DNA of 64,000 nucleotides from a bacterium (GTDB lineage Bacteria > Planctomycetota > Planctomycetia > Planctomycetales > Planctomycetaceae), in contig WGMU01000018.1 of assembly GCA_016124895.1 (NCBI GenBank), positions 1 through 64,000 on the forward strand. The letters are read 5' to 3'. Both the position numbers and the translations under genes were made by a program. Below are positions 1 to 64,000 of the stretch, piece after piece (position 1 is the stretch's first letter; every line of letters starts with the position of its first letter). Under the pieces are notes generated by a model. It searched no databases and was not told where the DNA came from. It saw only the letters and a list, made by a program, of their open reading frames with translations.

Positions 1-59
1 AGGTTCAAACTCACGACAAAAGTCGTCAACATCACAATACAAAGCCACCCAATCAATCA

Positions 60-114
60 GGTATCCCCCGTCGTTCGTCCTGAACCTTGTCCAAACGGGG
101 GATACCCGATTTTT
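60..114 (+). terminator. Rho-independent terminator of a gene left of the window
   Basis: A perfect 12-bp inverted repeat (arms 60-71 and 95-106, GGTATCCCCCGT and its complement) is followed directly by a run of five T on the plus strand. This is the layout of an intrinsic terminator for a plus-strand gene ending before position 1. The rest of 1-315 shows no credible coding sequence. Confidence 0.6.
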
Positions 115-315
115 CTACCCCTGAACAATACCGATCCTTATCCGAGATTCAGGTTGATATGTTCGCGGCTCATGGCAGGCTCCTCGCACAGGGCTGGGCC
201 GGGAGATTATCGGTAGTTGACGTGACTTGCGACAAAGCTCCGGTTCGAGCAGCGCATCCGTGCGACGCGTCATTGCCAACTGTCGGCAGATGCGAAACGG
301 ACCAACAGAGTCGCG

Positions 316-1527
316 TCAGGCAAGCCGGCGGAGATACTGCTGCAGATTCCGGTCGATGTCCGATAGATCGCCGAAGGCACCGGTAAAGTCCGCAAGTCGC
401 TGTTCGGGATCGCCCCACTGCAGCAGCGGTTGAGCAGCGATTTTCTGCAGATAGGCCGTGAAATCACGGAGTCGAGTTTTGATGAGAAAGTGCGTCAGTG
501 CCCAGGCTTCGGAATAGGCGTCGATCGCCGTGTCGACCTGCGCGAAGCGGGCGTTGCTCTGCAGCAGCGTCTGCAGCGAATCACTTTTGCGGCGCTTCGC
601 GACAAAGTCTCGAAACTGCAGCAACCGGTTCTGGTTGACACGACCGATTGTCTGCCAGCCGCGGCGGCTGTTCAGATCGGGCGTCTCGACGTACATCGCA
701 ATCCCCTCGGTCAGCCAGACGGGATTGTCCGCATAGCGACGGTGCATTCCGCAGTTGAATGCGATCTGATGAGTGGCCTCATGGACGACCGTCGCGACAC
801 TCGCCGGATGACGCTTCACGAGCCGCTGTACCTCGGCAATGTTCCGCGCACTGGAGGCCGCTTCGCTGGCGGTCAGGTCGACGAGCGTCGTTCGGTTGGC
901 CGTAATCAGGAAGTAACCCTGTCCCTGAGCCGACGCCGGTGTGTGGTCGAAGGTCGCCAGCCGAGTGAACTGTTCGCGCGACTGCAGGATGACGACCGGC
1001 AGAGGGAACTCGGGATCGTGTGTCTCGAAGCCGCTGCGTGCCCAGAAGTGCCGAAACGCGTCGTGCAGGCGTTCGAGCATCGCGACCGTCCAGTCGACGA
1101 AGGCCTGGCCGGTATTCGAGACAACGACGTAGTGTCCGGACTGAGTCGCTTTGAGGTCTCCGAACGAGCCCGCCGAGTTCAGCTCGTCGATCAGAGCCGC
1201 CCCAAGTTCGACGGGCGTCAGTGGCGAAAACGTTCCGTTGAGCGGTTCGTCGATGACAAGTTGCTCGGCTGTGACCGTCCACAACCGGCCGGCGCGATCT
1301 TCGAGCAGCAGTCCGCCGTCAGCGGCGCGCACCAGCACGCGGCCGGGAACCGTTCGCTCGTTGTTTTCCGCATCGCGAAAATGGACCGAGTGGAGCGGCG
1401 CTGCACTGCTTTCGACTGTTTCTTTCGGCTGGCTCGCGGAGCAGAACCGCGTCGTGCCAAGCAGGCTGAGCAGAGCAAGCGTCGCCTGACGCCGTGTGAC
1501 TGGCCATCGATTCCGATCATCTATCAT
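316..1527 (-). CDS. DUF1570-type exported metalloprotease-like protein
   Basis: 403 aa. The N-terminus (TRRQATLALLSLLG) looks like a twin-arginine-like signal, so it probably acts outside the cytoplasm. Residues 249-253 read HEATH, a HExxH zinc-peptidase motif, and about 21 residues later comes WLTEGIAMYVE, whose Glu (274) would be the third zinc ligand. This arrangement is typical of DUF1570 proteins of planctomycetes, whose substrates are unknown. A longer in-frame start exists at 1677, but I chose the ATG at 1527 because it puts the signal sequence at the N-terminus and overlaps the stop of the upstream dehydrogenase gene as ATGA, implying translational coupling. Catalysis is inferred from the motif only. 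Confidence 0.75.
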   Translation of the reverse strand: MIDDRNRWPVTRRQATLALLSLLGTTRFCSASQPKETVESSAAPLHSVHFRDAENNERTVPGRVLVRAADGGLLLEDRAGRLWTVTAEQLVIDEPLNGTFSPLTPVELGAALIDELNSAGSFGDLKATQSGHYVVVSNTGQAFVDWTVAMLERLHDAFRHFWARSGFETHDPEFPLPVVILQSREQFTRLATFDHTPASAQGQGYFLITANRTTLVDLTASEAASSARNIAEVQRLVKRHPASVATVVHEATHQIAFNCGMHRRYADNPVWLTEGIAMYVETPDLNSRRGWQTIGRVNQNRLLQFRDFVAKRRKSDSLQTLLQSNARFAQVDTAIDAYSEAWALTHFLIKTRLRDFTAYLQKIAAQPLLQWGDPEQRLADFTGAFGDLSDIDRNLQQYLRRLA

Positions 1528-2582
1528 CCGGCCAGCTCCGCACGAATCTTCAAGCCAATGGTCGGTTCGACCATCGCGGCGGTGGCGATGTGGACGCATT
1601 CGGCACCGGCGTCGAGATACGCTCGAACGTGTGCTGCGCTCGAAACGCCACCGACGCCGATCAGTCTCGGACCGCAACCTCGCTCTCGAATGAGCCGTGT
1701 AAACAGTTGAGCCTGCGCGAGCGAAGCTTCAAACGTTGCCGCGCCGCAGATGCCGCGCTTCTGGCCATCGAACAGCAGCGTGCCGTCAGCGTCTCGAATT
1801 GTTGCGGCGACGCTGTTCGTCATGGCGAGAGCCGTTGCCCCATCAAGTGCGTCGAGCAGCGCGGCGGCTTCGGACTCCGTCGTGACGTGACCGATCTTGA
1901 CGATCAGCGGCCTCTGGCCAACTGCCTCTCTCACGGCCTGCGTTACCAGGCGAGCGTCTGCCGGCTGCTGATAAAGCTGCCCGTCACAGGTCGACACGTT
2001 CGGACATGAGTAGTTGACCTCGACCGTGTCCGCTCCGGATTCGACGGCCCACTTCGCGCACCGCGCATAATCGTCGGCGAGATCCTCGATCGACCAGTCG
2101 GGCTGCACGGTGCCGACGACCGAAACGTTCAAGTGTTTGTCCCACGGAAGTTCGCGCCGTGTCCGCTCAACGTCGGCCCGCCAGACATCGGGTTCCTGAG
2201 ACGGCATTCCGAAACTGACTGCCCAGCTTCCCGGCATTTCGGCAGCGACGGAAAGTTCGAGTTCGCCACCATGCAGCGGTCCCGTCCGGACGGGCACGAG
2301 ATTCGGCAGTGGATAGCACGCGCGATAACCACTGCGCACCGTCTTGTAGGTGAGCACATCAAAGCCCAGCGACGCGTAGTACAGAATCCAGTCGCCATTG
2401 AGCAGCGGGCCGGCCGGCATCCCCAGCGGCGACGTCGTCTTCAGCCCGCAGAATGTCCAGTTGCCAGGTACGCGGGGGACTTCGCAGGTCACCGGTCGCG
2501 GCGGATGCGCATAATTCCACGCATAGTCGCGCGCGGCGTTGTAACGGTCGATGGCTGATTCGGGATGGCTCATCGTTGTCAT
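1524..2582 (-). CDS. Dihydroorotate dehydrogenase-like FMN oxidoreductase
   Basis: 352 aa. The sequence has the DHODH/FMN TIM-barrel signature: SPLGMPAGPLLNGDW near the N-terminus, VEVNYSCPNVSTCDG in the middle (Asn and Cys in the positions of flavin-binding and active-site residues), LIVKIGHV, and the phosphate-binding LIGVGGVSSAAHVRAYLDAGA near the C-terminus. It could be PyrD, which oxidises dihydroorotate to orotate in pyrimidine synthesis, or a related flavin enzyme such as a dihydropyrimidine dehydrogenase relative; no other pyrimidine gene is nearby. The start at 2582 (MTTMSHPES) is preferred over 2681 because the longer frame would begin inside a terminator-like hairpin at 2661-2693. 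It is coupled by a 4-nt overlap to the downstream DUF1570 gene. Confidence 0.75.
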   Translation of the reverse strand: MTTMSHPESAIDRYNAARDYAWNYAHPPRPVTCEVPRVPGNWTFCGLKTTSPLGMPAGPLLNGDWILYYASLGFDVLTYKTVRSGYRACYPLPNLVPVRTGPLHGGELELSVAAEMPGSWAVSFGMPSQEPDVWRADVERTRRELPWDKHLNVSVVGTVQPDWSIEDLADDYARCAKWAVESGADTVEVNYSCPNVSTCDGQLYQQPADARLVTQAVREAVGQRPLIVKIGHVTTESEAAALLDALDGATALAMTNSVAATIRDADGTLLFDGQKRGICGAATFEASLAQAQLFTRLIRERGCGPRLIGVGGVSSAAHVRAYLDAGAECVHIATAAMVEPTIGLKIRAELAG

Positions 2583-2660
2583 CTTCCGGCGTTGAAAGTC
2601 GTTCTGCGGGCCAGCACTGAAGTGATACGCAATTCGTCGAGCACTGACATGATTGCAGAA

Positions 2661-2693
2661 AGGCCCGCCATCGCGCAACACGATGACGGGCCT
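2661..2693 (-). terminator. Terminator-like hairpin after the Cys-rich gene
   Basis: Arms 2661-2673 and 2681-2693 pair over 13 positions with one mismatch, around a 7-nt loop. On the minus strand the stem ends GGGCCTTTCTG, a short T-rich tail. It sits between the minus-strand Cys-rich gene and the downstream dehydrogenase gene, so it probably ends the small gene's transcript. Confidence 0.5.
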
Positions 2694-2869
2694 CTGATGG
2701 CAGGAATCAAATTGTTCTCAACCGTCAGCCGCAGTTCCCGGAGTCCTGCGGTCTGATCAGCCGATGCGTCCGGCATCGGGTTGAGCTGTCCGGCAAAGCG
2801 CCCGCCGGACTAAGGTCTTCAGGTTCGATGGTCTCGAACTAACGAACAAACCGGCCCGAGATGAATCGA

Positions 2870-3289
2870 TCAGCCAGCGGCCGAAGGAGACAGAGCCGGA
2901 GCAGCACAGGTCGGAGCGCACGGAGCACAGGCCGGCTTGCACGGAGCTGCACACGATGGAGCACAGACCGGCTTGGCAGGGCAGGCACAGCTCGGTGCAG
3001 CCGGAGCCGCACATGACGGCTTTGGAGCACAGCACGACGGCTGCGGGCAGCAGTGGCACAGCTTTGGCAACTGCAGCTTCGGCAAATCCAGTTTCGGCAT
3101 ACAGAACTTCGGCATGTCGATTTTCGGCATGCACAGCTTCGGCATACAGAGCTTGGGCAGCTCCAGCTTCGGCAGGCTCATCGTGTTGCAGCAGGGCTGC
3201 GGGGGACCTCCACAATCACCAGCCTGAGCCGACACGGTCAGAGTCGAGGCGAGAGCGAATGCCAGAGCGGTCACAGTCAGCTTCTTCAT
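2870..3289 (-). CDS. Secreted Cys-rich protein with eight PKL pentapeptide repeats
   Basis: 139 aa. A clean Sec signal peptide (MKKLTVTALAFALASTLTVSAQA, cut before GDC) leads into eight consecutive pentapeptides of pattern [LM]-P-K-[LIF]-x at residues 39-78, where x is E, C, C, D, C, D, Q, C. The rest is a Pro/Ala/Cys-rich tail with CC, CAPSC and CAPC groups. I count 20 cysteines. I recognise no catalytic domain. The composition suggests a disulfide-cross-linked structural or cell-surface protein, or a metal binder, but that is inference. The repeats also appear at DNA level as near-identical 15-bp units. The gene is flanked by about 500 nt of non-coding DNA upstream and a hairpin downstream, so it is likely monocistronic. 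Confidence 0.75.
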   Translation of the reverse strand: MKKLTVTALAFALASTLTVSAQAGDCGGPPQPCCNTMSLPKLELPKLCMPKLCMPKIDMPKFCMPKLDLPKLQLPKLCHCCPQPSCCAPKPSCAAPAAPSCACPAKPVCAPSCAAPCKPACAPCAPTCAAPALSPSAAG

Positions 3290-3794
3290 TGAGTGATCTC
3301 CGTAATGAGGGGCAAGGCGTTACGGCAACGTTGACCACGCAACTCTACGACGCGGTTCCGTGCGGCAAGCAAAAACCACGAAAGTTTCTTCTGGTTGCCG
3401 CCGGGACGCCGACAGTCCTCCGTTTCACACAAACCCTGCTCGCCACGCGTTCTGTTCCCGCCACGAAGACCGTCCGGCCTCGCGGCATCGGACCAGTCAG
3501 GCAAAGTTGACCGAGCAGGCCGGAAATGATCAGCCGGAACGTTGTTGATCCCCCCCGATCGAAACGGAGTCTCGAAACTGTCTGTCTCCGGTTTCCGTTT
3601 TCAGACGGAGTCCCGCTGGCTGCGGTTTCAGCTCGGAGTCTCATCAGTCAGACGCGGTCACAGAGCACGTCGACTGCGGAGCGGTCCGCGACTGTTTGAG
3701 TCGAGTTCGCGCTGCCGTCGATCTCAGTGGCGGGCAAGTACGGTATGCCGCGTAACAACCTGATGCCGGCAGCAGTCCGCCGCCTGCCGAGGGA
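3290..3794. other. Intergenic stretch, no gene seen
   Basis: About 500 nt between the start of the Cys-rich gene and the end of the lipoprotein gene. All frames are short and lack family resemblance or ribosome-binding sites. It must hold the promoter of the minus-strand Cys-rich gene, but I cannot pick out convincing promoter boxes. Confidence 0.5.
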
Positions 3795-4418
3795 TCAGCG
3801 AGTCGGCACGTTTCCGCGTTCGAGCGTGCGATGTGCCAGATCGAGCAGGCGGTCGTCCAGCCGCCAGTTCCGCGTTACGCGAACGCCGTCAATCGTGACA
3901 CTGAGCGGCGACCGTGCGCCGGGCGGTTCCGGTTCGTCAAAGAAACCGGCGCGGGCGAGATCAAAGATCAATAGTTCGATCTGCTGCCGGGGAATGATCA
4001 GAGACTGCGTTGCTTCGGTCCGCCGCTGTCCCGTCGCTGCATTGTCAGACTGCAGCTCGAGAGTCAGACGAGCCTCGCTGGCATCACCGGTCGAAGACGG
4101 GCATTCGATCGTCAGTCGCGCCGATTGAACGCCGGTCAGTGGCGAGTATTGCAGTGCAGAGATCTGGCGGACGGAAGCGGACTCGGTCGGAGCAGAGCCA
4201 TCCGTCGTTGATCCGGCATTGATCGCGGGGACGGACGAGTCACTGGCGAATTGTCGACGAAGAGCCTCAGAGGCGGACGGAATCTCGTAGACGGCCGAAA
4301 AGCGTTCAAAGGCCGGCGTTCCGGTCTGCGTGAGTTCGAGCTTTTTCGGCGTCTGGCAGCCGTTCAACAGGCTCGCGCAAAGCAGCAGCATGACGGCGAT
4401 TGCTGCAGGACGAGACAC
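3795..4418 (-). CDS. Hypothetical lipoprotein
   Basis: 207 aa from a GTG start. The N-terminus VSRPAAIAVMLLLCASLLNGC is a lipoprotein signal with lipobox L-L-N-G-C (Cys 21), so the protein is probably membrane-anchored on the outer face of the cytoplasmic membrane or in the outer membrane. I chose GTG at 4418 because AAGGA lies 7 nt upstream; an upstream ATG at 4490 would bury the signal. The mature part has a Ser/Thr-rich spacer followed by a region with beta-strand character (ARLTIECPSSTGDASEARLTLEL) and ends IDGVRVTRNWRLDDRLLDLAHRTLERG. I recognise no family. Confidence 0.65.
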   Translation of the reverse strand: MSRPAAIAVMLLLCASLLNGCQTPKKLELTQTGTPAFERFSAVYEIPSASEALRRQFASDSSVPAINAGSTTDGSAPTESASVRQISALQYSPLTGVQSARLTIECPSSTGDASEARLTLELQSDNAATGQRRTEATQSLIIPRQQIELLIFDLARAGFFDEPEPPGARSPLSVTIDGVRVTRNWRLDDRLLDLAHRTLERGNVPTR

Positions 4419-4621
4419 TGGGCGTTCCTTAAAGACAGATGCCCCTGACGGTCGAAACGACAGATTCCGCCTGCTTCGGTCACAACTCACCGACGCTCCC
4501 GGATGAAGGATTTGCAGGAACGTCGCCTCGACGAACGATGTAGCGGTTTCATTGAGAACACAGCCCGGCGATGCAGCAGCAGATCAGCGGGTTGTGAATC
4601 TGTCCGATGACCGCGGGTGCG

Positions 4622-7168
4622 TCAGGCGTCGAGGTCGGCCAGCACGCTGGCTGACAGTTTGAAGTTCTCGTCGATTTCGTTCGGGCCGCCGTCCAGAACA
4701 TCGTTGCCCTGATTGCCGGCCAGCGTGTCGCCACCGATATCGGCATTGCCGCGGACATCGTCGTCTCCATCGCCACCAAGAACGATGTCGTCACCAGCCT
4801 CGCCGAACAGCACATCGTTGCCGTCACCACCAAGGACGGTGTCATCGCCATCGCCACCCTGGACCGTGTCGTTACCATTCGCTCCGGTCATCAGGTCGTT
4901 ACCCGTGCCACCGGTGATAAAGTCGTCGCCGTCGCCGCCGTTGAGCGTGTCGTTACCGGCGTCGCCACTGATGGCATCGTTGCCGTCGCCACCGCGAGCC
5001 CGGTCATTACCGGCTCCACCCTGCAGTGTGTCGTTCCCGGCACCGCCATCGAGCGTGTCCGACCCCGCCAGGCCGAGCAGTACGTCGTCGCCCGTGTTGC
5101 CCAGCAGCGAGTCATCCCCCCCTTGACCGTTGATTGTGTCATTGTCCGCACCGCCATCGACGAAGTCCGCTCCATCGCCGCCTTCAATGTCGTCGTTCCC
5201 GGCGCCGCCGAAGATGACGTCAAAGCCACTGTGTCCAACGATACGATCGTTGCCGGCTCCTCCGTCGATCGTGTCGTTACCACCGTTGCCCTGAATGATG
5301 TCGCGATCGTTGCCGCCGAAGATCTGGTCGTTGCCGCCCATGCCGCGCAGCGTGTCGAGCCCGTCGCCCCCGTCGATGACATCGGCGCCGTCGCTGCCCG
5401 TGATGTCGTCGTTGCCGGCTTCACCGTTCAGGACCAGAGCGGCCCCACCGATTGTGGCCCCGTCAGCGCTAATCGTGTCGGCTCCGAAGCCACCGTCGAT
5501 CTCAACCGTCATGCCATCGGCACCAGTGAGGCTCTTGATGATGATGGTGTCCTCACCACCGCGGCCATTGACAATCAGGCGGTTGACCGACCGATCAACA
5601 AGCACCGTGTTACCTCCAGCCGTGACCGCGACGCCGCTGCCTGAGTCGGGCGTGGCGACGGTAAACGCGTCGTCCGACCCAGTTCCACGCAGCTCGACGG
5701 TATCGTTTCCGGCCGTCGCACTGTAACGGTCGCTGCCCTCGCCGATGTCCCACAGAATCAGATCGTCACCGGTTCCGCCGTCGATCGTGTCACGTGAACG
5801 TCCGCCATCGATCGTATCGTTGCCGCTGCCGCCGCCAATCAAATCGCCGCCGGAATCACCCAGCAGCAGGTCGTCGCCTTCGCCTCCGTCAATGACATCG
5901 CTGCCGGCGTTACCACGAATCGTATCGTTGCCGGACGTGACGATGGCTCCGACTTCGTCGTCACCGAAGATCGTGTCATTGCCGCTGTTGCCGGTGATCA
6001 GGTCGTCGGCGTCACCACCTTCGATATGGTCAGCGCCACCGCCGCCACGGATCGTATCGCTGCCGGTTTCGCCCAGAATGTAATCACTGTGACTGCCACC
6101 GATCAGCGAATCGTTACCCCGGCCGCCGTAAATGACGTCATTGCCGTTGCCGCCATTCACCGTGTCGTTGCCGGAAACGGCACTGAAGACGTCGTCGCCA
6201 CGGATCGTGTCCGGACCGTCTCCGCCGTCAATCCGATCGTTGCCGGCACCGCCTTCGATTACGTCTGCACCGGCCTGACCGTCGATGCGGTCATCGCCAG
6301 TACCACCGATCAGAACATCGCGGCCGCCGCCGCCGCTGATCGTGTCGTTGCCGTTGCCGCCATCGATCGTGTCCTGCCCGCCGCCGCCGCGCAGAGTGTC
6401 ATCGCCGTCGAAGCCACGGATATTGTCATTGCCATTACCGCCGTCGATGAAGTCGGCACTCGATCCCAGAAAGCCCGGAGTGTCGCCCTGGATATCGTCA
6501 TTCCCGTCGCCACCGTCGATCGTATCGGAGCCGACTGAACCATCAATCGTGTCGTTTCCGTCCCCACCGAGGATGCTGTCGTCGCCGGCGCCGGCATTGA
6601 TGTTATCGTTTCCGTTTCCGCCGATGACGACGTCGTTACCCAGGCCGCTGCTGAGAACGTCGTTGCCGTCACCGCCTTCAATCCGGTTGATACCGTTGCC
6701 GCCGCTGATGATGTCGTTGCCGTCGCCACCGACCAGAGTATCCTGCATATCCAGGCTGCCGAGGATTGTGTCGTCGCCGGCTCCACCCTCGACGCGGATC
6801 GAAGTCAGGTTAGTAAATCCGACGGCAGACACGCCGGAGATGTTGATGTCGTTATTTCCGCCTCCGCCGCGGACCTGCAGCGACTGAACCTGGCTGGTCA
6901 GAATCGATGCGGTCGATGAATCCACCTGGCCGTTTGCCAACACCTGCACAAGGTTCGTATTGGTCGGATTGCGCCGGACGGTAATCGAGTCGGCCGCGTC
7001 GGAAGCGACGGTCAGTGTCCCGCCAATAAAGAACGTCGAGACTGAAAGGACCGTACGGTCTTCCAGGTTCTCAAGATTGGCTGACACCGGTTCGCGGAAG
7101 AGGCGACGCCGGCGGGAACTGCGAGCAAGGCGGTTGCGAAACGCGTCAAGCCAGGCCGAGAACTGCAT
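4622..7168 (-). CDS. Large RTX-type calcium-binding repeat protein with LEPR-XLL-like N-terminus
   Basis: 848 aa. Two long blocks of GGxGxDxxx nonapeptides (about residues 125-480 and 580-835) form hemolysin-type calcium-binding repeats, which fold as beta-rolls when calcium is bound outside the cell. Between them is a non-repetitive stretch of about 100 residues. The N-terminus is not a classical signal: a basic segment (RLARSSRRRRLFRE) leads to NLENLEDRTVLSV at residues 31-43, a variant of the LEPR-XLL motif found at the start of many very large planctomycete surface proteins. No enzyme domain is visible, so it may be purely structural or adhesive. No type I secretion genes lie next to it. 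The strong DNA-level repetition also produces long false reading frames on the opposite strand. Confidence 0.85.
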   Translation of the reverse strand: MQFSAWLDAFRNRLARSSRRRRLFREPVSANLENLEDRTVLSVSTFFIGGTLTVASDAADSITVRRNPTNTNLVQVLANGQVDSSTASILTSQVQSLQVRGGGGNNDINISGVSAVGFTNLTSIRVEGGAGDDTILGSLDMQDTLVGGDGNDIISGGNGINRIEGGDGNDVLSSGLGNDVVIGGNGNDNINAGAGDDSILGGDGNDTIDGSVGSDTIDGGDGNDDIQGDTPGFLGSSADFIDGGNGNDNIRGFDGDDTLRGGGGQDTIDGGNGNDTISGGGGRDVLIGGTGDDRIDGQAGADVIEGGAGNDRIDGGDGPDTIRGDDVFSAVSGNDTVNGGNGNDVIYGGRGNDSLIGGSHSDYILGETGSDTIRGGGGADHIEGGDADDLITGNSGNDTIFGDDEVGAIVTSGNDTIRGNAGSDVIDGGEGDDLLLGDSGGDLIGGGSGNDTIDGGRSRDTIDGGTGDDLILWDIGEGSDRYSATAGNDTVELRGTGSDDAFTVATPDSGSGVAVTAGGNTVLVDRSVNRLIVNGRGGEDTIIIKSLTGADGMTVEIDGGFGADTISADGATIGGAALVLNGEAGNDDITGSDGADVIDGGDGLDTLRGMGGNDQIFGGNDRDIIQGNGGNDTIDGGAGNDRIVGHSGFDVIFGGAGNDDIEGGDGADFVDGGADNDTINGQGGDDSLLGNTGDDVLLGLAGSDTLDGGAGNDTLQGGAGNDRARGGDGNDAISGDAGNDTLNGGDGDDFITGGTGNDLMTGANGNDTVQGGDGDDTVLGGDGNDVLFGEAGDDIVLGGDGDDDVRGNADIGGDTLAGNQGNDVLDGGPNEIDENFKLSASVLADLDA

Positions 7169-7472
7169 GGGATCCGTCCCTGTGCTGAGATTCCTGAGTC
7201 ATAGATTGCTGCGGCTGAGACTTGTTCGGCTCGCCACCTGTCCCGGACTCGTGTCCGGTCATTGAAACATCCTGCCAGAGCCGGAAGCTCCTTGCGGGAG
7301 GTATCGACATCCGATCTTCGGAATCGTCGACATTGGTCGTAATCGCCCTGGAGTTGGCCCAACCGGATGAGCCCCACGAACCGCTAACTCTTTGCTATCC
7401 TGCCCGGATTTCCGTGAGAGACGCGAATGTACGACAGAGAACAGGCTGGCGGGGCAATCTGTCGCAGCCAGA

Positions 7473-7511
7473 CAAAAAAAACCTTGCCGAACACAGCGTG
7501 TTCGGCAAGGT
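7473..7511 (-). terminator. Strong rho-independent terminator
   Basis: A perfect 14-bp stem (7481-7494 with 7498-7511, ACCTTGCCGAACAC and complement) with a 3-nt loop is followed on the minus strand by a run of eight T (7480-7473). It lies about 40 nt after the stop of the minus-strand LEPR-XLL gene and terminates it. Confidence 0.85.
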
Positions 7512-7550
7512 ATGCAGTATTCGCGAGATTCAAGCGAGATGCTGTGCCGC

Positions 7551-8075
7551 CTACAGCAATAAAACCCTCAGCGTGTCCACGTCCTGATTAGCGAAATTAT
7601 TCAGTACCAGAATGACTTCGCCCTCGTACGCCGTATAGCCACTGAAGCTACCGTCCGAGTTAACATAGCAGTATGAAATCCCTTCGCCTTCGACATTCTG
7701 AATCTCAACCAGCAGTCCAGTCACACTGCTTCCATCCGGCGAAGCGACGGTTCCGGACACGAAGGGAACGTAGCCGCCGGCACTCACGAAGTAAGGCTCA
7801 TTTCCGACTTCCGTCGGACTGCTGACGGCCGCATCAATTGGTGTCGACGGATCTGCTGTTGTTACGTCTTCGGCGACAGACGTAGAGATGGCCACGTCAA
7901 CGGTGTCTGAGTTTTCCTCGGCGCTGTCAGTGGCAACTTCGACGGAAGCCAGCGAGTCGACGCTCAGAAAGAGCCGCGGTTCGAGGGACTGCAAGTCCTG
8001 CTGGAAACTGAAGGAACGACGTTTGGAAGGTCGACACAGTGCGCGCGCAAGTGTCTGCAGGCTGGAAATCAGCAT
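7551..8075 (-). CDS. Small LEPR-XLL surface protein
   Basis: 174 aa. Residues 28-40 read LQSLEPRLFLSVD, a canonical LEPR-XLL motif preceded by a basic segment (RPSKRRSF), the N-terminal sorting-type signature of planctomycete surface proteins. An acidic Ser/Thr-rich linker follows (about 45-105). The C-terminal part (GTVASPDGSSVTGLLVEIQN...YCYVNSDGSFSGY) resembles a carboxypeptidase-regulatory-like beta-sandwich, in which a value is modified and then displayed. It is far shorter than most proteins with this motif. It is followed by a strong terminator and precedes the RTX gene in the same orientation. The function is unknown. Confidence 0.7.
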   Translation of the reverse strand: MLISSLQTLARALCRPSKRRSFSFQQDLQSLEPRLFLSVDSLASVEVATDSAEENSDTVDVAISTSVAEDVTTADPSTPIDAAVSSPTEVGNEPYFVSAGGYVPFVSGTVASPDGSSVTGLLVEIQNVEGEGISYCYVNSDGSFSGYTAYEGEVILVLNNFANQDVDTLRVLLL

Positions 8076-8539
8076 CTCAACTCCGATTCGTTAAGGGCCC
8101 AGTTGGGGCGGATTCCCATGCAGTGACACGAGACTGCGTTCCCACCGGTTGATCCGGAAACGCGTGTGTGATTTGCATGGAAGCAGCCGTCCGCCTGTTC
8201 TGCGGGGGGAAACCGAGACCACCTCGGGACTCGCTTGCACGGAAGCGGTTCCCCTCTGCATCAGGTTCTTCGGCTCACCGGAGCCCGCCCGTTCAGCAAA
8301 GTCTCCCAGATTCTTGATTTCCAATTTCGAGCGGGAGAAATTCGTCCAGATTTTGTTCCGTAGACAGCGACCAGACATTCCCGACAGCTCTGAAGGAAGA
8401 GAACCGGATTGTCAGGGCTCGCATTCCGAAGCAGGGGTACATACGCGTCGCTCGAAGCGGGAGCGGCTGCTGAAGTCCGGCAAGGCCATCGGACGTGCTA
8501 TCAAGGAACTGATCACGATCGTGACACCACCGACGTTCT
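8076..8539. other. Intergenic stretch, no gene seen
   Basis: About 460 nt between the start of the LEPR-XLL gene and the IS1182 remnant. Frames here are short and unconvincing. It may contain decayed insertion-sequence DNA, given the neighbour. Confidence 0.4.
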
Positions 8540-8941
8540 ATTGGTGACAATCTCGAACACATGCAGTCGCTGCAGGTGTGTCAGCAGGCGGGTCTGGTGA
8601 AGCTCGGACGCGTGGCTCTGGACGGGTCGAGAGTGAAAGCGAACGCGTCTCGACACAAGGCGATGAGTGACGAGCGGATGCAGACCGAAGAGCAGCGTCT
8701 GCAGCAGGAGATCGCGAACCTGCTGGCGGCGGCGAAACAGGCGGACGAAGACGGGGACGCGCGGTTCGGCGACCGTCAGGCCAACGATGTGCGTCAGGTC
8801 GAGCCGCTGCTGGAGTAGATAAAGGCGTGTCTCGGTTTCCGCCAGTTTCTGCTGCGAGGCATGAAGAAGATGCAGGTCAAGTTCACTCTGGTCTGCCTGA
8901 CCCGCAACCTGCTGAAAGCCTTCACCGGAACCACGGTCTGA
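8540..8941 (+). pseudogene. IS1182-family transposase remnant (middle and C-terminal end)
   Basis: The frame through 8561 reads GLVKLGRVALDGSRVKANAS..HKAMSDERM, then a Glu/Gln-rich helix and DEDGDARFGD, which is the conserved central part of IS1182 transposases. A stop codon at 8816-8818 interrupts it. The same frame resumes as GFRQFLLRGMKKMQVKFTL then VCLTRNLLKAF, the typical IS1182 C-terminus. The catalytic stretch that normally lies between the two parts (well over 100 residues) is missing, as is the N-terminal third. It is therefore an internally deleted, inactive copy. I see no terminal inverted repeats or target duplication. Confidence 0.8.
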
Positions 8942-9132
8942 TTCCAGGCCTCTCCAACCACGCCACACACAGATCGCCCGCCTTGACCACAACTGTTCCG
9001 CCAGCAAATCCCGGACAGACTTTCAGGAATACGGCTCGACCGAACAAAACTCCCAACCCCTTCGCGACCCCCTGCCGAAAATCCAAAAGTGGTTCCCACG
9101 ATGTCACCTGCACAGCCAGCCGCCTCCGGCGT

Positions 9133-10323
9133 TCAGTTTCTGACCGCCTTGCGAAGCACGACCGCCGCGGAGACAAGCAGAATGGCGTTGCCGACCCACA
9201 TGGCCCAGCCTGGGTGGACGTGCCCCTGAATGGACAGGTTCAGCGTCAGCAGCACGACCGGGTAATACACCAGCAGAATCGGCAGGAAGCACAGAAAGAA
9301 GGTCGTCAGGAACTGGCGACGTGCCTGCAGGATCGCAAACGGCCCACCGACAAACGCAAAGAAGAAGCAACTGCACGAAAGAGCGAACCGGTTATGCAGC
9401 TCGGTGCGGTTGCGGCGAACCTGTGACTGGTTTCCGTTGATGTGATGACCGCGCTGCTGAAACTCGTCCGAGGCCAGCGATTCGAACTCGCCGAGTGACA
9501 GCGCGAACGCCGCCTCGATTGCCTGCTGTTCCGCTGTCCGGGCACTGTCGAGGCGCAGTGATTCCAACTGATTTTCGATGTCGCGAATCGTCAGGTGGCG
9601 AGGTTTCATCTGGCTGCCGCCCAGTTCCATCGGCAGCGCGATTTCCTTGTCTTTCAGGCGTCCCTGCATCTTTCCGGGCGCGTCGAGCCACGCATCGGTG
9701 AGATGCAGCACGATCTCCTGCCGTTCGAGATCAAACCGCAGAGTCGCCTCGCGGGCCTGAGCGACGAACGATTCCTCACGCCCTCCGCGAGGTGTGTAGC
9801 GAATGTTGGGCATGATCAGCCGCCGCTGTTCGCGGTCGACCGACGCGACCGAAATCGAATACCCCTGCTGCGGATCCTCGACCAGATTCTGCGACGACAG
9901 GACGTCGAAGAAGATGTCCTCCATCGCGAGCGTCACGATGCGTTCGATGTTCTGCATCGACCACGGAATGACCTGGTCGTTCAGCAGCAGCGAGCAGACA
10001 GTTAAGGCTCCACCCAGAAAGAACGCCGGGAACAGCAGGGACATCACGTTGATGCCGGCCGCCTTCGCCGCCGTGATTTCGTAATCCGCGGACAGGCGGC
10101 CATAGACGACGCACACTGCCAGCAGCAGAGTGGCCGGAATTGTGAACGGCAACATGCTCGGCACGATGTACGGAATGATCTGCAGCGCCTGCAGCGGGCC
10201 AAGGCCGCGTTCTGTCGCCTCGCGAAAGACACCGACAAAAACCAGCAGGACGGTCATCACACCGATGATCAGCACCAGTACCCGGATCAGTTCGATCAGG
10301 ATGTACCGTTGCAGAATTCTCAT
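9133..10323 (-). CDS. LptF/LptG-family permease (YjgP/YjgQ)
   Basis: 396 aa, close to the usual LptF/LptG length. Topology fits the family: transmembrane helices near residues 10-35, 55-75 and 95-115, a periplasmic beta-jellyroll-like central region of about 170 residues, then C-terminal helices at about 310-390. The start MRILQRYILIELIRVLVLI and the motif PFTIPATLLLAVCVVYGRLSADYEITAAKAAGI are characteristic. In Gram-negative bacteria LptF and LptG pair with the LptB ATPase to extract lipopolysaccharide from the inner membrane. No second permease or lptB lies beside it here, so the partner must be elsewhere or this could be a homodimeric variant. Confidence 0.85.
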   Translation of the reverse strand: MRILQRYILIELIRVLVLIIGVMTVLLVFVGVFREATERGLGPLQALQIIPYIVPSMLPFTIPATLLLAVCVVYGRLSADYEITAAKAAGINVMSLLFPAFFLGGALTVCSLLLNDQVIPWSMQNIERIVTLAMEDIFFDVLSSQNLVEDPQQGYSISVASVDREQRRLIMPNIRYTPRGGREESFVAQAREATLRFDLERQEIVLHLTDAWLDAPGKMQGRLKDKEIALPMELGGSQMKPRHLTIRDIENQLESLRLDSARTAEQQAIEAAFALSLGEFESLASDEFQQRGHHINGNQSQVRRNRTELHNRFALSCSCFFFAFVGGPFAILQARRQFLTTFFLCFLPILLVYYPVVLLTLNLSIQGHVHPGWAMWVGNAILLVSAAVVLRKAVRN

Positions 10324-10502
10324 CGCGGATCCGTCCAGAGCCGCGTACCGGCAGCGGCCACGCGGCGAGTTCCATTTCGACCGGGCCGGCGCGACGCAGA
10401 TTTTCCCGCAGTGGCCAGCCCGGAGACTTCCTGTTGCGGTCTATAGGTCAAGCTGCGAGTGCGGGTCAACGGCGTCTGCGCCCAGAACGCTGCGTGTCGA
10501 AA

Positions 10503-11780
10503 CTACTTTGTCACGGTGAACCGCAGCAGTTCGCGCCCATCGCTGTCCGCGTAGACATAGTGCAGTGCGATGCCGTTTTCGAGCAGTTGCTGTGTCTGGT
10601 AAGTCGACCGTGCCATATTCGTGACGGTTGTTTTCAGCTTGTCCCTGTTCGCCTTGACCAGGTCCGCCGAAGTTGACAGACGAAAGCTGTACGTGACAGC
10701 GTGCCAGGTGGTCGTGATCGACGTGCAGGTCGTCACTTTGTCGATTCTGATCGGCAGTGATTGACGCAGTGTCACCACTTCCTTTTCCAGCATTTGTTGA
10801 ACTTTGTCCTGGCTCGGATCGATCGTCCGCCCCGCCTCCAGATTCTCCAGCAGGTTCCGGACAGCCCCGACATCGGGGTGACTGTTGAGCTGCCAGAGAG
10901 CGAGTTTGCAGCACAGAATTCCCGCGTTGAAGTTGCCTCGTTCGCCGCAGTCACGAGCGTACGTGACGAAGAGCCGAGCGGTCGATTCGCCATTCGGGAA
11001 AGTCCGTGCATGAGCCTGGAGATGCTCCAGAGTTTCCTGCAGCTTTCCGGATTTGAAGTCACGATTGATCAGCAGCAGGCCGCTGCCGTATTCCGCCTCC
11101 GCCTGAAATTCCGGCAGCGATGCTGCTTCGACAACGGCTGCATCCAGCCGCTCAGGAAACCCCGGCAGTTTGAGCTGCTCCCCGCGGCAGAGCAACGTGA
11201 GTCTTCCTTTCCAGGCTTCCCGTCGCGCTTCCAGCGACGCGTCGCTCCGACCGAGGATCTCAGTGACGGCCGCCAGTCCGCGGTCGATCTGCAGGGCAGC
11301 TTCTGTGGCATATTTCCCGGCCACTTTTTTCGTCCGCACTTTGCGATAGTCGGTTGTCCGGCTGAGACTCGTTCTCAGCGTTTCCAGATGAGTTTCGACA
11401 CTCCCACCTGCGCCACTGGTTTTCGTTCCGCTGCTGTCCTGACGGGCAGAGCCGGCAGGCGATGCTGCGAGCTTCCCGCTGCCTGGTGAGGCGGCGGCAT
11501 CGGTTTTGGCCGAACTGGCCTCGCCGTCAGTGGCTTCTCCCGATCCTGCAGATCTTTCCGTTTGCGTGGATCCAGCGTCGACCATCTGTGGCCCGGCGGC
11601 ATTGACGCCGTCGGTCGTTACAGAGTCGACATCCGAGGTATCTCCTGAGGCTTCTGCTGCCTGAGCCGTTTTCCAGAATTCAGTCGAGCAACCCACCAGA
11701 GTCACCAGGCACAGAATGGCTGCCCAGCCTGGAACAGCGCGGATCAGGATTGATCGATTTCCACAGCGCGTCTTCAGCAT
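10503..11780 (-). CDS. Hypothetical lipoprotein with helical repeat-like body
   Basis: 425 aa from the ATG at 11780, which has GGAG 7 nt upstream; an in-frame start at 11834 would hide the signal. The signal ends in the lipobox LVTLVGC (Cys 31). A low-complexity Ser/Ala/Gly/Asp-rich linker runs to about residue 125. The body is largely helical and rich in Leu and Glu (LEARREAWKGRLTLLCRGEQ and ESTARLFVTYARDCGERGNF), reminiscent of TPR-like folds, and the end (about 345-425) is beta-rich. I recognise no family. It is probably membrane-anchored and periplasm-facing. Confidence 0.65.
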   Translation of the reverse strand: MLKTRCGNRSILIRAVPGWAAILCLVTLVGCSTEFWKTAQAAEASGDTSDVDSVTTDGVNAAGPQMVDAGSTQTERSAGSGEATDGEASSAKTDAAASPGSGKLAASPAGSARQDSSGTKTSGAGGSVETHLETLRTSLSRTTDYRKVRTKKVAGKYATEAALQIDRGLAAVTEILGRSDASLEARREAWKGRLTLLCRGEQLKLPGFPERLDAAVVEAASLPEFQAEAEYGSGLLLINRDFKSGKLQETLEHLQAHARTFPNGESTARLFVTYARDCGERGNFNAGILCCKLALWQLNSHPDVGAVRNLLENLEAGRTIDPSQDKVQQMLEKEVVTLRQSLPIRIDKVTTCTSITTTWHAVTYSFRLSTSADLVKANRDKLKTTVTNMARSTYQTQQLLENGIALHYVYADSDGRELLRFTVTK

Positions 11781-12177
11781 GATGAGTCTCCGAGTCGCCC
11801 GCTGCCGGTCGAGGGTTGCGCGAGTCTCCGGCAAATCCAGTCAGCCCGGACTGTGACGCTGAACCCTGCGGTACACTTCAAGTCGAGAGCTGTCGCAGCA
11901 GTGGACAATCCCGACATTCCGGCGGAACGTTGTCAGAGATGCCGGCAAGTCACGAAAAAACGTAGCTCGTCCGGCCGCGAGCTGGCTCGGGATGCCGCTG
12001 ACGAATGCGTCCGAAACAGACTCCCGACCCCTTCGCGATCGACCACTGCAGGCCGGGGAGTTGTTTCGGACACGTTCCTGCGTGCGAACGACCAGCTATG
12101 CTTCGTTTCCGTTTCGCTGAATGCGTTGCCGGTTCTCGACCTGATACACGATCAACCTGCCGAACGATTTCCGACCG
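11781..12177. other. Divergent intergenic region
   Basis: About 400 nt between divergent genes (lipoprotein to the left, kinase to the right). It must carry both promoters. I see no gene and no clear operator or hairpin. Confidence 0.5.
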
Positions 12178-13416
12178 ATGAATTCTGACGACGCGTTTGA
12201 AGCAGAACTCGACGGCTTCCCCACGGAGATCGATCCGCGACACGTCCGCTCGCGCGAGCAGCTTGAAGTGCTGGCATCTGAGTTTGCTGATAAATCCCGC
12301 GCGGGACTCAGGCCGAATATTGAAGAGTACGTACGCCGGTATCCGCGGCTGGAAAGTCAGATTCGCGAACTGTTCCCGATGGTTGCCGCGCTCGAACAGT
12401 GGAAGTCGGACCGCGAGTCTGAACTGCTCCGCAACCAGTTGCCGGAGAACTTCAAGATCGAGCAGCTCGGCGACTGCCGGATCGTGCGCGAGATCGGCCG
12501 CGGTGGGATGGGTGTCGTCTTTGAAGCGCGGCAGGGTTCGTTCGATCGTCGGGTCGCCGTCAAACTGCTGCCCTGGCGGATTTCGATGGTCCCGCAGCGG
12601 TGGGAACGTTTTCAACGCGAAGCGCAAACGTTCGCCAGACTCAAGCACGCGAACATCGTTCCGATCTTCAGCTTTGGTCGGCACGACGACTTCGCCTACT
12701 ACGTGATGCAGTACATCGAAGGCGTCAGTCTCGCTCACGTGATCTCCGAGCTGCGGGCACATCCAACCGTTTCGTTCAGCAGCCTGATCGCGGCAGAATC
12801 CGGAGCAGCAGGCAGGATCGAGTCCCCGGCGGCAGCGACGAATCGCGGACTCAAACGCGACTCCTGGAAACAGTTCGCTCGAATTGCCGTGCAGGTTGCT
12901 CAGGCACTGCGGCACGCCCATCGGCAGGGAGTGCTGCACAACGACGTCAAGCCGGCCAACCTGCTGATTGACGCGTCCGCCCGCGTCTGGGTCACCGACT
13001 TCGGCCTCGCAGAAGAACTCGACGCGAACAACGAAACGGACGACCGCGTGACTGGCACGCTGCGGTACATGCCGCCGGAACGCTTTGAAGGAAAGTCCGA
13101 TGAAACCAGCGACGTTTACTCGCTGGGGATCACGCTGTTCGAACTGGTGACGCGCGAGCCGGCCTTCGACGCCAGTGACCGTTCCGGGCTGCTGACGGAA
13201 ATTGCCGCCGGGAATCTCCGACCGCCGCGAGACATCGACCCAGCCATTCCGACCGCACTGGAAGCGATCATCCTGAAGGCGACTGCACGACAGGCTGACC
13301 GGAGGTATCTGACAGCCGGCGATTTTGCTTCCGACCTGCTGCGGTTCATCAACGGCGAAAAGGTCCGGGCGAAACTGCGTCGCAACTGGTTCCCCGGCTT
13401 CCGACGCAAACGCTGA
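12178..13416 (+). CDS. Ser/Thr protein kinase with non-RD catalytic loop (HND)
   Basis: 412 aa, cytoplasmic, no membrane helix. An N-terminal 95 residues resembles the helical region found before many planctomycete kinases (IEEYVRRYPRLESQIRELFPM). The Hanks-type kinase domain covers about 100-395: glycine loop GRGGMG (107-112), VAVK lysine 129, likely helix-C Glu 148, catalytic loop HNDVKPAN (254-261) and DFG (274-276). The catalytic Asp and Asn are intact but the usual Arg of HRD is Asn, so it is a non-RD kinase and may not need activation-loop phosphorylation. A basic tail (KVRAKLRRNWFPGFRRKR) ends the protein. No obvious substrate gene is adjacent; MoxR lies downstream. Confidence 0.9.
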   Translation: MNSDDAFEAELDGFPTEIDPRHVRSREQLEVLASEFADKSRAGLRPNIEEYVRRYPRLESQIRELFPMVAALEQWKSDRESELLRNQLPENFKIEQLGDCRIVREIGRGGMGVVFEARQGSFDRRVAVKLLPWRISMVPQRWERFQREAQTFARLKHANIVPIFSFGRHDDFAYYVMQYIEGVSLAHVISELRAHPTVSFSSLIAAESGAAGRIESPAAATNRGLKRDSWKQFARIAVQVAQALRHAHRQGVLHNDVKPANLLIDASARVWVTDFGLAEELDANNETDDRVTGTLRYMPPERFEGKSDETSDVYSLGITLFELVTREPAFDASDRSGLLTEIAAGNLRPPRDIDPAIPTALEAIILKATARQADRRYLTAGDFASDLLRFINGEKVRAKLRRNWFPGFRRKR

Positions 13417-13592
13417 GTGTGTCCATCGCCCTGCTGAGCCGACGCTGTCGACGGTTCCGCCATCGTGCGCCGTGAGTTGTCGGTTACGCTGCCGCGCCTA
13501 TAACGTTCTGCCGTAACCAGGCGACAATTCGATCTGGATTCCGTCCCGGAGCTGCCACGCAGCGGTTGCCGCGAACTGCGAGACCTCAACGC

Positions 13593-14621
13593 ATGACTGA
13601 AGAAATCTCCCGCGATGACGTGACCGCTGTCGAGCAGTGCGCTGCGGCCTTTCAGACGATCAACAACGAACTGGCGAAGGTCGTCGTCGGGCAGAAAGAC
13701 GTGATCGAGCAGGTGCTCGTCGCGATGCTCGCCCGCGGTCACGCGCTGCTGGAAGGCGTTCCCGGCCTCGCCAAGACGCTGCTGATCAGCTCGATCTCCG
13801 AAGCGCTGCAGATGCAGTTTCACCGGATTCAGTTCACGCCGGACCTGATGCCGAGCGACGTGACCGGCACCGAGATCATTCAGGAAGATCTGGAAACCGG
13901 CGCGCGGGCGTACAAATTCCTGGCCGGCCCGCTGTTCGCCAATCTGGTTCTCGCCGATGAAATCAACCGGACGCCGCCGAAGACGCAGGCGGCCATGCTC
14001 GAAGCCATGCAGGAACGGCATGTCAGCGCCGGCGGCACGATGCACTCGCTGCCCGATCCATTCTTTGTTCTGGCGACGCAGAACCCGCTCGAGCAGGAAG
14101 GCACGTACCCGCTGCCCGAAGCTCAGCTCGACCGCTTCCTCCTCTACATCAAGGTCGATTACCCCGACGGTGCCGAGGAATGGGAGATCGCCCGGCGAGT
14201 CACCAGCGGTGGCATGGGTTCGATCAAACCGGTTGTTTCCGGCGACGAGATCATCGCGTTTCAGAAGCTCGTCAATCGAGTGCCCGTCAGCGATCAGGTG
14301 CTCGGTTACGCGTGGGCGCTAGTCAGAGCCAGCCGGCCCGGAACGGCGGAAGCGCCAGACGTGATCAACAAATGGGCGAGCTGGGGCGCTGGTCCGCGCG
14401 GAGTGCTGACGCTGATCAGTTGCGCGAAGGCGCGAGCCATCCTGCACGGTCGGCATCACGCCACCGCCGGAGACGTTCAGGCGATCGCCAGGCCGGCTTT
14501 GCGACACCGTCTGGCCGTCAACTACGCCGCCCAGGCCGCGGATATCAACAGTGAAAGACTGATTGAAATGCTAATGGAAGCTGTCCCGTCCGACCGCCAC
14601 TACGAAAAACCCGCCGCCTGA
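13593..14621 (+). CDS. MoxR-family AAA+ ATPase
   Basis: 342 aa, usual for MoxR. Visible elements are GQKDVIEQVLVAMLARGHALLEG, Walker A GVPGLAKT, Walker B LVLADEINR, sensor 1 ATQNP, the MoxR signature EQEGTYPLPEAQLDRFLL, and a C-terminal lid domain with a sensor-2-type GPRG. MoxR proteins act as chaperone-like ATPases that activate or assemble partner proteins, usually with DUF58 or von Willebrand factor A proteins encoded next door. No such partner follows; the next gene is a symporter. The start at 13593 (MTEEIS) is chosen over 13566 by similarity to family starts; no strong ribosome-binding site is visible for either. Confidence 0.9.
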   Translation: MTEEISRDDVTAVEQCAAAFQTINNELAKVVVGQKDVIEQVLVAMLARGHALLEGVPGLAKTLLISSISEALQMQFHRIQFTPDLMPSDVTGTEIIQEDLETGARAYKFLAGPLFANLVLADEINRTPPKTQAAMLEAMQERHVSAGGTMHSLPDPFFVLATQNPLEQEGTYPLPEAQLDRFLLYIKVDYPDGAEEWEIARRVTSGGMGSIKPVVSGDEIIAFQKLVNRVPVSDQVLGYAWALVRASRPGTAEAPDVINKWASWGAGPRGVLTLISCAKARAILHGRHHATAGDVQAIARPALRHRLAVNYAAQAADINSERLIEMLMEAVPSDRHYEKPAA

Positions 14622-14749
14622 ACGGTCAGTGGGTGGCCGGGGCTGGACTGAGCTTGCGAAGGAAGCCCCGGGACCTGAAAGCACTCCAGACATGAGCCGG
14701 GGTTTCGCTCGTTCCTCACGCCAGCCCCGGCCATCCCGAATCTGAAACG

Positions 14750-14866
14750 CGTTCCTACGCTCCGCGTGGGAACGAACTGTCCGACGCTTGGCGTCGATTC
14801 CACGACCTGAAGACTGGACGCGGAGCGTCCTGATTGACGTTCCCCAGCAGAGCATGGGAACGAGGA
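14750..14866. repeat. REP-like palindrome cluster
   Basis: Short GC-rich inverted units follow each other here: 14750-14759 pairs with 14765-14774 (CGTTCCTACG / CGTGGGAACG, one G-U), ACGCTTGGCGT near 14784, GACGCGGAGCGTC near 14817, and CGTTCCC with GGGAACG at 14838-14862. They lie between the MoxR and symporter genes and reach the symporter's ribosome-binding region. They look like repetitive extragenic palindromes and would be read falsely as an N-terminal extension of the symporter. Confidence 0.6.
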
Positions 14867-14875
14867 AAGACGCTC

Positions 14876-16492
<1,617 letters not shown>

Positions 16493-16506
16493 GAGTTCTG
16501 CAGTGC

Positions 16507-16535
16507 GTAGCGAAAGTCTGCGCGACTTTCGTTAC
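16507..16535. repeat. Palindromic element between convergent genes
   Basis: GTAGCGAAAGTC (16507-16518), a TGCGC loop and GACTTTCGTTAC (16524-16535) form a 12-bp stem with one G-U pair. It sits between the stop codons of two convergent genes, so it could serve as a terminator, but a similar sequence with the same TGCGC loop occurs at 33015-33042, which argues for a repeated element. Confidence 0.55.
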
Positions 16536-16542
16536 GGAGGAG

Positions 16543-17598
16543 TCAGAACTGGCCGAGCGCCTGTCCGTCGGAACGGCGGCTGAGATTGATCAGCGTGTTC
16601 GGGTCGATCTTTTCGCTGATAAATCTCACGGAGCCATCGCAGAGCAGGAACTGGCTGCCGCCAGTGTGCCAGCTACTGAAGCCGCCGGTCACTCCGACGG
16701 CTTCAGGCGATTTGCCGTCCGCTGTGGCTGACAGCACGGTTCCGCCGAGCGTCCGATTGATCAGCAGCGGTTTGACGGTGACGAACTGATCGGGCGAGGT
16801 GATTGCGTTCAGAGGGCCGTCGCGGTTGAGTACGTCGTCGGCACCGTTTGCTGTTGGATCGCCAGTCGTCAGAGTGCCGACAACGCAGAGCGGGCTGACG
16901 GTTTCGAGATCCGGAATGCCGGCCCAGTAGGAATTGAACGGACCCTGGACGGAGCCAATCGGCCAGTCGGTACCGTTCCGCACGAACCGCCGCTCACCAA
17001 CCATCACAACGTTGGTCGTACCGTCTTTGATATCGCGAATCCGGGTTTGCGAGTTGCTGCCGAAAACTCCCTGGCAGACTTCCGGATCCTGAATCGCTGC
17101 TGGCACGCCAACTCCGAACGAGCCCACGTAGCTCGACAGTCCCATCTCTGGAATGAGACTGAAGGCGGCAGTCGCCTCCGCCATTTCAGACGGACACCGC
17201 AGAGCATCGAAGGCTTTACTGGCGGCCCTGGTGTTCCGATGGCTGACGAGTGGACTGTAGAAATCGAGTTCGTCAGTGAGCCCTTGCATCTCAAACTTGC
17301 TGAGTGCCGGTGCAAGCCAGCCGAAACCTTCCACGGGATGCGTTGCCTCATCAGAGCGATTGGCGATCCAGCCAGGCGGGAAGGCCTGATGGACTTCGTG
17401 GTAGTTGTGCAGCGCCAGGCCGATCTGCTTGAGATTGTTCCTGCAACTGCTGCGGCGACTTCCACCGCATGTCGATTGCATGGCAGGCAGCAGAAGCGCC
17501 GCGAGCATCAGGAGAACAAGGGTCGTGATGATAACCTCCAGCGCGGTCAGACCGAGTCGTTGAGCGCTGTGGCTGGAAGTGGACGATGGACGCTGCAT
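16543..17598 (-). CDS. DUF1559 pseudopilin-like exported protein
   Basis: 351 aa. The N-terminus has a type IV prepilin-like cleavage and methylation segment (RLGLTALEVIITTLVLLMLAALLLPA) followed by the DUF1559 start SCRNNLKQIGLALHNYHEVHQAFPPGW. The C-terminus holds the family tail H-X9-DG: WHTGGSQFLLCDGSVRFI. Hundreds of such proteins occur in planctomycete genomes. They are thought to be assembled or displayed by pseudopilin machinery, though their role is unproven. A ribosome-binding site (GAGG, 6 nt spacing) supports the start. It is convergent with the symporter gene, and folE lies upstream in the same orientation. Confidence 0.92.
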   Translation of the reverse strand: MQRPSSTSSHSAQRLGLTALEVIITTLVLLMLAALLLPAMQSTCGGSRRSSCRNNLKQIGLALHNYHEVHQAFPPGWIANRSDEATHPVEGFGWLAPALSKFEMQGLTDELDFYSPLVSHRNTRAASKAFDALRCPSEMAEATAAFSLIPEMGLSSYVGSFGVGVPAAIQDPEVCQGVFGSNSQTRIRDIKDGTTNVVMVGERRFVRNGTDWPIGSVQGPFNSYWAGIPDLETVSPLCVVGTLTTGDPTANGADDVLNRDGPLNAITSPDQFVTVKPLLINRTLGGTVLSATADGKSPEAVGVTGGFSSWHTGGSQFLLCDGSVRFISEKIDPNTLINLSRRSDGQALGQF

Positions 17599-17746
17599 CT
17601 CACACCTCGATTCTTCTGGAGAAACATGTCGGAACGCCGCTCAAATGAGCGGCGGGAGAACTGCTTCGGAAGAAGTGACGGCCGTCGTGACTCAGGTTGA
17701 GCTGTGCCGTGGCTGCCCTGCCCTCTCGACGATCAGGCCAAAGAAG

Positions 17747-17793
17747 TCACGCGTTTGCGTGATGCCCGGAACTGTTATCACGCAAACGCGTGA
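17747..17793. promoter_or_regulatory. 17-bp perfect inverted repeat upstream of the DUF1559 gene
   Basis: Arms 17747-17763 and 17777-17793 (TCACGCGTTTGCGTGAT and complement) are separated by 13 nt. Each arm is itself nearly palindromic (ACGCGTTTGCGT). It lies about 150 nt upstream of the DUF1559 start and 116 nt after the folE stop, on the minus-strand side. There is no T-run after it, so a regulator-binding site or repeat is as likely as a terminator. Confidence 0.5.
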
Positions 17794-17908
17794 TGTCAAT
17801 ACGGAGTTGGCAGAATTCGCGATTTCACGCAACGAGAGTGGCCGAGCAGCACATTGGCAGGGGCAGCGGAAAGTCGCGAGAACCGGAGCGGCGTGTGATG
17901 GCGGGCGG

Positions 17909-18523
17909 TCAGATCAGGCGCGACGGGCGCGAGTGGATCAGCGACATGGCTTCGTCGCGGGTCGAGTCGTTGGTGCGGAACAGGCCGCGGACGGCGCTGG
18001 TGACCGTCAGGCTGCCGGGCTTCCGGATGCCTCGAATCGTCATGCAGGTATGCTCGGCTTCAAGCACGACGATGACGCCTTTCGCATTCAGTTCGGAGGC
18101 CATCAGGTCGGCGATCGTATGCGTCATGCGTTCCTGGACCTGTGGTCGCTTCGAGACTTCCTCGACAACGCGGGCCAGCTTGCTGAGGCCGGCGACCTTG
18201 CCGTTCGGAACATAGCCAACGTGAGCGACACCCATGAACGGCAGCAGATGATGCTCGCACATACTGTTGAAGCTGATGTCGCGCACGAGGACCATTTCGT
18301 CGTAGGTTTCCTCGAAGACGCGTTTCAGATGCCGGCCGGGTTCGAGATGCAGACCGCTGAAAAGTTCAGCGTACATGCGAGCCACGCGGCTCGGGGTGTC
18401 GAGCAGCCCGTCGCGGCTGGGGTCTTCTCCGACCGCGGCGAGAATCTCGCGGACGGCGGCTTCAATCCGCGGCAGATCGACTTGAGAATTCGTCGGTTCG
18501 GACTGTTCCTGTTGATCTGACAT
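17909..18523 (-). CDS. folE: GTP cyclohydrolase I
   Basis: 204 aa, the usual bacterial length. It converts GTP to 7,8-dihydroneopterin triphosphate, the first step towards folate and related pterins, in the cytoplasm. The zinc and active-site elements are intact: [13 protein letters not shown] (Cys 89, His 91, His 92) and EAEHTCM (Cys 160), with [18 protein letters not shown] between them. The start MSDQQEQSE at 18523 is chosen over 18622 because the longer N-terminus has no family match. The N-terminal 15 residues are acidic and variable. Dihydroneopterin also feeds methanopterin synthesis, which is of interest given the C1-pathway gene at 61,428. Confidence 0.95.
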
Positions 18524-18777
18524 GAGCGACTCAGTGGACTTGCGGTTTCGGTACGGCCTCGGGTTTCCAGCTCGCCGATAGACTATTGGCTGGCGGAATT
18601 GGCGTCGAGCGGAGCAAAACACTGATCAAATGGCGGTTCAAAGAGCAGATTCTCTGCAAAATCCTGCATGAGTTTCCCGGTTGGCCCATGTTGGACGTTG
18701 CCAGTCTGGTTGTCGCTGGGAAAAATTGTTGTCCCAGGCCAGCGTCACGATAGGCCAATCCGATTGAGGACTTCGAC

Positions 18778-19761
18778 ATGACCGACAAGGGCACGGTCTC
18801 CCGCCGGGATCTGATCAGTTCGGCTGCTGGAATCGCAGCAGCAGGTTTTGCGGCCAGCGGACTGCGATTGAATTCGATGACCACGGAATCAGCCGCGGCG
18901 GCGGACAACGTCTCGCGGCAGCCCCGAGGCTTCATCGACGCGCACTCTCATATCTGGCTGCCGGATGACTCGAAGTATCCACTGGCGAACGGACAGACTG
19001 TCGCGGATCTGAAGCCGGCCAGCTTTACCGACAACGAACTGATGGCTGTTGCGCGTCCGGAAGGCGTCGATCGCGTCGTTCTGATTCAGCACAGTATTTA
19101 TCACGGCTTCGACAACTCGTACCTCGTCGACACATTCCATCGGCAGCCGGATCGCTTTCGTGTTGTCGGGATGGTCGATTCACGGAAGCCTGGTACGGGT
19201 GCGGAAATGCGACGTTTGCTCAAGCACGGTGTGACGGGTTTTCGGATCACGCCTTCGGTCCTCGGCGACGGATGGCTCCGGGATGCCGGTATGAAGGAAA
19301 TGTGGCGGACGGCAGTCGAGACGCGGCAGAACATGTGCTGTCTGATCAACCCGAGTGATCTGCCGGACGTCGGCCGGATGTGCGACGGATTTCCTGACAC
19401 GCCGGTTGTGATTGACCACTTTGGCCGCGTTGGCGTTGATGGCCGGATTCGACCGCTGGAACTGCTGGCCCTGCTGAAGCTGGCCGATCATCGCCATGTC
19501 CGCGTCAAGATTTCCGCCTATTACGCTCTCGGATTAAAGCGGCCGCCGCACGACGACCTGCTGCCGATGATTCGAGAGGTAGTCGAGACTTTCGGGCCGG
19601 AGCGCTGCATGTGGGCCAGCGACTGCCCGTATCAGATTCAGGGAGTCAACAACTACGCAGCCTCGATCGGCCTGATCCGCGATCGCGCGGATTTTCTGAC
19701 CGAGGAAGCTCGCGACTGTCTGCTCAGGCGGACGGCGGAGCAGACATTTTTCTTCATCTGA
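18778..19761 (+). CDS. Tat-exported amidohydrolase (amidohydrolase-2 family)
   Basis: 327 aa. The N-terminus carries a twin-arginine motif (VSRRDLISSAAG) and an Ala-rich signal ending around residue 42. The mature enzyme starts with GFIDAHSHIWLPDDSKYP, the metal-binding HxH of the amidohydrolase-2 TIM-barrel family; VIDHFGRVGVDG supplies a further His and MWASDCPYQ the conserved Asp near the C-terminus. Relatives hydrolyse lactones or decarboxylate ring carboxylates. The substrate here cannot be told from sequence. Only 46 nt separate it from the downstream sigma factor gene, so the two may be cotranscribed. Confidence 0.85.
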   Translation: MTDKGTVSRRDLISSAAGIAAAGFAASGLRLNSMTTESAAAADNVSRQPRGFIDAHSHIWLPDDSKYPLANGQTVADLKPASFTDNELMAVARPEGVDRVVLIQHSIYHGFDNSYLVDTFHRQPDRFRVVGMVDSRKPGTGAEMRRLLKHGVTGFRITPSVLGDGWLRDAGMKEMWRTAVETRQNMCCLINPSDLPDVGRMCDGFPDTPVVIDHFGRVGVDGRIRPLELLALLKLADHRHVRVKISAYYALGLKRPPHDDLLPMIREVVETFGPERCMWASDCPYQIQGVNNYAASIGLIRDRADFLTEEARDCLLRRTAEQTFFFI

Positions 19762-19807
19762 CGAGCGCTCCGACAGATGGAGTTCACTCGCCTCGGGAGA
19801 CGTGGTC

Positions 19808-20530
19808 ATGATGGCGACGGACAAACCGATGACTGATTCTGAAATCGACGTCGAAATCCTGCGGAAGAAATCCGCTGTTGCGGAGTATGAGCAGCCGGCT
19901 GAGCAGCTTTCTGAAGCGGAAGAGACGGCCTGCCGTTACTGGCCTCTAACCAGAATGAGTATCCTCGAAGGCCTTCAGGGGCAGACAGTGGATACTGAGG
20001 CCTGGGAGCGGTTTGTTGATCTCTATGGTCCATTGATCTGCGAGTTCTGCCGTAAGCGAGTTCCCGCTCAGGACGCTGCGGAGATCACCCAGGAGGTCTT
20101 CGGTCGGGTGTTCCGGTACGTCAAAGGCCTGAAGTATGACCGCAGTCTCGGTTCCTTCGGAGGCTGGATCGGTGGCATCACGCGGAACGAAATCAGGCAG
20201 TATCTTCATCGCAAACGGAAGGATGCCCGCGGGCGTGTTCGTGGAGAAGTGCTGCGGGATATTGAGGCACGGACGACTCTGGGCGAATGGGAAGACGAAT
20301 ACAACGCGTGGGTCGTGAGCCTTGCGCTGGGCCAGGTACGCCGTGAAGTTTCCGCACTCACCTGGGACCTGTTCGAGCAGACGACGAACGGTGCATGTCC
20401 CAAAGAAGTCGCCAGGCGGTTCGAGGTTAAAGTTTCAAAAGTTTACAAGGCACGGTGGGCAGTCGGTGACCGGCTGCGGCAACTGATCCGGTCCATGTCC
20501 GACGATTACCCGTTTGCCGATCAGGAATAG
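19808..20530 (+). CDS. ECF-type RNA polymerase sigma factor
   Basis: 240 aa. Region 2 is recognisable in WERFVDLYGPLICEFCRKRVPAQDAAEITQEVFGRVFRYVK followed by GSFGGWIGGITRNEIRQYLHR, and a region 4 helix-turn-helix lies near the C-terminus (CPKEVARRFEVKVSKVYKARWAV). An acidic N-terminal extension of about 50 residues precedes region 2. The start at 19808 is favoured by GGGAG 8 nt upstream; a GTG lies 6 nt before it. The kinase gene 57 nt downstream probably controls it: planctomycete genomes are known to pair ECF factors with Ser/Thr kinases instead of classical anti-sigma factors. Confidence 0.88.
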   Translation: MMATDKPMTDSEIDVEILRKKSAVAEYEQPAEQLSEAEETACRYWPLTRMSILEGLQGQTVDTEAWERFVDLYGPLICEFCRKRVPAQDAAEITQEVFGRVFRYVKGLKYDRSLGSFGGWIGGITRNEIRQYLHRKRKDARGRVRGEVLRDIEARTTLGEWEDEYNAWVVSLALGQVRREVSALTWDLFEQTTNGACPKEVARRFEVKVSKVYKARWAVGDRLRQLIRSMSDDYPFADQE

Positions 20531-20587
20531 CGAGTCCGCACCGGAAGCGTTGTCAGCAGGTGGTCCGCTCACTGCCAGGAAACTTTG

Positions 20588-22012
20588 ATGGCCGATCCGA
20601 CAAGACCCGACGATGTGAAATGTCTGACCGAAGACATCGTACGAAAGTTCCTCACAGGCGAACTGGATGACGAGCAGGATCAGGTTGTGTCTGACCATCT
20701 CGAAGAATGCGGGGCGTGTCAGCGTCTGACGATGACCTTTCTTTCGGTCGACGACCTGTGTCTCCCGTGGGTCAAAGCATCAGGCCGCGAAACCGTAGAC
20801 CTGGCAAAGCGGTCCGTCGATACGGTTATGATCAATCGCCTGAAGCAGATTGCGAGTGCAGAAGGCAATCGGCGACATGAAAGTGGTACCGAACCGGTCT
20901 ACCAACCGGCAGACATTCAAGTCCCAGCGCTGCCTGGCCGGATTGACAAGTACGAGATCGTTGCCGAAATCGGCCGCGGCGGGATGGGAACTGTCTATCT
21001 GGGAATCGATCACGATCAGGAACGTGAGTGCGCAATCAAGGTTCTGGCGGAAGCTCGTGGCAGGAATCAGAAGGCCATCGAACGGTCGTATCGCGAGATC
21101 CACGCGATTGGTCGCCTGAAGCATCCGAATATCGTCGCCGTCTCGAATGCCGGCACGCTCGACGATGGCCGGACATTTCTCGCGATGGAGTTTCTGCGCG
21201 GCAGCGATCTGCAGAGTCTTGTGCAGACGCACGGGCCGCTTGCCGCCGACGAGGCATGCCGAATCATTATTGAGGCTGCACGCGGACTGCAGCACGCGCA
21301 CGAACACGGTTTTGTGCATCGTGACGTGAAACCGTCGAACCTGTTCCAGACCGAAGAGGGCGACGTCAAACTGCTCGATTTTGGTCTCGTCCAGCTCAAG
21401 TCCAGTTCGATTCAAAACCTCGACACGCTGACCGAGTCGGGACTCGTGCTGGGAACTGTCGACTTCCTGTCGCCCGAACAAGCCCTCAATTCCCGTTCGG
21501 CTGACCTGCGTTCTGATGTTTACAGTCTGGGCTGCACGCTCGCCTGGCTGGTGTCCGCACGGCAGGTCTATCCGGGTAAATCGGTCACGAAAGTGCTCTT
21601 TGCCCATCGCGATCAACCGATTCCTGAACTTGAATCGCTGCAGCCGACGGTGCCCGCCGGGCTGAATGCCATCTTCCAGAAAATGGTCGCCAAGCGGCCG
21701 GAAGACCGTTTTCAGTCGATGGCCGAAGTGATCGACGCGCTGGCGCGGTTTAGGTTGATGAAACACGATAAGACGATGGCTGAACTCCCGCCGTCGACAG
21801 AGACACCACTGCGGCGTACACCGCAGCCACCGACGTCAACGCCACAATTGCCATTGCAGCCACGGCAGAAACGAAGATTCTTTGGCTGGCTGATCGCGTT
21901 CGTCAGTCTGACGATCGTCGTTGTCACAGTCATTATTCGACCGTCGGGTCAGGAACCGGCACAGGCCAGCATAGAACAGCCGATCGCGGAAGACCCGACA
22001 AGCATACGATGA
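20588..22012 (+). CDS. Membrane Ser/Thr kinase with N-terminal zinc-finger-like domain
   Basis: 474 aa. Residues 11-48 resemble an anti-sigma zinc finger: a helix ending in HLEECGACQ (His 37, Cys 41, Cys 44). The kinase domain covers about 122-390 with GRGGMG (129-134), CAIK lysine 151, HRDVKPSN (244-251) and DFG (264-266), so all catalytic residues are present. A Pro/Thr-rich linker leads to a single transmembrane helix at about 431-451 and a short outer tail. The anti-sigma-like finger directly after a sigma factor gene suggests it binds or phosphorylates that sigma factor. The ATG at 20588 has AGGA 7 nt upstream. Confidence 0.92.
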   Translation: MADPTRPDDVKCLTEDIVRKFLTGELDDEQDQVVSDHLEECGACQRLTMTFLSVDDLCLPWVKASGRETVDLAKRSVDTVMINRLKQIASAEGNRRHESGTEPVYQPADIQVPALPGRIDKYEIVAEIGRGGMGTVYLGIDHDQERECAIKVLAEARGRNQKAIERSYREIHAIGRLKHPNIVAVSNAGTLDDGRTFLAMEFLRGSDLQSLVQTHGPLAADEACRIIIEAARGLQHAHEHGFVHRDVKPSNLFQTEEGDVKLLDFGLVQLKSSSIQNLDTLTESGLVLGTVDFLSPEQALNSRSADLRSDVYSLGCTLAWLVSARQVYPGKSVTKVLFAHRDQPIPELESLQPTVPAGLNAIFQKMVAKRPEDRFQSMAEVIDALARFRLMKHDKTMAELPPSTETPLRRTPQPPTSTPQLPLQPRQKRRFFGWLIAFVSLTIVVVTVIIRPSGQEPAQASIEQPIAEDPTSIR

Positions 22013-22466
22013 CGGCAGGGGTCGATACGGACACGTCGGCAATTGTCAGCGCCCCGGCAATCACGAGCGCTTGATCCCTGGCAGAAGTTCGCATCCGGCC
22101 GAAACTCTTTATGGCGATCCGCCCCCAACCGAACCTGCGTCTGATGACGCGGGATATTGCGTGCCGGAAGCTGCTCGCGGTCGTCAGTACCCCGTCCTGT
22201 GATTCTCTGGGATGATTCCTCGCTGCCGGAAACGGCGACCTGTTCGGGAAAGGTAACGGTCGGGTTCTGCTCTGGACGATCGATTCGTTCGCGGGCCGCC
22301 GTGCCTCGACTATTACAGCAACGGCGTCACTCCCATGAGGATTCGCCGGTTCCGTCCCGGTTCGCGATCGCTTGAGCTATGCTGCGGGGCCTTCCGTCAC
22401 CGGTATCAGGACGGTTCGACTGCCCGTCCGGCGACGCATCGACCCCGCAGAATCGTGATTCGTGCC
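22013..22466. other. Intergenic stretch, no gene seen
   Basis: About 450 nt between the kinase and cytochrome genes. I find no credible coding frame or hairpin. It probably carries the promoter of the DUF1549/1553 gene. Confidence 0.45.
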
Positions 22467-25400
22467 ATGCTTCAACTGCCGCGCGTTGACGTTGTGACTG
22501 TTCACCGTGCCGTTCGATCTGTTTTCGCAATCGGCTGCCTGTTGCTGACGCGGTCCGACTCGATCGGTCTCGCGGCCGACTCCGAGGCGGTCAACTTTTC
22601 CCGCGACATCCGGCCGATTCTCTCGGCGAGTTGCTTTGCCTGTCATGGTCCGGACGCCGAAGCCCGCGAGGCGGAACTGCGGCTCGACGACGAAGCCTCC
22701 GCCACGAAGCTGCACGACGGCGAGTCGGCCATTGTGCCCGGCAGCCGCGACAAGAGCACGGCGTTCCAGCGCATCGTGACCGACGATGCCGACCTCAGGA
22801 TGCCGCCACCGGATTCCGGGCACGAACTGACTGCTGAGCAGATCGAGTTGCTCGGTCGCTGGATCGATCAGGGGGCGAAGTTCGATCTGCACTGGTCGTT
22901 TCGGCCGCTGGCTCAACCGACTGTTCCAGATGACGGAGCCGACTGGAGTGACCAGCCGATCGATCGCTTCGCTTATCGAGCGATGACAAAGCGCGGCCTG
23001 CAACCGTCGGCGCCGGCCGATCGTCAGACACTGATTCGGCGACTGTCGCTGGACCTGACCGGTCTGCCGCCGTCGCCCGCGGACGTTGACGCGTTTGTCG
23101 CTGACGGTTCACCAGACGCGATGCCCAGGCTTGTCGATCGGCTGCTGGAATCGCCGCGGTTTGGTGAGCACTGGGCGCGGATGTGGCTCGATTTGGCTCG
23201 CTATGCCGACACGAAGGGTTACGAGAAAGATCAGCCGCGCAATATCTGGCGGTACCGCGACTGGGTCATCAACGCGCTGAACGCCGACATGCCTTATGAC
23301 CGGTTCACGACCGAGCAACTCGCTGGCGATCTGCTGCCTGACGCGACGACCGACCAGTTTCTGGCGACGGCGTTTCACCGCAACACGATGACCAACGACG
23401 AAGGCGGCACGGACAACGAAGAGTTCCGCATGGCCGCGGTGAAGGACCGCGTCAACACGACCATTCAGGTCTGGATGGGCCTGACGATGGGCTGCGCGAA
23501 CTGCCACTCGCACAAGTACGACCCCATCACGCAGCACGAGTATTATGCGTTCCTCGATCTGTTTAACCAGACCGAAGACGCCGACCGTCCGGACGATTCG
23601 CCCAGGATTCCGACGCCGACTGTTGAGCAGTCGAACACACTGGAGAGCCTCAACGAGCAACTGATCGAACTGCGAAAGCGCTACGGGAAGGCGACCGTTG
23701 CAAATTCCGAATTCGCAGCGGCGCAGGCCGAGTGGGAGCAGCAGCTCGCCGGAACGCCTGACTGGACGGTGCTTGTGATCGAGTCGGCGACCGCCGAAAG
23801 CGGAGCCCGGCTTGAGACGCAGAGTGACGGATCGCTGCTGGCCTCCGGCACACTCGCCGACCGCGACGTTTACTCGCTGACGAGTCTCGCCCCACAGCAG
23901 AACATCACTGCAATCCGGATCGAAGCGCTGACGGACGACTCGCTCGGTCGGAAGCCCGGAACGAAGCAGGGCGGGCCGGGCCGTAACGCCGTCGATCCAA
24001 ATTTCGTACTCAGCGAGCTGGCAGTCGAGTTGCTTGCGGATGGCCAATCTCCGCGGAAGCTCGAACTGAAGAATGCCCGCGCCGACTTCTCACAGAACGG
24101 CTGGCCGGCCGAAGCGGCTATCGATGGCAAAACAGAATCTGGCTGGGCCGTTTCACCGCAGTTCGGGCAAACGCACGTCGCCGTGTTTGATCTCAGCGAA
24201 CCGCTGGTTCCGTCGAGCCGGGCAAAACTCAAGCTGACGCTTTCGCAGCAGTACGGCAGCAAGCTGCTACTCGGGCGGTTTCGCATCTCAATTTCGTCGA
24301 GTGATCCGTCAACGCTGACGCCGGAAATTCGATCGCTCAGCGAACTGGCCGCGTCCGCGCCGGAAGATCGGTCAGACGCGGAGAAGCAGCGAATGATCGA
24401 CGCATTTGCGGATCAGTGGCCGGAAACGAAGACGGCGCGTCAGGAGATGGCCGCTGTTGAGAAGCAGCGAGCAGAGCTGCAACAGCAGATCATCGCGACG
24501 CCGATCATGCGTGACCTGCCCGCAGCCCGGCACCGTGAGACGCACCTGCAGATTCGCGGGAACTTCCTGCAGCCGGGCGAGCAAGTTACGGCAGCCGTCC
24601 CTGCCGCGTTCGGCTCTCTGTCCGAGGACGCGACGCCGAATCGGCTGGCGGTCGCGCAGTGGCTGCTGAGTCCGGAGAATCCGTTACCGGCGCGAGTCGC
24701 CGCCAACCGCGTCTGGGCTCGGTTGTTCGGACGCGGTCTGGTCGAAACGGAAGAAGACTTCGGAGCACAGGGTACGCCGCCAACGCATCCGGAACTGCTC
24801 GACTGGCTGGCGGCGGAGTACCGTGGATCGCTCGGCTGGTCGCTGAAACAACTCTGCCGGACGATCGTGCTCAGCCGGACGTACCAGCAGTCGTCAGCAA
24901 CGACCGTAGCAGCGAAGTCGATCGATCCGACGAACGTCTGGTTGAGCCGCGCGCCGCGGTTCCGCCTGCCAGCCGAAACGGTTCGCGATCAGGCACTGCA
25001 GGCGGCCGGGCTGTTGTCGGAGAAAATCGGCGGGCCGTCCGTCATGCCTCCGCAACCGCCGGGCATCTGGAAGGCGACCTACAGCACGCTCAAATGGGCA
25101 ACGAGCGAGGGCGACGACCGCTATCGTCGAGCAATTTACACCTTCTGGCGGCGCACGAGTCCGTACCCGTCGATGCTGACCTTCGATGCCGGCTCGCGCG
25201 AGGTCTGCGTGATCCGCCGCGTGCGAACGAACTCGCCGTTGCAGGCATTCGTGACGCTGAATGATCCCGTCTTCGTCGAGGCGGCCGGAGCCCTGGCCTT
25301 GAGAATGCGCGAAACCGGCGGCGACGTGACGTCTCAGATCACGGCGGGATTTCGACGAGTCCTTGCCCGTTCGCCTGAGCTATCCGAACTCCAGAAACTG

Positions 25401-25577
25401 GCCGTCCTGCTGACGGAGACGCAGGCCGAGTTTGCAGCCGATCACTCCGCGGCGACGGAACTTCTGATCGAAGCCGGCACTGCCGAGGAGGCGAAAGGCA
25501 GCGAGGCAGAACTCGCCGCATTGACCGTTGTCGCTAACGTGCTGTTGAACCTCGATGAAACCCTGATGCGACAGTGA
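22467..25577 (+). CDS. Planctomycete cytochrome: PSCyt1 / DUF1549 / DUF1553 protein
   Basis: 1036 aa from the ATG at 22467, which places a signal peptide (about 1-36, ending SIGLAAD) at the N-terminus. Domains in order: a cytochrome c-like region with SCFACH (CxxCH 56-60) and MPP as distal ligand; DUF1549 with LIRRLSLDLTGLPPSPADVDAF and a second CxxCH, CANCHSHKYDP (343-347); a beta-sandwich insert (about 460-620); and DUF1553 towards the C-terminus with RVWARLFGRGLVETEEDFG and SPYPSMLTFDAGSREVC. The family is expanded in planctomycetes and is exported, with unproven roles that may involve polymer breakdown. The DUF1501 gene that follows is its usual partner. Confidence 0.93.
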   Translation: MLQLPRVDVVTVHRAVRSVFAIGCLLLTRSDSIGLAADSEAVNFSRDIRPILSASCFACHGPDAEAREAELRLDDEASATKLHDGESAIVPGSRDKSTAFQRIVTDDADLRMPPPDSGHELTAEQIELLGRWIDQGAKFDLHWSFRPLAQPTVPDDGADWSDQPIDRFAYRAMTKRGLQPSAPADRQTLIRRLSLDLTGLPPSPADVDAFVADGSPDAMPRLVDRLLESPRFGEHWARMWLDLARYADTKGYEKDQPRNIWRYRDWVINALNADMPYDRFTTEQLAGDLLPDATTDQFLATAFHRNTMTNDEGGTDNEEFRMAAVKDRVNTTIQVWMGLTMGCANCHSHKYDPITQHEYYAFLDLFNQTEDADRPDDSPRIPTPTVEQSNTLESLNEQLIELRKRYGKATVANSEFAAAQAEWEQQLAGTPDWTVLVIESATAESGARLETQSDGSLLASGTLADRDVYSLTSLAPQQNITAIRIEALTDDSLGRKPGTKQGGPGRNAVDPNFVLSELAVELLADGQSPRKLELKNARADFSQNGWPAEAAIDGKTESGWAVSPQFGQTHVAVFDLSEPLVPSSRAKLKLTLSQQYGSKLLLGRFRISISSSDPSTLTPEIRSLSELAASAPEDRSDAEKQRMIDAFADQWPETKTARQEMAAVEKQRAELQQQIIATPIMRDLPAARHRETHLQIRGNFLQPGEQVTAAVPAAFGSLSEDATPNRLAVAQWLLSPENPLPARVAANRVWARLFGRGLVETEEDFGAQGTPPTHPELLDWLAAEYRGSLGWSLKQLCRTIVLSRTYQQSSATTVAAKSIDPTNVWLSRAPRFRLPAETVRDQALQAAGLLSEKIGGPSVMPPQPPGIWKATYSTLKWATSEGDDRYRRAIYTFWRRTSPYPSMLTFDAGSREVCVIRRVRTNSPLQAFVTLNDPVFVEAAGALALRMRETGGDVTSQITAGFRRVLARSPELSELQKLAVLLTETQAEFAADHSAATELLIEAGTAEEAKGSEAELAALTVVANVLLNLDETLMRQ

Positions 25578-25694
25578 GCCGAAATTCCGGAACTCGCTGC
25601 ACTCGGTCCGGCCTGCTGTCTCGGTCCGGTCTGCAGGCAGTTGCTGTATCGCTCGTACAAAGCCTCACAACGTCATCGACCAGAGAGCCTGACT

Positions 25695-27191
25695 ATGGAC
25701 CTCAGATTTCAACAACTGCAGCAGATCACGCGGCGGCACCTGCTTGGCAGGGCCGGGCTCGGTCTTGGCGCGATGGCGCTTGGCTCGCTGGCGGGAGCGA
25801 CAGAGACGTCGACGGCGAAGAAGTATCTGACCGGCCAGGCGAAAACGAAGTCGGTGATCTATCTGCACATGGCCGGCTCGCCATCCCAGGTCGACCTGTT
25901 CGAGCATAAGCCGGCGCTGACGAAGTTCGACGGTCAGGAGTGCCCGAAGGAGTATCTCGAAGGCAAACGCTTTGCGTTTATCAAAGGCGTGCCGCGAATG
26001 CTCGGGCCGCTGTTCAAGTACGCGCAGCATGGTGAGTCCGGTCAGTGGCTCAGCGAGCTGCTGCCTGGGCTGGCCTCAGTAATCGACGAGGTCTGCGTCA
26101 TGCGGACCATCCAGACCGACCAGTTCAACCACTCACCCGCGCAGTTGCTGCTGCACACGGGGACGTCGCGACTGGGCAGTCCGTCGATCGGTTCCTGGGT
26201 AACATACGGGCTGGGCAGTGAGAGTCAGGATCTGCCAGGTTTCGTTGTACTCAGTTCCGGCGGCAAAACGCCGAGTGCCGGCAAGTCACTGTGGGGCTCG
26301 GGCTTCCTGCCGACCGTTTATCAGGGCGTGCAGTGCCGAACGTCCGGTGACCCCGTGCTGTACCTCTCAAATCCGAAAGGGATGAGCCGGGCACTGCGGC
26401 GACGAACGCTCGACACGTTGCGTGATCTGAACGAAGCCCAGTTCGAACGTCTCGGCGACGACGAGACGCAGACGCGGATCGCTCAGTACGAGCTGGCCTA
26501 TCGAATGCAGGCGGCTGTGCCCGAGGTCATGGATATCTCGCGCGAGCCGCAGCACATTCTCGATCTGTACGGAGCCCGGCCCGGATTCGTGTCGGAATCA
26601 GAATCGGCGGACGATCCGCGGCCACTGTACTCAAGCAGTGATCCGACATTTGCCAACAACTGTCTGCTGGCTCGACGGCTTGTCGAGCAGGGTGTCCGTT
26701 TCGTGCAGCTCTATGACTGGGGCTGGGATCATCACGGCAGCTCGCCGGGTGAATCGTGCGACGAAACGCTGCCAATTAAATGTGGCCAGATTGACCGCGC
26801 GATTGCCGGCCTGATCACGGATCTCAAACAGCGCGGCCTGCTGGACTCAACGCTGATCGTCTGGGGTGGCGAGTTCGGGCGCACGCCGATGATGCAGAAC
26901 AACGTCCGCAGTGAGCTGAAGAAGGGCTTCATTGGCCGCGACCATCACCCGTTTGCCTTCACGATGTGGATGGCCGGCGGCGGGATCAAAGGCGGACTCG
27001 CCTACGGACAGACAGACGACATCGGCTATTACCCGGCCGAGCACCCGCTTTCCGTCCGTGACCTGCAGGCGACCATCCTGCATCTGCTGGGCTTCGACCC
27101 ATACCGGTTCTCATTCCCGTTCCAGGGTCTCGACAACCGTCTGATCGGTCCAACCGACGAAGGCCGGATTCTGCACGACATTCTCGCGTGA
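25695..27191 (+). CDS. Tat-exported DUF1501 protein
   Basis: 498 aa from the ATG at 25695. The signal TRRHLLGRAGLGLGAMALGSLAGA is a twin-arginine-type leader. The DUF1501 core is clear: KSVIYLHMAGSPSQVDLFEHKPAL, DEVCVMRTIQTDQFNHSPAQ, VWGGEFGRTPMMQ, GRDHHPFAFTMWMAGGGIKGG and a final RDLQATILHLLGFD. The fold is that of alkaline-phosphatase/sulfatase-like proteins, but the usual nucleophile cannot be assigned with confidence. It almost always follows a DUF1549/1553 cytochrome gene, as here (117 nt gap), and the pair presumably works together outside the cytoplasm. Confidence 0.92.
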   Translation: MDLRFQQLQQITRRHLLGRAGLGLGAMALGSLAGATETSTAKKYLTGQAKTKSVIYLHMAGSPSQVDLFEHKPALTKFDGQECPKEYLEGKRFAFIKGVPRMLGPLFKYAQHGESGQWLSELLPGLASVIDEVCVMRTIQTDQFNHSPAQLLLHTGTSRLGSPSIGSWVTYGLGSESQDLPGFVVLSSGGKTPSAGKSLWGSGFLPTVYQGVQCRTSGDPVLYLSNPKGMSRALRRRTLDTLRDLNEAQFERLGDDETQTRIAQYELAYRMQAAVPEVMDISREPQHILDLYGARPGFVSESESADDPRPLYSSSDPTFANNCLLARRLVEQGVRFVQLYDWGWDHHGSSPGESCDETLPIKCGQIDRAIAGLITDLKQRGLLDSTLIVWGGEFGRTPMMQNNVRSELKKGFIGRDHHPFAFTMWMAGGGIKGGLAYGQTDDIGYYPAEHPLSVRDLQATILHLLGFDPYRFSFPFQGLDNRLIGPTDEGRILHDILA

Positions 27192-27229
27192 CGGCCGACT
27201 GACAGTTTCGGATGCAGACGCTCAAAGCT

Positions 27230-28507
27230 TCATGCTCGCGGGTCGGCGTCGAGTTTCACGTGCGGAGCGTACGACACATTCGCCGGTTGATACGCAATCG
27301 CAAGTTCCGGAGTTTCGATCCGCCTGCCGTCCTCGAAACGCGACGTCAGTGCGCGGTCGAGAATGCCGCCGGTGAGCAGCGTGCGTTCAACCGGCCACGA
27401 TGGCTTGCCGGTGTGGATCATTCGCTCAACGCCTTTCAGCAGGTAAGCGAAGTGTGGGAATCGCGGCTCGTAGCGTTCTTCGATCTGCAGAGCGAACGGC
27501 TCTGCCTGGCCGCGCACGCGGCACGCGACGGCGACTCCGGCCGCGTAACCCTGCAGCATGAAAACGGCTCCGCGCACGCCGTCGCGGTACTGAAAGCGGA
27601 ACAGGGCGGATTTCTCCGGATCGAGTTCCCGCAGCTTGCGGCGTTTGACGGTCGGCACGTGAGCCAGCGCGGCGTCGAGCAACTCGGACGAAACCTCACC
27701 ACGATCGACGACGTCCCACATCGCGTCGCCCGTCAGCGACTGGACCCATTCGATTCCGGTTTCAGCCCCGCGTCGCCGTTCGGCGAACGTCTGCATCATC
27801 TCCACCGCATGGAAACCGTAGGAGCAGAGTTGCCCGTAACCGATGCTGATGACCTCTTCGATTGGTGACCCCAGCGGCAAGGTCGCGTCAGGTTTACGGA
27901 ACGTTGTTGGCAGTGACGACCCGGCCATCAGCGGAATGCCGAGCTGCTGCGCGCGATCATAGGCCCACTTCGCATCTTCCCAGACCGTCGACAGCGACTT
28001 GTCATTGAACACGGGGACGATCTGACCGCAGTCTTCCATGGTTGCGGCGATCTCGGAGAAGAACCGCCGCCGCGGATACAGGTGCTGCTCCTTTTCGTTG
28101 TAGGGATAGTCGCCGTGCTCGCCGACGCTGAGCACGCCGTCGACCGCCAGTTTGTCACCGCCCAGCGTGAGGGCCTCGCGGATGGACGAGCAGATCGGAA
28201 TACCGTGCTTTGCGGCGAGTTTCCGCGCGAGGTCACCTTTGGGAAACTGGTCGATATACAGCGAGACAAGTTTGAGCGCCGGCCCCGGTCCACCGTCCTG
28301 CTCCCAGCCATCGAACACCTTGCCGAGGATCACGTCGGCATGCGCGTTGTGATGGTAGACCGAAGCGATCCCGGCAACGCGTTTCGGTTCAAGCGGCTGC
28401 GTACGTTCCTGACCGAAGAGGACTGACGGCAGAAGTGGCAGTGCCGTTCCTGCAGCGAGGGTTTGCAAGGCACTGCGGCGGGAGATGTGCTGACAGAAAT
28501 CCGTCAT
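27230..28507 (-). CDS. Tat-exported conserved hypothetical protein
   Basis: 425 aa. The leader ISRRSALQTLAAGTALPLLPSVLFGQE is a typical twin-arginine signal. The mature protein begins VAGIASVYHHNAHADVILGKVFDGW and contains LAVDGVLSVGEHGDYPYNEKEQHLYPRRRFFSE, IPLMAGSSLPTTFRKP and GIEWVQSLTGDAMWD. This combination, a Rossmann-like first half and conserved His and Glu residues, is reminiscent of oxidoreductase-like (Gfo/Idh) folds, but I see no clear nucleotide-binding glycine motif. It looks like a planctomycete conserved protein of unknown function. It is convergent with the DUF1501 gene. Confidence 0.75.
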   Translation of the reverse strand: MTDFCQHISRRSALQTLAAGTALPLLPSVLFGQERTQPLEPKRVAGIASVYHHNAHADVILGKVFDGWEQDGGPGPALKLVSLYIDQFPKGDLARKLAAKHGIPICSSIREALTLGGDKLAVDGVLSVGEHGDYPYNEKEQHLYPRRRFFSEIAATMEDCGQIVPVFNDKSLSTVWEDAKWAYDRAQQLGIPLMAGSSLPTTFRKPDATLPLGSPIEEVISIGYGQLCSYGFHAVEMMQTFAERRRGAETGIEWVQSLTGDAMWDVVDRGEVSSELLDAALAHVPTVKRRKLRELDPEKSALFRFQYRDGVRGAVFMLQGYAAGVAVACRVRGQAEPFALQIEERYEPRFPHFAYLLKGVERMIHTGKPSWPVERTLLTGGILDRALTSRFEDGRRIETPELAIAYQPANVSYAPHVKLDADPRA

Positions 28508-28657
28508 TGGACGCCTTCCTGAGGTAAAGTGAGTCGCTGATCACTCAGCGATCAATGCGTAGAGCTGATTGCGCGGTTCATCTCATCCCGGCCTGTCCCA
28601 CAGAGAACGAGAGAAGGAAGGCAGTACGGCTCGTTTCGATCGCAGAGTGATCAACGG

Positions 28658-30325
28658 CTATGGCGCCACCGGTGCGATGATTCTTGAGGCGTGCTTTGCA
28701 CTGTGGTGAACGGTGTTTGTCGCTTTGACCGCGTTGTCGGGGAATTCGATCGTCAGTGGTTCGCCGGTCTGTGGATTCGGTTCGTAGAGCGGAGCACCAG
28801 TGCTGGCAATGGTCACTCGAATACGATGCCCGGTGTTAAAGATCTGGCTCATCCAGCCGACCGGGAAGGCGAGCTTGTAGACCTCACCGGGCGCCAGCAG
28901 TGCTTCGTGGTCGAAGCCTTCGCGGTAACGGGCTCGCCAGGGGTAGTCGACAATCAGGATCGAACGACCGTCCGGGTAAACGTCGCTGACGCGCACGATG
29001 AAGTCGGTGTCGCGGGCCGTTGACGAGACGTAAAGTTCGGCCTGCACGCGACCGGTCCATTCGACGGGAGCGTCAAGAGGTTCGGTCGTAAACGTGCGGA
29101 CTTCGGCCTGCTGTTCGAACGGTCGTGCGTCTGTCGCGCCGGGGAAGCCGCGGCCGGGGATTTCCATCGGGTGGTACGGATCGCTGACGTAGCTCGTCGA
29201 CGCGTCGGCTCCGGAGGTTACCGTCGGAGCGTTGCCGCTCAGATTGCCGCCCGCCTGCAGGAACAGTGGTGTTGCTTCGGCTTTCGGCGGGAAGTCGTCG
29301 GCCACGCGCCAGATATTGCCGGGAGCCCCTTCCTCGCCGACGGCTCCCATCACGTAGTAACGGACAGTCGGATCAGATTCGACGTTGTTGTCTTTGCCCT
29401 TCAGGTAATGGTCGAACCAGCGAATCATGTGCTCTTCGACCGGCCACGCGGCATTCGTCGGGTAAACCAGGTCACCCACGCGGTTGCCTTTGTTGAGCCG
29501 CCCGTGCAGCCACGGTCCGATCAGCAGTTGCTGAGCCCCGCGCGAGTTTTTCCCGCCGTGATGCTGCCGCCCGACGAAGCTGGCAATCGAGCCCTGATTC
29601 ATGAAGTCGTACCAGCTACCGATGGTGAAGCAGGGAACATTCATTTTGTCGAAGTGCAGCGTGCAGTCCTCGTCCTTCCAGTAGTCATCGTAATTCGGAT
29701 GGCTGAACCATTCGGCGAGCAGCCGACGATTGTCTTTCGGATCGCGAGCCACTGCGTCCATTCCCTTAAACCGTTCCGGTCGCGTCGTACCACCGACGCG
29801 GTAACCTTCCTGGAACAGACTGAGGCCCGTATCCGTCATGTACTGGCAGACGAGATGCGGCGGCAGTGTCACCGCCAGGTAGTTCTGAGCGTAACCGCCC
29901 TGTGATCTGCCGAACGTGCCGACCTTGCCCGTCGACCAGGGCTGCGTCGCAAGCCACTCGCAGAAGTCGTACCCGTCACTCAGCTCGCCCCACTGCAGTG
30001 CTCGATAACCGACCCAGCGGCCTTCAGAGAGGTGCGTCCCGCGGTAGTTGATCAGCGCAACGACGTAGCCTGCACTCGCCAGCCGAGCCGCCGCTTCCCG
30101 CGTGCCTCTGCTGGTCAAACTGGCGTACCGCTGTTCGAAGATCGCCGGCCAGGGGCCATCACCCTGCGGAAAGTACAGATACGCCGACAGCTTCACGCCG
30201 TCGCGCATCGGCACCATTTCATGCTTCTCGGTGACGCCGCCGAGGTCCGCGTCCTGAGCTGCGAGGTCGGATCGCGGGGTGATCGTCAGAATCAGCAGCA
30301 GAGTCAGAAGAGAGCAGAGTCGCAT
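28658..30325 (-). CDS. Secreted CocE/NonD-family alpha/beta hydrolase
   Basis: 555 aa. A signal peptide (MRLCSLLTLLLILTITPRSDLAAQ) is followed by the X-Pro dipeptidyl-peptidase S15 / CocE start: VPMRDGVKLSAYLYFPQGDGPWPAI. The nucleophile elbow reads GRSQGG, with the catalytic Ser in the middle. GPWLHGRLNKGNRVGD supplies the likely catalytic His region. The C-terminal beta-sandwich typical of the family follows (EWTGRVQAELYVSSTARDTDFIVRVSDVYPDG). Family members cleave esters or Xaa-Pro bonds; the substrate is not predictable. About 150 nt separate it from the downstream Tat-exported gene. Confidence 0.9.
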   Translation of the reverse strand: MRLCSLLTLLLILTITPRSDLAAQDADLGGVTEKHEMVPMRDGVKLSAYLYFPQGDGPWPAIFEQRYASLTSRGTREAAARLASAGYVVALINYRGTHLSEGRWVGYRALQWGELSDGYDFCEWLATQPWSTGKVGTFGRSQGGYAQNYLAVTLPPHLVCQYMTDTGLSLFQEGYRVGGTTRPERFKGMDAVARDPKDNRRLLAEWFSHPNYDDYWKDEDCTLHFDKMNVPCFTIGSWYDFMNQGSIASFVGRQHHGGKNSRGAQQLLIGPWLHGRLNKGNRVGDLVYPTNAAWPVEEHMIRWFDHYLKGKDNNVESDPTVRYYVMGAVGEEGAPGNIWRVADDFPPKAEATPLFLQAGGNLSGNAPTVTSGADASTSYVSDPYHPMEIPGRGFPGATDARPFEQQAEVRTFTTEPLDAPVEWTGRVQAELYVSSTARDTDFIVRVSDVYPDGRSILIVDYPWRARYREGFDHEALLAPGEVYKLAFPVGWMSQIFNTGHRIRVTIASTGAPLYEPNPQTGEPLTIEFPDNAVKATNTVHHSAKHASRIIAPVAP

Positions 30326-30545
30326 CGGAGTTCCTCAAACGTTGATGACGAAGTCGGTCCAGCTCAGCACGTGAGGCTGACAATAGCGGACGCATCCGGG
30401 TTTGCGAATCGCCGCGGGCCTTCTGCGACAGGCCGTCTCGTCAGGACTGAATGACTTCTTCACGCGGTCCGATAGACTGTGCCACTCGGCGCGGACAGCG
30501 AACGTCCTCGCGGCGGATCGTCACGACACAGGGACAGACGGCAAG

Positions 30546-31508
30546 ATGGCAGACGTTTTTGCAGGAGTGGATCTCGGCGGGACGCGGATCAAGGCGGCAC
30601 TCGCAACAAGCGACGGCACGCTGCTGCTCGAACAGGTGACTGAAACAAAATCACACAGCGGTCCGCAGGTCGTGCTGGAGCGGATCGCGGATCTGGTCGC
30701 GCGGATGACTGCGGAAACCGGGCACCGGGTCGTTTCGTTGGGAATGGGCGTGCCAGGGCTCGTCGACCTGGCAACGGGAACGACGAAGTTCCTCCCGAAC
30801 ATGCCCACCAAGTGGCGCGACGTGCTGGCGGCCGACGTGCTGCGCGAGAAGCTCGACTGCCGCGTGCAGCTTCTGAACGACGCCCGTGTTGCGACGCTCG
30901 GTGAGCTGCGGTTCGGACACGGGCAGGGACGCGATGACCTGACGATGGCGTTCTTCGGACTCGGGACCGGCGTCGGAGGCGGAATCGCCGTTGATGGCAA
31001 ACTGCGACTCGGACCGTTGGGCGCGGCCGGGGAACTCGGGCACCAGTCAATCATTCCCGATGGCCCGATGTGCGGCTGTGGCAACCGAGGCTGCCTGGAA
31101 ACTCTGGTCAGCGGTGCCGCCATCGCCGCCGAAGGCATCCGGCTGATGCGGACGGGCCAGGCGTCGACGCTGTACGACCTGGTCGAAGGTGACGCTCAGA
31201 AAGTCACCACGAAGGCAATGGCCGAGGCCGCTCATGCGGGCGATGAGATCATCCGTGAAGCAATCCGCAAGACCGCCGAGTATCTGGGCATTGCAATCGC
31301 CAATGTCGTCACCGTCCTGCACCCCGAGCTGGTCGTCATCGGAGGCGGCGTCGCCGAAATGGGCGACCTGCTGATGCAGCCCGTCCGCGACACCGTCAAA
31401 ACCCGCGTGCGAATGTTCCCGACCGACGGCGTCAAAATCACCCGCTCACGTATGGGCGAACACGCCGGCGTCATGGGCGCCGTCGCACTGGCAATTGAAT
31501 CGGTCTAA
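30546..31508 (+). CDS. ROK-family sugar kinase (glucokinase-like)
   Basis: 320 aa, the standard ROK kinase length. The start MADVFAGVDLGGTRIKAAL has the phosphate-binding DLGGT; LLNDARVATLGELRFG carries the catalytic Asp; GELGHQSIIPDGPMCGCGNRGCLETLVSG contains the ROK zinc motif (CGCGNRGCLE, 176-185). It probably phosphorylates glucose or a related hexose with ATP in the cytoplasm. No DNA-binding domain is present, so it is not a ROK repressor. I chose ATG 30546 because the longer frame from 30402 has no family match. The gene downstream starts 4 nt after its stop. Confidence 0.93.
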   Translation: MADVFAGVDLGGTRIKAALATSDGTLLLEQVTETKSHSGPQVVLERIADLVARMTAETGHRVVSLGMGVPGLVDLATGTTKFLPNMPTKWRDVLAADVLREKLDCRVQLLNDARVATLGELRFGHGQGRDDLTMAFFGLGTGVGGGIAVDGKLRLGPLGAAGELGHQSIIPDGPMCGCGNRGCLETLVSGAAIAAEGIRLMRTGQASTLYDLVEGDAQKVTTKAMAEAAHAGDEIIREAIRKTAEYLGIAIANVVTVLHPELVVIGGGVAEMGDLLMQPVRDTVKTRVRMFPTDGVKITRSRMGEHAGVMGAVALAIESV

Positions 31509-31512
31509 CACA

Positions 31513-31842
31513 ATGGCACTCGACGTTCACATCGTCGTTGACCCGAAGTGCGCCCTGCCACATGGATGGCCAGCGTTTCAATTCGACGAAGCTGCGCACG
31601 CGTCCGCCTTCTATTACTCCGGGATCAACATCTACAGCCGCTATTCGATGCTTCGGAGAATGCTCGATTTCTATGCGGAGGTGGTTTACCCATACCATGA
31701 TCTCGAAAGTCTGATTGCAGAGATCGACGACCTGCTTCCGCATCTCGGCCACACTGCCGGGGCGACGGCGCTGAAAGAATTTCGGAACGTCTGCCTCGAA
31801 GCCTTTAGAACAGGTAGGTCTATCCTGCTGTATCCGGATTGA
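31513..31842 (+). CDS. Small hypothetical protein
   Basis: 109 aa, starting MALDVHIVVDPKCALPHGWPAF only 4 nt after the ROK kinase stop, which implies cotranscription. It is soluble, with aromatic residues clustered as YYSGINIYSRYSMLRRMLDFYAEVVYPYHD and a helical second half. No signal or membrane segment. I do not recognise the family. Confidence 0.7.
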   Translation: MALDVHIVVDPKCALPHGWPAFQFDEAAHASAFYYSGINIYSRYSMLRRMLDFYAEVVYPYHDLESLIAEIDDLLPHLGHTAGATALKEFRNVCLEAFRTGRSILLYPD

Positions 31843-31878
31843 GCGACCTGTCATTGCAAGCTCATCGAGCGTTCTTGT

Positions 31879-32943
31879 TCAGGCGGCTTTTGCTGTGACC
31901 TGTCCAACCTGTTGCGGCTCGGGCACAGCCGGATGCTTTTCGTAGCCGTAGCAGCGGGCGAGCCAGCCGCCGAGGAGCCAGGAGCGGCGCTTCATCGACT
32001 CGGGCAGGTTCTCCATCCACTGGTAGTCCGGGGCGAGGCGGATCGCTCCCTGCATACGGACGGGGTTGCCGGCGCAGGTGTGCTGCGGACGAACCGGGTG
32101 GCCGGCGACGAGGCGTTCGGCGATCGGGCCGTAATCAAGGCCGGTGACTTCGCTGATCCGCGCGAACTCACGGATCGGCTCCGCGGTGTAGTCCTCGTAC
32201 CGCAGCAGCATCGACAGGCATTCGGGATGCGCGCGGCGCACGGCGGACGCGGTCAGGTTCGTCAGACCCCAGTAGCCGACTGATCGCCAGACGGGTACCG
32301 GGGCGTGTTCCTTGCCGAAGCCGTTCTTCGGGTCCTTACGGTACGCCTTGAGCCGAGACCAGACGACGCCGCGAACGTCTCGCGTCAGGTGGATCAGTCG
32401 CACGTCGAGGCCCGGTGTCAGGCACAGCGAGCGGGCTCGCAGTGGATTCTTGGACGAGTCGATGATGACTCGCTTGCCGGTCACTTCCGCGACGGCCTGA
32501 TAGATCGCGCGGGTGCGTTCGAGCCAGATCGCGTCTTCTTCAGTGGGCTCGTGCGCGGCTCGCATCTGATGCCGCCACTGCGGCAGGCCAAAACGCTTCA
32601 GCGATTCGTACTTCGAGTTCAGCGGCCCGTTTTCCTCGAACGAACTCAGCCCGGTCAGCTCGCACCAGCGATCGAAGATGCCACGCCAGACGTCGCAGTC
32701 GGGGCCGCGTTCGCCGCACGAGCAGTGGCAGCGTTCGTCCCAGATCGAGCTGAAGATCGCGGCGATCTCACCAACGGCGACCGTATCTTCGTGATCCCCG
32801 AGCATTCCTTCGAGTGCCGTCGAGCCACTCCGTCCGGCTCCCATCACATAGATGACGCGGATGGGGTCGGTGCCGACGGTCGACGGAACGGGCTCGCTGG
32901 CTGGCAACGTTGCAGGGACGTCGAGACTGACAGAAGAACTCAT
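31879..32943 (-). CDS. Sulfotransferase-family protein
   Basis: 354 aa. The 5'-phosphosulfate-binding loop VMGAGRSGSTALEGML (33-48) and the 3'-phosphate-binding segment LIHLTRDVRGVVWSRL identify a PAPS-dependent sulfotransferase fold; GKRVIIDSSKNPLRAR lies between them. A Cys-rich insert (RCHCSCGERGPDCDVW) around residue 75 is unusual for the family and might bind metal. It would sulfate a glycan, lipid or peptide acceptor. I chose ATG 32943, with GGA 7 nt upstream; an ATG at 32955 is also possible. It lies 186 nt downstream of the site-2-protease fusion gene in the same orientation and could share its transcript. Confidence 0.85.
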   Translation of the reverse strand: MSSSVSLDVPATLPASEPVPSTVGTDPIRVIYVMGAGRSGSTALEGMLGDHEDTVAVGEIAAIFSSIWDERCHCSCGERGPDCDVWRGIFDRWCELTGLSSFEENGPLNSKYESLKRFGLPQWRHQMRAAHEPTEEDAIWLERTRAIYQAVAEVTGKRVIIDSSKNPLRARSLCLTPGLDVRLIHLTRDVRGVVWSRLKAYRKDPKNGFGKEHAPVPVWRSVGYWGLTNLTASAVRRAHPECLSMLLRYEDYTAEPIREFARISEVTGLDYGPIAERLVAGHPVRPQHTCAGNPVRMQGAIRLAPDYQWMENLPESMKRRSWLLGGWLARCYGYEKHPAVPEPQQVGQVTAKAA

Positions 32944-33014
32944 TTCGGATTCCATTCCGGGATGAGACGCCAAACAAACGGTCTGAAGAATATTCCGGAC
33001 TTTGTCAGAAACGC

Positions 33015-33042
33015 GTCTGAAACTCTGCGCGAGTTTCGCTAC
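33015..33042. repeat. Second copy of the TGCGC-loop palindrome
   Basis: GAAACTC (33019-33025), loop TGCGC and GAGTTTC (33031-33037), continuing CGCTAC, resembles the element at 16507-16535 with compensatory changes in the stem. It lies between the fusion-protease gene and the sulfotransferase gene. Confidence 0.5.
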
Positions 33043-33129
33043 GACAACCACGGATTTCGGACCACCGCTCCAGGATGCGTGGTGAACCCTGTTCCCCGCA
33101 CTTTCTGGCCTGACGGCGGATTCAGCACG

Positions 33130-35451
33130 TCACAGACGGAAGTAGAACGTTTGCCGGATGTAGCGCCAGGCCCACTGCCAGAGAGCGCGGTCTTCAACCT
33201 TGAACCGGGCCTTGCCGCGCATTCCGGAACGCAGCAGCAGCGTGTCGTCGTCAATCTGCACCGTCGCCTGATAGACGCTGCTGAGCAGTTTTTCCCGGCC
33301 CTGCTTGTCGGTCACCGTGGGCAGTTCACCACCCAGCTTGTTCGACAGCAGTTCGGGAACGTACTCGAGAAAGCCGTCCGAGACCTCGCTGATCGTGCCT
33401 TCGTACGTCTCCCAGGCGAGATGGTCGAATTTCAGTTGGACCTTCTGCTTCTGTGCCTGAGACTGCTGCAGACGCTGCTGCAGGTTGGAACCGACCATTT
33501 CGTTGACGTCCGCCTGGTCGATCAGCACGATCGCCTGATAATGATCATTCGGGGCGATGCTCATCAGGTGCGTCCGTTCTTCCAGGATCGCTCCGGGATG
33601 GCCGGTGTCGCCAACATTACGGCTGAGCAGCGGTGAACCCGTCCAGGAAGCCAGTTGCGTTTTGGCCTCTTCGACGGTCGGCTGCGGCACACGCGGCGGC
33701 TCGACAACCCGGCCGCTCGCCGGCGCATAGACAATCAGGTCGGCGAGCTGTTCGCGGACTTTTGCCAGTTGCTCCATATAGACGCTGGCACGCTGCTGGG
33801 CGAGCGACATCTGAGCCTGATCCAGCAGGGCACGCTGCTTTTCAAATTCGATCCTCTGCACCTCAATTTTCGTGACCAGGTCTCGTTCTTCGTCTTCGAG
33901 TTCCGGATTGGAGAGAACGGCGACGATCTCACCGGGCATTTCGGGATTGCCTTCAGCGTCGGACTGTGGACCGAATACCTGCTGTCCGGGTTTCACCAGA
34001 ACCTCACGCAGTTCGCCGGGCGTCCTGGTGTAAACGTGCCGGACGTCCTGAGGTTCGATGATAAACGTCGCCTCAATGTGCATCGGAAAGTCGATGAAGG
34101 CCACGAAGGCGAGCGCCGCCAACAGGACGGGCCCGCTGATGAGCATTTTGGGCTTGCTCACCGGTTCGATCCTCGGCGCAGTAATCATCCGGTACAGATT
34201 CCAGACCATATTCCCGACAATGGTTGCGATTGAGATCACTGCCAGCGTCGCGCCAATGCTCTGCAGACCGTACGGCTTCAGGACGGTGTAAAGGAAGATG
34301 GTGATCGCCGCGACAATAAACCAGCGGTAAATGGCACCGGCGATGGCAAACGTGATGAACCAGACGCGGCCGGTCTCCGGCATGAACGGGTCCGGTTTGG
34401 CTTCGATACCCAGGCAGTACCAGGCGAACGCTTCCCGCAGCAGCTTGTCGGCTTTCGGGCGGAGATTCGGGATCTCCAGAAAGTCGGACATCATGTAGTA
34501 GCCGTCGAAACGCATCAGCGGATTGGCGTTGAAAATGACGGTCGTGATTGTCGTTACAAAGAAGGTATTGATCGCCAGGTTGTGCAGCAGCCCCTGGTCG
34601 GTACTCCACCAGACGAAAATGGCGATCGCCGAGATCAGAACTTCAATGTACATCCCGGCGGCTCCGATCATGATCCGCGCCCACTTGTTACGCAGCATCC
34701 ATGAATCGGAAACATCGCAGTACAGGCACGGACTGAACACCAGCAGCATGATGCCCATCTCGTGACACTCGCCGCCGAAGTGTTTGCACGAGAGGCCGTG
34801 GCCGAATTCGTGAATCACTTTCGCCGTACCGAGCGCTATCCACATATAGAGCAGGTTCGGCCAGCCAAAGAACTGCTGAAAGCCGGGCAGTTCCTGCCGG
34901 AACGTTTCAAACTGAACAGCCAGCAGGATCCAGGAAGAGACGACGGTGATGATCCACACGGCGACGCCGATCCTGGAAAAGAAGATCGGCCGGCAGACCG
35001 GGTAAATAAAGTCGAGAACTTTGACCGGGTCCCAGCCTGGCATGCGCAGATAGAGCAGGCTGCGCAAGGTGTTGAAGAATTTTTTCTTCTTTTCTTCCGA
35101 GTGCTTCTTGAGCAGTGCCGCGCCCTGCCCTTCGCGGTTCGAGTAGACGAGGCCTTTTTCGTGCAGGTCGGTGATCAGGTGCTGGACATCGGAAAGCTGC
35201 AGCCGGACGGTCGGCATGATGACCAGCATCTCTTCGCGGAGCTGTTCCAGGCTGCGTTTTCCGTCCAGCAGTTTGAGCAGTTCATACTGCTCCTGCTGCA
35301 ACCGGTAGTATTTCAGTCCGGCCGGATCCTTGACGACCCAGTAGCCAACCCCCAGATAGTCGATCCGCTTGATGACCAGATCCGGTCGGATTTCCAGCGG
35401 AATGGGCCGCTGGACCGAAGGCTGCATCGAGGAAGCCTGCTGCGTGAGCAT
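33130..35451 (-). CDS. PqqD-like / site-2 protease (M50) / HlyD adaptor fusion protein
   Basis: 773 aa in three parts. Residues 23-105 look like a PqqD-type winged-helix domain (LVIKRIDYLGVGYWVVKDPAG followed by KYYRLQQEQYELLKLLDGKRS), the fold that recognises leader peptides in several RiPP systems. Residues 140-460 are polytopic and hold the M50 zinc motif HEFGH (214-218) plus NPLMRFDG (310-317), whose Asp is the third ligand. From about 470 to the end is a HlyD-like periplasmic adaptor with hairpin helices (MSLAQQRASVYMEQLAKVREQ) and barrel strands. Similar fusions are known in planctomycetes. The dedicated HlyD protein gene lies 60 nt upstream. Role inferred: membrane processing plus export of a peptide or other cargo. 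Confidence 0.85.
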   Translation of the reverse strand: MLTQQASSMQPSVQRPIPLEIRPDLVIKRIDYLGVGYWVVKDPAGLKYYRLQQEQYELLKLLDGKRSLEQLREEMLVIMPTVRLQLSDVQHLITDLHEKGLVYSNREGQGAALLKKHSEEKKKKFFNTLRSLLYLRMPGWDPVKVLDFIYPVCRPIFFSRIGVAVWIITVVSSWILLAVQFETFRQELPGFQQFFGWPNLLYMWIALGTAKVIHEFGHGLSCKHFGGECHEMGIMLLVFSPCLYCDVSDSWMLRNKWARIMIGAAGMYIEVLISAIAIFVWWSTDQGLLHNLAINTFFVTTITTVIFNANPLMRFDGYYMMSDFLEIPNLRPKADKLLREAFAWYCLGIEAKPDPFMPETGRVWFITFAIAGAIYRWFIVAAITIFLYTVLKPYGLQSIGATLAVISIATIVGNMVWNLYRMITAPRIEPVSKPKMLISGPVLLAALAFVAFIDFPMHIEATFIIEPQDVRHVYTRTPGELREVLVKPGQQVFGPQSDAEGNPEMPGEIVAVLSNPELEDEERDLVTKIEVQRIEFEKQRALLDQAQMSLAQQRASVYMEQLAKVREQLADLIVYAPASGRVVEPPRVPQPTVEEAKTQLASWTGSPLLSRNVGDTGHPGAILEERTHLMSIAPNDHYQAIVLIDQADVNEMVGSNLQQRLQQSQAQKQKVQLKFDHLAWETYEGTISEVSDGFLEYVPELLSNKLGGELPTVTDKQGREKLLSSVYQATVQIDDDTLLLRSGMRGKARFKVEDRALWQWAWRYIRQTFYFRL

Positions 35452-35511
35452 CGTATTACCGGAGCGTCGTCAGAGAAGGCAGAGCAGAAGGCAGTGGAGA
35501 CAGGGACATTG

Positions 35512-36429
35512 CTAGCGCGTGACGCGAGCGGTCTGTGCGACAGGAACGGGCGTAATCGCCATCTCGGCTGGCAGACCGGGTTTCAGAACGTCGCCCGTGT
35601 TCTCGACGAGAGCGTGAACCTTGACGAAGCCCGTCAGGTTCGACACACGCGGGTCAACGAAGGTCACGTGCCCGGGGAATGTGTTATCGCGGAACTGCGG
35701 TAGATTCAGGTCTGCCGTCTTCATCCGGACAGTAACTTTGTCCCCTCTTTTGATCTGGTACGATTCGGCGATGGTCACAAAGCCTTCGACCTTGACTCGC
35801 CGTGTGCTGATAATTTCAACGATGGGATCACCCTGCCGTACAGACTCACCCGTTGAACGATGCACCTTGGCGACGTAGCCATCAAACGGAACTTTCACTT
35901 TGTAGGTATTCAGTGTCGCCAGAGTCTCTTTGACCTGCGACTTCACAACGTCCAGTTCGAGCTTCGCGTTCTCTGTCGACAGGCCGAACTTGTCCGCTTC
36001 AAGCTGCAGCTTGTTGATTTCGGACTTCGAGACCGCGTCCGGAACTTTGCGATTGGCGTCAACGGCCATTTCAAGTTCTGCGATCGCGACCTTCGCTGCG
36101 GCTTCGGCATAGCGCACGCTGACGTCATTTCCCGCCTGGATGTGCTGGGTGGCGAGTTTGGTCGTCACCTCTTCGTCTTTCAGTCCGGCGATGATTTCAC
36201 CCTCGCGAACATCGTCGCCGTCTTCTGGCTCGACAAACGCCAGCGTTCCCGGCCGATCGGCAGCCAGTGTCGCAAAGTCTTTCAGCACGATCAGACACTC
36301 GGTCGCATGAACAACCTGCGAACCGGCAGCCGGTTGCGCTCGAGCCGCTTCGCCGTTGAGCGACGCCAGGCAGATCGCCGCGGCGGCGGCAAGAACCAGA
36401 CTGCTGGTCGTCCACCAGAAACGAGTCAT
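35512..36429 (-). CDS. HlyD/RND-type periplasmic adaptor (membrane fusion) protein
   Basis: 305 aa. An N-terminal signal or anchor (FWWTTSSLVLAAAAAICLASL) is followed by the split lipoyl domain (DFATLAADRPGTLAFVEPEDGDDVREGEIIAGL and, after the hairpin, KVPFDGYVAKVHRSTGESVRQGDPI), a coiled-coil hairpin between them (about 100-190), and a beta-barrel domain (VKVEGFVTIAESYQIKRGDKVTV). Such adaptors join inner-membrane pumps to outer-membrane channels. No pump or ABC ATPase is beside it; the only partner is the downstream fusion protein. ATG 36429 has AGGAG 8 nt upstream, which rules out the longer frame from 36534. Confidence 0.88.
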   Translation of the reverse strand: MTRFWWTTSSLVLAAAAAICLASLNGEAARAQPAAGSQVVHATECLIVLKDFATLAADRPGTLAFVEPEDGDDVREGEIIAGLKDEEVTTKLATQHIQAGNDVSVRYAEAAAKVAIAELEMAVDANRKVPDAVSKSEINKLQLEADKFGLSTENAKLELDVVKSQVKETLATLNTYKVKVPFDGYVAKVHRSTGESVRQGDPIVEIISTRRVKVEGFVTIAESYQIKRGDKVTVRMKTADLNLPQFRDNTFPGHVTFVDPRVSNLTGFVKVHALVENTGDVLKPGLPAEMAITPVPVAQTARVTR

Positions 36430-36715
36430 CTCGACATCTCCTGAAGATTTCGGGTTGAAGGCCGAGTCTGTGCCATCCGCCGTTGACCCGCGGAACACTG
36501 GTCCCTGCGAAACGGGATCACCTCGCCAGGGCATACACAGACCCGCCGAACTTGACGGGGTCGTACAGAACGCGGAATCGTATCGGCCCTCCGAATACGG
36601 CTCCAGACCGGTTCATACGCTCGTTCAGGCGGAGAATTCTTCAATGATCCGCTTTACGGAAAACTGGTTTCGAGTGGTGATCGAACAGTGACAGACCTCT
36701 TCATAAGGTTTCACG

Positions 36716-37519
36716 ATGAATGCGTCTGAACAGACTTCCGATCAGCCGGACTCAGACGACCGACGAGTGGGACTGGTTCCGTCTGACTGGGACGTTCCCG
36801 GCAGTTTCCGACAGCGGCTGGGAACTCGCTTCGGCCGTCAGCGTGCCATGTTTGCCGACGGACATTTGCTGCTGGTCCTGCACGCCGTTCCACAGGACGG
36901 TCAGGCGGAACGCGTCGGCCGGCTGTTCTGGCGATCTCCGTCAGGAAAGTGGAAGGCGTCACATCAGGCGGATGGGGCACGGGCACTCGACTCGCACCTG
37001 CGGGAATACCGCCGTCGGATCGAGCAGCTCGAAGACCAGGAGCACAAAGCGGAATCAGCGGACGATTATTTCGCCGTACTCAACGACCTGACGCCGGTGT
37101 TTCGAGCGGCTCGCAATCTGCAGATCGCCATGCAGACGGCTCGCGAGCAGACGCAGGACGCACGCGACGTTATCGACTACCGCGACCGCACGTACGAAAT
37201 CGAACGTCAGGCCGACCTGCTGCATCAGGACACGAAGAACGGACTCGAATTCTCGGTCGCCCGCCGGGCCGACGATCAGGCGCGGGCGAGTTACCGGATG
37301 TCCGTCGCCTCACACCGGCTGAACGTGCTCGTTGCGTTCTTCTTCCCGATTGCAACGCTGTGCGCCGTCTTCAGCACGACGTTCAGTTACGGCGAGCCGT
37401 TGAAGCAGATGGAACAGCAGTACGCACCGTTGCCGTTCATTGGAATGCTGATTGTCGGGCTGGCAATCGGCCTGCTGCTGAAGTCGACGATTACGCGCGA
37501 ACCGCCGCCATCTGTCTGA
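36716..37519 (+). CDS. CorA-like two-helix membrane protein without GMN motif
   Basis: 267 aa. The first 190 residues are soluble and mostly helical, with a long charged helix (LREYRRRIEQLEDQEHKAESADDYFAVLNDL and later EIERQADLLHQDTKNGLEFSVARRADDQARASYRMSVASHRLNVL). Two transmembrane helices follow (VAFFFPIATLCAVFSTTF and PFIGMLIVGLAIGLLL). This is the architecture of CorA-type divalent-cation channels, where the long stalk helix enters the first membrane helix. The GMN signature that should end that helix is absent (STTFSYGEP instead), so transport activity is doubtful. AAGG 7 nt upstream supports the start. It is divergent from the HlyD operon. Confidence 0.65.
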   Translation: MNASEQTSDQPDSDDRRVGLVPSDWDVPGSFRQRLGTRFGRQRAMFADGHLLLVLHAVPQDGQAERVGRLFWRSPSGKWKASHQADGARALDSHLREYRRRIEQLEDQEHKAESADDYFAVLNDLTPVFRAARNLQIAMQTAREQTQDARDVIDYRDRTYEIERQADLLHQDTKNGLEFSVARRADDQARASYRMSVASHRLNVLVAFFFPIATLCAVFSTTFSYGEPLKQMEQQYAPLPFIGMLIVGLAIGLLLKSTITREPPPSV

Positions 37520-37656
37520 GTGATTGACGTCAGGTTGTCGCGCGGACAATTTGCCGCCTTCCCGGAAGGACGGATAGAACGCCTCTCGCCGAAACGTTGA
37601 GTCTCCGCGTAAGGTACGGACAGCGAGACTCTGACGAACGCAAATGGAGTGGCGGC

Positions 37657-38397
37657 ATGTCTGGCCCCGGTGAGCAAGCCGACATTTCTCAAAACACCAG
37701 ACGCATGATGCGCCGATCCGGCGCAATATCGCGGATGCTTGTCCTGTTGGCACTGACCGGCGCCGCGAGCGTGGCGAGCCTTCTGGTCAGTGCGTTTGGT
37801 CCAGGAGCCGACAACCGTTCGGGCGTCGCGCGGGAAGGAGTACTGCTTTCAGTCGGGGATGCTGCTTCTGTCGAGGGCTCGACGTTCGCCTCGCCATCAG
37901 AGTCCACCGCGCGAGTCACAGTCGAATCAGACAACGCTGCGCAGGAGACTTCGGAGTTAGTGGTCTCAGGCGCACAGACTGACGTCGCCACTGCAGGGGA
38001 CGAACAGTTGCGCAGGATGATCATCGGAAGCTGGCAGCAGTCGTATTACGGCAAGCGAGTGCTGACCGTCCTGCCGGATGGCAAAGCAAAGATGGTCATC
38101 CGGCCGGACAGCGTCTGGACGTTTGCGTTCGGTGAGCAGATCGACCTCGACATGTTCTGGACGATCGAGAACGGCCGCATCGATTACGGCTACAGTGGCG
38201 GAAGTCCGAAAGAGAAAGTCGAACTGGCCGCGAAGACCTGGGGCGACCGCTGGGAAGAGACGATTCTCGAACTGACCAACTCGCGCCTCGTCCTGCTCTG
38301 CGAAGACGGCCAGACACGTTCTGAATGGGCTCGCGCCTCGACCGACAAAGCACCGCCCGCAGCCTCGAAAGACCGCTCGCCCGCGGACGCGAAGTAA
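37657..38397 (+). CDS. Hypothetical membrane-anchored exported protein
   Basis: 246 aa. GGAG 7 nt before ATG 37657 supports this start over an upstream TTG. A single transmembrane helix or uncleaved signal (SRMLVLLALTGAASVASLLVSAF, about 26-48) precedes a Ser/Thr/Ala-rich linker. The last half (about 115-220) looks like a small beta-barrel domain opening with RMIIGSWQQSYYGKRVLTVLPDGKA, a lipocalin-like GxW pattern, and containing FWTIENGRIDYGYSGG. No family recognised. The C-terminus is charged and probably disordered. Confidence 0.65.
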   Translation: MSGPGEQADISQNTRRMMRRSGAISRMLVLLALTGAASVASLLVSAFGPGADNRSGVAREGVLLSVGDAASVEGSTFASPSESTARVTVESDNAAQETSELVVSGAQTDVATAGDEQLRRMIIGSWQQSYYGKRVLTVLPDGKAKMVIRPDSVWTFAFGEQIDLDMFWTIENGRIDYGYSGGSPKEKVELAAKTWGDRWEETILELTNSRLVLLCEDGQTRSEWARASTDKAPPAASKDRSPADAK

Positions 38398-38450
38398 CGC
38401 GACGGCCTCTCACGTAGCGGAGCGACGCAAGCCGCTCGGCCTGCGCCGTT

Positions 38451-38526
38451 GTGTGCCACTGGCTCTGCCTGTGCGAGTCTTCTGGACTTTTGCATTTGAA
38501 AAACACTGGCAATGCCAGCGGCACTC
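38451..38526. repeat. Imperfect inverted repeat (MITE-like)
   Basis: Arms 38451-38473 and 38504-38526 (GTGCCACTGGCTCTGCC against the complement of GGCAATGCCAGCGGCAC) match at about 18 of 23 positions, with a 30-nt centre. It is intergenic, between convergent genes. It looks like a short non-autonomous repeat rather than a terminator, since there is no T-run. Confidence 0.45.
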
Positions 38527-38604
38527 TTTTCAGCACGCAGCGAGTCATCCATCGGGAAGTCTCCGTCCGAGTCACCGGGCGGCTCGCTCCGCAGTCTCAT
38601 TCCG

Positions 38605-39048
38605 CTACACGTCTTTGATCTCAAAGATCGCCTCGACCTCGACGGCTGGGCCGGTTGGGAGCGACGCAAAACCCAGCGCACTACGGGCGCGATAGCCGTC
38701 GGTTTCCTTGCCGAACAGTTCATGCACGAGGTCCGAAGCGCCGTTGATGACGAGGTGCTGCTCGATGAAGTCCTGCGTCGAATTCACGCAGCCCAGCAGT
38801 TTGATGCAGCGCAGTCCGTCGAGCGTTCCGTGCTCGGCATGAACCGACTGCAGAATCTTGACCATGCACTCTTTCGCGGCGGCGTAGCCTTCGTCGACGC
38901 CCAGATCAGCGCCGAGCTTGCCTTTGATATTGCTGACGTGTCCAGAGGTCATCAGCAGATTGCCCGTCCGGATGCAGAGATTGAGGTATCCCCTGGAAAC
39001 TTCGGGAAACTCGATCCCCAGTTCGAAGGCTTTCTGTTCGGCACTCAT
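38605..39048 (-). CDS. RidA/YjgF-family protein
   Basis: 147 aa. The chorismate-mutase-like trimeric fold of the Rid family is suggested by GYLNLCIRTGNLLMTSGHVS near the start, AAKECMVKILQSVHAEHGTLDGL with CIKLLGCVNSTQDF in the middle and RSALGFASLPTGPAVEVEAIFEI at the end. RidA proteins hydrolyse reactive enamine/imine intermediates. This member belongs to the longer subgroup and lacks a clear match to the usual catalytic Arg context, so the exact activity is open. It begins next to a long inverted repeat. Confidence 0.9.
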   Translation of the reverse strand: MSAEQKAFELGIEFPEVSRGYLNLCIRTGNLLMTSGHVSNIKGKLGADLGVDEGYAAAKECMVKILQSVHAEHGTLDGLRCIKLLGCVNSTQDFIEQHLVINGASDLVHELFGKETDGYRARSALGFASLPTGPAVEVEAIFEIKDV

Positions 39049-39072
39049 CGTTGCTCCTCATTCTGTTGATTG

Positions 39073-39156
39073 TTTGACCGCAAGCGGGAGGCGTGCATGT
39101 CCCATGCCTTGACCATGTCGGGCACAATCCACGCACGCCTCCCGCTTGCGGTCAAA
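39073..39156. mobile_element. Probable MITE: 24-bp perfect inverted repeat
   Basis: Arms 39073-39096 and 39133-39156 are perfect complements over 24 bp (inner part CCGCAAGCGGGAGGCGTGC), with a 36-nt centre. The whole is 84 bp. It is intergenic, upstream of ridA, next to a transposase remnant. Such long perfect arms without a T-run fit a miniature inverted-repeat element better than a terminator. I see no obvious target duplication. Confidence 0.5.
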
Positions 39157-39539
39157 CGAGGGTCTGCAAAACGTCCCGTTTCGGGCTCTTTGCGGAAGCG
39201 TGTGGGTACTTGGCTGGTTTCGAAAGGCGGACATGCCGGGTTTTCTGGAGTGGTGTTTTCAGGCAGGAAAGCGACCGCTCCGGAGTCACCAGCAAGTCAG
39301 CGGGGCAGTGTATCAGGCGATGGGGCTGGGCGGGCATGAGCCCGGCATAAACTTTGGAGAACTGAGGTGGGATGGGGAGCTGTCGATTTCCTGCTGTGCG
39401 TCTGTTAGAAATTTCTGAATGAGGCGGCGGCAGGAGCCCCTTGTGCGTAGTTGTCCATTCCACGGCAGTCGACGAACGGTCGATATCTGCGATGCAGAGG
39501 TCTGTCGGGATTCGATTCCTCACAGGCGAGTGATCTGTA
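39157..39539. other. Unassigned stretch between MITE and transposase remnant
   Basis: About 380 nt with no recognisable gene. A frame near 39146-39418 is open but lacks a start signal or family match. This is probably decayed mobile-element DNA. Confidence 0.35.
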
Positions 39540-39800
39540 ATGAGTAAGACGTTTCGCAAGTGGGCTCCGGATCAGATGTGGCTCCTCGCCGCGGGACTGG
39601 CTGGGGGACGGGCATCTGGTCTATTTCCCGCTGGATGTCGTCGGCGAGATGGACCTGGCTCCGTTCTTTGAACGCTATAAAGACTCGGTGTCCGGTCAGC
39701 CGTCGTTTCATCCGCAGATGATGGCCGCGCCGTTGACGTATGCCTATTGCCAGTGTGTGCTTTCCTGTCCCGGATCGAACTGCGCATCATCGTCTGATAT
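39540..39800 (+). pseudogene. IS1182-family transposase N-terminal fragment
   Basis: It begins ATGAGTAAGACGTTTCGC: MSKTFRKWAPDQMWLLAAG, the usual IS1182 start. After a frameshift near 39595 it continues in another frame as DWLGDGHLVYFPLDVVGEMD then LAPFFERYK and GQPSFHPQMMAAPLTYAYC, the conserved N-terminal domain. It breaks off around 39790 before any catalytic residue. The fragment is complementary in extent to the middle and C-terminal remnant at 8540-8941, but the two are 31 kb apart and need not come from the same copy. Confidence 0.75.
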
Positions 39801-39912
39801 CATTACCCGATGGTGAAAAATGCCATCGGATGGGCTTTAATGAATTGTCCACGCAACACGACGACAAGTTCGCCCACGATCGACGCTAACTCTAGCAACA
39901 GGACGCAACGTC

Positions 39913-40611
39913 ATGGCCTTCCAGAACCGCTTGATCCACCCTGGACGCTTCTGGCTGCTTCTGCTGATATTTTTCGGGAACGTAGTGGCGGCGATTGCCG
40001 CTGACGGTCCTTCAGGACAGGAAAAGCACTACGTTCAGTTGACGGTCATCGGGAAGATTGACGCGGGGCAGAATTCAGTCACGGCCAGCGGAGAGCCGCC
40101 AGAATATGCAGATGCTGCATTTGCTGTCGATTTTTCAAAGTCGCCGCAGGCACAGGCTGACTTTCGGGAAATGAACGGAAAAACCTCTGTCGTTCGTGGC
40201 TACTACGTTCAATGCACCAGGGAAGGAAAAAACGGTAAACCACGCTGCAATGCTAACCAAAGCCCCATCGGGCTTTTTCTGCAACCCGTTAGCATTCAGA
40301 CGCTCCGAACTCCTGACGGAGATGTTTCCACCAAGGACCACTCTGTGTCGGTCGTATGCCGAGGTCTTCTTCACACAGGTGTCGTTGCAGTTGGCGGAGA
40401 AACGACAGGTTTCACCATTGAGATTACTCCTGACGGCAGGGAGACATGGGAACTCGATATGAGCAGGAAGCTACTTTCAAAGGCAATGAAGGCAGACGGA
40501 AAATCCGTTGTTGTGAGCGGCCAACTGAAGATTCGGAAAAGTGTCGCTGTTCCCGAGCGATGGGTTATTACTGTCCGGAGTCTTGCGACCGAGCCAGATG
40601 CACAGAACTGA
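39913..40611 (+). CDS. Hypothetical secreted protein
   Basis: 232 aa. Signal peptide FWLLLLIFFGNVVAAIAADG with a probable cut after AIAA. The mature protein is beta-rich (HYVQLTVIGKIDAGQNSVTA, KTSVVRGYYVQC, KSVVVSGQLKIRKSVAVPERWVITVRSL) and resembles small planctomycete periplasmic proteins of unknown role. Codon use looks less GC-biased than in neighbours, and it lies just after a transposase fragment, so it could be a later arrival. No family assigned. Confidence 0.7.
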   Translation: MAFQNRLIHPGRFWLLLLIFFGNVVAAIAADGPSGQEKHYVQLTVIGKIDAGQNSVTASGEPPEYADAAFAVDFSKSPQAQADFREMNGKTSVVRGYYVQCTREGKNGKPRCNANQSPIGLFLQPVSIQTLRTPDGDVSTKDHSVSVVCRGLLHTGVVAVGGETTGFTIEITPDGRETWELDMSRKLLSKAMKADGKSVVVSGQLKIRKSVAVPERWVITVRSLATEPDAQN

Positions 40612-41219
40612 TGTTTTGAACAGAACAATGCGGAAGTTGCAACGTCATTAAGTTGAAGTCCATGCCCTTACCAGGGCAATCGCATGAAATCTGAACGGAG
40701 GGCTGCCGACTTCGGTCGCGGTTGCCTCGACTGGCTGCGGAGTCTTCGGCCGTTCGAGAATGGAGTGCCGGTTGCAAGAGACCTTCGGGCGGGGCTTTTC
40801 CGTGGTCGCTGTTGAACAGTTCGAGGTGGCGGTGTCCGGCTGGATTCAGGAATCGTTCTGCCTGACGGCTCTGGGACTGACGGGCCACTCGGCGCGCGTC
40901 TTCACTCAGTTCCAGAAGACCGGTTGAACCTGCTCAAGCAGGAACGCAGCACGAAACGCAGCGTACGAACCAAATGCCAGCAGGCTGTCCAAAACGCGGA
41001 TTCTCTGCTCAACTCAAAGTGCTCGCATCCATCTGAATTCCGAGCGATTGCTCTGCCTGAGGTACGCACCGATGTCATGCCACCGACAGTTCTTTTGAGG
41101 GCTCCGGCCAGGTTAGCAAGCCGCGGGTCTGTATTGTCGGGCTGCCTGATTCACCGGTTTTCGGGAGTGCGAAGCCCTCGAAGTCAGGTTTTCCGGCAGC
41201 GGCAGGTAAGTTTGGCCGG
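40612..41219. other. 600-nt stretch without a recognised gene
   Basis: Between the secreted hypothetical and the ECF operon. Several frames are open for 80-110 codons on both strands, but none has a start signal or recognisable family. The right end must contain the promoter of the sigma-factor operon. Confidence 0.4.
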
Positions 41220-41804
41220 TTGCGTACGATCTCTGATGAGCAGGACCAACACCTGATCGAGGACGCAGGCGTGTCTGAAGTTCAGAGCGGCAGCCAGTAC
41301 GAGGAGTTTCTTCGCCAGTTCACGCGCGAGCGAGAACGCGTTTACGCTTATATTTACGCCCTCGTTCCGCACCAGCCGGATGCGGAAGACATCTTCCAGC
41401 GTTGCAGCCTTGTGTTGTGGCGAAAGTTCAGTGACTTCCGCTGCGGCGAGAACTTTCTCGCGTGGGCTTGTGGCGTCGCACATTTTGAAGTTCGCAACTA
41501 TCTGAGAACGGCCGGACGTGACCGTCTGCAGTTCGACGAAGACCTGATTCAGCAGCTCGCGACTCGGCGACTTGAGTCACTGTCCGTGTATGAGCAGCGG
41601 CTGGCAGCGTTGAGGGCCTGCCTGAAAGGTCTGAACCTGGAACAGCGACAACTGATCGAGGTGGCCTACGGCAACGAGGGCACGATCAAGCGACTGGCCG
41701 AAGCAACCGGCTATGCCGTGCAGACTCTGTACAACCGGCTCAACAGACTGCGCCGGCAGTTGCTGGAGTGTGTTGAACGCCGACTTTCGGTCGAGGAGTC
41801 GTGA
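41220..41804 (+). CDS. ECF sigma factor (Rhodopirellula/Verrucomicrobium type)
   Basis: 194 aa from a TTG start; a GTG at 41271 with GAGG upstream is an equally good start and would give 177 aa. Region 2 is QYEEFLRQFTRERERVYAYIYALVPHQPDAEDIFQRCSLVLWRKFSDF, and region 4 is AALRACLKGLNLEQRQLIEVAYGNEGTIKRLAEATGYAVQTLYNRLNRLRRQLLECV. This is the small ECF type common in planctomycetes and verrucomicrobia. It is the first gene of a five-gene operon and is only 3 nt from the FecR-like gene, which likely controls it. Confidence 0.92.
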   Translation: MRTISDEQDQHLIEDAGVSEVQSGSQYEEFLRQFTRERERVYAYIYALVPHQPDAEDIFQRCSLVLWRKFSDFRCGENFLAWACGVAHFEVRNYLRTAGRDRLQFDEDLIQQLATRRLESLSVYEQRLAALRACLKGLNLEQRQLIEVAYGNEGTIKRLAEATGYAVQTLYNRLNRLRRQLLECVERRLSVEES

Positions 41805-41807
41805 TCA

Positions 41808-43181
41808 ATGGGCGCCTCAGGAAGCCGCTCAGAAATGACGGGGCTGCTGAGTTCCCTCTGGGACGGAGGCATCACGGCAGAGCAGCTTGCGCGTCTGCAA
41901 CTGCTGTTGCGCGATAATCCGGGTGCGCAGCACGAGTATCTGAAGTCGCTCGATCTTCACCTGGGTCTGAAGCACCTGGTTACCGCCGAAGTTGCAACGG
42001 ACGCTTCAGCAATTCCTGGTCTCGAAACGTCGTCCCCGGCCGCGACTCGGCTGATCACGCTGCGCCATCGAGCCGTGACGGTCGTGGCGGCCACTCTGGC
42101 GATTACTGCCAGCCTGATTGCTGTCCTGTTACTCGGTACGCCAGAAGAACTGAACCGACAGCAGGAAGTGATGAGCATCGTTCAGTCTGACGGTGTTATC
42201 CGTATCCGGCCTGTTGACGGTGAAAGCCGAACGGCGACTGCTGGAATGCAGGTCTTTCCAGGCGAACGTCTCGAAACGGAAGGTCGAGGCTCGGCCACAC
42301 TGACTTTTGAAGACGGTACGCGACTGACAATCGTGAATGGGGGCTCGTTGTCGCTCGTGCCAGGCAATCGCAAAAGCATCATGCTGCATCGCGGGATCGT
42401 GTCGGCTGCGGTCGCGCGGCAGCCAGCGGGGCATCCAATGCTGCTTGCAACGCCGCGGGCGCGCGTCGACGTTCTGGGGACCCGGTTTGCCATCTCCGCA
42501 AGTCGTGAAGCGACGGAACTGAATGTGTCAGAAGGACGCGTCCGGGTCACGCGGGTCTCTGACGGGCGCACTGTCGAAGTGCGCCAGGGACAGGGCGTTG
42601 TCACGCGTGGAGACGTCGAATTGACTGTCAGCGAGTCGGCGAGACCGCGCGAAGTCTGGGAGGTCAGTTTCGAGGATGGTGTCCCGCCGGGCTGGACGGG
42701 AGCAGCGACTGCAGAACATCTGCCGGCTGGCTCACGCGGGGCGATCCGGACAGTGGGCGACACGACGAGCACCCCACTGGTTTACGTCATTGCCTCGCGC
42801 GACGAGTGGGTGGAAGGATTATTCGCGATTGACGAAGACACGCATCTGCACATCACGATGAAAATGGAGCATCCGGACTGGCTGAACGTTTTCCTGTCGA
42901 CGCGCCGGCCAGACGCGACAGATCCAACGTGGACACTGCACAATTTCAACGAAGTTCCCTTCTGGCCGCCCAGACCTGGTCAGTGGCAGACGCTGACGAT
43001 TCCTCTGACCGAGTTCCGTCGCAAACGCGATGGAGTGTTTCAGCATGAACCACCGGTGACTGGCGGAGTCGCTTACTCACTGAGTATCAGTGCGACCGAA
43101 CCAGACCGCGGACTCGTCATCGATCGCATCTGGACGACTCGCGGAGGTCCGGGCGAAGTTCAGAGCGTCCCGTTACCCTGA
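41808..43181 (+). CDS. FecR-like transmembrane regulator
   Basis: 457 aa. The cytoplasmic N-terminus (about 1-85) is helical with LLSSLWDGGITAEQLARLQLLL, as in planctomycete FecR proteins. One transmembrane helix (AVTVVAATLAITASLIAVLLL) follows near residue 88-110. The outer part has the FecR domain: ERLETEGRGSATLTFEDGTRLTI, HRGIVSAAVARQPAGHPMLLATPRARVDVLGTRFAI and LNVSEGRVRVTR. The C-terminal 170 residues look like a beta-sandwich (WEVSFEDGVPPGWTGA, WLNVFLSTRR) that may sense a ligand. It presumably transmits an outside signal to the sigma factor encoded just upstream. Confidence 0.9.
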   Translation: MGASGSRSEMTGLLSSLWDGGITAEQLARLQLLLRDNPGAQHEYLKSLDLHLGLKHLVTAEVATDASAIPGLETSSPAATRLITLRHRAVTVVAATLAITASLIAVLLLGTPEELNRQQEVMSIVQSDGVIRIRPVDGESRTATAGMQVFPGERLETEGRGSATLTFEDGTRLTIVNGGSLSLVPGNRKSIMLHRGIVSAAVARQPAGHPMLLATPRARVDVLGTRFAISASREATELNVSEGRVRVTRVSDGRTVEVRQGQGVVTRGDVELTVSESARPREVWEVSFEDGVPPGWTGAATAEHLPAGSRGAIRTVGDTTSTPLVYVIASRDEWVEGLFAIDEDTHLHITMKMEHPDWLNVFLSTRRPDATDPTWTLHNFNEVPFWPPRPGQWQTLTIPLTEFRRKRDGVFQHEPPVTGGVAYSLSISATEPDRGLVIDRIWTTRGGPGEVQSVPLP

Positions 43182-43244
43182 TCGGCGCAGCGTCCAATGG
43201 ACGCAATGTCCGACAAGAATCTGGCAAAAAGAAAAGAGGTCCCC

Positions 43245-44579
43245 ATGTCCCGCCAGCCGATTTCCCGACGCACGGTGCTCAAGACAATGGGCGCCGTTGT
43301 TCCGCTTCCCATCCTGGAGGCGATGTCTTCCGGCTCTGCTCTGGCAACTGGCGGCTCCACAGTGCCGCCGCGCATGCTGATTTGCCACTTCGGGACCGGA
43401 ATGAATATCCGGGAGTTCTTTCCGAAGAAAACCGGACCCGAATGTGCGCTGCCTCGAATTGTCCGACCGCTCGAAGCCTGGCGGAAACGGATGACGATTG
43501 TCTCCGGGCTGCAGCTTGAACACGGCGGTGGTCACACCGGGGACTATACGTTTCTGACAGGCACCGAGGGCTGGACGTCGACCGGCATCAAAAGCGGCAT
43601 CTCGGCCGATCAGGTCGTTGCGAACGCGGTCGGGCAGGCGACGCGGTTTCCTTCGCTGCAGCTTTCCATTCTTCGTGGCACGAATTACGGGCAGCAGGGA
43701 CTCGCCACGCTTTCGTGGAACAGGAACGGAATCCCGCTGGCCGCCGAGAACGATCCGCATGTGGTCTTCCAGCGGCTGTTCGGAATTGACGACGAGCAGG
43801 ACGCCGCTCGGCGTCAGGCCGGTTTTCGCCGCCGCGGCAGCATTCTCGATTACGTCAACGGTCAGGCGAAACATCTTCAGCGTCGCGTCGGCAGCGCTGA
43901 CCGCGACAAGCTCGACGAGTACTTCACGTCCGTTCGGGAAATCGAAAGCCAGTTGCAGCGTGATATCGACTGGTCGAAGAAGCCCAAGGCACAACCGGAG
44001 CTTGACGGTCTGGGTGACTACTCACGCAGCCTCACTCCGCAGTCGCCGGGCTTTGACTACACCACTTATCAGAAGCTGATGTATGACTTGATCGCTCTGT
44101 CGTTTCAGACAGATTCGACGCGTGTGATCACGTACAACGTGCGCCGTGAACTCTCCGGTGGAACGTTCCCCGTGCATCACGTCTCGAAAGGCTTCCACGC
44201 GCTGACGCACCACAACAACGACCCGAAGAACCTGGACGAACTCGCTCAGGTCGACGAAATCAACATGGGGTTCTGGTCAAAATTCCTCGCGCGGATGGAT
44301 CAGATTCCGCAGGCCGACGGTCGCAGCCTGCTCGACCACACGGTGATTGCGTACTCATCCAGTGCCGGCATGGACCATTCGCGCGACAGACTGCCGACCG
44401 CCATCTTTGGCGGCGAGGCACTCGGCCTGACGCATCAGACACATCTGAAACTTGCCGACGGCACACCGCTTTCGCGCGTCTGGCACACCATGGCCGACCG
44501 CATGGGCGTGGCGACGGAAACGCTGCAGGACAGCCCCGGTCCGATTACCGAACTGCTGCGAGGCCAGGTGCATCCATGA
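43245..44579 (+). CDS. Tat-exported DUF1552 protein
   Basis: 444 aa. The leader ISRRTVLKTMGAVVPLPILEAM is a twin-arginine signal. The DUF1552 body includes PPRMLICHFGTGMNIREFFPK, MTIVSGLQLEHGGGHTGDYTFLTG, RGTNYGQQGLATLSWNRNG, DKLDEYFTSVREIESQLQ and LLDHTVIAYSSSAGMDHSRDRLP. Related to DUF1501, its activity is unknown. DUF1552 genes are regularly paired with DUF1592-family cytochromes, as here. ATG 43245, with GAGG 5 nt upstream, is preferred over 43197. Its stop overlaps the next start as ATGA. Confidence 0.92.
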   Translation: MSRQPISRRTVLKTMGAVVPLPILEAMSSGSALATGGSTVPPRMLICHFGTGMNIREFFPKKTGPECALPRIVRPLEAWRKRMTIVSGLQLEHGGGHTGDYTFLTGTEGWTSTGIKSGISADQVVANAVGQATRFPSLQLSILRGTNYGQQGLATLSWNRNGIPLAAENDPHVVFQRLFGIDDEQDAARRQAGFRRRGSILDYVNGQAKHLQRRVGSADRDKLDEYFTSVREIESQLQRDIDWSKKPKAQPELDGLGDYSRSLTPQSPGFDYTTYQKLMYDLIALSFQTDSTRVITYNVRRELSGGTFPVHHVSKGFHALTHHNNDPKNLDELAQVDEINMGFWSKFLARMDQIPQADGRSLLDHTVIAYSSSAGMDHSRDRLPTAIFGGEALGLTHQTHLKLADGTPLSRVWHTMADRMGVATETLQDSPGPITELLRGQVHP

Positions 44580-46963
44580 ATCGAGTCTGCAGGCTTCCGC
44601 GACGTGTTCTGTACTGCCAGAAGATCCGTCTCAGGTTCTGCGCTGTCGTTGTCCAGTTGCTGGCATTGGCCGGCGTTGTTCGGTCAGACGAAATCACCAA
44701 TTCCCTGGGAATGACACTGCGGCTGCTGGATGCCGGACGCTTCGAAATGGGAGCACGCGACATTACTCCCGGCTTTTACGAGGATCATTCCGAGTTCAAC
44801 ACGGCTGAGGACGCTCGCCCGGTCCATCCCGTTGTGCTGACAAAGCCGTTCTACATGGCGACCACAGAAGTGACTCGCGGTCAGTTTCGCCGTTTCGTCG
44901 AGGAAACCGGCTACCGGACTTCGGCCGAACAGAACCCGCGCGGCGCCGTCGGGTGGGATCCGGAACCGCCGACGGACAACCCGCGCTTTGTGAGCACGTT
45001 CCGCGACGGCGGCGAGTTCCACTGGAAGCAGCCGGGCTTTGAACAGTCAGATGAACATCCTGCCGTCGCGGTCAGCTTCGTCGACGCCAAAGCCTTCTGT
45101 GACTGGCTCTCGAAACAGGAAGGTGTCCCTTACCGCCTGCCGACGGAAGCCGAATGGGAATACGCCGCGCGAGCCGGCACGCAGACGTACTTCTCGTTCG
45201 GCGATCCCTACCGTGGCCGGATTCAGCGTTATGCCAATATCGGCAATGTCGAGCTGGAAAAGGCGTTCCCCGACCGTGTCCGGCGGCAGTGGCTGATCGA
45301 CGTCGAGCACGACCCGGCCGACCGCCACGTCTTCACGGCACCCGTTGCAGAATACGAACCGAATCCGTGGGGCCTGTTCGACCTGTACGGCAATGTGTGG
45401 GAGTGGTGCGAGGATCGCTATCTCGACACGGCCTACCGGCCCTACGTGCGTCCGGGTTACCAGCAGCTTCGCGAGCGATCGATCGACCCGCTCAATCTGG
45501 AAAAGGCCAGCGGGGAAGGCGACTGGCGGGTCATCCGCGGCGGATCGTGGTTCAACGCACCGGTTCAATGCCGCAGCGCCGTGCGAGGTTATTTTGAAGC
45601 CAGCGACGCGGCGTGCTTTCTGGGGTTTCGCGTTGTCCGCGAAGCACCGGAAGAGGTCGTCACCGCAGCACGACAACGGTTTGCAGAATCGGAAGCGGCC
45701 AGGGAAACGCTCCAAGGGCTCCTGGAACGCTTTCAGGAATGGCGCGACGGACGGCTGACACTGCACTTAAGGCTCGACAACCTCAATGATGAATTCTTCG
45801 CAGCACTGCAGGCACTGGACGAACCAGTCGATCTCTACCTGCACGCTGACAATCGTCTGACCGCCGCCGGGATCGCCGAACTCGCGAAAGCACGCAAGCT
45901 GACCGGACTGCTGCTGTCCGCAACCGGCCCGCAACTTTCCGACAGCGACTTTGCGGTGCTGGAGAGCCACTTGGAGCTGGAACTGCTGCAGATCACCGGC
46001 GCGCCGAAACTGACCGACGGCTTGCTGGCCTCGCTGAGGAATCATGATCGACTGGAACTGCTGCATCTGGACGGCCAGGGCATTACGGATGAAGGGCTGC
46101 GGCGGCTTCCCTCACTGAAACAGCTTGAAAAGCTGCAACTGGCCGGCACGTCGTCTCAAGGGCTCATTCTCGAACACTTCAGCGATTCGCCGTTGCGGAC
46201 CTTTTCCTGCAGCGGTCTGACTGACCAGGGAGCCCGGTTGCTGGGCTCGTTCGACCAGTTACGTGATCTGTCGCTCGATGGCAGCCCGATCACCGGAGAG
46301 GGACTTTCCGCCATCGCAGCGCTGTCGTGGCTCGATCGCTTGTCTCTGCAGAACTGCGCATCGCTGCGTGACGCAGACTTCGCTGTGCTCGGAAATCTGT
46401 ACGACCTGCGAACAGCTCAGTTGCAGCACACTTCCGCCGGAGACGCGGCGGTGACTGGACTCACCCGGTTGAACAACCTGCGGGAACTGCAGATTGGCAG
46501 CGAAAAGCTTTCCGACGCAGGCGTCCGCCGAATCTGCGAGATCGTCTCTCTGCATAATCTGGTACTCACTGAGGACGCTTCCTCGGTGACCGACGCGGGG
46601 CTGGCCGATCTGTGGCGGCTCGTCAATCTTCGCAGTCTCTCGATCGGCGCTCCGCGAATCACTGGCAGCGGCCTGGCAACGCTCGATGAACTGCCGAAGC
46701 TGGACTGGATGCAACTGACCGGTCCGGGCATCGGTGACGTTGCTCTGCAGCATGCAGCGCAGTCGCCAACTCTGCAGCGGATTTTCGTCGGAAACTGGCA
46801 GAACGGCGGCCCACCGGAATTGACCGATGCCGGCCTCGCGCATCTCGCCGAGTCACGCAGCCTGAAACAGGTTGACGTGATTCGCCGCGAGACGAGTCTG
46901 ACGGACGAAGCCGCCGAGCGGCTTCGCGAACGTCGACCACAACTCAACGTGAACCTTCGGTAA
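44576..46963 (+). CDS. Secreted FGE-like (sulfatase-modifying) and leucine-rich-repeat fusion
   Basis: 795 aa. After an N-terminal signal (AVVVQLLALAGVVRSDE) comes an FGE/SUMF-type domain, about residues 40-360: SLGMTLRLLDAGRFEMG, PFYMATTEVTRGQFRRFVEETGY, YRLPTEAEWEYAARAG, NPWGLFDLYGNVWEWCED and RVIRGGSWFN. From about 395 to the end are LRR units of the planctomycete type (ELTDAGLAHLAESRSLKQVDV, SVTDAGLADLWRLVNLRSLSI). FGE enzymes oxidise Cys in sulfatases to formylglycine, but many bacterial domains of this family have lost that activity, and no sulfatase lies nearby. The LRR part suggests target binding. Starts within the DUF1552 stop. Confidence 0.88.
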   Translation: MNRVCRLPRRVLYCQKIRLRFCAVVVQLLALAGVVRSDEITNSLGMTLRLLDAGRFEMGARDITPGFYEDHSEFNTAEDARPVHPVVLTKPFYMATTEVTRGQFRRFVEETGYRTSAEQNPRGAVGWDPEPPTDNPRFVSTFRDGGEFHWKQPGFEQSDEHPAVAVSFVDAKAFCDWLSKQEGVPYRLPTEAEWEYAARAGTQTYFSFGDPYRGRIQRYANIGNVELEKAFPDRVRRQWLIDVEHDPADRHVFTAPVAEYEPNPWGLFDLYGNVWEWCEDRYLDTAYRPYVRPGYQQLRERSIDPLNLEKASGEGDWRVIRGGSWFNAPVQCRSAVRGYFEASDAACFLGFRVVREAPEEVVTAARQRFAESEAARETLQGLLERFQEWRDGRLTLHLRLDNLNDEFFAALQALDEPVDLYLHADNRLTAAGIAELAKARKLTGLLLSATGPQLSDSDFAVLESHLELELLQITGAPKLTDGLLASLRNHDRLELLHLDGQGITDEGLRRLPSLKQLEKLQLAGTSSQGLILEHFSDSPLRTFSCSGLTDQGARLLGSFDQLRDLSLDGSPITGEGLSAIAALSWLDRLSLQNCASLRDADFAVLGNLYDLRTAQLQHTSAGDAAVTGLTRLNNLRELQIGSEKLSDAGVRRICEIVSLHNLVLTEDASSVTDAGLADLWRLVNLRSLSIGAPRITGSGLATLDELPKLDWMQLTGPGIGDVALQHAAQSPTLQRIFVGNWQNGGPPELTDAGLAHLAESRSLKQVDVIRRETSLTDEAAERLRERRPQLNVNLR

Positions 46964-49728
46964 TGGACCAGTCGATGCCGCACCCCATCAAAACTGCTCC
47001 CGTACTTTCCGGCTGGCGGAACTGCTGTGCCATCTCGGCTGTCTTGAGCCTGCTGTTCATCGCTGGTTGTGGCGAACAGAGCAGCAATGCCGCGTCCGTT
47101 GCTGCCTCCGAGTCATCATCTTCAGAGTCCCGGCCAGTTCCGGCGTCTGGATCCAGGCAGGACGCCGGCGCGATCGAGGTGACAGCAGCTTCAGTGCAAC
47201 GTGTCCCGCCGGTTGTTGACAGCCAGACGTTTGAAACGACCGTCCGTCCATTTCTGGTAAAGCACTGCGTCGCGTGTCACGGTGCAGAGACCGCCGAGGC
47301 GGAGTTGCGGCTCGACACACTGGCGGCGGACTTCGTGCAGCGGCCGGCAGTCGATCACTGGATCGAAGTGCTGGACCGACTCAACCTGGGCGAAATGCCG
47401 CCAGAAGACCGACCGCGCCCCGACGCCGCAGCGCTGACGCGCGTGATTGAGTGGATCACTTCCGAACTCCAGCTTGCCCGTGCCCGTTCGCAGTCGACGG
47501 GTGGCCGAGTGCTGCTGCGCAGACTCACACGGTTTGAGTACGCGAATACCGTTCGTGATTTGCTCAATGTCGACTTTGTTGAAGGCGAAGGTCCGCTCGA
47601 AGCGTTGCCGCCTGACGGAGCGATCGCCGGTTTCGACCGCGTCAGCAAGGCGCTGCTGCTTGATCCATCACTGATGGAAGCCTGCCTCAATGTCGCTCGG
47701 GAAGTCGCCGACCGGGCGGTGACGTTCCGCCCGCCGCTTGTGCCTCAAAGGACGCTGCGTTTTGAATTCGACCGCACGCCACATACGGCCATGAGCTACA
47801 TCCCGCATCACCGGGCCGCTGAAGTGGAGGGGGACTTTCTGGTCGTCATGGAAGGGAGGGCTCGAACGTTCGCCAGACTGCGGCACCCCTTTAATGACAA
47901 TGAGATCCCGATCACCGGCCGTTATCGCGTCCGTGTCCGAGCGGCCGCTGATCCGGGCACACGCGGCGAACCGGTCTACATGGACGTGCTGTTTGGAGCC
48001 GAAGGACGACAGGCGAGATTTCGCGTCGACTCACGAAAGGACGCTCCGGACATCTACGAGTTCGAGAAGACGTTTGACGCCTTTACACCCGGTGAGTTTG
48101 AAGTCGGCATCGTGAACGGCACGCGCTTCGGCCAGGGCAACGCCGAGTGGCATCAGCTCAATGGTGAGCTGACGAAGCTCGCTGAGCAGGGTGATCTGTT
48201 TGAGGCCACCATCAGAAAATCGCGGCTGCGGGCCGAAGGCGCGTACGACCACTTCGTTCGAGGTTCCTACCTGCCGCAGGTGCTGCATCTGGACGAACTG
48301 CCAAAGCTGTACCTCGAGTGGATTGAAGTGATCGGCCCGTTGCAGGGCGAGTTTCCTCCGTCGAGTATGGCCACGATTTTCGGTGACTCCGAAACAGCAG
48401 CTCTGTTTTCCAGGCCGGACACCGACCGCGATCAACTTCTGCAGGCGACGCGTGGCATCTTCGACCGACTGCTGCCGCGAGCATTCCGCCGGCCGGTCGC
48501 CCAGACGGAAGTGGATGCGCTCGTTGATCTCGTCAGGACCGAACTGCAGGCGGGAGCCAGTCCGGAGCAGTCCATTGAAACGGGGCTCGTCGCCATGCTG
48601 TGCGCACCCGACTTCCTGTTTCTGTTTGAGCCCGGGCGAGAGGACGACGCTCCTCGCCGCCTGACTGATCACGAACTCGCGTGCCGGTTGAGTTACTTCC
48701 TGTGGAGCACCATGCCGGATGCAGAACTGACGCGACTGGCCGACACCGGACAGCTCCAGTCACCGCCAGTACGCGCGGCACAAGTGGATCGCATGATCGC
48801 CGATCCCAGGATCGAAGGGTTCGTCAACAGCTTCGCCCGGCAGTGGCTGAAGGTCGGCGAGTTCGATCGCTTTGCCCCGGATCAGCAGATTTATCCCGAT
48901 TTCTATGCGACGGAAATGGCCGGCATCGAAGACGACGTCAAAGCGGAGCCGCTGGCATTTTTCCGCGAAATCCTGCAACACGACGAATCCGTCCTCAACT
49001 TACTCGACAGCGACTGGCTGATGCTCAATGAACGGCTGGCAAAGCTGTACGGGATCCCCGGAGTCGACGGGCCGGAGCTGCGGCGCGTCTCCCTGCATCG
49101 CGAGGCAAGCGACGCGGCCAGCAAACGACGCGGCGGCCTGCTGGGTATGGCCGGCGTACATCTGTGGGGAGCTGACGGTAATCGGACCAAACCGGTCGAA
49201 CGGGGCAAGTACCTGCTCACCGTACTGTTCAACGATCCGCCGCCTCCACCGCCGCCGAACGCGGGCGAAGTTGAGCCGAACCTGCGCGGCGAAACCCTGA
49301 CCGTTCGCGAACGTCTGGCCCGGCACCGCGAGCAGACAACGTGCAACAACTGCCATCGCCGGATCGACCCTTATGGCCTGGCAATGGAGAACTTCAACGT
49401 TATCGGTCAGTGGCGCGACCGTCTCGACGGCGAGAAACCGTTATCGCACTGGAGAGACAACCGGCCAGCCATCGACGCTTCCGGGACTCTGCCCAGTGGC
49501 CGCCGATTTGCAGACTTCGTTGAGTTCAAACAGGCGATTTCAGAGCAGCAGGAACGCTTCATTCAGGCACTGACAGAAAAGCTCTTCATCTATGCGCTGG
49601 GACGGACTGTCGAGCCTAGCGATCGACCAGCCATTACCGGGATTGCCAGCCAGAGTCTGAACGGCAACGCAACACTGCCGACGATGCTCAAGGCCATCGC
49701 CGCGAGTGACTCGTTTTTGTCAAAGTGA
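46963..49728 (+). CDS. DUF1592-family planctomycete cytochrome lipoprotein
   Basis: 921 aa. The lipobox LFIAGC (Cys 36) predicts a membrane-anchored lipoprotein. Domains in order: cytochrome c-like region with CVACH (102-106) and MPPEDRP; DUF1587 (RRLTRFEYANTVRDLLNVD); a beta-rich middle; DUF1595/DUF1592 (RAFRRPVAQTEVDALVDLV, RRLTDHELACRLSYFLWSTMPDAEL); DUF1588 (RGGLLGMAGVHLW, CNNCHRRIDPYGLAMENF, CxxCH 794-798); DUF1585 at the end (TEKLFIYALGRTVEPSD). Two heme sites are implied. The start overlaps the preceding stop as TAATG. It is the last gene of the ECF operon and pairs functionally with DUF1552. Confidence 0.93.
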   Translation: MDQSMPHPIKTAPVLSGWRNCCAISAVLSLLFIAGCGEQSSNAASVAASESSSSESRPVPASGSRQDAGAIEVTAASVQRVPPVVDSQTFETTVRPFLVKHCVACHGAETAEAELRLDTLAADFVQRPAVDHWIEVLDRLNLGEMPPEDRPRPDAAALTRVIEWITSELQLARARSQSTGGRVLLRRLTRFEYANTVRDLLNVDFVEGEGPLEALPPDGAIAGFDRVSKALLLDPSLMEACLNVAREVADRAVTFRPPLVPQRTLRFEFDRTPHTAMSYIPHHRAAEVEGDFLVVMEGRARTFARLRHPFNDNEIPITGRYRVRVRAAADPGTRGEPVYMDVLFGAEGRQARFRVDSRKDAPDIYEFEKTFDAFTPGEFEVGIVNGTRFGQGNAEWHQLNGELTKLAEQGDLFEATIRKSRLRAEGAYDHFVRGSYLPQVLHLDELPKLYLEWIEVIGPLQGEFPPSSMATIFGDSETAALFSRPDTDRDQLLQATRGIFDRLLPRAFRRPVAQTEVDALVDLVRTELQAGASPEQSIETGLVAMLCAPDFLFLFEPGREDDAPRRLTDHELACRLSYFLWSTMPDAELTRLADTGQLQSPPVRAAQVDRMIADPRIEGFVNSFARQWLKVGEFDRFAPDQQIYPDFYATEMAGIEDDVKAEPLAFFREILQHDESVLNLLDSDWLMLNERLAKLYGIPGVDGPELRRVSLHREASDAASKRRGGLLGMAGVHLWGADGNRTKPVERGKYLLTVLFNDPPPPPPPNAGEVEPNLRGETLTVRERLARHREQTTCNNCHRRIDPYGLAMENFNVIGQWRDRLDGEKPLSHWRDNRPAIDASGTLPSGRRFADFVEFKQAISEQQERFIQALTEKLFIYALGRTVEPSDRPAITGIASQSLNGNATLPTMLKAIAASDSFLSK

Positions 49729-49841
49729 CTCACCCCGTTCCGGTTCCCGGACGACTGGTCAGCATCTGCGACCGAGCATCTCCGGGGGACTTTCTCGGCA
49801 AGCATTTCCTGGCCGGCAATTCGCTGAAATTGCGCGATCAT

Positions 49842-50363
49842 TCAGTCTGGTTCGCTCGTCTGCGGTACGACTGGAGTTCCGTAGAGAATCTCCGGCGAGA
49901 ATTCGTCATGGAAGGTTTCGCCAGTAATCTTCCAGTGGCCGTTGATGTTCCGAAGGTCGAGTTTTGCTCGCACGTTGCGGTCTGCAAAAACGCGTTCGAG
50001 TTCCACGACTGCCCGAGTGCCCTCGACCTGCCAGTCCGTCGTGACGTAGCTGCGGAGCGACTTCGTGCGAACACGCAATCCGGCTGCAAATTGCTCCCGG
50101 TCTGCCACTGACAGAGAAGACTCGTGCTGGCTGAGGGCATCGCCCGCAAAGCAATTGAGCCACGCTTCCAGGTCTCCGGCTTGTGCCGCCGATATCGATC
50201 GTTCGACGACGGTGTCGATCGCGTCTTCATCCGTTCGAGCGTTCGGTGCCGGATCACTCTGAATTGACGGGCGCGCCAGAAACACTGCCAGCAGCAGCGA
50301 TGCCGTCGCGGCGAGCGCGACGGATGGCTTTGCACGGCGTGAGTAAAGATCCGGAGACTTCAT
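49842..50363 (-). CDS. Hypothetical exported NTF2-like (SnoaL-like) protein
   Basis: 173 aa. An N-terminal transmembrane or signal segment (VALAATASLLLAVFLA) precedes a 120-residue domain that looks NTF2/SnoaL-like: DTVVERSISAAQAGDLEAWLNCF, then beta strands and the closing INGHWKITGE. No catalytic residues are obvious. It converges with the DUF1592 gene; a short gap of 110 nt separates them. Confidence 0.65.
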   Translation of the reverse strand: MKSPDLYSRRAKPSVALAATASLLLAVFLARPSIQSDPAPNARTDEDAIDTVVERSISAAQAGDLEAWLNCFAGDALSQHESSLSVADREQFAAGLRVRTKSLRSYVTTDWQVEGTRAVVELERVFADRNVRAKLDLRNINGHWKITGETFHDEFSPEILYGTPVVPQTSEPD

Positions 50364-50546
50364 ATTGTGGGATTGTGCGCGGCCAGCTCCAGGTTTGCAC
50401 GGTCGACAAGTGGCTCAGGCCGACTGGTTCAGAGCACTGCGGGGCGCCTTGGTTCATCCGGCGGCTCCTGTACTTTCTGCGCGGTCAGAAGTATTGTGCC
50501 CGTGAGATGAATCTCCCGCTGAATCGAACGCCCGAGGAGACCTCAC

Positions 50547-53255
50547 ATGCAGCTTTCACGCACCTGGCTGACTGGCGTCGGACTCACGGTTCTGCTCCTG
50601 GGTTTTCTCGGCCTTGCCGAGTTCAATGACCTGGCTCTCGGGCAGAATGAAAAGAAAGCTCAAACACAGAGCGGCGCGAAGAAGCCAGGCCAGAAGAAAC
50701 AGGCCGGAAAGAAAAAGGCTGCGGACGAGTTCGCGACACCCGGCGCGTCTCAGGCAGACATCAGCCAGCAGGAGTTCATCCCGCCGGGTTCGCCGACTTC
50801 CCGCTACGAGCAGTTGCTGATCCGGGACGCCGCAGCCGGCGGCGCCCAGGTGCTGTCGGTCGGTGACTCGTATGATGATTTCGTCTCGGTGGCTCAGGAC
50901 AGCGCGGGAACCGTGTATGCCGCGTACGCCGCTTATTACGACGGCCATGATCAGATTCGGCTGCACAGACGGAACGAGAACGATCAGTGGTCCGTGTTTT
51001 CGCCAGTTCCGCTGGCCGGCCAGCGCGCCGATATCTGGATGCCGCAGCTTGCTGTCGATGGCAACGACCACCTGTGGGTCATCTGGAGTGAGCAGACCGG
51101 ACAGACTCCCGGTAACAGCGGCAACTGGGATCTGTATGCGCGACAGCGGCTCGAAACCCACTGGGGGCCACTTGTTCGTCTGACCGACGATCCAAAGCCG
51201 GACATCAATCATCACGTGGCGCGGGATGCTTCGGGCAATCTGCACGTCGTGTGGCAGGCGCATCCGGAAAACAGCGGCGATGTGCAGTACTGCTCGTTCA
51301 ACGGAAACGACTGGTCGAAGCCGTTGGCGGTGACGTCTGACGCAGAGAGCGACTGGTTCCCGCGTGTCGCGATCGATCATTCCGGCACGGCCTGGATCGT
51401 CTTCGACAGTTACCGCAACGGCGACTACGACGTCTTTCTGACGAGCGTCGCAAACGGCTCACCCGGTCAGGTCATTCCGATTGCGACGTCCACGTTTTAC
51501 GAAGCTCACGCCAGCGTCGCCTGTACGCGCGATGGTCACGTCTGGATTGCGTGGGAACAGGGCGGCCACAACTGGGGCAAGAACCAGGGACACTGGACAC
51601 GGGAGGAGAACCGCAATCAGGGCACAACTCTGGGCAGCGGTCGCGAAGTTCGAGTGGCGTGCTGGAAGAACGGCGAGTTACGGTCCGCGCCGGCCCTCGC
51701 ATCGGTCATCGCCAAAAGCCGCACCGGAGCCGTTTTGCCGTACGCGATGGCCGAACTGTCGACGTCCACCGACGATCGGCTGTGGCTGCGTTTCCGTCAT
51801 CTGACGATCGGACGTCAGCGGGCAGGCAACCGCTTCACGAGAGGCTGGACCGAGCAGGTCTCGTGGCTGACGAAAGATGGCTGGGCAGATCCTGTCGAAA
51901 TGCCAGCCAGCTACGGACGTATCAGCGTCTTCAGCCGCATCCTGCCGGCGAAAGACGGTGGGCTGCTCGTGGCATATTCCGGCGACGCCCGCAACGTCCA
52001 GAATTTCCATCAGCCGATCCACGACACGGCGATGTTCCGTCAACTGCCCGCCCCGGAAAGTGCCCCCGGGGCTCCGGAACTCGAACTTTATGATCCGCCC
52101 GAACCGCCAGCCGGAATCGCCGCGTGGAATTCGAGTCTGGAAGAAAAGCAGGTCCAGGCGATCCGCGATCATCGTGTCACGATCGACGGCGTCGAGCATC
52201 GGATCGTGCGCGGCGATCTGCATCGTCACACGGAACTGAGCTGGGATGTCGGGCCGGGGAACGATGGTTCCTACATCGATTTTTACCGCTACATGATTGA
52301 CGTCGCTGCGATGGACTTCGGCGGGCTGACCGATCATCAGGGCGGAGGCGGATACGCCTACTGGTGGTGGCTGAGTGAAAAGTCCTGCGATATGTACTAC
52401 CTGGCGCCGCGCTTCGTCCCGCTTTATGGCTACGAACGCAGCGCGAAGTTTCCGAACGGGCACCGCAACGTGTTTCACTCGTACCGTGGAGTCCCGGTCT
52501 TTCAGTTCCAGTTGACGCTGGATCAATCGGGCGTGTTTCCCGGCGTCGGCAGCGGAGCACTCGTCGATAACGACACGAAGTTGTTGTACGAGTACCTGCA
52601 CCGCTCGGGAGGCATCGCGATCTCGCACACCTCCGGCACATCCTCAATGGGCACGGACTGGCGCGACAACGACCCGGAAATCGAGCCCGTCGTCGAGATC
52701 TATCAGGGCGCGCGTAACAGTTACGAAACTCTCGGCGCTCCCCGCGTTCACCCGGAAGATCAGCCGCCGGCTCGCGCACCGGGCGGATTCCAGCAGGCAG
52801 GTCTGGTGTGGAACGCGTACAAGAAGGGTTACCGCCTGGGAACAATCGCATCGAGCGATCACGGCTCAACGCATATCAGCTACGCGCTGGTCTACACGCC
52901 GAAGAATGAACGGCAACCGATTATCGATTCGATCCGGAAGCGTCACACCTGGGGCGCCACCGAGAACATCATTCTGGAACTGTTCACCGATGGCGGCTTC
53001 ATGGGAGACGAACTGACCGTCGACGGCAAACCGTCGCTGCGGATCCGGGCGATCGGGACCGAACCGATTGCCGAACTCACGCTGGTGCGGAACAACGAGT
53101 ACGTCTACACGTCAAAACCCGGCAAACAGACGGTCGAGTTCAAATGGACGGACATGGCGACGTCCGACGACACCAACCTGTACTACTTCCGGGTCGTCCA
53201 GGCGGATGGCGAAATCGCCTGGTCAAGTCCTGTCTGGATCCACGTCAGGAAATGA
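50547..53255 (+). CDS. Exported beta-propeller and PHP-type metallohydrolase fusion (DUF3604-like)
   Basis: 902 aa. A signal peptide (VGLTVLLLGFLGLAEFNDLALGQ) and a Lys/Gln-rich linker lead to propeller-like repeats at about 85-480 (WVIWSEQTGQ, VVWQAHPENSG, WIVFDSYRNGD, WIAWEQGGHN, repeated W-x-x-W/F blades). From about 545 the PHP/DUF3604 domain follows: HRIVRGDLHRHTELSWD with metal ligands HxH, FGGLTDHQGGGG, GGIAISHTSGT and GTIASSDHGSTH. It ends with a beta-sandwich. PHP enzymes hydrolyse phosphoesters, but the substrate is unknown. GAGGAG 7 nt upstream supports the start. Confidence 0.85.
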   Translation: MQLSRTWLTGVGLTVLLLGFLGLAEFNDLALGQNEKKAQTQSGAKKPGQKKQAGKKKAADEFATPGASQADISQQEFIPPGSPTSRYEQLLIRDAAAGGAQVLSVGDSYDDFVSVAQDSAGTVYAAYAAYYDGHDQIRLHRRNENDQWSVFSPVPLAGQRADIWMPQLAVDGNDHLWVIWSEQTGQTPGNSGNWDLYARQRLETHWGPLVRLTDDPKPDINHHVARDASGNLHVVWQAHPENSGDVQYCSFNGNDWSKPLAVTSDAESDWFPRVAIDHSGTAWIVFDSYRNGDYDVFLTSVANGSPGQVIPIATSTFYEAHASVACTRDGHVWIAWEQGGHNWGKNQGHWTREENRNQGTTLGSGREVRVACWKNGELRSAPALASVIAKSRTGAVLPYAMAELSTSTDDRLWLRFRHLTIGRQRAGNRFTRGWTEQVSWLTKDGWADPVEMPASYGRISVFSRILPAKDGGLLVAYSGDARNVQNFHQPIHDTAMFRQLPAPESAPGAPELELYDPPEPPAGIAAWNSSLEEKQVQAIRDHRVTIDGVEHRIVRGDLHRHTELSWDVGPGNDGSYIDFYRYMIDVAAMDFGGLTDHQGGGGYAYWWWLSEKSCDMYYLAPRFVPLYGYERSAKFPNGHRNVFHSYRGVPVFQFQLTLDQSGVFPGVGSGALVDNDTKLLYEYLHRSGGIAISHTSGTSSMGTDWRDNDPEIEPVVEIYQGARNSYETLGAPRVHPEDQPPARAPGGFQQAGLVWNAYKKGYRLGTIASSDHGSTHISYALVYTPKNERQPIIDSIRKRHTWGATENIILELFTDGGFMGDELTVDGKPSLRIRAIGTEPIAELTLVRNNEYVYTSKPGKQTVEFKWTDMATSDDTNLYYFRVVQADGEIAWSSPVWIHVRK

Positions 53256-53960
53256 CATGAGCGAGTCCGCCTGTGCTTCTTCCGACGCCCGATCAACTCG
53301 CGAAACTGCTGACACGCAGTCATGCCGTTCGGCTCCAGCTTACGACGCCGACCGTCGATGGTAACGAGCCACGCCTTGCATTAATCAACCCGCCAACTGG
53401 CTTTCTGGCAGGAATCCAGTCGCAGAAAACTCTGGCGAGCAGTGTAGCTCTCCGAAACATCCGTCTGCCTCATCTGTACGAATCCGTGTTTCTTTTTGGC
53501 TGAGATTCTTTGCTTGCGGCATCGCACCGGTCCCGCGAATAAGGGATTATGAATTCAGTCATCGCCTGGCGAAGCGTCCTGACGTCTCCAGTCGTCGATG
53601 GCCAGCACCGCTCGATAGCGTTCCTGAACTCCGGCCTTCACGGACCGCGAACAAACCATCTGAGCGAGCTGGATTCGCGGCTGCTCGGAAACCTCAATGA
53701 CGACGCTGCTGTTTCGGCCACGCATCAGGACGTCCCTGTCCAGACCACGAAACTCTCCCTCCACGCCCCAGCCTCTTCTCAATTCCCCACCCGTTCCTGC
53801 GAATGCCAGTCCTTGATGCGCGGGCTCAGTGCCTGGTGATGCCACGCAGCGTCGTTGTTACGGAGTTTCGTAAGAAGTTTCAGACACTCGTGCGTGTTTT
53901 TCGTTTCGGATTCGACAGACAAATCGGAAGCCCGCGCTGATCCATGCGGAGAGACCTGCC
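53256..53960. other. 700-nt stretch without a recognised gene
   Basis: Open frames of 75-96 codons occur on both strands (for example near 53273-53503 and 53549-53845), but none has a convincing start, signal or family match, and they overlap each other. A gene fragment cannot be excluded. The right edge contains the ribosome-binding site of the next gene. Confidence 0.4.
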
Positions 53961-54419
53961 ATGTCAGGCCGAAAACTGAAGCGGTCGCTGCTGGCGATGA
54001 TCGTCCTGGCTGCAGCCGCGAAGTGCGTCTGGGCACTCGGGTTTCGACTGAGTCAGTCAAAAGAGCAACTTGAACTGAAATACAACGTCGATTGCACCGA
54101 CCACGACAGCGGTCGCGTTTCAATCAACCTCACCATCACCGAACAGGGACGAATCAAACCGGTTCACGCCGTTCAACTGGCCATTCCCAGCGATGACGGT
54201 ACAGGATATTTCGACCTGTCGGTTTCGCTGGCCACGGAAACAGTCGACGGAAAACTGCGGGCAAGGGCTCACTTGACGCGGGAACTTGCCGAGCGGGCGA
54301 CAATTCGGCTGGTGACTCGCACTAATCCGGAGAGCGGAGGGAAGGCCGAAAGGACCTGGTATTACCACGTGATCCCAATCGCCGACTACATCAGGAAACG
54401 AGACCAGAAACCGAAGTGA
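53961..54419 (+). CDS. Hypothetical secreted protein
   Basis: 152 aa. GGAGAG lies about 6-8 nt before the ATG. The signal KRSLLAMIVLAAAAKCVWALG is followed by a beta-rich domain (LELKYNVDCTDHDSGRVSINLTITEQGRIKPV, GYFDLSVSLATETVDGKLRARAHLTRELAERATIRLVTR). It resembles an Ig-like or carbohydrate-binding sandwich but I cannot name a family. A terminator-like hairpin lies downstream at 54573. Confidence 0.65.
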   Translation: MSGRKLKRSLLAMIVLAAAAKCVWALGFRLSQSKEQLELKYNVDCTDHDSGRVSINLTITEQGRIKPVHAVQLAIPSDDGTGYFDLSVSLATETVDGKLRARAHLTRELAERATIRLVTRTNPESGGKAERTWYYHVIPIADYIRKRDQKPK

Positions 54420-54572
54420 CCGCTTTGTCGGCGAACAGACAGCCGGGTCTGAAATGACGAAACCGGATTTGATTTTTCAGACGCAGCCGACAATCCGATT
54501 CTCTGCCGAGCCGTTGCGGCGGCATCTGCAGAACAAAGCCCGTTCAGCGTTGCCCTTATCAGGGAAGCGGGA

Positions 54573-54632
54573 CCGGGTGGGGGGCCGATAAAGAGCCGGC
54601 AGCCTTTCCAGTGCCCCTCACCCGGCATTTTT
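54573..54632 (+). terminator. Terminator-like hairpin with T-run
   Basis: CCGGGTGGGGGG (54573-54584) pairs with CCCCTCACCCGG (54614-54625), one mismatch, with a 29-nt loop, followed by five T at 54628-54632. It lies about 150 nt after the plus-strand hypothetical gene and probably ends it. Confidence 0.5.
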
Positions 54633-54783
54633 ATGCGCCACGGGTTGCCTCAGACGTCGACGGCCTGGTGATTTGCAGCCGTTCTCCACGGCGAATCTTC
54701 GCAACTCGATACCCACGAGAACCTACGCTGACGTCTTGCCTGCAGCGACCATCCTGACGATACAACAGCATTGATCAAACGTC

Positions 54784-54821
54784 AAAACGCCTCGAAAGCG
54801 ATCAGGCTTTCGAGGCGTTTT
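54784..54821 (-). terminator. Bidirectional terminator after rpsI
   Basis: Perfect 15-bp stem, AAAACGCCTCGAAAG (54784-54798) with its complement at 54807-54821, and an 8-nt loop. The stem ends in TTTT on both strands. It sits about 55 nt after the rpsI stop and terminates the rplM-rpsI operon. Confidence 0.8.
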
Positions 54822-54877
54822 CTGGATTGAACCGTCTGGCTGAGCTGAATTGAGAAATTCAGCCCTGAAGCAGCCAC

Positions 54878-55489
54878 TTAACGCTTCGAGAACTGAAAGC
54901 TGCGGCGAGCCTTGCGGCGACCGTACTTTTTACGTTCTACCATACGATCGTCACGACTCAGGAAGCCGCCGACTGACAGTGTGTGGTGCAGCAGTTCGTT
55001 TCGAGCTTCGAGAGCACGAGCGATTCCCAGAATGACAGCGCCGGTCTGGCCGGTCGTTCCGCCACCGTTGACTCGCACCCAGACGTCGACACTGTTGCGG
55101 GTATCAGTTGCGGTCAGCGGTTCCTGGACCATCTTCTGGTCGCGTTCAGTCGAGAAGTACTCGGAGAAATCGCGGCCGTTGACGACGAATTTGCCGTCGC
55201 CGTCCTTGATCCGGACACGGGCGACAGAGGTCTTGCGGCGACCAGTACCGATTGCCGTGCCGTCTTTGTCCAGCTTTCCCCGAACGATGCTCGGAGCCAT
55301 GGCTTCCACGAGCTCGTCGGCAGGAGCGCCGGCTCCCAGCGTCAACTCGGGAAGATCGGAACCGCCTGCGTCGGCAGCCGCTACGGGCTCGGCAACCGTG
55401 TTTTCTTCACCCGGTGCAGCAGGAGCTTCGTTCTGAAGCTGCTCTTCCGGAGTCTGTCCTTCTTCCTGACCTGGCGTATCTGTGCTCAT
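54878..55489 (-). CDS. rpsI: 30S ribosomal protein S9 (uS9) with acidic N-terminal extension
   Basis: 203 aa. The uS9 core is complete from about residue 80: GTGRRKTSVARVRIKDGDGKF, VNGRDFSEYF, VRVNGGGTTGQTGAVILGIARAL and the basic C-terminal tail ending in RRKARRSFQFSKR that reaches towards the P-site tRNA. About 75 extra residues at the N-terminus are rich in Glu, Ala and Pro (TPGQEEGQTPEEQLQNEAPA) and are absent from ordinary S9 of about 130 aa. The ATG at 55489 (MSTDTPGQ) is preferred over 55525. It follows rplM by about 100 nt on the minus strand, the classic operon order. Confidence 0.96.
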   Translation of the reverse strand: MSTDTPGQEEGQTPEEQLQNEAPAAPGEENTVAEPVAAADAGGSDLPELTLGAGAPADELVEAMAPSIVRGKLDKDGTAIGTGRRKTSVARVRIKDGDGKFVVNGRDFSEYFSTERDQKMVQEPLTATDTRNSVDVWVRVNGGGTTGQTGAVILGIARALEARNELLHHTLSVGGFLSRDDRMVERKKYGRRKARRSFQFSKR

Positions 55490-55593
55490 CAGTCTTACTC
55501 GGTTTCCAGTGCTGAGCGTCCGCAACTGGCGGACTGCTGTATTCCGATTTCTGGTCGTCAGGCAGCGGTTTCACCGCACCTGTCATCCTCAAG

Positions 55594-56097
55594 CTAGTCG
55601 TTTTCACGCGGCAGCAGATAAACCGGAAACGGCTGTGGCTGCTGAGCCTGATGCTGGTGCTGCGGTCCGCAGACCAGCTTCAGCTTGTCGAGCATGTGAC
55701 GTCCCAGCTTGCTTTTCGGCAACATGCGACGGACAGCTTCTTTCAGCAGCATTTCGGGATGCCGCTCCAGCATTTCGGTCGCGGTGAACACCTTCCGGCC
55801 ACTCGGGTAACCCGAGTACCGCTGGTAGGTCCGCTGCTCCATCTTGCTGGTGTAGTAGGGGTGCCACGGATGTCGGCCTGCGGCTCCGGTAAACCGGACG
55901 AGGTGGGCATTCAGCACGACGACGACATCACCGCAATCGACGTGTGGCGTGTACTCGGGCTTGTGTTTGCCCATCAGCACGTTTGCGATCGAAGCAGCCA
56001 GGCGTCCGACGATCATGCCTTCAGCATCCAAGACCAGCCAGTTCGGTTTGGCGGCTTCCTTCGTCACCATCGTGGTGCGTTGAGTAATCTGGGGCAC
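55594..56097 (-). CDS. rplM: 50S ribosomal protein L13 (uL13)
   Basis: 167 aa, a little longer than the usual 142 because of a C-terminal Gln/His/Pro-rich tail (CGPQHQHQAQQPQPFPVYLL). Core motifs: NWLVLDAEGMIVGRLAASIA, HVDCGDVVVVLNAHLVRFTG, KMEQRTYQRYSGYPSG and AVRRMLPKSKLGRHMLDKLKL. It is the first gene of the rplM-rpsI operon. The start MPQITQRTT fits the planctomycete form of the protein. Confidence 0.97.
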   Translation of the reverse strand: MPQITQRTTMVTKEAAKPNWLVLDAEGMIVGRLAASIANVLMGKHKPEYTPHVDCGDVVVVLNAHLVRFTGAAGRHPWHPYYTSKMEQRTYQRYSGYPSGRKVFTATEMLERHPEMLLKEAVRRMLPKSKLGRHMLDKLKLVCGPQHQHQAQQPQPFPVYLLPREND

Positions 56098-56466
56098 GTT
56101 ACAGTTCCTGAGGAAAACGTTTTCGACTTTATGCTTCAGGCCGAGGCGTCCGAATGATCGCAGCTCGTTGCCTGGTAACGACTTATCGTCGACCGGAGAG
56201 CAATTCCGGAGCGGAAGAACGCGGAAGGGTAACGCCAGGCGATGACGCGTTCAACTTTCGCACGAACAAATTCCGCGTGGCCAGGTGGCGGATTAGTGGA
56301 ATCTTGTCGGATTCACGCCGCGTCAGCTACTGTCCGCCGCGTCAGGAGACCCGGCAGCGGGTCAGCAGGTGTCGGCGCCGTTTGCTTCTGCACGGCGACG
56401 CCCCACACGGCCGCGAACGGATCGCGGGCGGACCACGGGATTGCCAGCTCAGGGAAGGGCATTGTC
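56098..56466. other. Divergent intergenic region
   Basis: About 370 nt between rplM (minus) and the small zinc-ribbon gene (plus). It must contain the ribosomal operon promoter. No gene or hairpin recognised. Confidence 0.5.
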
Positions 56467-56847
56467 ATGCGAGTTATCTGGCCGGACGAACCGGAAACTG
56501 TATCGGCTGTTCCAGACCGTGAACCGGCACCGAGCAACTCCGCGGCCGAATTGCTGCGGTCACGCAGACTTGCCGTTGAGCCCGTCATCCTGCCCTTTCC
56601 GACGCTTCGCCAGCAGCCCGTTGTAAATCTGCCCGCAGGGATCCGGCCAGAAGAGCAGTCGCCTGAGGATCGTGCCCGACTGATTCGCCACAACCGGTTC
56701 TGCCGCCGCTGCCAGAAGGCTCTTGTGTCACTGATTCTGGCCGAAGATGGCCGCCGGGATGGAACCGGGGGCTTCGTTCCTGGCACTCAGACGCTGATCG
56801 GATTCCGCTGCGAATGCTGCCACTGCGAATGGCCAGCGCGACCGTAG
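56467..56847 (+). CDS. Small hypothetical protein with Cys-rich C-terminal zinc-ribbon-like motif
   Basis: 126 aa from ATG 56467, with AAGGG 7 nt upstream. The first half is Pro/Ala-rich. The second half carries FCRRCQKALVSLI (CxxC) and, about 40 residues later, FRCECCHCEW, so four or more cysteines could hold one zinc ion. No enzyme domain. It converges with the permease gene. Function unknown. Confidence 0.6.
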   Translation: MRVIWPDEPETVSAVPDREPAPSNSAAELLRSRRLAVEPVILPFPTLRQQPVVNLPAGIRPEEQSPEDRARLIRHNRFCRRCQKALVSLILAEDGRRDGTGGFVPGTQTLIGFRCECCHCEWPARP

Positions 56848-56863
56848 CGGAATGCCGCCGCCG

Positions 56864-58303
56864 TCAGTCGAGTTCCGGCCAGTGCCGTTTCTTCGACAGC
56901 AGAAACAGCGGGATTCCACAGGCGAGCGGAACGACGGCGATCAGAGCCAGCCATCCGGCATAGGTCACGCTCGACCAGACCATCCAGCCGCTGCTGACGC
57001 AGAACGCCAGCGGCACCACAGGGTACAGTGGAGCCCGAAAGGGCCGGTGAGCCAGTGACTCGCGGAAGCGGAAGACGAACAGTGACAGGCCGCTCAGGCA
57101 GAAGAACGACCAGAAGACGGGAGCTGTCGCCGCGACAAGCGTTTCAAAGCCGCCGCCGTAATCCTGCCAGGGAATCGGTGAACCACCGAGGCCGGTCGCC
57201 GCAGTGTCGACGATGACGCGGCCGGTCACCGTGCCGACCGTCAGTGTCAGCAGAACGGCCAGCAGTCCCTGCGCCGCCAGCGACCAGACCGGAGATCCTG
57301 TCTTCGGATGCCAGTGACCCAACAGCCTGAAGACTGAGTGATCGCGACCCAGTGCGGCGAACAGTCTCGATCCCGTAAAAATGAGTCCGTGAACCGCGCC
57401 GACGGCCGAGATCATCACCAGCAGACCGATCGCCCGCGCGCCTGTCTGCTGCGCGGACGGACTCAGCACACTGGCGTTCTCCACGAGATCCCAGGCCGGC
57501 GCGTCGGAGACACGTGCCGCGTGGAATCCCAGCCCCTGCAGCAGGGCCAGATTCACCAGCAGATACAGCACAGCGACAATCGACAGGCCGATCACCAGAG
57601 CCTGGGGAACGTTCCGCTCCGGCTGCCGGACTTCTGCCGCCACGAACACGGAGTCGTTCCACCCACCGAAGGCATACAACACAAGAATCATTGCAAGTCC
57701 GAAACCCGGCCCCTGCACCTCCGCCGGTCCAGACGCCGTCGATTCGGGCGCCGTCGAACTGAAGCCGATTGCCAGCAGCCCGGCGAGCCCCGCGACTTTG
57801 ACCAGCGTCAGGAGGTTCTGCACGGTCTTCCCGGTCTGGACTCCGCAAATGTGAACTCCCGTGATGATGAGAATGACGAGCACCGCGATCCAGACGCCAG
57901 GGTCTGACACACCATTCGGAACACCGCCACGCCACTGCCGCGCGTAATCAGCAAAGACGTAAGCCATCTGGGCGATGCTGCCGCTGAAGACTCCCGTCAG
58001 TTGAGCCCAGCCGAACAGGAAGCCGACCCAACCGCCGTAGGCTCGCATCAGATAGACATACTCGCCGCCTGCCGCACGGTTCAACGTGGCCAGCTCGGCA
58101 TAGGTCAGAGCCCCGCACAGCGCAATGCCGGCACCAAGCAGCCACGCGGCCAGACCGACCAGCGGCGTCTGCACGTTCGCGAAGACGATCGATGGTGCCT
58201 TGAAAATCGACACACCGACGACGATGCCGACGATGATGCTGACCGCGTCCCACAGGGACAGCGACGCGTGCTGCGGCTCAGGTTGAGGAAGCTCTGACGT
58301 CAT
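56864..58303 (-). CDS. APC-superfamily amino-acid permease
   Basis: 479 aa with about 12 hydrophobic helices. The APC signature is at the start: SLWDAVSIIVGIVVGVSIFKAPSIV, then GALTYAELATLNRAAGGEYVYLMRAYGGWVGFLFGW. Later, LYAFGGWNDSVFVAAEVRQPERNVPQAL matches the family's sixth-helix region. It likely takes up or exchanges amino acids across the inner membrane. Its start lies about 25 nt from the pcm gene end: pcm is upstream, so both are in one minus-strand unit only if read pcm-distal; spacing suggests possible cotranscription. Confidence 0.9.
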   Translation of the reverse strand: MTSELPQPEPQHASLSLWDAVSIIVGIVVGVSIFKAPSIVFANVQTPLVGLAAWLLGAGIALCGALTYAELATLNRAAGGEYVYLMRAYGGWVGFLFGWAQLTGVFSGSIAQMAYVFADYARQWRGGVPNGVSDPGVWIAVLVILIITGVHICGVQTGKTVQNLLTLVKVAGLAGLLAIGFSSTAPESTASGPAEVQGPGFGLAMILVLYAFGGWNDSVFVAAEVRQPERNVPQALVIGLSIVAVLYLLVNLALLQGLGFHAARVSDAPAWDLVENASVLSPSAQQTGARAIGLLVMISAVGAVHGLIFTGSRLFAALGRDHSVFRLLGHWHPKTGSPVWSLAAQGLLAVLLTLTVGTVTGRVIVDTAATGLGGSPIPWQDYGGGFETLVAATAPVFWSFFCLSGLSLFVFRFRESLAHRPFRAPLYPVVPLAFCVSSGWMVWSSVTYAGWLALIAVVPLACGIPLFLLSKKRHWPELD

Positions 58304-58327
58304 TCACATTGCCTGAAAAGCCGGTGG

Positions 58328-59002
58328 TCAGTCGAACGCACTTAATCCGCCACTCTGCTCAGACTGGCCGCTCATTCGAACAAACGCTACGGCGCCGGCG
58401 TCTGTTTGAGTCACCGTTCCGCTGGCCGACTTTTCCACAACCACCAGTCGCTGGGAAGTCGTCCCGACGGGAATAACCAGCCGACCGCCAGGAGCCAGTT
58501 GCTCGATCAGCGCGTCGGGGATTTCCGTGGGAGCTGCCGCCGCAATCATTCCGTCAAACGGAGCCGCTTCCGCCCAGCCATCGAAGGCGTCGCTGATCCG
58601 GCACGAAACGTTGCGATAGCCCAGTCTCACTAACCGCTTCTGCGCGGCGATTGCGAGTTCCGGAACAATCTCAACGGTGAAGACTTCATCGACGAGTTCC
58701 GCCAGCACGGCGGCCTGATATCCCGACCCGGTACCGACGTCGAGAACTCTCATGCCGGGTTGTGGCCGAACGAGTTCCGTCATCAGCGCCACGATATACG
58801 GCTGCGAAATCGTCTGCTGATGTCCGATCGCGACCGGATGATCGCCGTAGGCCATTTCGAGATCGACGCTGGAAACGAACTCGTGTCGTGGAACGTCAGC
58901 CATCGCCTGCAGCACTCGTTCGTCACGAATGCCTCGCGCACGCAACTGGTGTGCAACCATGTCCTGGCGGCGAAAAAACGCATCTTCGAACGACGGATCC
59001 AT
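58328..59002 (-). CDS. pcm: Protein-L-isoaspartate O-methyltransferase
   Basis: 224 aa, the normal length. The enzyme methylates isoaspartyl residues in damaged proteins with S-adenosylmethionine. Motifs visible are MVAHQLRARGIRDERVLQAMADVPRHEFV, GHQQTISQPYIVALMTELV, the SAM-binding VLDVGTGSGYQAAVLAELV, VFTVEIVPELA, and LAPGGRLVIPVG. The gene directly precedes the permease gene on the minus strand with a 24-nt gap, so the two are likely cotranscribed. Confidence 0.95.
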   Translation of the reverse strand: MDPSFEDAFFRRQDMVAHQLRARGIRDERVLQAMADVPRHEFVSSVDLEMAYGDHPVAIGHQQTISQPYIVALMTELVRPQPGMRVLDVGTGSGYQAAVLAELVDEVFTVEIVPELAIAAQKRLVRLGYRNVSCRISDAFDGWAEAAPFDGMIAAAAPTEIPDALIEQLAPGGRLVIPVGTTSQRLVVVEKSASGTVTQTDAGAVAFVRMSGQSEQSGGLSAFD

Positions 59003-59225
59003 TGCGACCGACCGATTTGATCTGGCGGGGTGAGAGCAAACGAACCTGACTCACGATACCGGTCCGTCGAACAGTCGTCATCTGAGACGCCACTGCCTCG
59101 CAAACGGGAACGGCAGATGAGCGAAGTGCTCACGTCTGGACGTCCTCACCTGCGCCGCCTACAACCCCGCAGCGGTCCCTAGGTGCCCGCATGTTCGTCC
59201 CTGCCGCCTGCGGAGTTCTGTTCTG

Positions 59226-59714
59226 ATGTCTGATGGATTTCTGGGTTACCGCACGTCGCTGATGCTGGACGTGGTTGTGTGCGCCCTGGTCCTCGTCGTT
59301 CCAACGATTCTCTACAGCCTGTATCTCGTCAAAGTGAAACGGCAGTTCGCGACACACTGCAATATCCAGCTTGGACTGGCGGTCGTTCTGCTGATTGCCG
59401 TTGGTGCGTTCGAGATTGACATGCAGCTTGTTCAGGGGGGCTGGCGGAACGTCGTTGAGAAACGAGCAGTACCGCTCGACGCGGAGCAGCTCGCCGGTGT
59501 GCGGCAGGTCCTGTGGATTCATCTCGTCTTTGCGATTTCGAGTCCGCTTCTCTGGGCCACCACGATCGCGCTCGCGCTGAAGCGAATGCCGAAGCCGCCA
59601 GCGCCGTGCCCACACAGTCCGCTGCACAGGAAGCTCGGCTGGGCTTCGACGTTGGACCTTGTCCTGACGTCGGTGACCGGGCTGTGGTTCTACTATGTCG
59701 CCTTTGTCCGGTGA
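59226..59714 (+). CDS. DUF420 membrane protein
   Basis: 162 aa with four hydrophobic helices (LDVVVCALVLVVPTILYSLYL, LGLAVVLLIAVGAFEIDM, VLWIHLVFAISSPLLWATTIALAL and a C-terminal TSVTGLWFYYVAFV). The sequence ATHCNIQLGLAVVLL...FEIDMQL and PHSPLHRKLGW are typical of DUF420, a family often linked to heme-copper oxidase assembly. No oxidase genes lie nearby. GGAG lies about 10 nt upstream of the ATG. Confidence 0.85.
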   Translation: MSDGFLGYRTSLMLDVVVCALVLVVPTILYSLYLVKVKRQFATHCNIQLGLAVVLLIAVGAFEIDMQLVQGGWRNVVEKRAVPLDAEQLAGVRQVLWIHLVFAISSPLLWATTIALALKRMPKPPAPCPHSPLHRKLGWASTLDLVLTSVTGLWFYYVAFVR

Positions 59715-59895
59715 CCACGCCAAGCGAACCAGCGGCGATCGGTCGACGTGTTGAAACGTGCCAGCCTGAGGCCGGGTATCAGAGGCTCTTGACTCGTTGA
59801 CGGCTCGCCCGAAGCTGCTGCCTGAGTATCGCAGAGCCAGTGTTTACGTTCGGACATTCCTCGAGTCGCTTCTGCTCGATTTGAGCCGGCGTACC

Positions 59896-60192
59896 ATGAC
59901 AAAGCTCACGACTGAGTCCGGTGATCGTTGCGTTTCCGTCTCCGATGAAGCGGCCGCCAATGCACCACCAACGCGGCGTCAGAAACTGAAAGCCCTGGCA
60001 GTCTCATCGTGCGGTTTTCTGGCGTTCTATCTGCTCTCCGCCGGACCGATGGCAGGGCTGCACAACGTTTTCAAGGTGCCTGGTTTCCAGCGAGCCATTG
60101 AAGTCGTTTACGCTCCGGTCGTGTTTCTGGTGAAGAGGAACGTGGAACCGTTTTCGTCCATCATGAAGTGGTACGTCGACCTGTTCCGCTGA
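59896..60192 (+). CDS. Small single-helix membrane protein
   Basis: 98 aa from ATG 59896. A soluble N-terminal 30 residues precede a hydrophobic segment (ALAVSSCGFLAFYLLSAGPMAGL), and the C-terminus FQRAIEVVYAPVVFLVKRNVEPFSSIMKWYVDLF is amphipathic. I recognise no family. It lies between two membrane-protein genes in the same orientation. The start is uncertain; an open frame extends to 59797. Confidence 0.55.
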   Translation: MTKLTTESGDRCVSVSDEAAANAPPTRRQKLKALAVSSCGFLAFYLLSAGPMAGLHNVFKVPGFQRAIEVVYAPVVFLVKRNVEPFSSIMKWYVDLFR

Positions 60193-60234
60193 GCGAGCCA
60201 TCCGCACGGCGCCAGTGTCGGCGCAGCAGGAATC

Positions 60235-61326
60235 TTGATTGCCGTGACTGAACAGGCTCGCAAAACCCGCCGGTTGTGGCGACGGATCACCTGGAACATC
60301 CTGCGCTGGGGACTGGCCCTGGCGGTGCTCGCGTTCGTCGCCCGCAATGCCGCCGGGTTGTGGGACGCTGATCAGGTCGAGCATTTGACGATCGATCCGC
60401 TGTGGCTGGTGCTGGCCGGTGCCGCGTATGTTGCCGGCTGGCTGCCGTCAGTCTGGTTTATGCGGCGGCTGTTGTTTGAGTCCGGCCATCCGGCATCGCC
60501 GCTGTGCGTCGCTCGTGCGTACTACTGCGGACACCTGGGGAAATATGTGCCCGGCAAGGCGGCCGTCGTCCTGATTCGCGCCGTCCTGCTCCGTGAGCGG
60601 GGCGTTCCGTTCGGAGCGGCTGCTCTGGCTACCGTCGCGGAAACGCTCGCGCTGATGGGAACCGGTCTGGCACTGACGCTCGCACTGGCGACGTACGCTC
60701 TACCGGAAACTGCCTGGGAGAAGCTGCCGGCCTCGCTGCTATGGCTGAAAGAGTCACGGGGGTTTGTGACACTGATCGTAGTTCTGTTGACGCTGATCAC
60801 TGTGCCAGCGGTGACCGGATTTGCCGGGCGGATTGCCGGCAAGCTGGCGCAGCGTTCGATGGCCGCTCGCAGGTCCGCCGACTCGAATGACAAGACCGCT
60901 AGTGAAGCGACAAGCGATTCGACCGGCGAACAGTCCGACAGCGCACCGGACGCCTGGTCGCTGCAACTCTCGGCGGGCCTGCTGATTCAGGCTCTACTGG
61001 CGTTCTGCGGAGCGTGGTTTCTGCACGGTCTCAGTCTGTGGTGCGTGTTGAACTCGATCGGCGATCCCGGCTTCTCGTTCAATCACTGGCTGATCTGCAC
61101 CGTCGCGGCGTCTGGCGGCACGTCGATCGGCTTCTTCGTTCTGATCGCGCCCGGCGGACTCGGCATTCGCGAGGGGCTCGTCTTTGCAACGATCGCTCCG
61201 CTTGTTGGAACCCCGCTCGCCGGCGCCGCGTCGATTCTGCTGCGAGCGGTCTGGTTTGCGACAGAGATCGGAGTTTCGGGAGTGCTTTATCTGGCGCCGG
61301 GGAGGGGAGTAGGCGATGGGCAATAG
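60235..61326 (+). CDS. UPF0104 / lysylphosphatidylglycerol synthase-type flippase domain protein
   Basis: Up to 363 aa with about eight hydrophobic segments. YYCGHLGKYVPGKAAVVLIRAVLLRERGVPFGAAALATVAETLALMGTGLA matches the UPF0104 signature (GKYxPG followed by the E-T-L helix), and FFVLIAPGGLGIREGLVFATIAPL matches the second conserved block. Members fold like the flippase half of MprF, without the synthase domain, and may translocate lipids or glycolipids. No ATG is available at the N-terminus; TTG 60235 or GTG 60244 are possible starts, with AGGA just upstream. Confidence 0.8.
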   Translation: MIAVTEQARKTRRLWRRITWNILRWGLALAVLAFVARNAAGLWDADQVEHLTIDPLWLVLAGAAYVAGWLPSVWFMRRLLFESGHPASPLCVARAYYCGHLGKYVPGKAAVVLIRAVLLRERGVPFGAAALATVAETLALMGTGLALTLALATYALPETAWEKLPASLLWLKESRGFVTLIVVLLTLITVPAVTGFAGRIAGKLAQRSMAARRSADSNDKTASEATSDSTGEQSDSAPDAWSLQLSAGLLIQALLAFCGAWFLHGLSLWCVLNSIGDPGFSFNHWLICTVAASGGTSIGFFVLIAPGGLGIREGLVFATIAPLVGTPLAGAASILLRAVWFATEIGVSGVLYLAPGRGVGDGQ

Positions 61327-61427
61327 CGGGCAGCGAACAGCGAAAGCCGGGAGGGTCGGAGCGATTGAGTGCTGAGCTTTCAGTGTTCGGGATGTGGTCG
61401 TCTCGTGCCGTGACGCGTGAATCGGTC

Positions 61428-62555
61428 TTACTGCGTGTTGTGGCCGCCAGCTCCGAATCCGAAGAAGAGGGACAGGTCATCAGAGGCAACCAGCGCGTTC
61501 CGTTCCAGTGCCAGTCGCGCAAGTGCGAAGGCGCAGGCAGCGGTGGCGGTTTCGGGACTGAAGACATCCGCAATGAAATACTGAGACGTATCACTGAGTC
61601 TGTGTGGAACTCCTTGATGCTTGTCTCGTCGGAACGAGACAAGCTTGTCATGGACGGCCGCGATTCGCCTCGTGAGAAAATTGCCGGAACCCGAGTAGAT
61701 GACCGCTGAAGGGGGATTCGCGAGGCCTTCCACAACCTGTTCGATGGCTGCTGAGATGTGAAGCTCCTGAATTCTGGCAAAGAGGTCGGCGACGTTTCTC
61801 GCCTGCTCCAGGGTCAACTCGGTTTTGTCGCGGCAGAGCTGTCTCGCCACACGATCATGAGCGAATTCGATCGTCGCAGGCCGGTTGTTAGCGGTGTCGC
61901 AGTCGTCTCGGTCTTCGGGGATTTCTCCGATCAGAAGATAGGCGTCAAGAGTCGTGGCAAATACTTCGGCAGCAATGCGGGTCGTCTCACAGGCAATCTG
62001 AGCCGACATGGAGATCGAGCACAGCGGCGTGCGGCGGACGCCGGTGTAGACCAGCTCGCCCGAGATCAGTCGCTCGCCGTCGGTGCGGCCAGTCGGGGCT
62101 GGCAGTCCGTCAATAATTGGGATGATGTCGGTCGTCGTTGAGCCGATGTCGATCAGCAGGGCGCAGCCGGTCGGAACCAGTCGACCGACAAAAGTTGCCA
62201 GCGCGTGCCAGTTGGCGGCGGCGGTCAGCAAAGGGAACTCGCGGGCGACATCGACATCGACGAACTCGCCGGCCGTCTGCCAGACTGCGACGGGCAGACC
62301 GCCTGCGACTTCGGTCACGGCGGTCAGAATCGCGTCAACGCCTTCCGCCTTCGTGCCAAAACAGTCAGCGAGTTCGGCGGTCATCGTGACGGCCAGGCCC
62401 TGACACGGTAGCCAGTCGGCGATCAGCTCACGAATCACCTCGGCCAGCCGGTCGGGTTCGCGCCAGACGGGAAAGGGAACTGACCGGCAGGGTCCGTCGC
62501 TGTGAGCGGCCTTCAGGTTCGCTCCGCCAATGTCCAGACCAATCGCATGGGGCAT
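61428..62555 (-). CDS. H4MPT-linked C1-pathway protein (hydantoinase/oxoprolinase-like, MfnF type)
   Basis: 375 aa. The actin-like ATPase start HAIGLDIGGANLKAAHSDG and the second phosphate loop CALLIDIGSTTTDIIPIIDG identify the hydantoinase/oxoprolinase-type protein of the tetrahydromethanopterin-linked C1 pathway. Other conserved parts are AVTMTAELADCFGTKAEGVDAI and GERLISGELVYTGVRRTPLCSI. In methanogens the related MfnF joins building blocks of methanofuran. Genes for this pathway are known in planctomycetes, where they oxidise or detoxify formaldehyde. No other pathway gene lies nearby. ATG 62555 starts the conserved region; the frame extends to 62708 without family support. Confidence 0.85.
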   Translation of the reverse strand: MPHAIGLDIGGANLKAAHSDGPCRSVPFPVWREPDRLAEVIRELIADWLPCQGLAVTMTAELADCFGTKAEGVDAILTAVTEVAGGLPVAVWQTAGEFVDVDVAREFPLLTAAANWHALATFVGRLVPTGCALLIDIGSTTTDIIPIIDGLPAPTGRTDGERLISGELVYTGVRRTPLCSISMSAQIACETTRIAAEVFATTLDAYLLIGEIPEDRDDCDTANNRPATIEFAHDRVARQLCRDKTELTLEQARNVADLFARIQELHISAAIEQVVEGLANPPSAVIYSGSGNFLTRRIAAVHDKLVSFRRDKHQGVPHRLSDTSQYFIADVFSPETATAACAFALARLALERNALVASDDLSLFFGFGAGGHNTQ

Positions 62556-62887
62556 CGGTGACTCGGGTTTGTCGTATCGTGCGGAATATGGAGGCGACGC
62601 GGAGACGGAATCGAGCGGTACGGCATTCTGCGTGACAATTCCGCGTGATTCCGGAGCTTCGTCAGACAGGAACAGTGACGAAATCGATCCCCGTCTAACA
62701 ACTGTCACGCGCGATCGTTAAACAGGAGGTCAGTGGCGTTGCGGCTGCTGCGCACGACCTGGCATAATGTCGCCACACCAGCTTCGGTCACCAGTCGGCG
62801 CAGTCAGACAGACACTGCTCGTCGCCTTCTTCCCGCCGAATCCGACCGAACCGTCAGTTCACAATGCCTCAGCCAGTGGAATTCCTC

Positions 62888-64000
62888 ATGCGGGCTTGTA
62901 CCTCAGCGTTCCGATCGGCCGCAGTCTTCCGGGCAGTTGTTTTCGCGGTTGCCCTGCTTTCCGGGTCAGTCGCATCTGCGCAGGAAGAGATCCGAGTCAC
63001 GACTCCGGACGGAAGAGCGCTGCCGCCGGGAGCCGTCATCCGTGGGCGGCCGGTTCCGGGCGGGCAGCCGATGCCGGCTCAGCCTGGCCAGCCGGGGAAT
63101 CAGCCCGGTAAGCCGGACGAGAAGAAGCCAGAGGGCGATAAAAAGCCGGAAGGCGACAAACCGGACGCGTCAAAGACGCCCGACGTGATCTCGCGGCCGG
63201 ACCAGCCCGAGTCGCCACCCGATCCCAAAGAGCTGCAGGTCCGTCCGAATGCGGCTGGAAAGCTGACACTCAACTTCACCGGACAGCCGTGGCCAGGCGT
63301 GCTCAAGTGGCTGGCCGAAGTCTCGAACGTCAGCCTTGACTGGCAGGAACTGCCAGGCGGGTTTCTGAACCTGGTCACTCAGCGCGAATACACCGTTCCG
63401 GAAGTACGCAACCTGATCAACCGGCATCTGCTGGCCCGCGGCTACACGCTGCTGCACCGCGGCGAGCTGATGACCGTCGCAAAGATCGAGAAGCTCAACC
63501 CGGCGCTGGTGCCACGGGTTTCGCCGAGCGACCTTGACAGCCTTGACGATTACGAGTTCGCCAAAGTGTCGTTCCCGCTGCGCTGGATGCTCGCTGAAGA
63601 GGCGACGGAAGAACTGAAGCCGATGCTCAGTCCGAACGGCAAGCTGACGGCGCTGAAGACGACGAACCGAATCGAAGCAATCGACGCGATCATCAACCTG
63701 CGCGAGATCAACACCGTGCTTGAACAGGAGCAGTCGAACGAAGGCGAAGAACGACTGGTGCGGCCTTTCGAGCTGAAGTTTGCGCGTGCGGAAGAAGTCG
63801 CCGGCCAGCTCAAGGAACTGCTGGGACTCAAAAAAGAGTCAGCTCCGATGACCCCTCAGCAGATGCAGCAGATGCAGCAGATGGCCCAGCAGCGGGCGCA
63901 GCAGAATGGCGGTAAGGGCGGGGGACCGCAGAAAGAGCCGGAGATCAGCATCGTCGCGGTGTCGCGCGAAAACGTCATTCTGGTCAACGCTCCGCCCGAC
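62888..64000 (+). CDS. Secretin-like exported protein, 5' part (runs off the window)
   Basis: 371 codons seen with no stop. A signal peptide (VVFAVALLSGSVASAQ) leads to a Pro/Lys/Gly-rich low-complexity stretch (about 50-105, with PEGDKKPEGDKP). The region NFTGQPWPGVLKWLAEVSNVSLDWQELPGGFLNLV resembles the N0/STN domain of secretins, and FPLRWMLAEEATEELKPMLSPNGKLTALKTTNRIEAIDAIINLREINTVL resembles an N1/KH-type domain. A second such repeat starts at FELKFARAEEVAGQLKELLG and is followed by a Gln/Met-rich insert. The secretin barrel, if present, lies beyond the window. GGAA 6 nt upstream supports the start. Confidence 0.8.
   Translation, partial: MRACTSAFRSAAVFRAVVFAVALLSGSVASAQEEIRVTTPDGRALPPGAVIRGRPVPGGQPMPAQPGQPGNQPGKPDEKKPEGDKKPEGDKPDASKTPDVISRPDQPESPPDPKELQVRPNAAGKLTLNFTGQPWPGVLKWLAEVSNVSLDWQELPGGFLNLVTQREYTVPEVRNLINRHLLARGYTLLHRGELMTVAKIEKLNPALVPRVSPSDLDSLDDYEFAKVSFPLRWMLAEEATEELKPMLSPNGKLTALKTTNRIEAIDAIINLREINTVLEQEQSNEGEERLVRPFELKFARAEEVAGQLKELLGLKKESAPMTPQQMQQMQQMAQQRAQQNGGKGGGPQKEPEISIVAVSRENVILVNAPPD

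Follow-up and report, generated by a model that had tools for sequence, protein, structure and literature searches.

A tightly packed planctomycete operon that places an ECF sigma factor and a FecR-type protein in front of an exported cytochrome module

Introduction

Why should a sigma factor and a membrane-bound FecR protein stand directly before the genes of an exported cytochrome and its partners? This arrangement is found in the window, a 64,000-nucleotide stretch of contig WGMU01000018.1 from a member of the Planctomycetaceae (assembly GCA_016124895.1). A preliminary description, made from the DNA alone, took its ECF sigma, FecR, DUF1552, FGE-LRR, and DUF1592 genes for one self-regulated operon. 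In Rhodopirellula baltica, the ECF sigma factor RB10049 was suggested as the regulator of the PSD1/PSCyt2 protein RB10051 (Studholme et al., as cited in PMC2754498), so the pairing of ECF sigma factors with planctomycete cytochromes is already known in general. A DUF1552 protein is among the genes with a shared stress response (PMC2754498), and in Verrucomicrobia the PSCyt/PSD genes occur with two families of neighbours that have no known function (PMC5615132). Our literature search found no paper naming DUF1552 and DUF1592 together, and no earlier description of the FecR-linked DUF1552/FGE-LRR/DUF1592 form, of the conserved trio, or of the promoter motif reported here.

Results

Layout of the locus

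The five genes, their order, their domains, and their four junctions were confirmed as first described, on the open reading frames, the DNA, and Pfam (Table 1). The FecR gene follows the sigma gene after a 3-nt gap, with GAGGAG 5′ of its ATG. The DUF1552 gene follows after 63 nt, with AAAAGAGG 5′ of the ATG at 43245; a second possible in-frame ATG lies at 43197. The remaining junctions are an ATGA overlap (DUF1552/FGE-LRR) and a TAATG overlap (FGE-LRR/DUF1592). The sigma start is TTG at 41220 as reported, GTG at 41272 being equally plausible.

Table 1 Features of the five-gene locus in the window
Feature	Position	Strand	Basis or remark
ECF sigma gene	41220-41804	+	ORF list, DNA reading; Pfam, NCBIfam
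FecR-type anti-sigma gene	41808-43181	+	ORF list, DNA reading; Pfam
Intergenic spacer, 63 nt, FecR to DUF1552	43182-43244	+	Contains RBS for DUF1552
DUF1552 (HXXSHH) gene	43245-44579	+	ORF list; Pfam
FGE-LRR gene	44576-46963	+	ORF list; Pfam
DUF1592 diheme cytochrome gene	46963-49728	+	ORF list; Pfam
Terminator-like stem with T-run, end of DUF1592 gene (weak)	49702-49724	+	

The spacer between the FecR and DUF1552 genes holds a 6-bp hairpin with no T-run, and a scan of it found neither a sigma-70-like promoter nor a terminator. A same-strand gene (39913-40611) ends about 600 nt ahead of the sigma gene, and the gene 3′ of the DUF1592 gene is convergent; together with the stem at the end of the DUF1592 gene, these flanks fit a five-gene unit. 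The terminator scan of the whole region was not above chance, with 3 found against 8.0 expected. From the packing of the genes, we infer that all five are carried on one transcript. Past the convergent gene, which is SnoaL-like, the next same-strand gene (50547-53255, +) encodes a 902-aa protein without a Pfam match.

The sigma factor and the FecR protein

The sigma factor matches Sigma70_r2 (Pfam, 2e-10) and belongs to the TIGR02989 (Rhodopirellula/Verrucomicrobium) ECF subfamily, scoring 157.7 bits against the NCBI curated cut-off of 124.55 (NCBIfam). It forms a lone long branch in a sigma tree that is mostly without resolution, from which a single clade of cytochrome-linked sigma factors cannot be judged. 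The next gene encodes a protein with a FecR domain (PF04773, 5e-12, aa 154-246) and one hydrophobic membrane span (aa 90-108), residues 1-89 being the presumed cytoplasmic N-terminus. The FecR domain, the single span, and the adjoining ECF sigma gene are the marks of a FecR-type anti-sigma factor.

The sandwich-like domain that the preliminary description had seen at the C-terminus of this protein is present and common to its homologues. It is a separate, jelly-roll-like domain (aa 284-450), and the region is kept in most homologues at 31-39% identity to the window protein. The C-terminus matched SGBP_B_XBD in 8 of 12 homologues, weakly (best 7.6e-05; window 0.0033, below the Pfam cut-off). 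Against PDB profiles, it gave CIA30 and 1v0a at a weak 0.09-0.2, with a weak likeness to CIA30 and to the CBM11 of endoglucanase H. An AlphaFold model of the periplasmic part from the single sequence was poor (mean pLDDT 41.9). These matches suggest a jelly-roll of the glycan-binding type and nothing more specific.

The exported proteins

The DUF1552 protein (HXXSHH, PF07586, 5.2e-87) carries a HALTHH motif, and its start resembles a twin-arginine signal (SRRTVLK), the S-R-R of which is unchanged across seven orthologues. By hhalign, DUF1501 is a distant relative of the family (probability 96.8, 357 columns), a kinship that would explain the parallel partner genes of two planctomycete cytochrome types. 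A profile match to sulfatases (probability 21) was too weak for use. An AlphaFold model of DUF1552 from 7 sequences was poor (mean pLDDT 38.6), and no informative match came from a sequence search of solved structures with either DUF1552 or DUF1592.

The FGE-LRR protein combines an FGE-sulfatase domain (1.8e-53) with leucine-rich repeats behind a Sec-like export signal. PDB matches relate its FGE domain to true FGEs. However, aligned to solved FGEs, it has Asn in place of the first catalytic, copper-binding Cys (GGSWFNAPVQC against GGSYLCHDSYC), and no trio FGE that we read has the two catalytic cysteines together. Because the catalytic Cys is missing, the domain is probably a binding or structural one, a role that FGE domains play in other FGE-fold proteins.

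The DUF1592 protein (PSD4/DUF1592, 7e-42) has the domain order PSCyt1-PSD3-PSD5-PSD4-PSCyt3-PSD2, with heme sites CVACH at 102 and CNNCH at 794. The PSD3-PSD5-PSD4-PSCyt3-PSD2 order with CxxCH sites is the mark of planctomycete PSCyt3/PSD2-5 cytochromes. Its signal ends in IAGC, which makes it a putative lipoprotein.

A conserved trio with a variable regulator

Genomes of the order were searched with the FGE-LRR protein (150 genomes) and with DUF1552 (170 genomes), and the neighbourhoods were then read. The DUF1552, FGE(-LRR), and DUF1592 genes adjoin one another at no fewer than 17 loci besides the window (L052, L053, L054, L056, L058, L059, L061, L062, L063, L101, L102, L103, L123-L127), in variable order. 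The nearest relatives (L052 and L053) share the order of the window trio, D1552-FGE/LRR-D1592, at about 80% identity for DUF1552, 60% for FGE-LRR, and 72% for DUF1592. In five genomes from a different family of the same class (L123-L127), the order is D1592-D1552-FGE and the LRR part is missing; L056 has FGE/LRR-D1592-D1552. One locus, L101 (CALQJI020000060.1), carries the label of a Klebsiella pneumoniae MAG, with a planctomycete/Verrucomicrobia-type D1552-FGE/LRR-D1592 trio; almost certainly, this is a mislabelled bin.

Of the 18 loci, only the window and G017/L058 have a sigma-FecR pair beside the trio; some contigs, L054 for example, end too near the trio to inform on its neighbours. At L053, there is no sigma-FecR pair in about 6 kb upstream of the trio, and genomes G058 and G135 are not among the genomes matched by the window FecR. 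The trio usually occurs without the pair (for example L053, L123-L127) and so can do without this regulator. The FGE-LRR protein had been taken for an additional component of a cytochrome pair; the conserved trio instead makes it a core member. On gene neighbourhoods, then, this DUF1552 subfamily regularly has FGE(-LRR) as a third partner, and the sigma-FecR pair is a variable add-on.

Sigma-FecR pairs beside cytochrome genes

The expectation that relatives would share the five-gene order held for the components and failed for the order itself: the exact order was found at no other locus examined, and the components recur in other orders. All five occur in G017/L058 as SIG-FecR-D1592-D1552-FGE, followed by two sulfatase genes. 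G148/L114 and G336/L138 have SIG-FecR-D1592-D1552, G104/L120 has SIG-FecR-D1552-two genes-D1592, and in G514/L137 the SIG-FecR pair is divergent from D1552-two genes-D1592. Five of the six linked sigma factors, that of the window included, pass the TIGR02989 cut-off; that of G017 narrowly misses it, at 113.9 bits where 124.55 are needed. The same type of FecR also precedes heme-free WD40 lipoproteins at eight loci, one of them in the source genome.

The source genome has 22 PSCyt3 genes. The stated pairing of DUF1552 with DUF1592 cytochromes was borne out there by adjacency at 17 of the 21 loci examined, among which the window alone has a sigma-FecR pair or an FGE gene directly upstream or within the unit. 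Among the best six TIGR02989 sigma genes of this genome, four directly precede planctomycete-cytochrome genes. One is that of the window; the other three (C10, C1:37796, C181) stand before a PSCyt2-type cytochrome, or before an anti-sigma-like gene and then a cytochrome. This repeated linkage makes the ECF-cytochrome link systematic and not an accident of one locus. The described placing of an ECF sigma and a membrane anti-sigma beside an exported cytochrome operon is supported. On C10 (L067:10212-12449) and C1 (L068:8439-11678), an anti-sigma-like N-terminus and a membrane span are fused to PSCyt2-PSD1 directly after the sigma gene, and the C1 fusion has a weak FecR domain too; these cytochromes may themselves be the sensor. 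A further ECF sigma gene with a weak TIGR02989 match (C1, L144:8193-9188) lies directly after a same-strand D1552-D1592 pair.

A promoter motif in relatives

The motif CGTGGRATT-N12-14-GSYTA recurs before the sigma genes of relatives, mostly 35-60 nt from the start (L066, L109, L110, L111, L113, L115, L116, L120, L137, L138). Across seven genomes, the strict motif was matched 11 times and the reversed control twice, and the sole match in G104 and in G128 lies at the sigma-FecR operon. Further copies stand ahead of the divergent D1552 operon at L137 and, at L138, just upstream of a secreted LRR gene (6386-7261, -) that is divergent from SIG-FecR-D1592-D1552. For these relatives, the pattern supports a predicted direct autoregulation, with LRR, DUF1552, and DUF1592 genes under common control. 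The divergent LRR protein of L138 is comparable to the LRR portion of the window operon, and a second DUF1592 cytochrome gene of genome G336 lies downstream of a strict motif (L166, C24:15810).

A scan of the source genome with CGTGGRATN{12,15}TATNT gave a single hit, ahead of the sigma gene on C165, which suggests a one-operon regulon. A promoter motif shared with other ECF targets had been sought upstream of 41220; the relatives' motif is absent from the window, where even a looser pattern had no match. The preliminary proposal that the cytochrome pair is under its own signal-sensing unit stands as to the tight unit with sigma and FecR, whereas self-regulation at the window, with the motif missing, is something we infer. 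The window sigma may read a different promoter.

Discussion

The operon is real and probably functional, and we think it likely that it is a self-contained signal-response unit in which a ligand-sensing sigma switch drives an exported redox module. FecR, with its single span, would keep the TIGR02989 sigma factor inactive through its cytoplasmic N-terminus. A ligand bound at the periplasmic FecR and jelly-roll-like part, or membrane or redox stress reported by FecR, would free the sigma factor, which would then transcribe the operon and yield more of its own regulator along with the exported trio. The DUF1552 protein would be exported by Tat and the FGE-LRR protein by Sec, the latter as a non-catalytic binding or adaptor partner, and the diheme lipoprotein cytochrome would pass electrons. 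The conservation of the trio points to a likely physical complex.

It is possible, though in our view improbable, that sigma and FecR form an independent two-gene unit and that the trio is transcribed from a separate promoter, located in the 63-nt spacer or inside the FecR gene. The nearest relatives (L052, L053) have the trio alone, no second case of the exact five-gene order was found, a small hairpin lies in the spacer, and the relatives' motif is missing. However, the spacer is short and lacks a terminator or promoter-like site, sigma-FecR pairs are joined to D1592/D1552 several times (L058, L114, L120, L138), and the same promoter motif stands on both sides in L137/L138. Much less probable is control of the FecIRA type, in which a TonB-dependent receptor in the outer membrane would signal through FecR. 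The FecR domain and a weak match to the FecR equivalog model speak for it; however, the operon has no TonB receptor, and the single Plug domain of the whole genome, on contig C62, is unlinked to the window. The window FecR, like most of its homologues, also brings an additional domain of its own at the C-terminus. Lacking a linked TonB receptor, the window system is not a FecIRA copy. Some 4 kb separate that sole Plug domain (C62:114936) from a PSCyt3 cytochrome gene (C62:118868).

Least credible of all is a sulfatase system, with FGE-LRR acting as a functional formylglycine-generating enzyme for the activation of sulfatases. The strong Pfam match, the PDB matches to true FGEs, and the two sulfatase genes after the trio in G017 would agree with it, but one of the two catalytic cysteine positions holds Asn, no trio FGE read has both cysteines, the protein has an export signal, and the window operon lacks a sulfatase. 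Returning to the sigma switch with its exported redox module, a more speculative form of it, which we consider rather unlikely, is a glycan-sensing anti-sigma factor, with the carbohydrate-binding-like jelly-roll replacing the TonB receptor, that switches on a redox module attacking the sensed polymer. If so, planctomycetes would run oxidative, cytochrome-based counterparts of polysaccharide-utilisation loci. From a practical perspective, a cytochrome under a dedicated sigma switch offers a direct route to the signal and hence to the substrate, and the relatives' promoter motif makes regulons predictable.

Among known systems, E. coli FecI-FecR-FecA ferric citrate signalling also has an ECF sigma factor and a single-span FecR-domain regulator. 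Classical Fec signalling requires a TonB-dependent transducer. The window has none linked to it, its FecR has an extra jelly-roll-like domain, and the target is a cytochrome module instead of iron uptake. Also similar are the TIGR02989 sigma-FecR-WD40 lipoprotein operons (C165/L066 in the source genome; G008, G013, G025, G026, G030, G059, G128), with a related sigma factor and the same FecR with C-terminal domain. However, their targets are heme-free WD40 lipoproteins and not cytochromes, and most of them have the CGTGGRATT motif that the window lacks. The PSCyt/PSD genes of Verrucomicrobia frequently have sulfatases in their neighbourhood; unlike at the window, no sigma or anti-sigma is described with them in the main text of PMC5615132. 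Loci of the RB10049/RB10051 type, of which the source genome has three (C10, C1, C181), resemble the window in that an exported planctomycete cytochrome has an ECF sigma gene close by, whose product is its proposed regulator. Those loci carry PSCyt2/PSD1, often with DUF1501 partners, whereas the window has PSCyt1/PSCyt3 with PSD2-5, DUF1552, a separate FecR, and FGE-LRR. In its layout, the operon is an uncommon variation on a theme already known from planctomycetes.
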